This document shows positions 1 through 35,105 of a DNA stretch of 35,105 nucleotides, in pieces (positions within the stretch are counted from its first letter, which is position 1; the number at the start of each line of letters is the position of its first letter). A model generated the notes under the pieces. It saw only the letters and a program-made list of their open reading frames with translations, had not been told where the DNA came from and searched no databases. The position numbers were made by a program, and so were the translations under genes. Source of the stretch: Helicobacter cetorum (GTDB lineage Bacteria > Campylobacterota > Campylobacteria > Campylobacterales > UBA6016). The stretch is from positions 81,214 to 116,318 of the forward strand of contig DZAX01000003.1 in the NCBI GenBank assembly GCA_022729705.1, given 5' to 3'.

Positions 1-1
1 T

Positions 2-460
2 CTTAGAACGCTGTTTCTTACAAGCACAAAAGGCGAGGGTGTTATGAACCACTCATTTTTGGAGTATAGACCATTTAACGGCGAAGTTGAAAGTAGAAAC
101 AACGGCGCCCTTATCTCCATGGAAAACGGCGTAGCTACAGGATACTCAATATTCAACCTTCAAGACAGAGGCACAATGTTTTTAGGTCCTCAAACAAAAG
201 TTTATGAGGGCATGGTAATAGGCGAACACTCAAGAAGCAACGACCTAGAAATCAACGTAACAAAAGAAAAACAACAATCAAACGTCCGTTCATCAGGAGC
301 CGATGAGGCAATCAAACTTGTACCGCCAAGAGAGATGAACCTTGAAAAAGCCCTTGAGTGGATAGAAGACGACGAACTAGTAGAAGTAACCCCAATTAAT
401 ATCAGAATCAGAAAAAGATATTTGGACGCTAACTCTAGAAAGAGATTTGGTAAAAAATAA
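2..460 (+). CDS. typA: Translational GTPase TypA/BipA, C-terminal part (5' end outside window)
   Basis: The reading frame is already open at base 2, so this is the 3' part of a longer gene; the ATG at 44 is internal. The residues before and after it ([17 protein letters not shown]) are the conserved TypA/BipA motif in the EF-G domain V-like region. The following segment, with [16 protein letters not shown] and then [17 protein letters not shown], matches the TypA-specific C-terminal domain. TypA is a ribosome-associated GTPase involved in stress adaptation and 50S assembly; the GTPase domain lies outside the window. The basic C-terminus ([16 protein letters not shown]) is usual for the family. 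It converges on gspF, with two opposed structured repeats in the gap. Confidence 0.95.
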
Positions 461-471
461 GACTTAATACC

Positions 472-564
472 TGATGTTACGCGCAAACACGAGCAAAGCC
501 CGTGTTTGCGGCAGGGGCTGTTCGCCCCTTGCATCCCCCTAAAGCTACCGGCTTCGCCGGAGAT
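472..564 (+). repeat. Three-hairpin structured repeat, copy 1
   Basis: This begins TGATGTTA. Hairpin 1 has a 10-bp stem (482-491 with 501-510, CGCAAACACG/CGTGTTTGCG). Hairpin 2 is GGGGC-TGTTC-GCCCC. The linker is TTGCATCCCCCTAAAGCTA, and hairpin 3 is CCGGC-TTC-GCCGG followed by AGAT. The linkers match those of copies at 29724, 31208 and 34795, but the stem sequences differ with pairing kept. It lies just downstream of typA and could also act as its terminator. I do not recognise a named family. Confidence 0.8.
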
Positions 565-607
565 ATAACAAGTTTAAGCGCTTTTAGAGCCAAGGCTAGT
601 TAAATAC

Positions 608-686
608 ATCTGCCGCTTTACGCGGCTAGCTTTAGTAGCTCAGCGCTTAGCGTAGCAAGGCGGGCTTTGCCCGCATTGGCGTTAAA
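608..686 (-). repeat. Three-hairpin structured repeat, inverted copy
   Basis: Read on the minus strand this starts TTTTAACGCCAATGCGGGC-AAA-GCCCGC. It continues through a diverged middle to AAAGCTA, then GCCGC-GTAAA-GCGGC and AGAT, so it has the same order of conserved linkers and hairpins as the other copies. It begins directly after the gspF stop codon and faces copy 1 tail to tail, between convergent typA and gspF. The middle hairpin is poorly preserved. Confidence 0.6.
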
Positions 687-687
687 A

Positions 688-1788
688 TCAAAGTGAAATT
701 GACATAATCGGCAACAGCATAGCTATTAGCACGATACCCACAAAACTTCCAACCACAAGCATCAACATCGGTTCCAAAAGGGTGATAAACATTGTTACTT
801 TGCGCTTATTTTGTTCGGCGTACATCTCAGAGAGCGTTAGCATTGTAGCGGCTAGGCTTCCGCTCTCTTCGCCTAGATATATTGTCTGAATAAGGGCTTC
901 ATCCATTGGTGCGTATTTTAAAAGCGCTTTTGATAGTGGTGTGCCTTCGCTTATGGAGTCTGAGACTTTTAAAAATAGTTTTTTTAGGTAGATGTTGTCT
1001 ATGGCGTCTATACTGAGCCTAAAAGCTCTTGACATGGTCACGCCTGCGTTTGCCAGCATTGAGACTACAAACAGAAATTTTGATAGTTCGCTTCTTATAA
1101 AAAAACCTTTTATCGGCCAAAGAGAGATTTGAGTCTTTGCGAGAGCTAGAGCTACTTTTTCATTTGTTTTTACAAGTGTAATCGCTCCCGTTGGAGCCAG
1201 TATCATAAAGGCTATAAGCGGATATTGGTATTTTCCGACAAAATCAGAAATAGCTATAACTATTTTCGTTATCGTAGGCAGCTCGCAACCCGTCTTTGCA
1301 AAAGTCTCCACCATAACCGGAACCGCCACGGTAAACATAACTCCAAGCAAGATTACAGAAGCAAAAACGATAAAAGATGGGTAAGCCAAAGCTTTTTTAA
1401 TCTCCGCTGCAAAAATGATTTTTTGAAATATAGCGGTATGCAAACTAGCAAACGCTCTTTGCAAAAACGCGCCCTCTTCCGCCATTTTGATTGTTTGCAA
1501 AACATATTGCGGCAACTTGATTATAGAGTCCGCCTCTAGCGAGCGATAAAAACTAACCCCCTCCTCAAGCCTTTGTATAATCCTATCCAGATACGCTTTT
1601 ATCGTATCGTTTTTTCTATATTGGACGGCGCATAGCTTCAGGGCGTTTGAGATTGTGATGCCGGACGCTGTGTATGTGGATAGATCTTTTAAGATTGCGG
1701 ATAGAACTTCATCGCTTAGTTTATTTTTGCCAAGAGTTCTAAGATTTAGTTTTCTATTTATGTTTGTGTAGACGTAACCATTCAGCAC
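688..1788 (-). pseudogene. gspF: gspF main part, separated from its N-terminus by a MITE
   Basis: This encodes the inner-membrane platform protein of a type II secretion system. It holds both T2SSF domains and the membrane segments (for example IKKALAYPSFIVFASVILL and the C-terminal LLEPMLMLVVGSFVGIVLI). The open frame starts at a GTG (1788) that lies inside the terminal repeat of an inserted element, so its first residues are element-derived. The true first 40 codons lie at 1912-2034, beyond the insertion. Removing the element and one target copy joins the parts in frame into about 398 residues, the usual GspF length. A purine-rich AGGGG abuts the GTG with no spacing, so reinitiation is uncertain. 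An element-borne promoter at 1805-1833 points into this part. It could be a pseudogene or a split gene making an N-terminally shortened protein. Confidence 0.85.
1766..1773. repeat. Target site duplication of the MITE, gspF-body side
   Basis: GTGTAGAC occurs directly outside the terminal inverted repeat and is identical to 1916-1923. On the coding strand it reads GTCTACAC and encodes the V-Y-T found at the end of the N-terminal gspF fragment and again at the start of the main part. Confidence 0.92.
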
Positions 1789-1915
1789 CCCTGTAAAAAA
1801 ATGAAAATTAGCATGGAAAAGTGGCTATTTCAATAAGAAAAAAGAAAAAATATCGACTCTTTTGAGGATTTCATCTCAAAAATTGAGCTTTCAGAAGGGG
1901 GTGCTGAATGGTTAC
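1774..1915. mobile_element. 142-bp MITE with GTAA ends, likely IS66-related
   Basis: Perfect 18-bp terminal inverted repeats (GTAACCATTCAGCACCCC at 1774-1791; its complement at 1898-1915) bound a 142-bp stretch with no coding capacity. The flanks are identical 8-bp copies of GTGTAGAC (1766-1773 and 1916-1923), a target site duplication. Ends beginning GTAA and 8-bp duplications are hallmarks of the IS66 family, so this is probably a non-autonomous IS66-type element; the family assignment is inferred. It sits in codon 40 of gspF and brings several in-frame stop codons, the first inside the terminal repeat. Confidence 0.9.
1805..1833 (-). promoter_or_regulatory. Outward sigma70-like promoter inside the MITE
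   Basis: On the minus strand, TTGAAA (1828-1833) and TAATTT (1805-1810) are separated by exactly 17 bp. A TG one base upstream of the -10 gives an extended -10 (TGCTAATTT). It points into the remaining gspF body, and the predicted start lies only about 10 nt before the GTG at 1788. This is prediction from sequence only. Confidence 0.5.
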
Positions 1916-2034
1916 GTGTAGACAATACTTTTTCCACTAAGAGTTTTTTTCGCCTCTTCGAGGTTTTTTGCCTCTATAGTTCCGCTAACTTCGTTTTGCG
2001 TGAGGTCATACCCCTTGTAATAGTAGTTAGCCAT
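1912..2034 (-). pseudogene. gspF: gspF N-terminal 40 codons, cut off by the MITE
   Basis: The ATG (2034) overlaps the end of gspE (GAATGGCTAA), an overlap typical of coupled genes. The peptide begins MANYYYKGYDLTQNEVSG and ends KSIVYT, then TAA inside the element's terminal repeat. The start (short Tyr-rich strand, then EVSGTIEA) is the usual beginning of GspF/PilC proteins. Joined to 688-1765 it restores a full-length family member. It was missed by ORF calling because it is only 40 codons long. Confidence 0.85.
1916..1923. repeat. Target site duplication of the MITE, N-terminal-fragment side
   Basis: This is the second copy of GTGTAGAC, immediately outside the terminal repeat that ends at 1915. 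The 142-bp element plus one 8-bp copy equals 150 bp, a multiple of three, but the element contains stops in the gspF frame. Confidence 0.92.
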
Positions 2035-3529
2035 TCAAAAACAACGCTTTTTTGGCTTCCAAAAGGGAGCTTTCACCACTAAGCACAAGCTCTTTTAGCG
2101 ACGTCTTTATCGTCTTCATCCCTTTTTTGAGGGCTAAATGCAAGAGCTCATTTTCATTTTGTTTTTTTGCGATAGCCGCTCTTATTTCGGAGTCGACAAA
2201 AAGTATCTCTCCTACGGCTATTCTACCCAAAAATCCGGTATTTCTGCACGCCTTGCAACCAACGGACGTATACGCTTTTGAAGGGTGGTTTATAGTCAAA
2301 AGCTCGTCTGTTATTAGTTCCGCCTCCTCTGTTTTGCAGTGTGGGCAAAGCTTTCTAATAAGTCTTTGCGCCAGTATGCCAACAAGCGAGGAGGAGATCA
2401 AAAACTCCTCAATACCAACATCTCTAAGCTTTGACACAGCGGAAACAGCGCTATTTGTGTGAAGCGTTGAAAATGTCAAGTGTCCCGTCAAAGCCGCTCT
2501 TACGGCTAGTTTTGCAGTCTCTTTGTCTCTTATTTCGCCCACCATAATAATATCAGGGTCTTGTCTTAGTATCGCCCTAAGTCCGCTTGCAAAGGTTAAG
2601 CCTACCGCTTCGTTTACTTGTATTTGGGTGATATTTTTTGCTTTGTACTCTATCGGGTCTTCTATCGAGACGACGTTTTTTTCGCTATTGTCTAGCGTCT
2701 TTAGTATTGAGTGAAGAGTAGTTGTTTTACCAGAACCCGTGGGACCCGTCACTATAACCATTCCATATGGCGAGCCGACTAGCGTCTTTAGGGCGTCTGT
2801 CGTTTTGTTGTCAAATCCTAGCTCCTCCAAAGACGGAATAGCGTCTGAGTCGAGAAGTAGCCGCATAACCGCTTTTTCACCGTAAAACGTAGGGAGCGTG
2901 GAGACTCTGACGTCTAGCTTTCTGCTTTGAATGGAGAGGTTGATTCTGCCGTCCTGTGGTACTCTTTTTTCTGAAATATCAAGATTTGAGACGACTTTGA
3001 TTCTGCCTATTACGGCCTTGATAAGAGAGGGCTTCATCTGTAAAAATTCAATTAGCAAGCCGTCCACCCTGAATCTAACGACGCCGCCGCTCTCGCGACT
3101 CTCTATGTGAATATCTGAGACTCTTTGTTTGACGGCTTCATAAAAGATAGAGTTTACAAACCTAATGACGGGGGCGGCGTTTTCGTCCGCCAAAATATCG
3201 TCTGAAAAAACCGAAAATGGGTCGATAAAAGCTGTTTCGTCGATAGCGATATTGTGGGAGTCAAGCTCTTCTCTCTCTTTGCTGAAAATCCTATTTTTTA
3301 ACTCCTCATAAACTCCGCTCTCCGCTATGCAAATAAGCTGCTCGGCGGAGTGAAACGCCGCAAAAGAAAGAGCGTTTGCAAGATGCTCTTTTGTTGTGAG
3401 TAGCCTGTTTTCGCCGTTTAGGGATATAGGTAAGATAGAGTTTTTGAGAGCTAACGCATTATCGATATGCTCTATATTGGCGGGTTCAATTTTTTTAGCG
3501 TAGAGCTCTTCTTTTGCTATTGTGGTCAT
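2027..3529 (-). CDS. gspE: Type II secretion ATPase GspE
   Basis: This is the cytoplasmic hexameric ATPase that powers pseudopilus assembly. In its 500 residues one sees the N1/N2 region, then the core motifs: Walker A GPTGSGKT (262-269), an Asp box (SIEDPIEY, about 288-295), Walker B DIIMVGEIRD (326-335) and a His box near LTFSTLHT (351-358). Two CxxC pairs (C395/C398, C425/C428) form the zinc-binding CM domain typical of GspE/PilB. The N-terminal region is shorter than in PilB. The start ATG overlaps the stop of the small gspD stub (ATGA), and its end overlaps the gspF start. The catalytic residues look intact. Confidence 0.95.
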   Translation of the reverse strand: MTTIAKEELYAKKIEPANIEHIDNALALKNSILPISLNGENRLLTTKEHLANALSFAAFHSAEQLICIAESGVYEELKNRIFSKEREELDSHNIAIDETAFIDPFSVFSDDILADENAAPVIRFVNSIFYEAVKQRVSDIHIESRESGGVVRFRVDGLLIEFLQMKPSLIKAVIGRIKVVSNLDISEKRVPQDGRINLSIQSRKLDVRVSTLPTFYGEKAVMRLLLDSDAIPSLEELGFDNKTTDALKTLVGSPYGMVIVTGPTGSGKTTTLHSILKTLDNSEKNVVSIEDPIEYKAKNITQIQVNEAVGLTFASGLRAILRQDPDIIMVGEIRDKETAKLAVRAALTGHLTFSTLHTNSAVSAVSKLRDVGIEEFLISSSLVGILAQRLIRKLCPHCKTEEAELITDELLTINHPSKAYTSVGCKACRNTGFLGRIAVGEILFVDSEIRAAIAKKQNENELLHLALKKGMKTIKTSLKELVLSGESSLLEAKKALFLNG

Positions 3530-3621
3530 TTTGGCTCTTCTCTGTCATTTCGAGGAGTCCCAAAAAGAGCGATACAGGCAAAAAGCGTAGCCGCCGCAAA
3601 AAATCTACTATTTAATCTCAT
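3526..3621 (-). pseudogene. gspD: 31-codon gspD stub left in the operon
   Basis: This small frame overlaps the gspC stop at its start (TATGAGATTAAATAG) and the gspE start at its end (ATGA), exactly where gspD sits in other T2SS operons. It starts MRLNSRFF and continues as a hydrophobic signal-peptide-like stretch. The relocated gspD at 15736 also starts MRLNS, and both share the upstream AAAAAGGAGATGA and the 16 bases ATGAGATTAAATAGTA. After about residue 21 the frame runs into CTCCTCGAAATGAC, which resembles one half of the dispersed GTCATT palindromes, and it then stops. I read it as the scar of a deleted or moved gspD that keeps coupling between gspC and gspE. It might alternatively be a functional short leader. 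Confidence 0.65.
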
Positions 3622-4363
3622 ATCTCATCTCCTTTTTTGCGCCGTTTCGTTCGATTGTTGCGCTAAAACTGCTTTTTTCATTAATAACCCTGAGTGCCCC
3701 TACGAGGTCTACAGGATTTTTTATCATTGTGCCATCCACCGATAAAATAATATCTTTTTCTTTGAAGCCAGCTATATCAAACAGTGTGCCGCTTGTGAGT
3801 CCCACTATAAAAACAGTGTCGCCTTTTACGTCAAGCCTTACATCCTCCATCATCTTTGTTGGATTTTGGATATAGGAGCTTAAAAGCTCTTTTGAAATTG
3901 AAAGAAGCTTATTGTTCGCTTGCGTGCTAACCCTGTCTGCGCTCGGAAAATACGCATATTCAAGCGAGAGCTCAAAGTGATTGCCGCCTCTTGTGAGCGA
4001 TACTTTTTCATAAAAGATATTTTCAAGAGTAACACCGTTTTTGCTCTCCCCGGGTTTTAAAAAAAAGCTGCCGTTTCCGTCTGAGAAATACGCAAAAGAG
4101 TCAGTTTTACTTTTGTATATAGCTTTTAGTTTGATATTTTCAGGGCTTATGGTGAGATTTGCGCCGCCGCCTTTGCCAAATAGCGTTGATATATTATCGC
4201 CAAATTTAGTGTCAATATCTTGCCCTTTTTGCGCCAAGGAGGAAGGGGTAGGCAAAAAAAGCTCCAAGCCAAGTCCGCTAAGTTTTGCAAAAGATACGCC
4301 AAGTAGCAGAGCAGACGCAAGATAAGTGCCCAAACTATTGTCAAATTTAGTACGAAAAGTCAA
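3608..4363 (-). CDS. gspC: Type II secretion protein GspC with PDZ domain
   Basis: This is the inner-membrane protein that couples the platform to the secretin. In its 251 residues there is one N-terminal membrane segment (about 13-35), a periplasmic homology region in the middle (about 70-140), and a C-terminal PDZ-like domain (about 165-250) with FDIAGFKEKDIILSVDGTMI as the core. The start is a TTG at 4363 that overlaps the end of the preceding gene. No ATG is available without losing the membrane segment. The last codons hold the RBS and start of the gspD stub. The presence of GspC argues for a T2SS rather than a type IV pilus. Confidence 0.8.
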   Translation of the reverse strand: MTFRTKFDNSLGTYLASALLLGVSFAKLSGLGLELFLPTPSSLAQKGQDIDTKFGDNISTLFGKGGGANLTISPENIKLKAIYKSKTDSFAYFSDGNGSFFLKPGESKNGVTLENIFYEKVSLTRGGNHFELSLEYAYFPSADRVSTQANNKLLSISKELLSSYIQNPTKMMEDVRLDVKGDTVFIVGLTSGTLFDIAGFKEKDIILSVDGTMIKNPVDLVGALRVINEKSSFSATIERNGAKKEMRYEIK

Positions 4364-4847
4364 CGCTATACCCCTTCTCTGTTTTATTTAGCGTGGTTTT
4401 TGTAAGTGAGGTGAGAGTTGGTTTTACGCTCTCAAACTCTTTGTTTGCTATTAACTCTATATGCACTCGTTTGTTTGATGTGTCGATGACGCCCTCTAAC
4501 GTTCCAAATCTACTTTTTGCACTAAAATCAAAGCTTTTTGGGGAGAACGATGAGTTTTTGAGCTCTATGTTTTCAATCTTAAAATTAGGCATAGACTCCA
4601 GGCTGAGAGAGTCGATATGAAGCCTGACAAGATAGATATAAGAGTCCGCCAAAACTCCTTTCGCCTCAAAGCTTAGAGCGTTTGAGCGAATGATGTAGCC
4701 GCCTTTTTCATCTACCTGCAAAACCTCCGCACCGCCTTTTGCAAGCTCGCTCTTAAAAAGTGCGGCAATCCTATCTTTGGGCAAGAAAAAATCTATAGAC
4801 AAAACAAAAGAGGCGATAAATACCGCCGCAAAAATAGCCCATCTCAA
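4347..4847 (-). CDS. gspN: GspN-like bitopic membrane protein
   Basis: The protein has 166 residues, one N-terminal membrane anchor (about 4-20) and a periplasmic region rich in beta-type repeats (SLESMPNFKIENIELKNSSF, then GTLEGVIDTSNKRVHIEL). This pattern resembles the GspN/AsmA-like fold. It is shorter than typical GspN (about 250 residues). The name rests mainly on its position between gspM and gspC. It overlaps gspM by 4 bp and gspC by 17 bp, so it is translated as part of the operon. Confidence 0.55.
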   Translation of the reverse strand: MRWAIFAAVFIASFVLSIDFFLPKDRIAALFKSELAKGGAEVLQVDEKGGYIIRSNALSFEAKGVLADSYIYLVRLHIDSLSLESMPNFKIENIELKNSSFSPKSFDFSAKSRFGTLEGVIDTSNKRVHIELIANKEFESVKPTLTSLTKTTLNKTEKGYSVDFSY

Positions 4848-5260
4848 GGCGACACCTCAAGGGAAAGCATATAACCGAGCTCCGCATCGCTAATCCAAAG
4901 CTTTGTAATTTTGAGGTTTGAGCTTAGAACTCTTTTTACTATTATGTCAAGCTCGTCGCTGTTTAGGATTAGTAGATTTAAGATCATATTTGAGGACGAG
5001 AGGTCTTTTTTTGAGATGGTTGCCGAAAAGTACGTTTTTGATATATCAGCGGCTAGCGCTTCCATCGTCTTTTTTGAATCAGCGCTTGTTTTGTATCTAT
5101 TTTTTAACTCCAAAAACTTTTCGCTATCTTTTTTGAGGTTTTTGTACCCAGCCGTTTGCTTTTGCAGATGGGCACCGACAAAATAATCAACCGTCAAAAG
5201 CAGAGCCGCCGCACCGGATAAAATTAAGAGTAGATATTGTTTGATTTGGCTTAATATCAT
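4844..5260 (-). CDS. gspM: Type II secretion protein GspM-like
   Basis: The protein has 138 residues: a short cytoplasmic N-terminus, one membrane helix (about 9-28), a helical stretch rich in Lys/Glu (about 35-75) and a small alpha/beta C-terminal part (about 85-138). This is the GspM/PilO architecture. GspM pairs with GspL in the inner-membrane platform. It overlaps gspL and gspN by 4 bp each (ATGA). There is no sequence motif specific enough to name it without context, so the call rests on topology and gene order. Confidence 0.6.
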   Translation of the reverse strand: MILSQIKQYLLLILSGAAALLLTVDYFVGAHLQKQTAGYKNLKKDSEKFLELKNRYKTSADSKKTMEALAADISKTYFSATISKKDLSSSNMILNLLILNSDELDIIVKRVLSSNLKITKLWISDAELGYMLSLEVSP

Positions 5261-6162
5261 AGCGCAACCTTTAGATACAGCGAGTCAGAGGATACGACGG
5301 AGCCCTCTATTTTGAATTTTTTTGCCATATATTTTTTTATCTCGTCGCCTCTTTGCGTGTTTATCTCCACCTCAAAAGCGGTTATGTCTATTTTTAGATT
5401 TTTTACGCTCTCCCCCGATACAAAACTAAAAGCATGCAGATATTTTAAAAAAGCTCTAAGCGCTTTTTGTTTTTCATCTATGGCTGATAAACTCTTTATG
5501 GCTGATTGAAGCTCCATATTTGTGCCGGGGAGGCTTGGATTTTCTTTTATCGTCGCCGTTTGTTTTGAGATTTTTGAGATTTGGTACGACTTTACAAGTA
5601 GATCCGCGAAAAACACAAAGACAAAAAACGATAGAGCCGCCGTAAGCAAATTTTTGGCTTTTTGTCCTACGCCGCCGTCTATTTTGAGGTTTATTTTGTT
5701 TGCAAACAACAGTTTTTGAACGTCTATTTTGCTATGCTCCGCACTTTGGGCGGTTTTTGAGATTAGCGACACTCCGTTTTCATTTATCAAGACAGTTTCA
5801 TCTTTTAGAGCCAGCGGAAAAGCTTGGTATTGCAAAGCGGTTTGTGAGGTAAAAAATTCAGCTTTTTTGAAAGAAAAATTCAGTTCTTTTAGTTTTGACA
5901 GTACAGTTTGACGCTCTATCGCCAAAAATAGATACGAGGAGTCGCCCAGCCTATAAGTCTCAAACACAAAATCGCCTTGCGGCAAAAAACCGTCGAAAAT
6001 CGAATGAGTCGCTTTTTTTGCTTTTTTTGTCGTCTCAAATGGAATGGTCGAGATTTTGGCTATATAAAAAGAGGGCGATACGACAACCTTTAGTTCCGAG
6101 TTTGTCGGGTCTTTTGCCAGCCATAGATGAAAGTTTCTATCCAAAAAAACAGCGCTACTCAA
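5257..6162 (-). CDS. gspL: Type II secretion protein GspL-like
   Basis: The protein has 301 residues. A cytoplasmic actin-like N-terminal region (about 1-160) is followed by a single membrane helix (about 168-188, LLTAALSFFVFVFFADLLV). A short coiled stretch and a periplasmic ferredoxin-like part (about 225-301) complete it. This layout is that of GspL, which recruits the ATPase GspE and partners GspM. The cytoplasmic part is shorter than in gamma-proteobacterial GspL. It overlaps gspK by 8 bp. Confidence 0.65.
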   Translation of the reverse strand: MSSAVFLDRNFHLWLAKDPTNSELKVVVSPSFYIAKISTIPFETTKKAKKATHSIFDGFLPQGDFVFETYRLGDSSYLFLAIERQTVLSKLKELNFSFKKAEFFTSQTALQYQAFPLALKDETVLINENGVSLISKTAQSAEHSKIDVQKLLFANKINLKIDGGVGQKAKNLLTAALSFFVFVFFADLLVKSYQISKISKQTATIKENPSLPGTNMELQSAIKSLSAIDEKQKALRAFLKYLHAFSFVSGESVKNLKIDITAFEVEINTQRGDEIKKYMAKKFKIEGSVVSSDSLYLKVAL

Positions 6163-7006
6163 TTATATGCACCCTTTCAGATTTTAAGTCGTAGTAGTAT
6201 TTTATTCTCTCTTTTGCGCCGTTTATATCAAAGGCTATATCTACTAGAATATAGTAACTTTCCTTTGAACTTCCTCCTTTTATCTTAAAGTATTTTGGCT
6301 CAACCTCTTTGCATTCACTCGCATTTATCTGATATTGCCTCAATAGTTCTAGCGATAAAGCGGGTGCAACCGTCTCACAATCAATAAAATCTCCAACCCC
6401 ACGAGGAGCAAAAATAAACAGCTCTTGCCACGGCACGCTTCGTGCGGCGAGGTCTTTTGTGGTTTTTTGGTAGAAGTTTAGGAGCTTTGTGAAGTGTTCA
6501 TATCCGCAAAAATAGCCGTTTTTGTAGTCTATATCGTGCAGTGAGATTTTTTCAACTGGTTTGCTTGCGTTTGTGTCGTCTGATTTTGAGTTTTCGATGA
6601 GTTTTAGTAAGTAGTTCGCATCGGCGACGTTGTAACGCACCAATAGATTTTTTAAGAATTTGTCAAATTCGGCGTTTGTTTGGTTTGCCTCTCTATAGTT
6701 GTTGAAATTTATTTTTGAGTGGGCGGAACCTAGACGTATTGTGATGTTTGTGTCTTTGGACGCTATCGCTAGCCCGTCAAATCTTGCGATATACTCAGCG
6801 GGAGAAAAACTGTTGCCCAAAATCTGCTTTGAGTTTTTGAGCATCGCAAGGCTATCAAGATAGAGAAGATTTTTTTGCACAAGCGCATACTCTTGCTTCT
6901 GCCCATCCAAAGAGGAGTTCAAAAACCCAAAAAAAACAGTGGAAAACAGTATCGCCAATACAACAAACATCAAAGATATTAGCGTAGCCACACCTCTTTT
7001 GTTCAC
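6155..7006 (-). CDS. gspK: Type II secretion minor pseudopilin GspK
   Basis: The GTG at 7006 is chosen because AAAGGAG lies 5 nt before it and the protein then starts VNKRGVATLISLMFVV, the usual pseudopilin leader with a Gly before the hydrophobic helix. A longer frame from TTG 7048 adds residues with no RBS. The body (283 residues) has the large globular domain of GspK rather than the small one of GspH-J, including NYREANQTNAEFDKFLKNLL. GspK caps the pseudopilus tip with GspI/GspJ, which are not in this window. It is the first gene of the operon and faces hsdM. Confidence 0.75.
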   Translation of the reverse strand: MNKRGVATLISLMFVVLAILFSTVFFGFLNSSLDGQKQEYALVQKNLLYLDSLAMLKNSKQILGNSFSPAEYIARFDGLAIASKDTNITIRLGSAHSKINFNNYREANQTNAEFDKFLKNLLVRYNVADANYLLKLIENSKSDDTNASKPVEKISLHDIDYKNGYFCGYEHFTKLLNFYQKTTKDLAARSVPWQELFIFAPRGVGDFIDCETVAPALSLELLRQYQINASECKEVEPKYFKIKGGSSKESYYILVDIAFDINGAKERIKYYYDLKSERVHIIE

Positions 7007-7061
7007 AAAACTCCTTTGGGCTAAAACAAGGAAGGCATTGTAGCGCAAGAGAGTTACAATT

Positions 7062-7077
7062 GAATCCTCTGATTAAA
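7062..7077. repeat. Direct repeat flanking the restriction operon, left copy
   Basis: GAATCCTCTGATTAAA matches GAACCCTCTGATTAAA at 15659-15674 with one mismatch in 16, in the same orientation. The two copies bracket the hsd operon. The left copy lies in the gspK upstream region. Confidence 0.5.
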
Positions 7078-7088
7078 ATGAATTTGCA

Positions 7089-7155
7089 AGAGCGACTAGT
7101 CGCGAGAGCCGTCTGCTGAAGACCTCATTTTTGGCTTTGCCCAAAATGTGAGAAT
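7089..7155. repeat. GCGACTAGTCGC structured repeat, copy 1
   Basis: This opens with AGAGCGACTAGTCGCGAGAG, which holds a perfect 12-nt palindrome. It is followed by a small hairpin GTCT-GCTGA-AGAC and a second hairpin CATTTTTGG-CTTTG-CCCAAAATG. The same order occurs at 23848-23915, where the first small stem is CTCC/GGAG around the same GCTGA loop. Both copies sit in the gap between divergent genes, upstream of the plus-strand gene. Confidence 0.75.
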
Positions 7156-7172
7156 TAATAGAGAGTTACAAT

Positions 7173-7202
7173 TTTACTATTTTGTTTTTAGCTTGTTATA
7201 AT
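7173..7202 (+). promoter_or_regulatory. Likely promoter of the hsd operon
   Basis: A consensus TATAAT (7197-7202) is preceded by TG one base upstream, giving an extended -10 (TGTTATAAT). A weak -35 (TTTACT, 7173-7178) is 18 bp upstream. It leads into hsdM, whose AGAGGA RBS is at 7241-7246. This is the only strong -10 seen in the divergent gap on this strand. Confidence 0.55.
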
Positions 7203-7254
7203 GCCAAACCATTTATGAGCCAATAGCTTTTAATAATTACAGAGGAACAAAACC

Positions 7255-8811
7255 ATGACAAGCACACAGCAACGAGCCGAACTACAAAACCAAATTTGGA
7301 AAATTGCAAATGAAGTAAGAGGGAGCGTTGATGGATGGGATTTTAAACAATATGTATTAGGTACTCTGTTTTATAGATTTATTAGCGAAAACTTTGCCGC
7401 TTATATCGAGGGCGGGGATGAGAGTGTTAATTATGCAACTTTGCCTGACAATGTCATTACTCTTGATATTAAAGATGATGCTACCAAAACCAAAGGTTAC
7501 TTTATCTATCCCGGCCAATTATTTGTAAATATAGCCAAAAATGCCAATGAAAACCCAAATTTAAATACAGATTTAAGCGCTGCATTTTCGGCTATTGAAG
7601 CTAGCGCTAATGGCTACCCATCAGAATCAGACATTAAAGGACTTTTTGCGGATTTTGACACTACGAGCAATAGATTAGGAAACACGGTAAAAGATAAAAA
7701 CTCTCGATTAGGTGCAGTTTTAAAAGGTGTGGCTGGACTTAATTTTGGAAAGTTTGAAGACAATCACATAGACCTTTTTGGTGATGCTTATGAGTTTCTT
7801 ATCTCAAACTATGCGGCAAATGCAGGTAAATCCGGCGGAGAGTTTTTCACCCCTCAAAGTGTTTCAAAGCTCATTGCACAACTTGCGATATTGGGGCAAG
7901 AGAAAGTCAATAAGATTTATGACCCTGCGGCCGGTTCTGGTTCACTTTTGCTTCAAACAAAAAAACATTTTGATGCTCATATCATAGAAGACGGATTCTT
8001 TGGGCAAGAGATAAATCACACTACTTACAACCTTGCTCGCATGAATATGTTTTTGCATAATATCAACTATGATAAATTTAACATTGCGCTTGGTAATACT
8101 CTAATAGCCCCACATTTTGGAGATGATAAACCATTTGATGCGATAGTCTCTAATCCTCCATATTCTGTAAACTGGATAGGTAGTGATGACCCTACACTTA
8201 TCAATGATGATAGATTTGCCCCTGCGGGAGTACTAGCACCCAAATCCAAAGCAGATTTTGCTTTTGTATTGCATTGTCTTAGTTATCTATCTCCAAAAGG
8301 AAGAGCGGCGATAGTTTGCTTTCCTGGTATTTTCTATCGTGGCGGAGCGGAACAAAAAATAAGAAAATATCTAGTAGATGGCAACTATGTAGAGAGTGTT
8401 ATCTCCCTTGCTCCAAATCTATTTTTTGGCACATCAATAGCGGTTAATATCTTGGTGCTTTCAAAACATAAAACAGACAACAAAACACAGTTTATCGATG
8501 CAAGTGAACTTTATAAAAAACAGACCAATAACAATATCTTAACTTATGAGGGCGAGAACAATCATATAGAGCGTATTATGAAAGTGTTTGATGTTAAAGA
8601 GAATATTGCCCATTTTGCTAAGTGTGTGGACAATGAGACAATAGCCGAAAATGACTATAACCTCTCCGTTAGCTCGTATGTAGAAGCCAAAGAGACAAGG
8701 GAAATGGTGGATATAAATAGATTAAATGCCGAACTTAAAACTACAGTTGCGAAGATAGAGACTCTTAGAAGTGAAATAGATAAAATTGTTGAGAGTATTG
8801 AAAATGAGTAA
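7255..8811 (+). CDS. hsdM: Type I restriction-modification DNA methyltransferase HsdM
   Basis: This is the modification subunit; with HsdS it methylates adenine at N6 using S-adenosylmethionine. The protein has 518 residues: an N-terminal helical domain ([19 protein letters not shown], about 5-23), SAM-binding motif I ([10 protein letters not shown], from residue 223) and catalytic motif IV NPPY (300-303). A C-terminal coiled region (about 480-518) matches HsdM of the type IC family. The ATG has AGAGGA 8 nt upstream. All motifs are intact. Its stop overlaps the start of a repeat-encoded frame (ATG 8804). Confidence 0.96.
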
Positions 8812-9109
8812 TGAACGGCTAAAAAACGATGGTTCTATTTTTGTCGTCATTGCGGGCTTTTTCTTTCCCGTCATTGCAGGCTTGACCTTTCCCGTCATTG
8901 CGGGCTTGACCTTTTCCGTCATTGCGGGCTTGACCTTTTCCGTCATTGCGGGCTTGACCCGCAATCTCTCCCATGTCATGAGATTCCGCATCAAGTGCGG
9001 AATGACAAACCTCACCTACGGAATGACAAACGGTGTCATTGCGGGCTTGACCTTTTCCGTCATTGCGGGCTTGACCCGCAATCTTTATCCGCAAAGAATA
9101 CACAGATGA
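8804..9109 (+). CDS. Possible repeat-encoded protein between hsdM and the GIY-YIG gene
   Basis: The 101-codon frame starts at an ATG overlapping the hsdM stop and begins [18 protein letters not shown]. It runs through the whole repeat array as repeated SVIAGLTF units, and its TGA overlaps the ATG of the next gene (ATGA). hsdS begins with the same MSN. Either this is the remnant of a gene start (possibly an hsdS-like gene) overrun by repeats, or it is a translated spacer that couples the two genes. The repetitive composition makes a folded function unlikely, and I hold it only as a possible coding region. Confidence 0.25.
8845..9085. repeat. Palindrome-derived repeat array 1 (24-bp period)
   Basis: Units beginning CGTCATTGCGGGCTTGACC recur exactly every 24 bp at 8845, 8869, 8893, 8917 and 8941, and again at 9034-9035 and 9058-9059. 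Complete palindromes ATTGCGGG-CTTGA-CCCGCAAT and ATTCCGCA-TCAAG-TGCGGAAT are included. The composite core (two palindromes joined by a CTCCCATGTCATGAG-type spacer) is the reverse complement of the core in arrays 2 and 3. No unique spacers are present, so it is not a CRISPR. Confidence 0.92.
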
Positions 9110-9726
9110 AAGAAACAGCATATATTTACTTGATGAGCAATCAACATAATACTGTTTTGTACATTGGCGTAACCAACGATTTAACTCGCAGAATTGCCGA
9201 ACATAAAGCAAAGATAAACAAAGGATTTACAGCCAAGTACAATGTGAATAAATTGGTCTATTTTGAGACAACCTCGTCTATCTATGATGCGATAAGCAGA
9301 GAAAAGCAACTTAAAAACTGGAAGCGTGACTGGAAAAATGCCTTGATAAACAAAGACAACCCAAGCTGGGACGATTTGTCAAGCTCTATTGGCGTTGATA
9401 ATGAGATGATTGAAACAGTTCGAAAATACTATCAGGAGATTGCGGGTCAAGCCCGCAATGACAAAAGAAGTCAAGCCCGCAATGACAAACAAGAAAAAGC
9501 CCGCAATGACACCGTTTGTCATTCTGAACTTGAGGTTTGTCATTCTGAACTTGAGGTTTGTCATTCTGAACTTGAGGTTTGTCATTCCGCACTTGAGGTT
9601 TGTCATTCTGAACTTGATTCAGAATCTCACGACATGGGAGAGATTGCGGGTCAAGCCCGCAATGACGAAAGAAGTCAAGCCCGCAATGACGGAAAAGAAA
9701 AAGCCCGCAATGACGGAGGTGAATAA
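9106..9726 (+). CDS. GIY-YIG nuclease-family protein with repeat-encoded tail
   Basis: The first about 95 residues match the small URI/YhbQ-type GIY-YIG group: TAYIYLMSNQHNTVLYIGVTN, then RRIAEHK, GFTAKYNVNKLVYFE, and AISREKQLKNWKR before PSWDDL. Family members normally end here. This one continues for about 95 more residues encoded by repeat array 2, giving repeated QARND, CHSELEV and SESHDMGE units, up to TAA 9724-9726. The ATG 9106 is chosen because it begins the domain and overlaps the preceding stop. The stop overlaps the fic start (TAATG), so the tail also couples translation to fic. The role in the hsd operon is unknown; the domain could be a nuclease. It is not a homing-type protein with a DNA-binding domain. 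Confidence 0.8.
   Translation: MKETAYIYLMSNQHNTVLYIGVTNDLTRRIAEHKAKINKGFTAKYNVNKLVYFETTSSIYDAISREKQLKNWKRDWKNALINKDNPSWDDLSSSIGVDNEMIETVRKYYQEIAGQARNDKRSQARNDKQEKARNDTVCHSELEVCHSELEVCHSELEVCHSALEVCHSELDSESHDMGEIAGQARNDERSQARNDGKEKARNDGGE
9436..9714. repeat. Palindrome-derived repeat array 2 (21- and 24-bp periods)
   Basis: A block of GCCCGCAATGAC-type units is followed by five 21-bp units starting GTCATT at 9518, 9539, 9560, 9581 and 9602. The last is a complete palindrome ATTCTGAA-CTTGA-TTCAGAAT. After it come the spacer CTCACGACATGGGAG and another set of GCGGG-type units. It lies inside the GIY-YIG reading frame, and all periods are multiples of three. It shares orientation and core with array 3. 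Confidence 0.92.
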
Positions 9727-10331
9727 TGATTTTGGATAATAAACTAGGTATAACCAACCAAATAGAACTTGCCCGTGCAGAAGAGAAAATCAGTAAACAA
9801 AAAGCAAAACAACTTTTTGACTCTAGGGATATAGACAAAGCGGAGATTGGGACATTTGCGGGGCTTGGCTTTATCCATGATTATCTTTTTTTGGATATTT
9901 ATCCTTTTGCAGGAAAAATCAGAACAGTTAATATCTCAAAAGATGATTTTCGTTTTGCTCCGCTAATGTATCTTGAAGCTTCGCTAAAACATATTGACAC
10001 CATGCCTCACAGTAATTTTGATGAGATAATCGAAAAATATGTAGAGATGAATATCGCCCACCCATTTCGTGAGGGCAACGGAAGAGCTACGAGAATATGG
10101 CTTGATTTGATACTCAAAAAAGAGATTAAGCAAGTCATCGATTGGAACAAAGTGGACAAAGATGAGTATCTATCATGCATGAAAAGAAGTGTAGTAAAAG
10201 ATATAGAAATCAAACACTTATTTCGCTCAGCCCTTACAGAACAGATAAACGACCGTGCTTTGTTTATGAAAGGTATTGATGTGAGTTACTACTATGAGGG
10301 TTATAGTGAATTTAAGACAGAGGAGCTATAG
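9726..10331 (+). CDS. fic: Fic-domain AMP-transferase, class III-like
   Basis: Fic enzymes usually transfer AMP from ATP to a hydroxyl on a target protein. The full catalytic motif HPFREGNGRATR is present (H112 to R123), so the site looks active. The upstream beta-hairpin flap region (KIRTVNISKDDFRF, about 64-77) is also present. Near the C-terminus, S187-YYY-E191-G192 fits the (S/T)xxxE(G/N) inhibitory-helix motif, and a C-terminal position is that of class III Fic proteins such as NmFic, which are similar in length (about 190-200). It would therefore be autoinhibited without a separate antitoxin. The ATG overlaps the preceding TAA, and a repeat array separates it from hsdS. The target is unknown. 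Confidence 0.9.
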   Translation: MILDNKLGITNQIELARAEEKISKQKAKQLFDSRDIDKAEIGTFAGLGFIHDYLFLDIYPFAGKIRTVNISKDDFRFAPLMYLEASLKHIDTMPHSNFDEIIEKYVEMNIAHPFREGNGRATRIWLDLILKKEIKQVIDWNKVDKDEYLSCMKRSVVKDIEIKHLFRSALTEQINDRALFMKGIDVSYYYEGYSEFKTEEL

Positions 10332-10335
10332 CCAA

Positions 10336-10625
10336 ATGACACCGTTTGTCGTTTTGCAAGCGAGGTTTGTCATTCTGAGCCCGAGGTTTGTCATTTTGCA
10401 AGCGAGGTTTGTCATTCTGAACCCGAGGTTTGTCATTTCGCACTTGAGGTTTGTCATTCCGCACTTGAGGTTTGTCATTTCGCACTTGAGGTTTGTCATT
10501 CCGCACTTGAGGTTTGTCATTTCGCACTTGAGGTTTGTCATTCCGCACTTGATGCGGAATCTCACGACATGGGAGAGATTGCGGGTCAAGCCCGCAATGA
10601 CGGAAAAGGTCAAGCCCGCAATGAC
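10336..10625. repeat. Palindrome-derived repeat array 3 (21-bp period, ten units)
   Basis: Ten 21-bp units start GTC at 10348 and every 21 bp to 10537. Units 5-10 alternate GTCATTTCGCAC and GTCATTCCGCAC, a 42-bp higher-order repeat amplified three times. The last unit is a complete palindrome ATTCCGCA-CTTGA-TGCGGAAT, followed by the CTCACGACATGGGAG spacer and GCGGG-type units. A plus-strand frame (from ATG 10336) stays open across the whole array and ends at 10647, inside the start of hsdS. Confidence 0.93.
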
Positions 10626-10639
10626 GAAAGGTGAAACAA

Positions 10640-11770
10640 ATGAGTAATATAAAAGAACTGCTTGAGGGCGTAGAGGTGGAGTGGAAGAGTTTGGGGGAGG
10701 TTGCGAATATAACAATAGGCGAATTTGTACATCAGGATAAACAAAATCCATCTGCAAGATATCCTGTCTATAATGGCGGAATAAAGCCAACAGGTTATTA
10801 CGAAGAATATAATAATAAGGGCAATAAAGTAATTGTAAGTGCAAGAGGTGCGAATGCAGGATTTGTTAATAAAATGCTAGAGCCATATTGGGCAGGGAAT
10901 AGTTGCTATTCGATTAGTGCAAAAGATGAAATTCAATTAAATTGGGAATTTGTTTTCTATCTTTTAAAATCAAATGAAAATAAAATGATTAGCAGTCAAC
11001 AAGGAGGAGGAATTCCCGCTATTTCAAAGAAGCAAATGGAATCTTTTCAAATCCCAATCCCCCCTCTCCATATCCAAAGTGAAATTGTCCGAATTTTGGA
11101 CAATTTCACAGAGCTTACAGCAGAGCTTACAGCAGAGCTTCATGCGAGAAAAAAACAGTATCAGTTTTACAGAGATAAATTATTGTCGTTTGAAGATGGG
11201 GAAGTTGAGTGGAAGAGTTTGGGGAAAGTTGTAGTTAGAAGCAAAGGCACACCAATAACGGCTACACAAATGAAAATCCTTGATAAGCCAAATGCACCTG
11301 TAAAAATTTTTGCAGGTGGCAAAACTATTGCATATTTTGATTATGATGATTTGCCACAAAAAGATATAAATACTTTTCCATCCATCATTGTAAAATCGCG
11401 TGGAGTAATAGAATTTGAATATTATGATAAACCTTTCAGTCATAAAAATGAAATGTGGTCTTATCATAGTGAACACAATGAAATAAATATTAAATTTATT
11501 TACTACTTTCTTAAAACCCAAGAAGAGCAATTGCGAAATAAAGCAACAAGCATGGGAGCTTTTCCTCAAATTGCAATTTCAGATACAGAAAAACTCCAAA
11601 TCCCCATCCCCCCACTGGCACAACAAGAAAAAATCGTCTCTATCCTCGATAAATTCGACACCCTAACAAACTCAATAAGCGAGGGTTTACCTCGTGAGAT
11701 AGCACTCCGACAACAGCAATATGAGTATTACAGAGATTTACTCTTGAGCTTTCCAAAGGATGTTTTATGA
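10640..11770 (+). CDS. hsdS: Type I restriction specificity subunit HsdS (type IC-like)
   Basis: This subunit recognises the two halves of the target sequence. The ATG at 10640 is preferred over GTG 10631 because AAAGGTG lies about 7 nt upstream. There are two target-recognition domains (about 15-150 and 195-335), each opened by nearly the same peptide (EVEWKSLG) from nearly the same DNA (10673 and 11202 regions), and each closed by an IPIPPL motif. The central spacer contains TEL-TAEL-TAEL encoded by a 12-bp tandem repeat, as in EcoR124. The C-terminus (LDKFDTLTNSISEGLPREI, then RQQQYEYYRDLLLSF) is also EcoR124-like. It overlaps the next gene by 4 bp (ATGA). Confidence 0.96.
   Translation: MSNIKELLEGVEVEWKSLGEVANITIGEFVHQDKQNPSARYPVYNGGIKPTGYYEEYNNKGNKVIVSARGANAGFVNKMLEPYWAGNSCYSISAKDEIQLNWEFVFYLLKSNENKMISSQQGGGIPAISKKQMESFQIPIPPLHIQSEIVRILDNFTELTAELTAELHARKKQYQFYRDKLLSFEDGEVEWKSLGKVVVRSKGTPITATQMKILDKPNAPVKIFAGGKTIAYFDYDDLPQKDINTFPSIIVKSRGVIEFEYYDKPFSHKNEMWSYHSEHNEINIKFIYYFLKTQEEQLRNKATSMGAFPQIAISDTEKLQIPIPPLAQQEKIVSILDKFDTLTNSISEGLPREIALRQQQYEYYRDLLLSFPKDVL
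11111..11140 (+). repeat. 12-bp tandem repeat in the hsdS spacer (TAEL)
   Basis: GAGCTTACAGCA occurs twice, followed by a third GAGCTT, and encodes E-L-T-A repeats in the central helix region. In the EcoR124 family a change in the number of TAEL repeats changes the length of the nonspecific gap in the recognised DNA sequence. That this copy number varies in this organism is inferred. Confidence 0.85.
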
Positions 11771-12330
11771 TAGACAAAATTAATCAAACAAAACAACTCA
11801 TAAGTGAGATAAATAGGTTGCATTGCACATTTTCAAATGATTATTTTGAGATGAGCAAAATCGATAAGATAAATCTATCAAAAACAATCCAGCATATCCC
11901 TGTGTCGCATATCTACACCTATCGCCTTACTTTGCATGAGAGTATTAACGATTATTTGATGGGGGCGGATATTGAGATAAAGTATTTTTATCGTGTTAAA
12001 ACACGCGAGAGTATCGATGACAAGATTGGGCGATTTTCAAGCAGAGAAGACCAATATCCTGTCAACAACTGGCTTAATGATATTTTTGGTGCTCGTATCG
12101 TTTTAACCTCAAGTGAGATAGAAACTATGATGAATTTGCTTGATGAATGGCAAGAGGAATTGAGTCTAAAAAATTGGTATTTTCGCCAAAAAGAGGGCTA
12201 CAGAGGAGTTCATATCTATTTCAAAAATAAGAGTAATTTTTATTTTCCGTGGGAGTTGCAAGTTTGGGATTTAGATGATGTCCAAAACAATATCAAAAAT
12301 CATCAGAAGTTTAAACGAAACTTTATATAA
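11767..12330 (+). CDS. RelA/SpoT-like nucleotidyltransferase inside the hsd operon
   Basis: The 187-residue protein has a recognisable RelA_SpoT synthetase-type core: YRVKTRESIDDKI (75-87), NDIFGARIVL (104-113, with the Asp and Arg of the family's D-x-x-G-x-R pattern), GYRGVHIYF (144-152, in place of Y-x-S-x-H) and ELQVWD (163-168, in place of E-x-Q-I-R-T). The acidic residues expected to hold magnesium are present, so activity is plausible. There is no hydrolase (HD), TGS or ACT domain, so it is a single-domain protein like small alarmone synthetases and toxSAS toxins. It overlaps hsdS by 4 bp and lies 9 bp before hsdR, firmly within the operon. It could make an alarmone or modify RNA; a degenerate member is also possible. 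Confidence 0.72.
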   Translation: MIDKINQTKQLISEINRLHCTFSNDYFEMSKIDKINLSKTIQHIPVSHIYTYRLTLHESINDYLMGADIEIKYFYRVKTRESIDDKIGRFSSREDQYPVNNWLNDIFGARIVLTSSEIETMMNLLDEWQEELSLKNWYFRQKEGYRGVHIYFKNKSNFYFPWELQVWDLDDVQNNIKNHQKFKRNFI

Positions 12331-12339
12331 AGAAAAACA

Positions 12340-15300
12340 ATGAGTCTTGAAACCAAACCAATAGCCGAGCTAAACAATTTTATCGTTTTGGATAAATACA
12401 CAAAGATTGAACAAGAGGGTAGTTCCTATCAGAGTGAAGCTGATTTGGAAAATGAACTAATCAAAGATTTACAAAATCAAGGTTATGAGTTTTTAAATGA
12501 TTTAAATAGCCCTGAAGCACTATTGGCAAATGTGAGGGTGCAAATCGGAGAACTCAATCGTGTAGAGTTTGGTGATGGCGAATGGAGTCGTTTTGCAGAG
12601 GAGTATCTAGACAAGCCAAGTGATAACATCATCGAAAAAACTCGTAAAATCCATGATGACTATATCTATGATTTTGTGTTTGATGATGGGCGTATCAAAA
12701 ATATCTATCTCCTTGATAAAAAAAATATCAGCAGAAATAAAGTGCAAGTCATTTCACAATTTGAACAAAAAGGGACACAGCTAAATCGTTATGATGTGAC
12801 TATTTTGGTCAATGGTTTGCCACTGGTGCAGATTGAACTCAAAAAAAGAGGGGTTGCGATAAGGGAAGCCTTTAACCAGATGCACCGATACTCAAAAGAG
12901 AGTTTTAATAGTGAGAACTCTCTCTATAAATATTTGCAGATTTTTATCATATCAAACGGAACCGATAGCAGATACTTTGCAAACACTACCAAAAGAGATA
13001 AAAATAGTTTTGATTTTACGATGAACTGGGCTAAGTCTGATAATACACTTATCAAAGACCTCAAAGATTTCACGGCTACATTTTTACAAAAAAAGACTCT
13101 GCTTGATGTGCTTATTTGCTACAGTGTTTTTGATGTGAGCGATACTTTGCTCATTATGCGACCCTATCAGATAGCCGCAACTGAGCGACTTATTTGGAAA
13201 ATAAGAAGTTCATATCAGGCAAAAAATTGGAGTAGCTTGGAGGGTGGAGGATATATCTGGCACACGACAGGAAGCGGTAAAACGCTTACAAGCTTTAAAG
13301 CGGCAAGGTTGGCGACGGAACTTGATTTTATCGACAAAGTGTTTTTTGTGGTGGATAGAAAAGACCTTGATTATCAGACTATGAAAGAGTATCAGAGATT
13401 TTCACCAGGTAGTGTCAACGGAAGTGATAGCACGGCAGGACTTAAGAAAAATATAGAAAAAGATGATAACAAAATCATCGTTACGACTATCCAAAAGCTC
13501 AACAACTTGATGAAAAGAGAAAATGACTTGGCGATTTACTCAAAGCAAGTGGTTTTTATCTTTGATGAAGCGCATCGTAGCCAATTTGGAGAAGCCCAAA
13601 AGAATTTGGCTAAAAAATTTAAAAAATATTATCAATTTGGTTTTACGGGGACTCCAATTTTTCCTGAGAATGCTTTGGGCGCTGAAACGACTGCGGGTGT
13701 ATTTGGTACAGAGTTGCACTCGTATGTGATTACCGATGCAATTCGTGATGAAAAAGTATTGAAGTTTAAAGTAGATTATAATGATGTTCGACCACGGTTT
13801 AAAGAGTGCGAGAGCGAAATCGATGAAAAAAAACTGAGTAGCCTTGAGAACAAACAAGCATTGCTGCACCCTGTAAGGATAAATGAGATTGCTGGGTATA
13901 TTTTAAACAACTTCAATCAAAAAACTCACCGTCTGCAAGTGGGGGCGAAGGGCTTTAATGCAATGTTTGCAGTAAGTAGCGTGGATGCAGCAAAGCTTTA
14001 TTATGAAGCGTTTAAGAACTTGCAAAAAGATAAAGAGAGACCACTTAGAATCGCTACTATTTTTTCATTTGCCGCCAATGAGACACAAGATGCCATCGGA
14101 GATATTGAAGATGAAACATTTGAACCAACGGCGATGGATACTAGCGCCAAAGAGTTTTTAAGCGCCGCTATTGGTGATTATAATGCGATGTTTAAAACTT
14201 CGTATGGAGTTAGTGCGCAAGAGTTTGCAAACTATTATAAAGACCTTGCAAAAAGAGTAAAAAACAGAGAAGTTGATTTACTTATTGTCGTGGGTATGTT
14301 TTTAACCGGTTTTGATGCACCGACTTTAAATACTTTGTTTGTAGATAAAAATCTAAGATACCATGGTTTGATACAAGCATATTCACGAACCAATAGAATC
14401 TATGATACAACTAAAACATTTGGAAATATTGTAACTTTTAGAGATCTTGAACTTGCAACAATTGATGCAATAGCTTTATTTGGAGATAAAAATACTAAAA
14501 ATGTAGTTTTGGAAAAAAGCTATACCGAATATATGCAAGGCTTTACGGATATAGTCTCAGGCGAAGCTAGAAGAGGTTATTTGGATATAGTTGAAGAACT
14601 TGAACAAAAATTCCCAAATCCTGAAACTATAGAAAAAGAGAAAGATAAAAAAGAGTTTGCAAAATTGTTTGGTGAGTACTTAAAAGCTGAAAATATACTG
14701 CAAAATTATGATGAGTTTGCAGGATTAAAAGCGCTACAAAATTTGGATGTGAGTGATGCAAGAGCCGTAGAAGAATTTAAAGCAAAGCATTATTTGAGCG
14801 ATGAAGATTTGAGCAAAATGCAAGAGATTAAAATACCATCAGAGCGAATCATTCAAGATTACAAATCAACATATAATGATATTAGAGAGTGGATTAGAAC
14901 GAGGAAAATACCCGAAGAGGAGGCAGAATCTACTATTGATTGGAATGATATAGTTTTTGAAATTGATTTGCTCAAATCACAAGAGATCAATCTTGATTAT
15001 ATTTTAGAATTGATTTTTGAAAAAAATAAAAAAGTTAAAGATAAAACAAAATTAGTTGAAGAAGTTAGAAGAGTAATTAGGGCTAGTTTGGGCAATAGGG
15101 CGAAAGAGGGCTTGATTGTTGATTTTATCAATCAAACAAATTTGGATGAGATTTTAGATAAGGCAAGTATTATTGATGAGTTTTTTAAATTTGCACAAGC
15201 GGAACAACAAAAAGAGGCAAATGAGTTAATTGGCGATGAAAACTTAAATGAAGAAGCTGCAAAAAGATATATTGTTACTTCTTTAAAACGAGAGTATACA

Positions 15301-15441
15301 AGTGAAAACGGTACAGAACTAAATGCTATTTTGCCAAAGATGAGTCCACTCAATCCGCAATATTTAACAAAAAAACAGAGCGTTTTTCAAAAAATTGCTG
15401 CGTTTGTTGAGAAGTTTAAAGGGGTTGGCGGGAATGTTTAA
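12340..15441 (+). CDS. hsdR: Type I restriction endonuclease/translocase HsdR
   Basis: This is the ATP-driven DNA translocase and nuclease subunit (1033 residues). The N-terminal nuclease domain shows [10 protein letters not shown] with E166 and K168 of the PD-(D/E)xK site and a following MHRY. The SF2 helicase core has Walker A HTTGSGKT (308-315), motif II DEAH (409-412), motif III FTGTP, and motifs V/VI near [21 protein letters not shown] and [10 protein letters not shown]. The C-terminal helical region (about 780-1033) is that of type IC HsdR. It looks full length and intact. It is last in the operon and follows the RelA-like gene closely. Confidence 0.97.
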
Positions 15442-15523
15442 TCTAGAATATCCCCCGTAATGCCATTAAGTTCCCTTGTTCCCACTCTCTAAAAAAAGTA
15501 GCCTCGTATCATTCCAACTCCAC

Positions 15524-15547
15524 TCAAGCAATAGTTTTTTTGTTCAC
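15524..15547 (-). pseudogene. Seven-codon remnant resembling the gspK start
   Basis: On the minus strand, GAGGATTTTTGTGAACAAAA matches the gspK start region (GGAGTTTTGTGAACAAAA at about 7000-7014). Both have an RBS 5 nt before GTG and both encode V-N-K. Here the frame ends after VNKKTIA. TATAAT-like boxes lie upstream (around 15560-15590). It may be the beheaded 5' end of a pseudopilin-type gene at the junction with the hsd operon. Confidence 0.35.
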
Positions 15548-15658
15548 AAAAATCCTCAGTTTTATTATAAAGTCGCAATATTATACTATAAAAAGAACTC
15601 TTTATTTTTACCCATACGACGGAGGTTATTGAGTTTGTAAATTAAGAGTTTGTTCATC

Positions 15659-15674
15659 GAACCCTCTGATTAAA
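15659..15674. repeat. Direct repeat flanking the restriction operon, right copy
   Basis: GAACCCTCTGATTAAA matches the left copy at 7062-7077 with one mismatch. Between hsdR and gspD (15442-15735) I otherwise see only AT-rich sequence and the short gspK-like remnant. Confidence 0.5.
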
Positions 15675-15735
15675 CAAGCGTATCTTGCAAAACTAAATTT
15701 ATATAAAAACAGAATTAAAAAGGAGATGAAATATT

Positions 15736-17341
15736 ATGAGATTAAATAGTAAAATTTTTTTTACATCAGCTTTTTTGGCTATAGCCTTTAGTGCGCCGAC
15801 GCATGCGGCACCCGCAAAAAATGACCCGGTCGTAGAGGTAGGCTTTGCAGATATTGCGTTATCTGATTTTGTAAAAACCGTTTCCAAAATTACAGGTAAA
15901 AACATACTTATAGCTACTGAATTGCAGGGTAAAGTGGATTTTGTAGCACAAAGACCCCTTAGAAAAAGCGAGCTATACGATCTGCTTATTAACACACTAG
16001 AGACCAAAGGATATACAATAGTTTCAAGTGACAAAGGGTATCTAAAAGTAGTCGCATTGTCGGATGCGGTAAGGCATAACTTACCGTTAAACGAGTCTTC
16101 GCAGATTCCACAAATGAGAACAAAAGTAATTAAACTCTCAAATCTAAAAGCGGCGGAGGCTCAAAATACGGTTAGACATCTACTCTCAAAAAGCGGCGCA
16201 CTCCAACCGTCCATGGAATCAAACGATTTAATCATATCTGACTTTCCAAAAAATGTAGAGACGATTTCAAAAATAATAGCCCAAATGGAGCGAGACAGCG
16301 AGAAAAAAGCGTATGTGACGGCGGTAATAATACTAAAAAATGGCGATAGTGAAAACATATCCAAAGCCCTAAATGAGTTATTAAGTAAAAAAACAGTCAT
16401 CAAGGATGCGCCAAAGCCGGTAATATCACCAGACGCCCATACAAATTCGCTAATAGTAATCTCAACATCAGAAGAGTTGACGGAGATAAAAAATATTATC
16501 AAAGCGCTTGATGTGGAGCGTCAGCAAGTGTACGTAAGGGCAAAGATTATAGAACTAAACAACGAAAAGACTAGGCAAGTTGGAGTAAAGTATGGTATTC
16601 AGGGGGCTACAGCAAGCTCTAGCGGGCTATATAGTTTCTCTGCTCTTTTGGGTGGAACGCCTATAGCCATTGGTCAAGAAATACTAAAATATATATCGAT
16701 TTCAAACATTAAAGAGGGGTTGGCGCTAGGGGCTACGATAGCTCTTCTTGGTGAGGAAAAAGCTGCAAACTTGCTCTCCGAGCCGTCTATTTTATGTATA
16801 AACAATCAAGAATCCTCAATCTACGTAGGCAAAACTGTGCCAATAGTTACACAGTCCACTATAAATGCAACAACAATAGATCTTGCAAAAAAATAGTTAC
16901 ACGAGACAGGATATAGGTCTCTTGCTAAAGATAAAGCCGCGCTTATCAAACGATGGCAAAGTGGCGCTTACTATAGAGACAAAGCTTGAAGATACATTTT
17001 CTCAAGATATAGTAGGGCTTCCTACAACAACAAAAAGAGAGCTAAAAACAACAGCAATCTTATCCAACGGAGAACCTGTAATTATAGGCGGACTCATCAA
17101 AGACGACGATAAAAGCGGTCTTAGTAAAGTGCCTTTTTTGGGAGATTTGCCAATTGTTGGAAATCTCTTTAAATATGATCAAAGTTCAAAAGATAAAATC
17201 AATCTAGTCGTGATACTAACCCCGTATATAGTCGACAAAAGCTCGGATTTGGCGACGCTTAGAGCAAAACTGGGCGAGCTTGATTCATTGCAAAGTGAAT
17301 ACTCAAAAAAAATACAAAGTAAGAAGATTACAGAGGAGTAA
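15736..17341 (+). pseudogene. gspD: Type II secretin gspD, relocated and frameshifted at an A7 tract
   Basis: GspD forms the outer-membrane channel of the T2SS. The first frame (15736-16896) holds a signal peptide (ending near THAAPA), N0 (VEVGFADIALSDFVKTVSKI), two further N domains and the start of the secretin domain, with VKYGIQG and VGKTVPIVTQS. It ends LAKK-stop in a run of seven A (16887-16893). The secretin continues in the next frame (from about 16889) as NSYTRQDIGLLLKIKPRL and VIIGGLIKDDDKSG, to 17341. One A fewer would give one 534-residue protein. It could be a true mutation, slippage-controlled expression or a sequencing error. Its RBS and first codons match those of the stub at 3526-3621. 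It stands alone on the opposite strand from the gsp operon. Confidence 0.9.
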
Positions 17342-17445
17342 ACACTTTATAGATACGAACAACTCATAAGATTGAAATTAGTGAAAATATCATGAAAAAT
17401 AGGGTAGAAACAATAAAAGAAAATAGGCTCTTATGCTTGTTTCGG

Positions 17446-17451
17446 TATAAT
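17446..17451 (+). promoter_or_regulatory. -10 box within an inverted repeat upstream of the efflux operon
   Basis: TATAAT is enclosed by a dyad, TTTCGG-TATAA-TCCGAAA (about 17440-17456). No good -35 is seen. A dyad over the -10 is a common layout for a repressor operator, such as the TetR-type repressors that often control RND pumps; no regulator gene is in the window. The start codon is 84 bp downstream. Confidence 0.4.
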
Positions 17452-17534
17452 CCGAAATATATATATATTGTGGTTTATCCTTATAAACGCTCCAACACTC
17501 ATGAGGACATCCCAATTTAACAAGGAGGAAGAGC

Positions 17535-18926
17535 TTGAATAGATTGCTCTTGGCTATTATATTGCCTACTTTTTTGCTTGCAAAGCAGTATGACTTTACC
17601 GAGGTGTTGCAAAAAACTTTGGAAAACAACAAAGACCTCAAATCAAAACGACTAAATATAGATATTGCAAAAGAGCAGCTAAAAGCGGCGCAATCTATGG
17701 ATTTTGGAAAGCTTTCTATCTCTGAGTCGTATATGTCTACTGATAACGCTATGTACGCCTTTGCTACAAAACTCGCTAGCAGAAAAGCGACTTTTAGAGA
17801 TTTTGGTTTTGCTGATTTCTTGGCTGGCATGGGCTCTCTTCCGGCAAATGCAAATGGGCTTTTGGATACCGTGCCAAACGAGCTAAATAAGCCAAAAGCA
17901 ATAAATAGCTTTGATACCGCAATTAGTTTTGAGGCGCCTATCTTTACAGGCTTTAAAATTCATCACGCCAAAGAGATGGCGGCTTTGCAGGTAAAAGCAA
18001 ACGAGGTTAAAATCCTAAGAGACGAAAAGCTTTTGGCAAAAGAGACGCTAAGCGCATACAATGGGGCGGTAGCGGCAAAACACTACATCGAAGCGGCAAA
18101 AAAAGGCAAAGAGACAACGGCTAGTTTTGTCAAAATGTCTAAAGATTTTTTGGCGGCGGGTATGGTCGTAAAATCAGATGTATTGCAAGCCGAGAGTTAC
18201 GATGCACAGGTAAACGCAAAGCTTATCGAGGCAAACAATATGTATCAGTTAGCGTTAGCTTATTTGCGCTTTTTGAGCTCCGATGAGAGCGTTACTGATG
18301 TCGGCGGTTTTGAAAATGTGGGCGTAACCTCCAAAGACTCCCTTGAAAATCTAAAAAAAGAGGCTCTGACCAAAAGAGAAGACTTCAAATGGATGGACTA
18401 CAACGTCAAAACAATGCAAAGCAAAGTAGGCTTTGAGAGTGCCGATAAATACCCAATGGTCGGACTTCAGGCAAAATATGGATTTAATGACACAAAATTT
18501 TCTGTAAGCGATGATAAAAGCTACTATCTTGTCGGCATAGGCGCAAGCTATACGCTTTTTGACGGCGGCAAAAGAGCCGCGGATGCCCAGAAAGCAAAAG
18601 TAGAGCTTATGCAGACAAAAAACTACTATGAATACATGAGAGACGGCATAGCTCTTGAGGTTGAAAAAAACTACTTAAACTATCAAGCCAAACAAGCTGT
18701 TATTGTTGAAAAAATAAAGAGCAAAGAGTTTTCCGAAGAGGTGGTTTTTAGTGTGAGTGAGATGTACAAAAACGGTCTTACTCCTATGGCTAATCTGCTT
18801 TTAAAAGAGTCTGAGGCGGCGAAAGCTAGAGCGGAACTAATAGGCGCAAAATATGATGAAGCTATGGCGGCGGCGGAACTTAGACTCTCTCTTGGAATGA
18901 AATTTGGACAAAAGGACGGAGAATAG
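17535..18926 (+). CDS. TolC-family outer-membrane efflux protein
   Basis: The 463-residue protein starts at TTG, supported by AAGGAGGA 6-7 nt upstream and an immediate signal peptide (NRLLLAIILPTFLLA). The long helical repeats (EVLQKTLENNKDLKSKRLNIDIAKEQ and, in the second half, ALTKREDFKWMDYNVK) and short strands are those of the TolC/OEP family, which forms the trimeric exit duct for tripartite pumps. It is the first gene of an efflux operon and is followed 1 nt after its stop by the adaptor. The substrate cannot be read from sequence. Confidence 0.9.
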   Translation: MNRLLLAIILPTFLLAKQYDFTEVLQKTLENNKDLKSKRLNIDIAKEQLKAAQSMDFGKLSISESYMSTDNAMYAFATKLASRKATFRDFGFADFLAGMGSLPANANGLLDTVPNELNKPKAINSFDTAISFEAPIFTGFKIHHAKEMAALQVKANEVKILRDEKLLAKETLSAYNGAVAAKHYIEAAKKGKETTASFVKMSKDFLAAGMVVKSDVLQAESYDAQVNAKLIEANNMYQLALAYLRFLSSDESVTDVGGFENVGVTSKDSLENLKKEALTKREDFKWMDYNVKTMQSKVGFESADKYPMVGLQAKYGFNDTKFSVSDDKSYYLVGIGASYTLFDGGKRAADAQKAKVELMQTKNYYEYMRDGIALEVEKNYLNYQAKQAVIVEKIKSKEFSEEVVFSVSEMYKNGLTPMANLLLKESEAAKARAELIGAKYDEAMAAAELRLSLGMKFGQKDGE

Positions 18927-18927
18927 A

Positions 18928-19941
18928 ATGAAAAAAACAGCTTTATTATTAGTCGCCGCGGCATTTTCGGTCGCTTTTGCGGCTCCAAGCTATAAAGTAG
19001 GCGAAGCAAAAGCGCTAGACACTTCGGGAACAAAAGAGTTTGTAGGCTCTTTGTACTCTCCCACAGAGACGATGGTCTCCACTAGAATGATGGGATATAT
19101 CAAAAAAATAGCCGTAGAAGAGGGCGATAGAATAAAAAAAGGACAGCTCCTTTTTGAAATCGACCCCGCCGATATAGATGCCGGCAAAAGAATGGCGGAT
19201 GCGGGAGTCATGCAGGCTAAGCTTGCATATGACGACGCAAAAAGAGATTCGGATAGATTTCAGACGCTATACGAAAAAGGCGCTGTGCCGCTAAGAGACC
19301 TTGAAAAAATGAAGTTAAATCTGCAAATGAGAGAACAAAGTATGCAGATGGCAAAAGAGGGGCAAAAACAAGCTAGCGAGCAGTACAAATATACGGCGGT
19401 TCGCTCAAGCGTTGACGGCGTAGTGGTGCGAAAAATGGCAAATGTCTCCGAAATGGCGCTTCCGGGACACCCTATTTTGGTGATTTCTGGCTCAAACAAC
19501 CTAAGGGTAAACGCAACGCTTGGCGAACAAGACGCAGGCAAATTAAAAGCAGGTGACAACGCAACTCTGTTTGTGCCATCGGCTAACAAAAAAAGCGAGG
19601 CAAAAATAGTCTCAGTCTCTCCGGCGGCGGATATGGCTACACACTCTTTTAACGTCAAAGCGACGATAAAAAACCAAACAGGGCTAATTCCTGGAATGTA
19701 TGCAAAGCTTATAGTAACCTCCAGCGACAAAGCAAACGGTGCGTTAATATCCCCAAATATGTTAACAACGAGAAGCGGAATAAAAGGGGTGTTTGCGCTT
19801 GAAGCGGGTAAAGCAAAGTTTTATCCTGTAAGCGTCGTCAAAGCGGCAAACGACCAAATTCAGGTTGAGGGCGTAAAAGTCGGCACAAAGCTGATAGAGT
19901 ATCCAAAAGCAGACCTAGTTGATGGTCAGACAATAAAATAA
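18928..19941 (+). CDS. RND efflux periplasmic adaptor (membrane fusion protein)
   Basis: The protein has 337 residues from ATG 18928, chosen because GGACGGAG lies just upstream and a signal peptide follows (KKTALLLVAAAFSVAFAAP). Order: first barrel-sandwich half with GYIKKIAVEEGDRIKKGQLLFEID, a helical hairpin (about 75-135), second barrel-sandwich half (YTAVRSSVDGVVVRK), beta-barrel (LRVNATLGEQDAGKLKAGD) and membrane-proximal part. It links the pump to the TolC-like protein. There is no lipobox Cys, so it is probably soluble in the periplasm. Confidence 0.92.
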   Translation: MKKTALLLVAAAFSVAFAAPSYKVGEAKALDTSGTKEFVGSLYSPTETMVSTRMMGYIKKIAVEEGDRIKKGQLLFEIDPADIDAGKRMADAGVMQAKLAYDDAKRDSDRFQTLYEKGAVPLRDLEKMKLNLQMREQSMQMAKEGQKQASEQYKYTAVRSSVDGVVVRKMANVSEMALPGHPILVISGSNNLRVNATLGEQDAGKLKAGDNATLFVPSANKKSEAKIVSVSPAADMATHSFNVKATIKNQTGLIPGMYAKLIVTSSDKANGALISPNMLTTRSGIKGVFALEAGKAKFYPVSVVKAANDQIQVEGVKVGTKLIEYPKADLVDGQTIK

Positions 19942-19953
19942 GGCGCTTTTAAG

Positions 19954-22900
19954 ATGGACAAAATAACAGAAGAGACGTCGTTAAACAGCGCCGGAAAACT
20001 TGCCAAAAAGTTTCTTTTTAGCCCTGTAACGGCGATTATAGCTATGTTTATAATACTTGTGGGTGTGATTGCCGTATCGTTTACCCCAAGGGAAGAGAAT
20101 CCGCAAATAGACGTGCCAAGCGGTAGCGTAATCGTCGCTTATCCGGGTGCTACGCCGCAAGAGGTTCAAAATATCATTGTAAATCCGTTGCAGAGAAAAC
20201 TCAATGAGATGACCGGAGTAGACCATGTCTATGGTATGGCTTTTGAGAATTTTGGCGTTGTGACCGTCGCTTTTAAAGTGGGTGAAAATAAAGAGAAATC
20301 ATTGGTCAAACTCTACGATAGAGTTATGCAAAATATGGATATTTTGCCAAAAGAGGTGTTGCCTCCGCTTGTAAAACCTGTGGATATTGACGAGGTGCCT
20401 ATAGTTACACTCGCACTCTCAAGCGCAAAGTATAACGACGCAGAGCTGTATAGAGTGGCGCAAAGGTTTGTAGAGCCGCTATCAGTTGTCCAAAATGTCT
20501 CCATTGTCGGCATCAAAGGCGGACACAAAAAGCAGTACAATATCACAATGAACGCAGCGAAACTTGCGGGCTACAACGTCGTTCCAGGACAAATAGCGAT
20601 GGCGCTTGGCGGTGCGTCAAAAAGCTATCCGCTTGGAAATTTTGAGGGTGATAAATTCTCCCTATCCGCATCGTTTTCCGGCTTTGTAAGCTCTTTGTCG
20701 GATTTGGAAAATATTCTTGTAGCAAACTATCAAGGTAAGCCAATCTATCTAAAAGATGTGGCACTGATAGAGGAGGGCGTAAATGTACAAGAAAAACATG
20801 AAACCACAATAACTCCGGGAGTCGCCTTTGAGGGTAAAACGTCGTTTGGCACCAATAAAGTAGCGCAAGTAACGCTATTTTTAGCCAAAAAAAGAGGCAC
20901 AAACGCTGTATTTGTGGCTGAAGACGTAATAAAAAAAGTCGAAGAGCTAAAATCTACGCTTCCAGCCGGAATAGATATTGTCACGACTAGAAATGATGGA
21001 CATAAGGCGGATGAGGCTGTAAACGAGCTGATTTTTCACATCTTTATCTCTATCGCTATTATAGTCGCGCTTTTGGTGTTTACTCTTGGATTTAAAGAGG
21101 CTTTGATAGTCGCTTTTACAGTGCCGCTAATTTTGGCGATTACGCTTTTTATCGGTATGCTTGCGGGACAAACTATCAATAGAATTACGCTTTTTGCGCT
21201 TATCTTGGCGCTTGGGCTTTTGGTGGACTCCGCTATCGTCGTAATAGAGAATATTCATAGGCACTTTTCTATGGCAAAAGAGCCGATGGATAAGGCGGTC
21301 ATAAGGGCGACAAATGAGATAGGAAATCCGACAAATATCGCGACAATAGCCGTTATATTTGCGTTTTTACCGATGATGTATGTAGGCGGAATGATGGGAC
21401 CTTATATGCAGCCTATTCCGTTTAACGTACCTGTGGCTATGCTTGCCTCGCTTGCTATCGCTTACGTGTTTACGCCTTGGCTTGCGCTAAAGTTTTTAAA
21501 ACACGATGCGCACGCCGCGCCGTTTGAGCTAAAAAATACAAAAGTATATGGTTTTTACCAAAGATATATTAAACCGATGCTTGAGGTTCGTTCAAAGAGA
21601 TATATGTTTATGGGAGGCATTATTGCGCTCTTTTTTATCTCGCTTACGCTTCCGGCGTTTCAACTTGTACTTTTCAAGATGTTGCCTAGCGGAAATAACA
21701 ACACTTACAACATCACAATAGATTTGCCGACAAACTCCTCGATAGAACAGACCAAAAAGACCGCTCAATGTGTGGAGAGCGTGTTAGCCAAAGAGGCTGA
21801 GGTGGCGGATTTTGAGACGTTTATCGGTATGACGGGGGTTATCGACTTTAATGGGCTTCTTAGGGGTTCTGGCATGAAAAAAGGCGACAATATAGCTGAA
21901 ATCAGAGTCAACCTAAAAGATAAAAACGATAGAAATGAGCAATCAGCGCCGATGGTAAGCAGGGTAAGACCTATCATTCAAAATCAGTGCGAATCTATAG
22001 CAAACGCCAAGATAAAGCTAGTGGAAGACCCTCCGGGACCGCCGGTTGTGGCGACGATGGTGGCTGAAATATTTGGCGGTGATTATGATAGTAGAATGAA
22101 GATGGCTGAGGGCATCAAAAAGCTCTACAAAGAGACTGACGGTATCGTAGATATTGATATTTTTGCAGACGACGCTGTCATGAAATACAAAGTTACGCCG
22201 GATAGACAAAAAGCGGCTTTAGCTGGAATTACAACCGAGCAGATAGCGCAAACACTTGCTATGTCGATGGGTGGGGCGGTTGTTAGTATCGCTCATATAC
22301 CTGAGGAAAAAGAGCAGGTTGGTATTTTTGTTAGATTTGATAAAGAGAGTAGAGGCGCGCCGGATGATTTGACAAATATCAAGCTGATGTCTATGACTAC
22401 AGGTCGAATGGTGCCGCTTTCAGAGGTTACAAAAGTAAGCATGGTTTCAAAAGAGGGTGTAATTACAAATAAAGACCTTAGAGAGATTACAATGGTTACG
22501 GGCGAGATGAATCAAAGAGGCTCCGTATACGCCCTAGCCGAATTATGGTCAAAACTTAAAAACAACGAATACTTAAGTGATTATACGTTTGCGTATGACG
22601 GAAATCCTCGCCTTGCGCTAACGGCAAAAGACAACGCAACGGGGCAGATTTTTGATATAAAATGGGGCGGCGAGTGGGATATTACATTTGACGTATTTAG
22701 AGACCTTGGGGGCGCTTTTGGTATTGCGGTTGTGCTAATTTATCTTCTAATGGTCGTGTATTATGGCAACTTTGGAATTCCTGGGATAGTGCTCTCTACG
22801 ATACCGCTTACATTTATTGGGGTGCTTTTTGGGCATTTCGTGATGAACTTTGTGATGCCGACATATTTTACCGCTACAAGTATGATAGGCTTTATCGCAC

Positions 22901-23208
22901 TGGCGGGTATTGTGGTTAGAAATGCGCTTCTTTTGATAGACTTTACTATCGATTTGTTGCGTTCTGGTATGTCTTTAAACGACGCTGTGATTGAAGCGGC
23001 GGCTACGAGATTTAAGCCTATTTTGCTTACGGCGCTAGCAATTATCTTAGCTTCGATAGTCATCGTGGTAGACCCTGTATGGCAAGGGCTTGCAGTCTCT
23101 TTGATATTTGGCGTTTTGGTTTCAACCGTGCTTACTCTTGTCGTTATCCCTCTTCTGTTTTGGAGGTTTGTGAAGCGAAAAGGGCTTGCTAGGGTACTTG
23201 GCTCTTAA
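19954..23208 (+). CDS. RND efflux pump, inner-membrane transporter
   Basis: The 1084-residue proton-driven pump has the two-fold RND layout: TM1, a large periplasmic loop, TM2-6, the linker, and then the repeat with TM7-12. TM4 carries LVDSAIVVIENIHRHF, with one proton-relay Asp (D425) where AcrB has two. TM10 carries VVRNALLLIDF, with Arg near the site of AcrB Lys940. This pattern is common in non-AcrB branches of the family. It follows the adaptor by 12 bp and completes the operon. The drug or metabolite exported is unknown. Confidence 0.93.
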   Translation: MDKITEETSLNSAGKLAKKFLFSPVTAIIAMFIILVGVIAVSFTPREENPQIDVPSGSVIVAYPGATPQEVQNIIVNPLQRKLNEMTGVDHVYGMAFENFGVVTVAFKVGENKEKSLVKLYDRVMQNMDILPKEVLPPLVKPVDIDEVPIVTLALSSAKYNDAELYRVAQRFVEPLSVVQNVSIVGIKGGHKKQYNITMNAAKLAGYNVVPGQIAMALGGASKSYPLGNFEGDKFSLSASFSGFVSSLSDLENILVANYQGKPIYLKDVALIEEGVNVQEKHETTITPGVAFEGKTSFGTNKVAQVTLFLAKKRGTNAVFVAEDVIKKVEELKSTLPAGIDIVTTRNDGHKADEAVNELIFHIFISIAIIVALLVFTLGFKEALIVAFTVPLILAITLFIGMLAGQTINRITLFALILALGLLVDSAIVVIENIHRHFSMAKEPMDKAVIRATNEIGNPTNIATIAVIFAFLPMMYVGGMMGPYMQPIPFNVPVAMLASLAIAYVFTPWLALKFLKHDAHAAPFELKNTKVYGFYQRYIKPMLEVRSKRYMFMGGIIALFFISLTLPAFQLVLFKMLPSGNNNTYNITIDLPTNSSIEQTKKTAQCVESVLAKEAEVADFETFIGMTGVIDFNGLLRGSGMKKGDNIAEIRVNLKDKNDRNEQSAPMVSRVRPIIQNQCESIANAKIKLVEDPPGPPVVATMVAEIFGGDYDSRMKMAEGIKKLYKETDGIVDIDIFADDAVMKYKVTPDRQKAALAGITTEQIAQTLAMSMGGAVVSIAHIPEEKEQVGIFVRFDKESRGAPDDLTNIKLMSMTTGRMVPLSEVTKVSMVSKEGVITNKDLREITMVTGEMNQRGSVYALAELWSKLKNNEYLSDYTFAYDGNPRLALTAKDNATGQIFDIKWGGEWDITFDVFRDLGGAFGIAVVLIYLLMVVYYGNFGIPGIVLSTIPLTFIGVLFGHFVMNFVMPTYFTATSMIGFIALAGIVVRNALLLIDFTIDLLRSGMSLNDAVIEAAATRFKPILLTALAIILASIVIVVDPVWQGLAVSLIFGVLVSTVLTLVVIPLLFWRFVKRKGLARVLGS

Positions 23209-23214
23209 AACTCC

Positions 23215-23240
23215 GTGTTGACCGCTAGGTGCGGTCACAC
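23215..23240. terminator. Hairpin after the efflux operon
   Basis: GTGT-(T)-GACCGC, TAGGT loop, GCGGTC-ACAC form a 10-bp stem with a one-base bulge just after the pump stop. No U-run follows, so it may be a weak or factor-assisted terminator. The facing gene ends at 23307. Confidence 0.4.
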
Positions 23241-23306
23241 TCTGCTCGTTATGGCGCTACAGATAGACGCTAATTTATCGCTAATTTTATTTGGCGTTGC
23301 AACTGT

Positions 23307-23738
23307 TTAGTCACCCTTAAGAGCCTGAGCGGTATTTATCACAATCCCCACCGCCTCATCTCTTTTTTGCCAAAAGTCGCAGTCTAGCTTGTGCGTCTCA
23401 AACTCCTCAAAATATCCGGCGCACATATACGCCTTTGGGGTTTTGGAGTACAAAATCTCCAAAAGTCTCAAAAATCCCTCTGCGCTTAAGTGGTGGAAAT
23501 CCGCTGTGTCGGTGTCCGAGCCGTTTATCTCGTATATATGCGTTTGAGCGTTTCCGTGCGCCGCGTCTACGAAGATTAGATTGCCAAACTCTTTTACTTT
23601 TTCTAACAATTCAGGGAGTAGTTGAAGCGTATATATTTTTTGAAGATTTTGGGGTAAAGCGTCGTATACCGCTTTGCCAAAAGAGTCGTTGCCCATGAGG
23701 TCGTTTCCGTAGCAGATTATCAGGGTGTCAAAATTCAT
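23307..23738 (-). CDS. Hydrogenase maturation protease-like protein (M52 family)
   Basis: The 143-residue protein starts FDTLIICYGNDLMGNDSFG, matching the GxGN...GDDGxG opening of the HyaD/HybD/HycI endopeptidases, which clip the C-terminus of the NiFe-hydrogenase large subunit after nickel insertion. FVDAAHG (the second conserved Asp) and a following HHLSAEG (the His) fit the nickel-sensing residues. No hydrogenase genes are in the window, and the first motif is slightly altered (NDS for DDG), so specificity is uncertain. It converges on the efflux operon. Confidence 0.7.
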   Translation of the reverse strand: MNFDTLIICYGNDLMGNDSFGKAVYDALPQNLQKIYTLQLLPELLEKVKEFGNLIFVDAAHGNAQTHIYEINGSDTDTADFHHLSAEGFLRLLEILYSKTPKAYMCAGYFEEFETHKLDCDFWQKRDEAVGIVINTAQALKGD

Positions 23739-23847
23739 TACCGCACTCTATATACTCAAATTTGATAGCCGTACTTTAGCTAAGTGTTGTTGAAGCATAG
23801 AAGCGGTGAAATTGTATAATTAAGACATCCGAATAATTCAAGTTTTT

Positions 23848-23915
23848 AGAGCGACTAGTCGCGAGAGCTCTCCGCTGAGGAGCTAGTTTTTGGCTTTGCC
23901 AAAAATTTGAGAATT
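23848..23915. repeat. GCGACTAGTCGC structured repeat, copy 2
   Basis: This has the same order as the copy at 7089: AGAGCGACTAGTCGCGAGAG, a small hairpin CTCC-GCTGA-GGAG, then TTTTTGGC-TTT-GCCAAAAA and TGAGAATTA. The small stem differs from the first copy on both sides, with pairing retained and the GCTGA loop unchanged. It ends about 40 bp before yebC, between divergent genes. Confidence 0.75.
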
Positions 23916-23956
23916 ATTAAGTGGTTTAATTAAAGCAAAAAATTTACGAGGTTATG

Positions 23957-24667
23957 ATGGGACGAGCGTTTGAATACCGCAAAGCGGCGAAGATGAAAAG
24001 ATGGGGGAATATGTCCAGAGTTTTCCCAAAACTAGGACGTGCGATTACGGTCGCGGCAAAAGAGGGCGTGGCAGACCCCGCCATGAACGCCAAGCTTAGG
24101 GCAGCGATAGCAAATGCAAAATCAGAGGGGATGCCAAAAGACAATATCGAAGCGGCAATCAAAAGAGCAAGCGGCAGAGACTCAGTAGATTATGCAGAGA
24201 TAGTGTATGAGGGCAAATGGTCTTATGGCACGCTCTTTATGATAGAGTGTGCGACAGACAATCCGACTAGGACAATCGCAAATATCAGGGCGATATTTAC
24301 AAAAGTGGGCGGTCAGATAGTGCCTAGCGGCTCGCTTGATTTTATGTTTTCCAGAAAATGTGTATTTGAGTTTGAAAAGTCAAGCGGCGCGGATATGGAG
24401 GAGCTTGAACTTAGCCTTATGGACGCAGGGCTTGAAGAGCTTGAGATAGACGAGAATACAATATATGTGTATGGCGACTATACAAACTTCGGCTCTCTAG
24501 CGGCGGCTCTTGAAGAGCAAAAAATAGACGTCAAAAAATCGAGTTTGGAGAGAGTACCGACTTCACCGATAGATGTAACAGATGAACAGATGGCGGAGAT
24601 AGAGAAACTAATCGAGAAGATAGAAGACGACGACGACGTACAGGCTGTGTTTACGAATTTGGCGTAA
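23957..24667 (+). CDS. yebC: YebC/PmpR/TACO1-family protein
   Basis: The 236-residue protein has the Campylobacterota-type start MGRAFEYRKAAKMKRWGNM. It goes on with RVFPKLGRAITVAAKEGVADPAMN, DNIEAAIKRA, YAEIVYEGKW and DNPTRTIANIRAIFTK, all diagnostic of YebC. Some members are transcription regulators; recent work links the family to translation of proline-rich stretches. ATG 23957 is preferred to the adjacent ATG 23954, since GAGG at 23948-23951 gives 5 nt spacing and the family begins MGRAF. The C-terminus is acidic. Confidence 0.95.
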   Translation: MGRAFEYRKAAKMKRWGNMSRVFPKLGRAITVAAKEGVADPAMNAKLRAAIANAKSEGMPKDNIEAAIKRASGRDSVDYAEIVYEGKWSYGTLFMIECATDNPTRTIANIRAIFTKVGGQIVPSGSLDFMFSRKCVFEFEKSSGADMEELELSLMDAGLEELEIDENTIYVYGDYTNFGSLAAALEEQKIDVKKSSLERVPTSPIDVTDEQMAEIEKLIEKIEDDDDVQAVFTNLA

Positions 24668-24715
24668 AAGTTCCCCACTTGCGTATAGGGTGCTAATCAT
24701 ATTTAGGAGTAAGCT

Positions 24716-25834
24716 ATGAAAACAGAGCAGGCGCTATTCAAAAACGGCAAATGGAGCGGTGAGTTTTTATTAAAAGATGCGGATATAGTCTTTGTATTTG
24801 CCGAGGGAGACGCTATTGCGGACGAGTTGTGGCAAAAAGAGTTGAGCGCCATATTTGGTGTTGCAATTATTATAGGTTGCTCATCTTCCGGCTCCATATT
24901 TGGCGACTCTGTACTGGATAACTGTGTGGTTGCTACGGCTATAAAATTAGAAAAGTCGTGCGCAGCACTGGCTTTTGAACAAAACGTATCTCCAAGCTCA
25001 TCATTTGAGGTCGGAGAAAAAATTGCGACAAAACTATCAAAAGAGGGGCTAAAGCATATCATAGTTCTTAGCGATGGATTAAATGTCAACGGAAGCAGAT
25101 TGGCGGATGGTTTTAATAGCGTACATTCTGGTATAAATGTTCATGTAAGCGGCGGATTGGCCGGAGATGGCGCTAGGTTTTCAAATACGTTTGTAATAGC
25201 AAATGCAGCTCCTGCGCAAAACATGGTTGCGGCGATTGGATTGTATGGCGATGTGTTTGTAAAAACAGGGTGTTTTGCCGGCTGGGATGAGTTTGGCACC
25301 GATAGAGTAATTACAAAATCTGTCGGAAACGTCGTATATGAGATAGATGGCGAAAAAGCGTTGGAGCTTTACAAAAAGTATCTAGGAGAAGAGGCGCAAG
25401 AGCTTCCTGGCTCCGGTCTAAGGTTTCCGCTCTCAATCAAAAAAAACCAAAATGACCCATATATCATTAGGACGTTTTTGGCGGTAGACGAAGAGGCAAA
25501 ATCTCTTGTTTTTGCCGGAGAAGCACCGCAGGGGTATATATGCAAGCTTATGAAGTCAAATCTTGAAAAGCTCGTAGAAAACGCAGGGTTTGCCGCAAAA
25601 GAGGCGGACTATGAGGGGGAGCAAAAAGGGGTGTGTCTAGCCGTCAGTTGCGTAGGTAGAAGAATAGCGCTTGGAGGACTGGTTGAAGAGGAGCTAGAGA
25701 TATTAAAAGAGATATTGGGGGAGAAAACGATATTGTTTGGTTTTTACTCGTATGGCGAGATAGCTCCGATACATGGTCTTGTAAACTGCTTTTTGCACAA
25801 CCAAACCATGACAGTTACAACAATCTATGAGTAA
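24716..25834 (+). CDS. FIST-domain sensory protein
   Basis: The 372-residue protein has no membrane segment. The N-terminal FIST half includes IIGCSSSGSIFGD and HIIVLSDGLNVNGS, then GGLAGDG. The C-terminal FIST_C half includes SLVFAGEAPQGYICKLMKS and LAVSCVGRR, and ends LFGFYSYGEIAPIHG followed by FLHNQTMTVTTIYE. FIST domains are thought to bind small ligands such as amino acids and often feed into signalling proteins. It lies 6 bp before a hybrid histidine kinase gene, so the pair probably forms one signalling unit. The RBS AGGAG is at about 24703. Confidence 0.92.
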   Translation: MKTEQALFKNGKWSGEFLLKDADIVFVFAEGDAIADELWQKELSAIFGVAIIIGCSSSGSIFGDSVLDNCVVATAIKLEKSCAALAFEQNVSPSSSFEVGEKIATKLSKEGLKHIIVLSDGLNVNGSRLADGFNSVHSGINVHVSGGLAGDGARFSNTFVIANAAPAQNMVAAIGLYGDVFVKTGCFAGWDEFGTDRVITKSVGNVVYEIDGEKALELYKKYLGEEAQELPGSGLRFPLSIKKNQNDPYIIRTFLAVDEEAKSLVFAGEAPQGYICKLMKSNLEKLVENAGFAAKEADYEGEQKGVCLAVSCVGRRIALGGLVEEELEILKEILGEKTILFGFYSYGEIAPIHGLVNCFLHNQTMTVTTIYE

Positions 25835-25840
25835 TTAAAA

Positions 25841-28408
25841 ATGCACAAACTACTCGAACGACAGATAAAAAAATTTTTTGGTAAACACGCTGTTTTTGAC
25901 TCGGATTTTACGGCTTTTTTACAAGAGGTTAACGACTTTTATGTATCGGCTCAAAAAGAGAGGGCTCTTCTTGAAAATGCCCTTGAGACAAGCTCGTATG
26001 AGTTGACAGCCGCAAATCAAAAACTAAAAGATAGCAGCGACGAGACAATAAAGCTTCAGCGTTCAGCTCTTGATGCTGCCGCCAATATGATTATGATTAC
26101 GGACATAGCCGGAGTAATCAAATATGTAAACAAAAGCTTTTGCGATTTTATTATGTATGACGCATCAGAGATAATTGGAAAGACTCCAAACTTTTTAAAT
26201 TCAGGTATGCACTCAAAAAAGTTTTTTGAAGACATGTGGGAACGGATAAAGAGCGGCGAGACCTTTGAAGGCGAGATGATTAATAAAAAGAAAAACGGCG
26301 ACATATACCTAGAAGAAACTGTTGTAACGCCTATAAGAGATCTAAAAAGCGGAGCCGTTACGCACTTTGTTGCGGTAAAAAAAGATATAACCGAAAGAAG
26401 AGCGCAAGAAGACGAGTTAAAACACGCTCGCGATAAGGCTCTTGAGGCTTCAAGGCTAAAATCTGAGTTTTTGTCTACGATGAGTCATGAGATAAGAACC
26501 CCGATGAACGGCGTTATAGGTATGACGAATATACTTTTGGATACGCCGCTGGACGGCGAACAGCTTGAGTACGTCAATATCATCAAGGGGTCTTCAAACA
26601 CTCTACTAGTTATCATAAACGATATTTTGGATTTTTCAAAGATAGAGGCCGGCAAGCTTGAGATAGAGTCTGTCGATATGGATTTGATAGATATAGTCGA
26701 GGGTGCGGCGGAGCTTCTGACGGCTGGCGCAAAAGAGAAAAATATATCTTTGATGGTGTATATAGACACAAAGATAAACACACAGATAAAAGGCGACCCG
26801 ATAAGGATTAAGCAGATTTTGACAAATCTTATCGGCAACGCTATAAAGTTTACCGACAAAGGCGAGGTGAGCGTAAAGGCGAGTCCTATTTTTGGCGGAA
26901 GCGTAATAGAAAAAATACGTTTTGAGGTAACAGATACCGGAATAGGAATATCAAGAGATATGGCTGCAAGGCTATTTCAGTCTTTTACTCAGGCGGACGG
27001 CTCAACAACGAGAAAATATGGCGGAACGGGGCTTGGGCTTGCTATCTCAAAGAGCCTTTGCGAGTTGATGGGCGGCTCCATAGGCGTTGAGAGCGTACCT
27101 GGAAAAGGCTCTATGTTTTGGTTTGAGCTTCCCTTTGTGGTTGGCTCAAAAGCGCAGACTAATTTTGAGGATTACAAAACCAAAATAGCGTCTTTAAAAG
27201 ATAAAAAAGCGATAGTCATAGACGACTCCAAAACGGCTAGAGAGATAGTAAAAAAATATCTTCTTGGCTGGGGGCTTGTCGTAGATTGCGCCTCCAGAGC
27301 TAGCGAGGCTATGGAAAAGCTATTGGAGGCGGTAAATAGCGGCGCTCCATATCATCTTGCGGTTGTTGATTTTGCTATGCCCGAAATAGACGGTTTTGAG
27401 CTTGCTAAAAAGATATTTGCCTCAAAAGAGCTTGAAAGCACAAAATGTATTTTATTTACCGCTTTTGATCAAAAGGGGGTTGGTAGCGATGCGCTTGAGA
27501 TAGGCTACAGCGCTTACCTTACAAAGCCGATAAAGCAAGGAGCTCTTCTAAAGGCGACAATAGACTCGTTGCAAGATAAAAAACAAACAAGAGTTGACGA
27601 GCCGTGCGGCTATAGGGAGCTGTTTAGATCTATGCGCGAGAGTGAAGAGTCCGATGGCTCAAAAGCTACAAAGCTACTTTTGGTTGAAGACAATACGGTC
27701 AATCAAAGGGTAGCCTCTTTAATACTTCAAAAGATAAATTGCAATATAAAGATTGTAAAAAATGGAACCGAGGCGTTGCGAGCGGTTGAAGAGAATGATT
27801 TTGATATTATTTTGATGGATTGTCAGATGCCTGTTATGGACGGCTTTGAGGCAACAGCTCGCATAAGAGCTAGAAAAGATATTAAAAGTTCAATTCCAAT
27901 TATAGCTTTGACCGCAAACGCAATAGAGGGAGACAAGGAGAGATGCTTGGCTGTTGGTATGGACGATTATATCTCAAAGCCGATAGACCAAAAAGAGGTT
28001 TTGGAGAAGGTATTATTTTGGAGTTTCAAAAGATTAGCGTTTGTCTCATCGACCGAAGAGGTTGATTTGGCAGAAGAAGAACCGATAGATATGCAGAGGC
28101 TAAGGAGCATATTTGACAATGATATAGACGCTATAAAAAATGTTTTGGAAGCGTCCATGGACTCTATAGGCGGAAATATAACCAAACTACTATTTGCCGC
28201 CGAGGAAAAAGATGTAAAAAAAATGAAGCAGATAGTTCACGACGTCAAAGGCGAGTCGCTTAGTATGGGACTAAGAGAGGTTGCAAGCCTTATCGTAAGC
28301 GTCGAAACTACTCTTGACACCATAAGCTTTAACGAACTTAGATATGTTTTGCTTGAGATAAAAAGAAGCTTGTCTCACGCAGAGGATTTTTTGGATACAC
28401 TATTTTAA
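25841..28408 (+). CDS. PAS hybrid sensor histidine kinase with two receiver domains and Hpt
   Basis: The 855-residue protein has no membrane segments, so it is a soluble sensor. Order: N-terminal coiled coil (about 30-70), PAS/PAC (about 70-185), HisKA with the phosphoryl H216 in STMSHEIRTPMNG, and HATPase_c with N-box NLIGNAIKF and G-boxes DTGIGIS and GGTGLGLAIS. A first receiver follows (VIDDS start, D510), then a second (LLLVEDN start, D660 in LMDCQMPVMDG) and a C-terminal Hpt (H800 in IVHDVKGES). A complete internal phosphorelay is possible. The upstream FIST protein likely supplies the signal. No output regulator is adjacent. Confidence 0.95.
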   Translation: MHKLLERQIKKFFGKHAVFDSDFTAFLQEVNDFYVSAQKERALLENALETSSYELTAANQKLKDSSDETIKLQRSALDAAANMIMITDIAGVIKYVNKSFCDFIMYDASEIIGKTPNFLNSGMHSKKFFEDMWERIKSGETFEGEMINKKKNGDIYLEETVVTPIRDLKSGAVTHFVAVKKDITERRAQEDELKHARDKALEASRLKSEFLSTMSHEIRTPMNGVIGMTNILLDTPLDGEQLEYVNIIKGSSNTLLVIINDILDFSKIEAGKLEIESVDMDLIDIVEGAAELLTAGAKEKNISLMVYIDTKINTQIKGDPIRIKQILTNLIGNAIKFTDKGEVSVKASPIFGGSVIEKIRFEVTDTGIGISRDMAARLFQSFTQADGSTTRKYGGTGLGLAISKSLCELMGGSIGVESVPGKGSMFWFELPFVVGSKAQTNFEDYKTKIASLKDKKAIVIDDSKTAREIVKKYLLGWGLVVDCASRASEAMEKLLEAVNSGAPYHLAVVDFAMPEIDGFELAKKIFASKELESTKCILFTAFDQKGVGSDALEIGYSAYLTKPIKQGALLKATIDSLQDKKQTRVDEPCGYRELFRSMRESEESDGSKATKLLLVEDNTVNQRVASLILQKINCNIKIVKNGTEALRAVEENDFDIILMDCQMPVMDGFEATARIRARKDIKSSIPIIALTANAIEGDKERCLAVGMDDYISKPIDQKEVLEKVLFWSFKRLAFVSSTEEVDLAEEEPIDMQRLRSIFDNDIDAIKNVLEASMDSIGGNITKLLFAAEEKDVKKMKQIVHDVKGESLSMGLREVASLIVSVETTLDTISFNELRYVLLEIKRSLSHAEDFLDTLF

Positions 28409-28430
28409 TACTTACCACGCAAAACAATTT

Positions 28431-28482
28431 CTGCTCTCCCGCCTTTGGCGGGTAGCTAGAGCCACCCATCAAGGGACATCAA
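28431..28482 (-). repeat. Three-hairpin structured repeat, 5'-truncated copy
   Basis: On the minus strand, GATGTCCCTTG (3' half of hairpin 2), then a diverged linker, TAGCTA and hairpin 3 CCCGCC-AAA-GGCGGG (28438-28452) with AGAG remain; hairpin 1 is lost. It lies between convergent genes and may serve as a terminator. Confidence 0.6.
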
Positions 28483-28486
28483 TTAG

Positions 28487-29671
28487 CTACATCTCCTTAA
28501 CAACCCAAGGCAAACCGTACTCGTTTAGAGCCGCCATAAACGGATCCGGATTGAACTGTTCCATATTTGACACACCCGCTCTTCTCCATTCGCCCTTAGC
28601 CACCATCATACCGCCGATAAACGCCGGAACGCCGGTGGTATAGCTAACCGCTTGAGAGTTTACCTCTGAGTAGCACTCTTCGTGGTCGCAGATGTTGTAG
28701 ATGTATATTGCGCGTTCTACGCCGTCTTTTATGCCCTTAAAGTAGCAACCGATGTTTGTCTTGCCTTTTGTGCGTCCCGCTAGACTTACAGGATCCGGAA
28801 GAAGCGTTTTTAGAAATTGCATTGGAACTATTTTTTGTCCGTTGTGTTCTACTTCGTCTATTCTTAGCATTCCTACGTTTTCAAGACATCTCATGTGCGT
28901 AAGATAGCTTTGACCAAACGTCATAAAAAATCTAATTCTCTTTAGCCCCTTGATGTTTTGCACAAGGCTTTCAAGCTCTTCGTGATAAAGTAGATAACTA
29001 TCTTTTGGCCCAACCTCGGGATAATCCCACACCTGCATAATCTCCATAGGAGCCGTCTCTATCCATTTTCCCTCTTCCCAATATCGCCCCTTTGAGCTTA
29101 CCTCTCTTAGGTTTATCTCGGGATTGAAGTTGGTCGCAAAAGCATAACCGTGGTCTCCAGCGTTGCAGTCTAATATGTCGATGTAGTGGATTTCATCAAA
29201 ATAGTGCTTTTGTGCATATGCGCAAAACACATTTGTCACACCCGGGTCAAACCCGCTACCAAGAAGAGCTGTAAGCCCCGCTTCTTTGAATTTATTTTCT
29301 TTTTCCCACTGAAGCTTATACTCAAAATGAGCGCTATCTGGATGCTCGTAGTTTGCCGTATCCACATAGTGAACGCCCACTTTTAGGCACGCTTCCATGA
29401 TGGTTAAGTCTTGGTATGGCAAAGCTACGTTGATGACTACATCGGGAGTGTGTTTGGCTATTAGCACCGCCGTCTCGTCGATATTGTCCGCATCTACTTT
29501 GTCTACCGCTATCTCAAACCCTTTGTTTTTTATCTGCGTTTGTATTCTCTCGCACTTGTCTATTGACCGACTAGCAAGACACACAAAACTAAAAACATCC
29601 GTAGCAAAAGCGCACTTATGCGCCACCACGCCGCCTACGCCGCCGGCGCCGATGATAAGAACTCTACTCAT
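28487..29671 (-). CDS. Carboxynorspermidine/carboxyspermidine dehydrogenase (saccharopine dehydrogenase family)
   Basis: The protein has 394 residues from ATG 29671, chosen because GGAG lies 6 nt upstream and MSRVLIIGAGGVGGVVAHKCA is the family start. The Rossmann motif GAGGVGG binds NADPH. KVDADNIDE, GVHYVDTANYE, GSGFDPGVTNVFCAY and CNAGDHGYAFATNFNPEINLRE match the carboxy(nor)spermidine synthase group. This enzyme condenses aspartate semialdehyde with a diamine (putrescine or diaminopropane) in the alternative spermidine/norspermidine route used by Campylobacterota. The partner decarboxylase is not in the window. Confidence 0.92.
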   Translation of the reverse strand: MSRVLIIGAGGVGGVVAHKCAFATDVFSFVCLASRSIDKCERIQTQIKNKGFEIAVDKVDADNIDETAVLIAKHTPDVVINVALPYQDLTIMEACLKVGVHYVDTANYEHPDSAHFEYKLQWEKENKFKEAGLTALLGSGFDPGVTNVFCAYAQKHYFDEIHYIDILDCNAGDHGYAFATNFNPEINLREVSSKGRYWEEGKWIETAPMEIMQVWDYPEVGPKDSYLLYHEELESLVQNIKGLKRIRFFMTFGQSYLTHMRCLENVGMLRIDEVEHNGQKIVPMQFLKTLLPDPVSLAGRTKGKTNIGCYFKGIKDGVERAIYIYNICDHEECYSEVNSQAVSYTTGVPAFIGGMMVAKGEWRRAGVSNMEQFNPDPFMAALNEYGLPWVVKEM

Positions 29672-29723
29672 TGTTGACTCCATAAAAAGATTTGCGTTAT
29701 TTTACAAGAATATAGCTACAAAT

Positions 29724-29816
29724 TGATGTTATACGCCAATACGGGCAAAGCCCGTGTTGGCGGCAGGGACATAAATGTCCCTTGCAACCCCCTGAAGCTA
29801 CCCGCTTTGCGGGAGA
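29724..29816 (+). repeat. Three-hairpin structured repeat, copy 2
   Basis: Order: TGATGTTA, hairpin 1 CGCCAATACGGGC-AAA-GCCCGTGTTGGCG (13 bp with one T-G wobble), hairpin 2 GGGACAT-AA-ATGTCCC, TTGCAACCCCCTGAAGCTA, and hairpin 3 CCCGC-TTT-GCGGG. It lies upstream of the minus-strand dehydrogenase gene. Confidence 0.85.
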
Positions 29817-29829
29817 GTTGATTGGTAGA

Positions 29830-29838
29830 GGGGGGGGG
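29830..29838. repeat. G9 homopolymer tract
   Basis: Nine consecutive G follow TAGA in an intergenic stretch 159 bp upstream of the dehydrogenase start. Long G tracts are classic phase-variation sites in Campylobacterota, but here no reading frame crosses it. Confidence 0.8.
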
Positions 29839-29875
29839 ATTAGTGTTGTTTTGTTGAACTTTTAGAAATGATTGG

Positions 29876-29898
29876 AAAAGAGTGTCAGGCACTCTTTT
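29876..29898. terminator. Bidirectional intrinsic terminator-like hairpin
   Basis: AAAAGAGTG, TCAGG loop, CACTCTTTT is a perfect 9-bp stem with A/T runs on both sides. It is 27 bp downstream of the small membrane-protein genes on the minus strand. Confidence 0.65.
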
Positions 29899-29924
29899 GC
29901 GTATGAAGACCTACGGTTAAAGAC

Positions 29925-30017
29925 TTATACCTCCGAGACCTTTTCGATACCATAAAATATGACCGCAAAAAAAGCGACTATCGCTATAATCGTTGCGACT
30001 ACGGCTAGATTCATCAT
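29925..30017 (-). CDS. 30-residue single-span membrane protein
   Basis: The ATG-ATG start overlaps the TGA of the gene before it. The peptide MMNLAVVATIIAIVAFFAVI is followed by FYGIEKVSEV, giving one hydrophobic helix and a short charged tail. It is too short for ordinary ORF calling. The tight overlap and the terminator 27 bp downstream support a real gene. No family is recognised. It may act with the upstream 76-residue membrane protein. Confidence 0.55.
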   Translation of the reverse strand: MMNLAVVATIIAIVAFFAVIFYGIEKVSEV

Positions 30018-30244
30018 AAATCCTTTATCTCTTTTGTTCGTTTTGAAATCTTAATAAAAATCATCAATAATGCAATCAGTAATAGAAAAATCCCGACTAT
30101 GCTAATCCATGTCCAAATATCCAATTTGTTGGCTTCGAGTCTATCGACCGTAGAGCCGACTAGCAAGACTATTGCTCCAAACAAAAGGCTCAATACTACT
30201 CTTAACGTGTTCAATAGCTCTTTGATCTCATCTATTTTTGCCAT
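30014..30244 (-). CDS. Small two-span membrane protein, unknown function
   Basis: The protein has 76 residues from ATG 30244: an amphipathic start (AKIDEIKELLNTLR), a first helix (VVLSLLFGAIVLLVGSTV), a short loop and a second helix (ISIVGIFLLLIALLMIFIKI) with a basic end. A TATAAT with upstream TG lies at 30251-30256, only 6 nt before the ATG, so the transcript would be nearly leaderless; no RBS is visible. A longer frame upstream of the ATG runs into the decayed leuC region and is not used. I do not recognise a characterised family. Confidence 0.6.
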   Translation of the reverse strand: MAKIDEIKELLNTLRVVLSLLFGAIVLLVGSTVDRLEANKLDIWTWISIVGIFLLLIALLMIFIKISKRTKEIKDL

Positions 30245-30250
30245 GCGATT

Positions 30251-30256
30251 ATTATA
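30251..30256 (-). promoter_or_regulatory. -10 box of the small membrane-protein genes
   Basis: TATAAT with TG one base upstream (TGTTATAAT) on the minus strand; no convincing -35. Its nearness to the ATG at 30244 suggests a leaderless or very short 5' UTR. Confidence 0.45.
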
Positions 30257-30325
30257 ACAGACAAATAGAAAAACGAGGTAGGTTTTGAGGGAGTCTTTAG
30301 AGTCACTCCAATAGTCTGCGTAACC

Positions 30326-30567
30326 TGTACACACGGTGCACTTGGGGCGTTCTCTACGGGTATGGGAAGCACCGACCTTGCATTTACGATGATAACGGGC
30401 GAGAATTGGTTTAAAGTACCGGAGACTATCAAAGTGGTTTCAAAGGCAAACCGCAAGAGTATGTAACCAAAAAAGACCTAATCCTTGAAATAATCCGTAT
30501 AATAGACGTGGACGGAGCGCTACTTTCACGGCAAACTGGCTGATGAGGATAAATTTGCGGAGCTTTG
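30326..30567 (+). pseudogene. leuC: Decayed leuC fragment (3-isopropylmalate dehydratase large subunit)
   Basis: The plus strand reads [20 protein letters not shown], then [18 protein letters not shown], which is the LeuC/aconitase segment with the cluster-ligand Cys. A one-base loss in a T run at about 30438-30440 shifts the frame. [20 protein letters not shown] and DVDGAL then continue in the next frame, and YFHGKLADEDKFAEL in a third near 30520. Neither end of the gene is present. No intact start or RBS is seen. It is an internal relic of about 80 codons between two minus-strand genes. A functional leuC would lie elsewhere. Confidence 0.85.
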
Positions 30568-30594
30568 AGATAGGAAAGTTGGGAAAGATATAGA

Positions 30595-30628
30595 AAAAAA
30601 TTTACCAAGACGGGCAAAGCCCCCGTCT
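30595..30628 (-). terminator. Intrinsic terminator of tpx
   Basis: On the minus strand CCAAGACGGG and CCCGTCTTGG form a perfect 10-bp stem around a short GGGCTTTG-type loop, followed by TAAATTTTTTTC. It starts about 10 bp after the tpx stop. Confidence 0.85.
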
Positions 30629-30637
30629 TGGTTGTTA

Positions 30638-31183
30638 TTAGTTACAACCGCCGCCGCAGCAAGTAGTTCCTGATGCACCGGCTGATTTTGCAGCCTCAAG
30701 AGCTCCCTCATAGTTTGGCTCAGCCGTTACTTCGCTTACCAACTCTTTATAAATAACCGTTCCAGCCTCATCTACAACAAATATTGCTCTAGCACTTAAG
30801 CCTCTAAGAACGCCCTCGCCAATTAACACGCCATAAGCATTTGAAAACTCTTTTGTTCTAAAATCAGAGCATACGTCAAGATTTTCTATACCTTCAGTAG
30901 AGCAAAATTTGCCCGCCGCAAAAGGAAGATCCATAGACACAACAACTACTTTTGCATTTTGAATCTTCGCCGCTTCTACGTTAAATCTTCTAGTCTCATT
31001 TGCGCATACCGGAGTATCAAGCGACGGAACAACTACGATGATTTGAACGCAATCGCTCTCGCCGCCTACGTTTACATCCGCAAGACCTTTATTTGGAAGA
31101 GTCACGCATGGAGCTTTATCGCCTACGTTTACATCGCTGCCCTCTAGGTTTACCGGATTGCCTTTAAAAAGTACTGATGCCAT
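30638..31183 (-). CDS. tpx: Thiol peroxidase Tpx with a Cys/Gly-rich tail
   Basis: This is an atypical 2-Cys peroxiredoxin that reduces peroxides with thioredoxin. The peroxidatic C60 lies in VVPSLDTPVC and the resolving C94 in KFCSTEGIENL; both are family hallmarks. The body fits the usual about 165-170 residues. The protein then carries an extra tail SAGASGTTCCGGGCN with three Cys at the end, which is not typical of Tpx and could bind metal or add redox chemistry. It has its own terminator, and a structured repeat lies just upstream of the start. Confidence 0.95.
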   Translation of the reverse strand: MASVLFKGNPVNLEGSDVNVGDKAPCVTLPNKGLADVNVGGESDCVQIIVVVPSLDTPVCANETRRFNVEAAKIQNAKVVVVSMDLPFAAGKFCSTEGIENLDVCSDFRTKEFSNAYGVLIGEGVLRGLSARAIFVVDEAGTVIYKELVSEVTAEPNYEGALEAAKSAGASGTTCCGGGCN

Positions 31184-31207
31184 ATTGAAATCTCCTGTTT
31201 TTGATAT

Positions 31208-31305
31208 TGATGTTATACGCCAATACGGGCAAAGCCCGTATTGGCGGCAATGGACATAGATGTCCCTTGCGACCCCCTGAAGCTACCCGCATAAATGCGG
31301 GAGAT
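31208..31305 (+). repeat. Three-hairpin structured repeat, copy 3
   Basis: Order: TGATGTTATA, hairpin 1 CGCCAATACGGGC-AAA-GCCCGTATTGGCG (perfect 13 bp), hairpin 2 GGACAT-AG-ATGTCC, TTGCGACCCCCTGAAGCTA, and hairpin 3 CCCGCAT-AA-ATGCGGG, then AGAT. It lies 25 bp upstream of the tpx start, in its 5' region. Confidence 0.88.
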
Positions 31306-31333
31306 TAAATAAAGGGTGTGTACGCAAGGGCGG

Positions 31334-31353
31334 CAACTAAAATATTTTAGTTG
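31334..31353. promoter_or_regulatory. 20-nt perfect palindrome between tsaD and tpx
   Basis: CAACTAAAATATTTTAGTTG is fully self-complementary. It lies 42 bp past the tsaD stop and 150 bp before tpx. It could be an operator for tpx or a loop-poor terminator for the tsaD operon. The lack of a loop favours a protein-binding site. Confidence 0.4.
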
Positions 31354-31395
31354 GTTGAGCAAATTCTAGACTAAAAAAGATAAATTTTGTCTTAA

Positions 31396-32379
31396 TTAGA
31401 AATTCGCTCTTGAGGCGACGTCAAAGTCTGTATATTTTTTAAACATTTTTTTCTCATATGCGTCAATTGCCGCCCTGCCTATCATGGCGGCGTTGTCGGA
31501 GCAAAACTCCATTTTTGGAAACAAAAGTTCAAAACGATACCGCTTTGACAAAGCCTCCAGCTCGCCCCTCAGCTTTTTATTTGCAGCAGCCCCGCCCACT
31601 ACGCCTAGGAGCTTTGGCGGATTGTCTCGCACAATCTGTTTTATTTTAAATATCAAATGCCCAAGCGCTACTTTTTGAAACGAAGCTGCTAGGTTTGCTC
31701 TTTTTGTATCATCTAGCTCCCCCGCTTCCAATATTTTTAGCCTAAAAGCGTTTTTGAGACCAGAATAGCTAAACGCCGCCCTATTATCTTGTAGCGAAAT
31801 TGGAAGCTCGTAGCTGTTTTCATCGCCGTTTTTTGCAAAAGCCTCTATCGATGGGCCGCCCGGATAGCCAAGAGAGAGCATTTTTGCCGCTTTGTCAAAG
31901 CTCTCCCCGAAGCTGTCGTCCATAGTCTTTGCAAGAAGCTTGATATTTTGTGCGCTCTCCATTCTCATGTATTGCGTGTGTCCGCCTGAGACTAGCAAGA
32001 CGTCAAGCGACTCTATAGCGTCTGCTTCTATAAAAAGAGAGTAGATATGTCCGACTAAGTGATTTATTGGTATCAGCGGAACGTTAAGAGCCACAGCTAT
32101 CGTCTTTGCCATTGAGACGCCCTCCAGCAAAGAGACGACTAAGCCCGGCTCATTTGTGACGGCTACGGCTTTGATATGCGGCAGATACTCTTGCGCAGAC
32201 TCCAAAAGCTTTGGCAGAGCTTTTGCGTGCAAGCGTCCCGCTAGTTCCGGCACGACTCCGCCGTATACGCTATGCTCTTCATCTTGCGAGATTTTGCGGT
32301 GGAAAAGTAGCTCTCTGTTTTCTATTTTTGTTATGGCTAACGCACTGTCGTCACAGCTTGACTCAATAGATAGTATCAC
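31396..32379 (-). CDS. tsaD: tRNA threonylcarbamoyladenosine transferase TsaD
   Basis: TsaD transfers the threonylcarbamoyl group to A37 of ANN-decoding tRNAs. GTG 32379 is chosen because it overlaps the preceding stop as GTGA and the protein then starts VILSIESSCDDSALAIT, the family start; the longer upstream frame is non-homologous. Of the 327 residues, seen motifs are GGVVPELAGRLH, the metal-binding INHLVGHIYS, LLVSGGHTQY, DDSFGESFDKAAK and the late CSDNAAMIG. It looks intact and essential. It is the last gene of the cdsA-dxr-hydrolase-tsaD operon. Confidence 0.95.
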   Translation of the reverse strand: MILSIESSCDDSALAITKIENRELLFHRKISQDEEHSVYGGVVPELAGRLHAKALPKLLESAQEYLPHIKAVAVTNEPGLVVSLLEGVSMAKTIAVALNVPLIPINHLVGHIYSLFIEADAIESLDVLLVSGGHTQYMRMESAQNIKLLAKTMDDSFGESFDKAAKMLSLGYPGGPSIEAFAKNGDENSYELPISLQDNRAAFSYSGLKNAFRLKILEAGELDDTKRANLAASFQKVALGHLIFKIKQIVRDNPPKLLGVVGGAAANKKLRGELEALSKRYRFELLFPKMEFCSDNAAMIGRAAIDAYEKKMFKKYTDFDVASRANF

Positions 32380-32921
32380 GCCGTTATCCAATCGTATGCA
32401 AAATTCCAAGCCCCGTGACCGCTGATAATATTTAGATGACCGCCGTTTTTTATGATTTTTATATCGCAAAGCAGCTCTTTTTGGAGACTGTAAGCATCAT
32501 CTACGCTTATGTATTTGTCGGTGTCGCTTGCCACAAAAAGCACCTCTTTTGCAAGCGCAACGGCTTTTGGGTAGGGAAAGAAAGTATCAACGGCTTTTAT
32601 ATCCGTGTCTCTTGCAGGAGGAGCCGCAAGCATTACTTTGTCAAAAACCGCTTTTGGATGCGCTTTGGCATACCAAAACCAAAGTACGGCTCCAAGCGAG
32701 TGACAAACCACTCTATCGGGAGAAAAAGAGCTCATTATCTCCTCTAATGCCTGTAACCACACTTTTTTACGCGGCGTGTGCATAAAAGGCATTCGTGGAA
32801 AATACACAGGGTAGCCATCACACGCTAGCCTAGCGGCAAGCCAGTTTTGCCAATGCGGAAAGTCGCTTCCGCCCCAACCGTGCAAAATTAGTATTTTAGG
32901 TTTTAAGGATGGAGTGTGCAT
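32376..32921 (-). CDS. RBBP9/YdeN-family alpha/beta serine hydrolase
   Basis: The 181-residue protein shows the family opening ILILHGWGGSDFPHWQNWLA, the nucleophile in CHSLGA, the acid in VASDTDKYIS and the His in NGGHLN, so the triad is complete. The physiological substrate is unknown. It overlaps dxr by 26 bp and tsaD by 4 bp, so it belongs to the operon. Confidence 0.88.
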   Translation of the reverse strand: MHTPSLKPKILILHGWGGSDFPHWQNWLAARLACDGYPVYFPRMPFMHTPRKKVWLQALEEIMSSFSPDRVVCHSLGAVLWFWYAKAHPKAVFDKVMLAAPPARDTDIKAVDTFFPYPKAVALAKEVLFVASDTDKYISVDDAYSLQKELLCDIKIIKNGGHLNIISGHGAWNFAYDWITA

Positions 32922-33984
32922 ACTCTCTTACCTCCTTGTCAAGCAAAAAAACTTCGTCGATAGACGATGGCTCATAATCGCCGTATTTTTCATAGACTGC
33001 AAAAATTGTGCTTGCAATCTCTCCAAACACAATTTTTTCACTCAAAAAAGCCTCGACCGCCGCTTCGTTTGCCGCATTTAGTACAAGCGCCGAGGATGGA
33101 CGAGCTAGAAGCTCCTCTTTTAGTCTCCACGCCGGATAGCGAGACTCATCTATGTGCTTAAACTCCAAAGAGCCTAGTTTGAGCAAATCAATAGACTTAA
33201 AAATATTATTTATAGCCCCATTGGCAAGGGCGTAAGAGATGGGAAGTCGCATATCCGGTTCGCTCATTTGAGCCGTGGTAACGCCGTCTGAAAATTCTAT
33301 CATGGCGTGTATTGTGGAGCTTGTCTCTATGATTGCGTCATATAATATGTCGCCGCCAAAGAGCCAATACGCCTCTATAATCTCAAAAAGTTTATTTACC
33401 ATTGTGGCGCTGTCAACTGTTATTTTGCGACCCATCGCCCAGTTTGGATGACGCAACACCTCTTTTACGCTTGCGTTTCGGACGCTTTGCAGGGGAGTAT
33501 CTCTTAGCGCACCGCCGCTGGCTGTTATCGTCATTTTGCGGATGTCTCCGCCTCTGTTTAGATACCAAAGAGCAAAATGTTCGCTATCTACGGGAATGAT
33601 TTTTGACGCATCAATAAATTTTCCGGCGGCTACTAGCGACTCTTTATTTGCCAAAGCCACCTCTTTATTGGCGTTTATACACCAAAGGGTGGGGGCTAAT
33701 CCAGCAAAGCCGACAATTGCATTTAATGCTTTTGGGCTTGAGGTTTGTTTTAGGGCTTCTATTAGACCCTCGTCGCCGTAAAATATTTTTGCGCCAAGAA
33801 AACTATCCCCAAAAGCGGCGTTTTTGTTTTGTAAAGACGCATATTTGGGGCGAAATCTCTCTATTTGGGCTTTTAGAAGTTCCACATTATTTCCGGCAGA
33901 GAGAAGTTCTATGGCAATCCCCGCTCTTTCGCATACGTCAAGAGCGTTTACGCCGATAGAGCCTGTGGAGCCCATAATTATCAA
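32896..33984 (-). CDS. dxr: 1-deoxy-D-xylulose 5-phosphate reductoisomerase
   Basis: Dxr makes MEP, the second step of the non-mevalonate isoprenoid pathway, using NADPH. The 362 residues start IIMGSTGSIGVNALDVC (NADPH loop). IPVDSEHFALWY gives the metal-binding Asp and Glu, TASGGALRDTP the flexible substrate loop, and HPNWAMGRKITVDSATMVNK follows. The TTG start (33984) overlaps the cdsA stop as TTGA; the ATG four codons later would cut the first strand. It looks intact. Confidence 0.96.
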   Translation of the reverse strand: MIIMGSTGSIGVNALDVCERAGIAIELLSAGNNVELLKAQIERFRPKYASLQNKNAAFGDSFLGAKIFYGDEGLIEALKQTSSPKALNAIVGFAGLAPTLWCINANKEVALANKESLVAAGKFIDASKIIPVDSEHFALWYLNRGGDIRKMTITASGGALRDTPLQSVRNASVKEVLRHPNWAMGRKITVDSATMVNKLFEIIEAYWLFGGDILYDAIIETSSTIHAMIEFSDGVTTAQMSEPDMRLPISYALANGAINNIFKSIDLLKLGSLEFKHIDESRYPAWRLKEELLARPSSALVLNAANEAAVEAFLSEKIVFGEIASTIFAVYEKYGDYEPSSIDEVFLLDKEVREYAHSILKT

Positions 33985-34775
33985 TACAGCCCCCTAAGGA
34001 GCACAACCATTACAATTGCGCCAAATAGATACCCATCCAGCCTATCAAGCGCTCCTCCATGCCCTGGAAGTAGCGAGCCGCTATCTTTGACTCCGGCGTG
34101 TCTTTTGAGGGAGGATTCAAACAAATCTCCAAATACAGATGCGACCGAGGTGCAAATAGAGATAATGAGAGCTATATAAAAAGGCAAAAATGTAACCCCC
34201 ATAAAAGAGCCGATAATAGTCGCAACCAATACGCCGCCCAAAACGCCCTCTAGGGTTTTATTTGGGCTTGCAGGTGAAAACGGTGTTTTACCGACCGCTT
34301 TGCCTGTAAAAAAAGCCGCCGTATCGGTTGCGGCTACTATGACAAGAAGCCAAAAAAGAACCGCCATCCCATAATCTTTGTAAAGAGAGAGCATAAAAAG
34401 CATCGGCGCCGTCGGGTATAAAAACACCAATAAATTTCTAATTCCTTTTTGCTCTTCCGAAGCCTCTGCGAAGCTAACCCTATTTTTAAACGCCAAATAA
34501 GAGCCGTACACAAGAAGAGCCAAAAATACCAAATCCTCAGGGTCTGTCATAAAATAAGCGGCAAGCCAGATGGCGACTGCTATTGGATATAAAGAGAGCT
34601 TTTGAAGCTTAAAAAGTTTATTCGCCTCCGCAAAAGCCAAAAAATAAAAAACACCCATAAACGCCCATGTGATAAAAAAAATATCTAAAATAATAACTAC
34701 GGCGACAACCCCAATGAGTAAAAAAGCTGTTAAGTATCGCTCTTTTGAGGCGTTTAAAAAATGCGGGGTTTGCAA
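33981..34775 (-). CDS. cdsA: Phosphatidate cytidylyltransferase CdsA
   Basis: CdsA makes CDP-diacylglycerol for phospholipid synthesis. The 264-residue protein has multiple membrane helices and the C-terminal signature SSLKRHAGVKDSGSLLPGHG followed by GALDRLDG. TTG 34775 is chosen because AAAGGAAA lies about 7 nt upstream; the first ATG-like alternatives are inside the membrane region. It is the first gene of the operon and overlaps dxr by 4 bp. A structured repeat lies directly upstream. Confidence 0.95.
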   Translation of the reverse strand: MQTPHFLNASKERYLTAFLLIGVVAVVIILDIFFITWAFMGVFYFLAFAEANKLFKLQKLSLYPIAVAIWLAAYFMTDPEDLVFLALLVYGSYLAFKNRVSFAEASEEQKGIRNLLVFLYPTAPMLFMLSLYKDYGMAVLFWLLVIVAATDTAAFFTGKAVGKTPFSPASPNKTLEGVLGGVLVATIIGSFMGVTFLPFYIALIISICTSVASVFGDLFESSLKRHAGVKDSGSLLPGHGGALDRLDGYLFGAIVMVVLLRGLY

Positions 34776-34794
34776 ATAAATTTCCTTTTATATT

Positions 34795-34894
34795 TCATGT
34801 TACGCATTCTAAAAGGGCAAAGCCCCTTTAGAACGGCAAAGGACACAAGCGTCCTTTGCAAACCCCTAAAGCTACCCGCATAAATGCGGGAGAA
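34795..34894 (+). repeat. Three-hairpin structured repeat, copy 4
   Basis: Order: TCATGTTACGC, hairpin 1 TTCTAAAAGGGC-AAA-GCCCCTTTAGAA (one A-C mismatch), hairpin 2 AAAGGAC-ACAAGC-GTCCTTT, TGCAAACCCCTAAAGCTA, and hairpin 3 CCCGCAT-AA-ATGCGGG. It lies 20 bp upstream of the cdsA start, as copy 3 lies upstream of tpx. Confidence 0.83.
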
Positions 34895-34910
34895 TATATA
34901 GGATTTGCGC

Positions 34911-34930
34911 ACTTTTCCGCAAAAGTGTAA
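34911..34930 (-). terminator. Hairpin after the partial acidic gene
   Basis: CACTTTT and AAAAGTG pair around a short CCGC-type loop just past the stop at 34935. It is terminator-like, with only short T runs. Confidence 0.45.
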
Positions 34931-34934
34931 AAGT

Positions 34935-35105
34935 TTAAACCTTCAAATCAATTATATGCTCTATTTCGGGGCTATAGAAGTCTTCGTCCTCTTCTTCGCT
35001 CTCTTTTTTCTCTTTTTTGCTTTGCTTGTATTGCCCCTTATTATGGGAGCTTCCGTCGTCTTCTTTGATCTTTCCCGAACCGTCGGCTTCTGTCGGCTCT
35101 TCTAT
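34935..35105 (-). CDS. C-terminal part of an acidic, unidentified protein (5' end outside window)
   Basis: The frame is open from the window edge to TAA at 34935-34937, giving 56 residues. They are highly charged (IEEPTEADGSGKIKEDD, then KKEKKESEEEDEDFYSPEIE) and end HIIDLKV. This looks like a disordered linker and a short hydrophobic end. No family can be named from this part. It is read toward cdsA on the same strand, with a repeat and a hairpin between. Confidence 0.6.
   Translation of the reverse strand: MEEPTEADGSGKIKEDDGSSHNKGQYKQSKKEKKESEEEDEDFYSPEIEHIIDLKV

What the first reader, a model, noticed from the sequence alone, without database searches (positions are those of the whole stretch)
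1766..1923. MITE inserted in gspF with intact target duplication
A 142-bp element with perfect 18-bp GTAA-ended inverted repeats and 8-bp duplications divides gspF after codon 40. Removing it restores about 398 residues. The perfect ends suggest a recent insertion. The IS66-like ends imply mobilisation by a transposase elsewhere.
Basis: partly seen in the sequence, partly recalled or inferred. Interest (0 to 1): 0.65.

Follow-up and report, generated by a model that had tools for sequence, protein, structure and literature searches.

The report
Recent IS66-type MITE insertion in gspF
A 142-base, gene-less jumping DNA piece, one of five almost identical copies in this bacterium's genome, has landed in and cut a secretion-system gene (gspF), and was most likely moved by a many-copy insertion sequence in the same genome whose ends are almost the same; the insertion is real, but of an ordinary kind.

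Summary
A 142-bp element (1774-1915) with perfect 18-bp inverted repeats is flanked by the 8-bp repeat GTGTAGAC. It cuts gspF after 40 codons; kept apart, the two halves map to adjacent stretches of uninterrupted homologues. The element is a real mobile family: the genome holds five 142-bp copies, four identical, the fifth with two changes; four of five have exact 8-bp target duplications.

The same genome carries a multi-copy IS with nearly the same ends (one difference in the first 17 bp), seen at 7 left and 11 right contig ends. Six of the 7 left ends pair with a right end by an identical 8-bp duplication. Those ends encode the start and end of an IS66 TnpC-like transposase with no room for tnpA/tnpB outside it, so the partner is most like the ISBst12 subgroup. 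Its interior is not assembled.

No MITE of this kind was found in other genomes or viral contigs. No close relative holds a gspF orthologue, so a DNA-level empty site cannot be shown. Context: gspD in the window also has a broken frame, so the secretion system may already be decaying; another MITE copy clips cas12a. This is a new member of a known kind.

The parts
1774..1915 (.). 142-bp MITE, no reading frame of note
   Evidence: five copies in the genome
1774..1791 (+). terminal inverted repeat, left arm GTAACCATTCAGCACCCC
1898..1915 (-). terminal inverted repeat, right arm, identical on the opposite strand
1766..1773 (.). 8-bp target duplication, copy 1 (GTGTAGAC)
1916..1923 (.). 8-bp target duplication, copy 2 (GTGTAGAC)
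1912..2034 (-). gspF 5' part: 40 codons, then TAA at 1914-1912 supplied by the element's GTAA end; overlaps the end of gspE
   Evidence: 34-38 residues align to the N-termini of order homologues
688..1773 (-). gspF 3' part, open to its stop, holds both T2SSF domains; the in-frame start at the junction is a GTG inside the element at 1788 with no spaced ribosome-binding site
   Evidence: PF00482, E 2.4e-40 for 688-1788
2027..3529 (-). gspE ATPase, upstream neighbour, overlapping the gspF start
   Evidence: PF00437, E 2.8e-132
15736..17341 (+). gspD secretin in two frames (15736-16896 and 16883-17341), broken near a poly-A run at about 16,887-16,893

Best explanation
[quoted passage not shown] It was inserted recently into gspF and was mobilised in trans by a transposase of a single-ORF (ISBst12-like) IS66-family element that is present in at least 11 copies in the same genome. 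Insertion duplicated 8 bp of target and, because the end reads GTAA, placed a TAA stop directly after gspF codon 40. The downstream 358 codons are left without a good start, so GspF is most likely not made in full. Shown: structure, copy number, target duplications, the IS with nearly the same ends and the same 8-bp duplication, and coding ends that resemble IS66 TnpC. Inferred: that this IS, rather than a lost relative, moved the MITE, and that GspF function is lost.
For: Five 142-bp copies, four identical, four with exact 8-bp duplications. IS ends GTAACCATTCACCACCC[C/A] at 7 left and 11 right contig ends; 6 of 7 left ends pair with a right end by identical 8 bp, against 0 at 691 of 692 control offsets and 1 at the other. 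The left end starts an ORF at base 59 (MTEQEARDIYHQGEEA) like the IS66 N-terminus of G009, and the right end encodes ISTLKKNSIPVLSGLRDALGGRAYMPVGVGW*, matching the end of PF03050 transposases (BLASTP E 8e-8; scores far above shuffles). A complete single-ORF relative with GTAACCAC ends, 1477 bp, is in G250. Published ISBst12-group ISDge4 has an end GTAACTGCTCAGCA, one ORF and an 8-bp repeat (PMC12898284). The halves of gspF are colinear with uninterrupted homologues in 23 genomes of the order.
Against: The interior of the partner IS is not in the assembly, so an intact transposase is not shown; the only PF03050 matches in the genome are three fragments, two of them beside a different end. MITE and IS share only the ~17-bp end, with one difference, and no internal sequence. 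One MITE copy (C62) has no target duplication. No DNA-level empty site is available.
Confidence: 0.85

Rival explanations
1. The MITE was moved by a different IS66 element with G at end position 12, now lost from this genome or missing from the assembly, not by the resident many-copy IS.
For: MITE ends carry G12, as do IS66 elements of other genera in the order (G070, G027, G130), while all resident full-length IS ends carry C12.
Against: A degraded remnant in the same genome (C48) carries C12 with a MITE-like interior, so both end types occur in the family; no G12 end of a longer IS was seen in the genome.
Confidence: 0.12
2. The MITE is a stable repeat of regulatory use (a 5' leader or attenuating hairpin) rather than a passing insertion: several copies sit just upstream of start codons and the transcript would fold into a long hairpin.
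For: C62 lies 5 bp before a C5-methyltransferase start, C20 about 41 bp before a chemotaxis receptor, C33 about 60 bp before a hydrogenase small-subunit gene; RNA fold -45.2 kcal/mol, z -7.7.
Against: The fold is explained by the inverted repeats; orientation relative to the genes is mixed; two of five copies interrupt genes; no promoter-like site in the element; the copies are too alike for selection to be read from them.
Confidence: 0.02
3. Assembly artefact: a repeat wrongly placed into gspF.
For: The genome is in 75 contigs and repeats are a source of breaks and misjoins; one copy (C62) lacks the duplication.
Against: The exact 8-bp duplication at this and three other sites, with different flanks each time, is not what a misjoin gives; the two gspF halves on either side belong to one gene; at 142 bp the element is within reach of ordinary reads.
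Confidence: 0.01

Closest known systems
ISBst12 subgroup of the IS66 family (e.g. ISDge4 of Deinococcus geothermalis)
   Same: ends GTAAC..(C)TCAGCA, 8-bp target duplication, single transposase ORF between the ends (PMC12898284)
   Different: the MITE has no transposase; the resident IS is known only by its ends; sequences differ beyond the end motif
MITECca01 of Cardinium (IS982-derived MITE)
   Same: short lineage-specific MITE, probably kept moving by a multi-copy parental IS with matching ends (PMC9769881)
   Different: other IS family; 169 copies there against 5 here; there a few internal bases are shared with the parent, none seen here
Canonical multi-gene IS66 elements (tnpA, tnpB, tnpC)
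   Same: GTAA ends and 8-bp duplication (from general knowledge; 8 bp also for the IS66 elements in PMC3281130)
   Different: the resident IS starts its transposase-like ORF at base 59 and ends it inside the right end, leaving no room for tnpA/tnpB outside it

Membership tests
MITE (non-autonomous element with terminal inverted repeats) | short, no transposase gene, inverted-repeat ends | tested here: met
   142 bp, 18-bp perfect repeats, stops in all three frames of the gspF strand
MITE (non-autonomous element with terminal inverted repeats) | several copies at different sites with target duplications | tested here: met
   five copies, four with exact 8-bp duplications
MITE (non-autonomous element with terminal inverted repeats) | moved in trans by a transposase of an IS with the same ends | not testable with these tools
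   an IS with nearly the same ends is present, but activity needs an experiment
IS66 family ends | ends begin GTAA and insertion duplicates 8 bp | tested here: met
   MITE; resident IS: 6 of 7 left ends paired at exactly 8 bp
IS66 family, ISBst12 subgroup (resident partner IS) | single TnpC-type DDE transposase, no tnpA/tnpB | tested here: inconclusive
   start and end of the ORF abut the IS ends and resemble IS66 TnpC, but the interior is not assembled
T2SS GspF | two T2SSF domains, next to gspE, homologues across the order | tested here: met
   PF00482, E 2.4e-40, two stretches, beside gspE; homologues in other families of the order, about 31-37% identity

The most novel reading that the evidence does not exclude
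The MITE family acts on its host: copies placed a few to about 60 bases before start codons (methyltransferase, chemotaxis receptor, hydrogenase) and at the end of cas12a change expression of those genes through the leader hairpin or by supplying stop codons, so that the burst has rewired several systems at once.
Probability: 0.08. Interest if true: 0.5.

Novelty: new member of a known kind. Interest (0 to 1): 0.3.

Why it matters
It documents a young MITE of IS66 type, seen in this genome only, together with its probable driver. Single-ORF IS66 elements are little studied; active transposition of an ISBst12-group element was reported as a first only in 2026 (PMC12898284). The system could be used to test which end bases the transposase needs (position 12). 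For the host, it marks a secretion system possibly under relaxed selection, with gspF and gspD both broken in this assembly.

Tried and rejected
A pattern of two facing ends 95-155 bp apart gave no match in the species genomes or the viral contigs (the own genome may be left out there); a distant DNA search of plasmids gave none. Matches to the MITE in 18 other genomes of the order are short stretches without the ends and were not taken as copies; that search scored only two candidates per genome, so diverged copies could be missed. The idea that the IS66 fragments at C2, C19 and C34 are the driver was dropped: two carry another end (GTAACCACTCACCTACCC) and all are fragments. A promoter in the element was looked for and not found. 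The perfect ends as a dating argument were set aside, since every copy has them.

Full report
Observation. The window carries GTGTAGAC at 1766-1773 and 1916-1923, and between them 142 bp with perfect 18-bp inverted repeats at 1774-1791 and 1898-1915. In the whole 35-kb window no other place has an 18-bp perfect inverted repeat 40-3000 bp apart with an 8-bp direct repeat outside.

What it interrupts. On the minus strand gspE (2027-3529; PF00437, E 2.8e-132) is followed, with an 8-bp overlap, by a start at 2034 that opens MANYYYKGYDLTQNEVSGTIEAKNLEEAKKTLSGKSIVYT and meets TAA (1914-1912) formed by the element's GTAA end. Beyond the element the frame continues as VYTNINRK... to 688, with both T2SSF domains (PF00482, E 2.4e-40). 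The two halves were kept apart and compared with full-length homologues from 23 genomes of the order. The N half maps to the N-terminus of the homologues and the C half starts at the residues that follow; in the two cases where the C half aligns from its first residue, it overlaps the N half by two or three residues, as the 8-bp duplication predicts (L085, L091). The homologues are uninterrupted, about 31-37% identical. The two congeneric genomes held lack a gspF orthologue, so no empty site can be shown at DNA level.

Other copies. The own genome (2.19 Mb, 75 contigs) holds 142-bp copies at C62, C33, C20 and C65 besides the window's C40. Four of the five are identical and C65 differs at two bases. 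Exact 8-bp duplications flank C40, C33, C20 and C65, each with a different sequence; C62 has none. A 99-bp diverged variant (C42) and one-ended remnants (C48, C35) suggest that the family is older than the present burst. A search of 399 genomes of the order gave no full-length match outside the own genome, and a facing-ends pattern gave none in species genomes or viral contigs.

The partner IS. Searching the genome for the end with up to three mismatches gave 35 places against 0 for the reversed pattern. Beyond the MITEs and remnants these are ends of a longer element, GTAACCATTCACCACCCC (left) and GTAACCATTCACCACCCA (right). They lie 47-108 bases from a contig end, as expected for a multi-copy element that the assembler could not span. 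Seven left and 11 right ends were counted. Six of the 7 left ends have the same 8 flanking bases as some right end; at 692 control offsets the count was 0 except once, and for 7, 9, 10 or 12 bases it was 0. The IS thus makes the same 8-bp duplication as the MITE.

What the IS encodes. The left end opens an ORF at base 59, MTEQEARDIYHQGEEA..., like MTKQEAENIFNQGKEA... behind the same end in G009, where an IS66 zinc-finger domain (PF13005) follows in a neighbouring frame of a decayed copy. The right end encodes ISTLKKNSIPVLSGLRDALGGRAYMPVGVGW and stops inside the end. This matches the C-termini of PF03050 transposases behind GTAACCATTCAGCACC ends in other genera. There is therefore no room for tnpA and tnpB outside the ORF, as in the ISBst12 subgroup. 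A complete relative in G250 is 1477 bp with one 458-residue PF03050 protein. ISDge4 (PMC12898284) is the closest described example found, with an end GTAACTGCTCAGCA, one ORF and an 8-bp repeat. The interior of the resident IS is not assembled; PF03050 finds only three fragments in the genome, two of them beside a different end.

Mechanism. The best reading is mobilisation in trans by the resident IS66-type transposase. Position 12 of the end differs (G in the MITE, C in the IS), so a lost G12 relative remains possible. Whether the IS copies are intact is not known.

Consequences. GspF is probably not made in full: the first part stops at codon 40, and the in-frame start at the junction is a GTG (1788) directly abutting AGGG, without spacing (inference). 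The secretin gene gspD in the same window is in two frames (15736-16896 and 16883-17341), broken at a poly-A run, while a pseudopilin gene gspG on contig C70 is open. Either the secretion system was already decaying when the MITE arrived (or since), or the gspD break is a sequencing error. Hence the MITE need not have cost the host a working system.

Verdict. The finding is a well-supported, ordinary insertion by a new MITE of a known kind.

Noticed in passing
L135 1062-4784 (G000 C65:29561-33283): Another MITE copy ends the frame of a type V-A cas12a gene 13 codons before its former end (TAA from the GTAA end); a Cas4-like start (MEPYIPISFLNDFIFCPRS) follows directly. Whether Cas12a still works is unknown.
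   Followed up: partly
window 15736-17341: gspD secretin gene is split between two frames at a poly-A run; real decay or sequencing error.
   Followed up: partly
L002 463-1644 (G000 C62): MITE copy without target duplication sits 5 bp before the start of a C5-cytosine methyltransferase gene, where the ribosome-binding site would be.
   Followed up: no
window 7255-15441: Type I restriction-modification locus (HsdM, HsdS, HsdR) with several small ORFs between.
   Followed up: no
G000 contig ends (C2, C18, C19, C20, C41, C55, C61, C73, C74): Contig order can be inferred from the paired 8-bp duplications of the collapsed IS (e.g. C2 right end to C20 left end, C41 to C19, C55 to C61).
   Followed up: yes
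L044, L045 (G000 C2, C19): Fragments of a second IS66-type element with ends GTAACCACTCACCTACCC.
   Followed up: partly

Follow-up and report, generated by a model that had tools for sequence, protein, structure and literature searches.

The RSH gene within a type IC restriction locus

The window examined here, a stretch of 35,105 nucleotides from a Helicobacter cetorum contig, holds a small gene with RelA/SpoT-like motifs inside an operon for a type I restriction-modification enzyme. What does such a gene do between a specificity subunit and a restriction subunit? Checking the open reading frames of the window placed the gene, hereafter RSH, on the plus strand at 11767-12330, with an ATG start and a product of 187 residues that contains NDIFGARIVL, GYRGVHIYF, and ELQVWD. 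The hsdS stop at 11770 produces a 4-bp overlap with the RSH start (ATGA), and hsdR starts at 12340, leaving 9 bp after the end of RSH. These coordinates agree exactly with the first-pass annotation, which had described a RelA/SpoT-like gene built into a type I hsd operon. The genes of the operon are, in order:

7255..8811, plus strand: hsdM, type I methyltransferase subunit, 518 aa (Pfam N6_Mtase, 1.5e-116; NCBIfam hsdM)
9726..10331, plus strand: fic, protein adenylyltransferase of the NmFic type (PF02661, 1.7e-11; NF046029, 1e-90; PADLOC PDC-S04)
10631..11770, plus strand: hsdS, specificity subunit (PF01420, 5.1e-50; two TAEL repeats, residues 163-170)
11767..12330, plus strand: RSH, putative small synthetase, 187 aa, FaRel2-like, in the PrrC slot (sequence, profile, predicted fold, and locus comparison)
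12340..15441, plus strand: hsdR, EcoR124I-like (type IC) restriction/translocase subunit, 1033 aa (EcoR124_C, 6.5e-71; HSDR_N, 2e-47)

The HsdR domain, the hsdM-hsdS-hsdR order, and the TAEL repeats in HsdS, a trait described for type IC enzymes (PMC3874165), indicate that the locus is, as judged from its genes, a complete type IC system of the EcoR124I kind. The HsdR of EcoR124I is likewise 1033 aa long (PMC12707154). The fic gene is a second accessory gene of this operon. HsdM, Fic, HsdS, and HsdR all score well above the Pfam cutoffs; RSH is the exception.

Conservation of the synthetase signature

At the level of sequence, the RelA/SpoT assignment of RSH is real but weak. PF04607, the family proposed in the first-pass annotation, matched the protein with an E value of 8.7e-6, and the score of 26.4 bits narrowly missed the gathering score of 27; both relatives that were scanned exceeded it (L103, 31.6 bits; L048, 29.7 bits). 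When run across the window's own genome, the same search reported a different gene alone, a 718-aa frame, and did not pick up RSH. The best profile was phrog_4012 (E = 1.7e-62), a phage protein family of unknown function to which RSH belongs by this match and for which no restriction-modification link is given.

The synthetase signature is nevertheless complete (RxK, D, a G-loop with YR.H, and ExQ). Across 50 aligned sequences, R76, K78, D105, R110, H149, E163, and Q165 are invariant, S82, K86, and R89 occur in 49, and Y145 occurs in 47; the loss of catalytic acidic residues that had been named as evidence against the assignment was thus not seen. Given 53 homologous loci and invariant catalytic positions, the reading frame is not a chance occurrence.

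Predicted structure and similarity to FaRel2

An AlphaFold2 model of RSH was built from 42 sequences, namely, the window protein and homologues from 41 of the 53 loci (mean pLDDT, 85.8; pTM, 0.82). The top Foldseek match was FaRel2 (1.4e-9), a toxic synthetase (toxSAS) that pyrophosphorylates tRNA 3′-CCA ends (PMC11782079, PMC11559606). For FaRel2, a small alarmone hydrolase is reported to undo this modification (PMC11559606). Structural alignment with FaRel2 gave a Z score of 13.8 and an rmsd of 3.1 over 159 residues, compared with Z scores of 7.8 for RelQ/SAS1, 6.8 for SAS2, and 6.3 for CapRel, a ranking that covers the toxin families listed in the structure tables searched. The FaRel2 alignment extends across residues 2-181 of the model, whereas RelQ, RelP, and their relatives align only from residues 43-47 on. 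The predicted structure therefore bears out the proposed RelA/SpoT fold, and in this model the nearest fold is that of the tRNA-modifying FaRel2 rather than that of an alarmone synthetase. We rejected a plain RelP/RelQ-type synthetase on the basis of this structure and the G-loop, both nearer to FaRel2.

The active site follows the same pattern. The residues reported to form the ATP site of FaRel2 (R64, K66, S70, K74, R77, R95, G-loop Y128, and E145; PMC11782079) have counterparts at R76, K78, S82, K86, R89, R110, Y145, and E163 in sequence alignments with RSH. The G-loop reads EGYRGVH in RSH, DGFRGIH in the solved Y128F variant of FaRel2, and PKPNGYRSLH in YwaC. In the loop preceding helix 46-65, K34 is present in 49/50 RSH sequences and K/R39 in 50/50; these are possible counterparts of K28 and R29 of FaRel2, its basic residues for the tRNA acceptor stem. 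RSH thus resembles FaRel2 (PDB 8pu1, 8pu3, and 8pu4) in fold over nearly its full length, in ATP-site residues, and in type of G-loop, and differs in having about 20% identity, no adjacent antitoxin gene, and no C-terminal helices. FaRel2 is a chain of about 206 aa, of which the alignment reaches no further than residues 163-165, and RSH itself ends at residue 187; the missing helical region is the one that folds with the antitoxin in FaRel2.

The 4-bp overlap and the 9-bp gap leave no room for an antitoxin gene beside RSH in the window, and the model contains no extra domain. A classical toxin-antitoxin pair was rejected for this lack of a partner gene in the window. Among 277 small open reading frames around 24 RSH copies outside hsd loci, no widely shared partner was detected; those that were shared corresponded to hsdS relics, near-identical neighbors, and neighbors of the Acinetobacter copies. 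A 97-aa cold-shock-domain gene adjoins four Acinetobacter copies.

Distribution of RSH

A scan of public genomes recovered 53 loci homologous to the window RSH, 43 of them 72-79% identical, from Proteobacteria, Cyanobacteria, a Bacteroidia bin, and Firmicutes. In 21 of the 53, RSH is followed in cis by a type IC hsdR (74-81% identical), and hsdS was found upstream in 20 of these 21, with other genes intervening in several. The survey of hsd operons proposed in the first-pass annotation therefore showed the arrangement to recur, and we discarded the idea that it is unique to the window genome. One further locus has hsdM and hsdS on a contig that ends inside the RSH gene (L050), and another is a diverged hsd locus with a different gene order (L048). 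In the remaining 30 loci, no intact hsd genes of type IC are recognizable beside RSH: 27 are stand-alone, and 3 are cut or broken (L052-L054).

Among 397 genomes of the window's phylum, RSH was present in the window's own genome only; the one other match was weak (E = 6e-4, 34% identity over 80 residues of a 711-aa frame) and is probably a long Rel. Phage records contributed 26 relatives and plasmid-collection records 15, with 40 of these 41 below 60% identity. In a Streptococcus agalactiae prophage, the CI repressor is followed by RSH, one small gene, and the integrase, and no hsd match was detected in the 6 kb fetched. A scan of viral contigs gave no relative, and distant blastn against E. 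coli genomes gave no match.

Exchange of RSH and PrrC between hsdS and hsdR

PrrC, the known occupant of this position, is a latent tRNA-Lys anticodon nuclease that is silenced by the type IC enzyme EcoprrI and activated when T4 Stp inhibits that enzyme (PMC2610378, PMC3874165, PMC12707154). In the three loci nearest to the window by HsdR (85-88% identity; L130-L132), PrrC lies between matching hsdS ends and hsdR starts; the HsdM proteins of L130 and L131 are 91% and 93% identical to that of the window. Within the window's phylum, all four HsdR-nearest loci (80-88%; L080-L083) carry PrrC at the RSH position. The first-pass annotation had named absence of RSH from related hsd operons as evidence against its proposal, and the outcome is divided: RSH is missing from the closest relatives, and PrrC fills its place there. 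That exchange strengthens the first-pass suggestion of a possible second defense layer that would act once restriction fails. No PrrC match was detected in the window. A search of the window's genome, run without a positive control genome, also found none, and we set aside a PrrC elsewhere in that genome.

To quantify occupancy, we compiled 46 distinct HsdR loci at E ≤ 1e-250 (14 from Acinetobacter, 8 new, and 24 including the window). Scored were 41, comprising the window and 40 loci with upstream DNA; L088, L095, and L102 are cut off, and L100 and L101, also outside the 41, have neither gene within 1.5 kb upstream of HsdR. The 14 Acinetobacter loci, from 13 of 175 genomes, comprised 8 with RSH and 6 with PrrC between hsdS and hsdR and none with both. 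Across all 41, RSH was present in 9, PrrC in 21, neither in 11, and both in 0 (Fisher P = 4.8e-4, uncorrected for kinship, with 8 of the 9 RSH loci from Acinetobacter). The PADLOC PrrC model matched all seven PrrC proteins scanned, each at no worse than 2.3e-129. The census total of 21 includes five of these seven, and its other 16 were called by tblastn to PADLOC-matched proteins. One of the 21 is broken (L125): the match covers its C-terminal half alone and is split in two, and neither hsdM nor hsdS was matched at that locus.

The avoidance is not absolute. Two loci outside the census (L013 and L026) carry both genes, i.e., 2 of 22 hsd-linked RSH copies, window included. Further occupants of the slot include genes for RhuM, KilA-N, Bro-N, GIY-YIG, and PDDEXK proteins, and because the slot takes so many kinds of gene, position by itself is no proof of RSH function. 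RhuM accompanies PrrC in 6 of the 21 census PrrC loci and RSH in 6 of the 21 hsdR-linked RSH loci, with a fragment in a seventh. It is absent from all nine census RSH loci, which makes the avoidance of PrrC in the same loci less specific.

A quick HsdR tree of 54 rows (omitting L057-L063 and L065, second copies of Acinetobacter loci already included, as well as L050, L078, L079, L088, L095, L100, L101, and L102) nested the window among HsdR proteins of its own phylum, in a set of six that comprised four PrrC loci, one with neither gene, and the window itself (SH-aLRT, 97). RSH presence requires 8 changes on this tree, with well-supported branches forcing at least 5 changes for the RSH-only label, and the label was more clustered than in shuffles. 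On an RSH tree, also of 54 rows, hsd context changed 12 times, 4 of them forced. Because PrrC surrounds the window's branch, exchange of PrrC for RSH is the simplest reading there; the counts themselves are silent on gain versus loss.

RSH copies outside hsd loci

Of the 27 stand-alone loci, several of them on short contigs, some have RSH flanked by housekeeping genes, among them topA, metH, dnaJ, and an M32 peptidase gene; one (L039) has a gene for a 25%-identical HsdR-like protein nearby. Just upstream of 7 of the 27 we detected a relic of the HsdS C terminus (17-46 residues), compared with 2 of 187 random control segments; in two of the seven (L020 and L012), the matched stretch is 17 and 19 residues long. 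A RhuM relic was found at L032. These relics indicate that some stand-alone copies are leftovers of hsd loci in which RSH survived. In three genomes with a stand-alone RSH (G399, G409, and G430), a close HsdR is encoded on a separate contig, and no HsdR match was found in 7 of 36 genomes searched, several of which are incomplete bins.

Stand-alone RSH genes from Acinetobacter had dN/dS values of 0.03-0.11, and values by NG86 were similar in most other pairs; several values were saturated (undefined) and were excluded. Constraint was weaker between L025 and L027, which are hsd relic loci (dN/dS = 0.27 at dS = 0.05). L033 and L035, stand-alone copies at different sites, both have an hsdS relic upstream, and some of their dN/dS signal may stem from an earlier period inside intact hsd loci; the Acinetobacter copies near metH (L043, L045, and L047) offer a cleaner case. 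Since most pairs outside hsd loci are under strong purifying selection, silencing by Hsd proteins cannot be the sole control. RSH can be tolerated, and seems to be of use, where the Hsd complex is missing; a simple model with Hsd as the only antitoxin does not predict this. For comparison, PrrC is reported to occur only in linkage with type IC loci, and its relative RloC usually maps elsewhere than hsd loci and in one instance adjoins an hsdR relic (PMC2610378); RSH differs from PrrC in that it also stands alone.

A candidate tRNA-directed effector, probably restrained by the Hsd complex

With a FaRel2-like enzyme in the PrrC slot, an overlap with hsdS, and no antitoxin gene, the best reading of RSH is as a second client of this kind of type IC enzyme that inactivates tRNA. 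We tentatively propose, at close to an even chance, that it is a FaRel2-like tRNA-directed pyrophosphotransferase that replaced PrrC, is restrained by the Hsd proteins, and is freed when they are disturbed. This proposal starts from the fold, the conserved catalytic set, the operon position, the recurrence in hsd loci, and the exchange with PrrC in one slot. RSH would be made together with HsdS and HsdR, co-translation being suggested by the 4-bp overlap, and an intact HsdM/S/R complex would keep it harmless. A phage anti-restriction protein or DNA damage might then disturb the complex and free or switch on RSH, and the active enzyme would pyrophosphorylate the CCA end of tRNA in the manner of toxSAS. 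Target class (tRNA) and purpose (a fallback when restriction is blocked) would probably be shared with PrrC/EcoprrI, which RSH resembles in its type IC enzyme, its hsdS-hsdR slot, and its tight spacing. The proteins themselves are unrelated: PrrC is an ABC-ATPase nuclease that cuts the anticodon loop, and RSH is a 187-aa protein with a RelA/SpoT fold.

RSH might instead be an independent single-gene defense or abortive-infection protein with its own means of sensing, moving as cargo, using hsd operons, prophages, and plasmids only for expression, and escaping any control by Hsd. We consider this rather doubtful, although the stand-alone copies among housekeeping genes, most pairs of which are under purifying selection, are what it would lead one to expect, as are the plasmid copies, the streptococcal prophage copy with no hsd match in 6 kb, the RSH genomes without an HsdR match, and the description of the hsdS-hsdR site as a potential hotspot for defense genes (PMC12255303). 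It fits poorly with the alternation with PrrC in one slot, with the location of all 8 Acinetobacter RSH copies of at least 76% identity (175 genomes) directly upstream of a type IC hsdR, and with the HsdS relics at 7 of 27 stand-alone copies, which point to descent from hsd loci.

Synthesis of (p)ppGpp or (pp)pApp upon activation, slowing growth or draining ATP and leaving tRNA unmodified, would make RSH a true alarmone synthetase. RelP, RelQ, and Rel have the fold and donor site in common with RSH, and a model does not reveal which acceptor an enzyme uses; still, the structure is clearly closer to FaRel2, also in the N-terminal part outside the RelQ/RelP alignments, and EGYRGVH is a FaRel2-like G-loop that lacks the PKPNGYRSLH of YwaC, so we regard an alarmone synthetase as unlikely. 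Very improbable, in our judgment, is a hitchhiking or decaying gene with no role in defense. Decay would account for the broken copies (L054, in two pieces, and a 57-residue fragment in G501), for copies that extend beyond the usual end, for the weaker constraint in the L025/L027 pair, and for the presence of RSH in just 1 of 397 genomes of the window's phylum, its own; it is at odds with an invariant catalytic set, strong purifying selection in most pairs, and the recurrence of RSH at one operon position in different phyla.

Relation to described systems

DarTG, whose target is DNA, supplies one precedent for a defense toxin at this position of a type I operon. In the E. coli RRDM island, DarTG2 is embedded between hsdS and hsdR, at what its authors called a potential recombination hotspot for defense systems, and, unlike RSH, it brings its own antitoxin, DarG (PMC12255303). 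CapRel-SJ46 shares the RelA/SpoT fold and is a tRNA-pyrophosphorylating anti-phage enzyme, but it carries its own inhibitory sensing domain (PMC9712102), for which the 187-aa RSH has no room, and its Z score against the model was only 6.3. The initial view that no hsd system of such design had been described does not hold, given PrrC in EcoprrI (PMC3874165, PMC2610378) and DarTG2. Effectors between hsdS and hsdR are thus already known. Among the titles and abstract starts listed for open-licence papers, we found no description of a toxSAS or RelA-like gene in an hsd operon or of its exchange with PrrC, and an earlier description elsewhere is possible; the relevant passages of PMC9712102 and PMC12707154 make no mention of a RelA-like gene in an hsd operon.

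Among tRNA toxins coupled to restriction enzymes, PrrC is the textbook example. That related loci have, in its place, an unrelated enzyme that probably also acts on tRNA suggests that the Hsd complex may be a general guard holding different effectors. We regard as conceivable, if somewhat doubtful, the wider reading that one guard position in type IC operons generally accommodates exchangeable effectors that inactivate tRNA, with PrrC acting on the anticodon and RSH on the CCA end, and with the Hsd complex as both antitoxin and sensor. If so, RSH would be a toxSAS without a dedicated antitoxin, under the control of a DNA restriction machine, and the silencing and release of PrrC by EcoprrI could be examined by comparing two unrelated clients of one kind of complex. 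A swap of effectors could then also defeat the phage tRNA-repair enzymes that mend PrrC cuts, and the exchange points to how bacteria might answer phages that repair cut tRNA.

Organization and base composition of the hsd operon

The hsd genes (window 7255-15441) have a GC content of 35-37% and the RelA-like gene one of 33%, versus 41% for the entire window; this low GC content is what an acquired locus would be expected to show. The region between hsdM and hsdS contained the following features:

8995-9726, ORF with a GIY-YIG nuclease domain (PF01541, 2.2e-17)
9726-10331, fic gene of the NmFic type, inside the hsd operon
8845-8959, 9446-9511, 9514-9617, 9653-9717 and 10344-10552, tandem-repeat arrays with 21- and 24-bp units

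The GIY-YIG ORF, with repeats on its flanks, lies between hsdM and fic, and the repeat arrays lie in the intervals from hsdM to the GIY-YIG domain, from that domain to fic, and from fic to hsdS. Placement of fic between hsdM and hsdS was seen again in several related loci.

Gene content between hsdS and hsdR and the stand-alone copies

Across the loci compared from other genomes (L numbers), the position between hsdS and hsdR is a general landing site, because RhuM, KilA-N, Bro-N, and GIY-YIG genes were also found there (L071, L073, L075, L084, L007, L015, and L030). In two loci, the gene for the anticodon nuclease PrrC and a RelA-like gene occupied this position in tandem (L013:6721-8558 and L026:6884-8558).

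RelA-like homologs were also detected without intact hsd genes adjoining. In a Streptococcus agalactiae prophage (L103:3208-4564), a RelA-like gene with 59% identity immediately follows the CI repressor gene, with an integrase gene close by, a position typical of lysogen-expressed genes. Four Acinetobacter stand-alone copies adjoin a 97-aa cold-shock-domain gene, located upstream in L043, L045, and L047 and downstream in L046; this gene may be a partner of the RelA-like protein or a mere marker of the insertion site. Seven stand-alone copies (L012, L019, L020, L025, L027, L033, and L035) are preceded on the 5′ side by a short relic of the hsdS C terminus. At these seven loci, the restriction genes were lost and the RelA-like gene survived.
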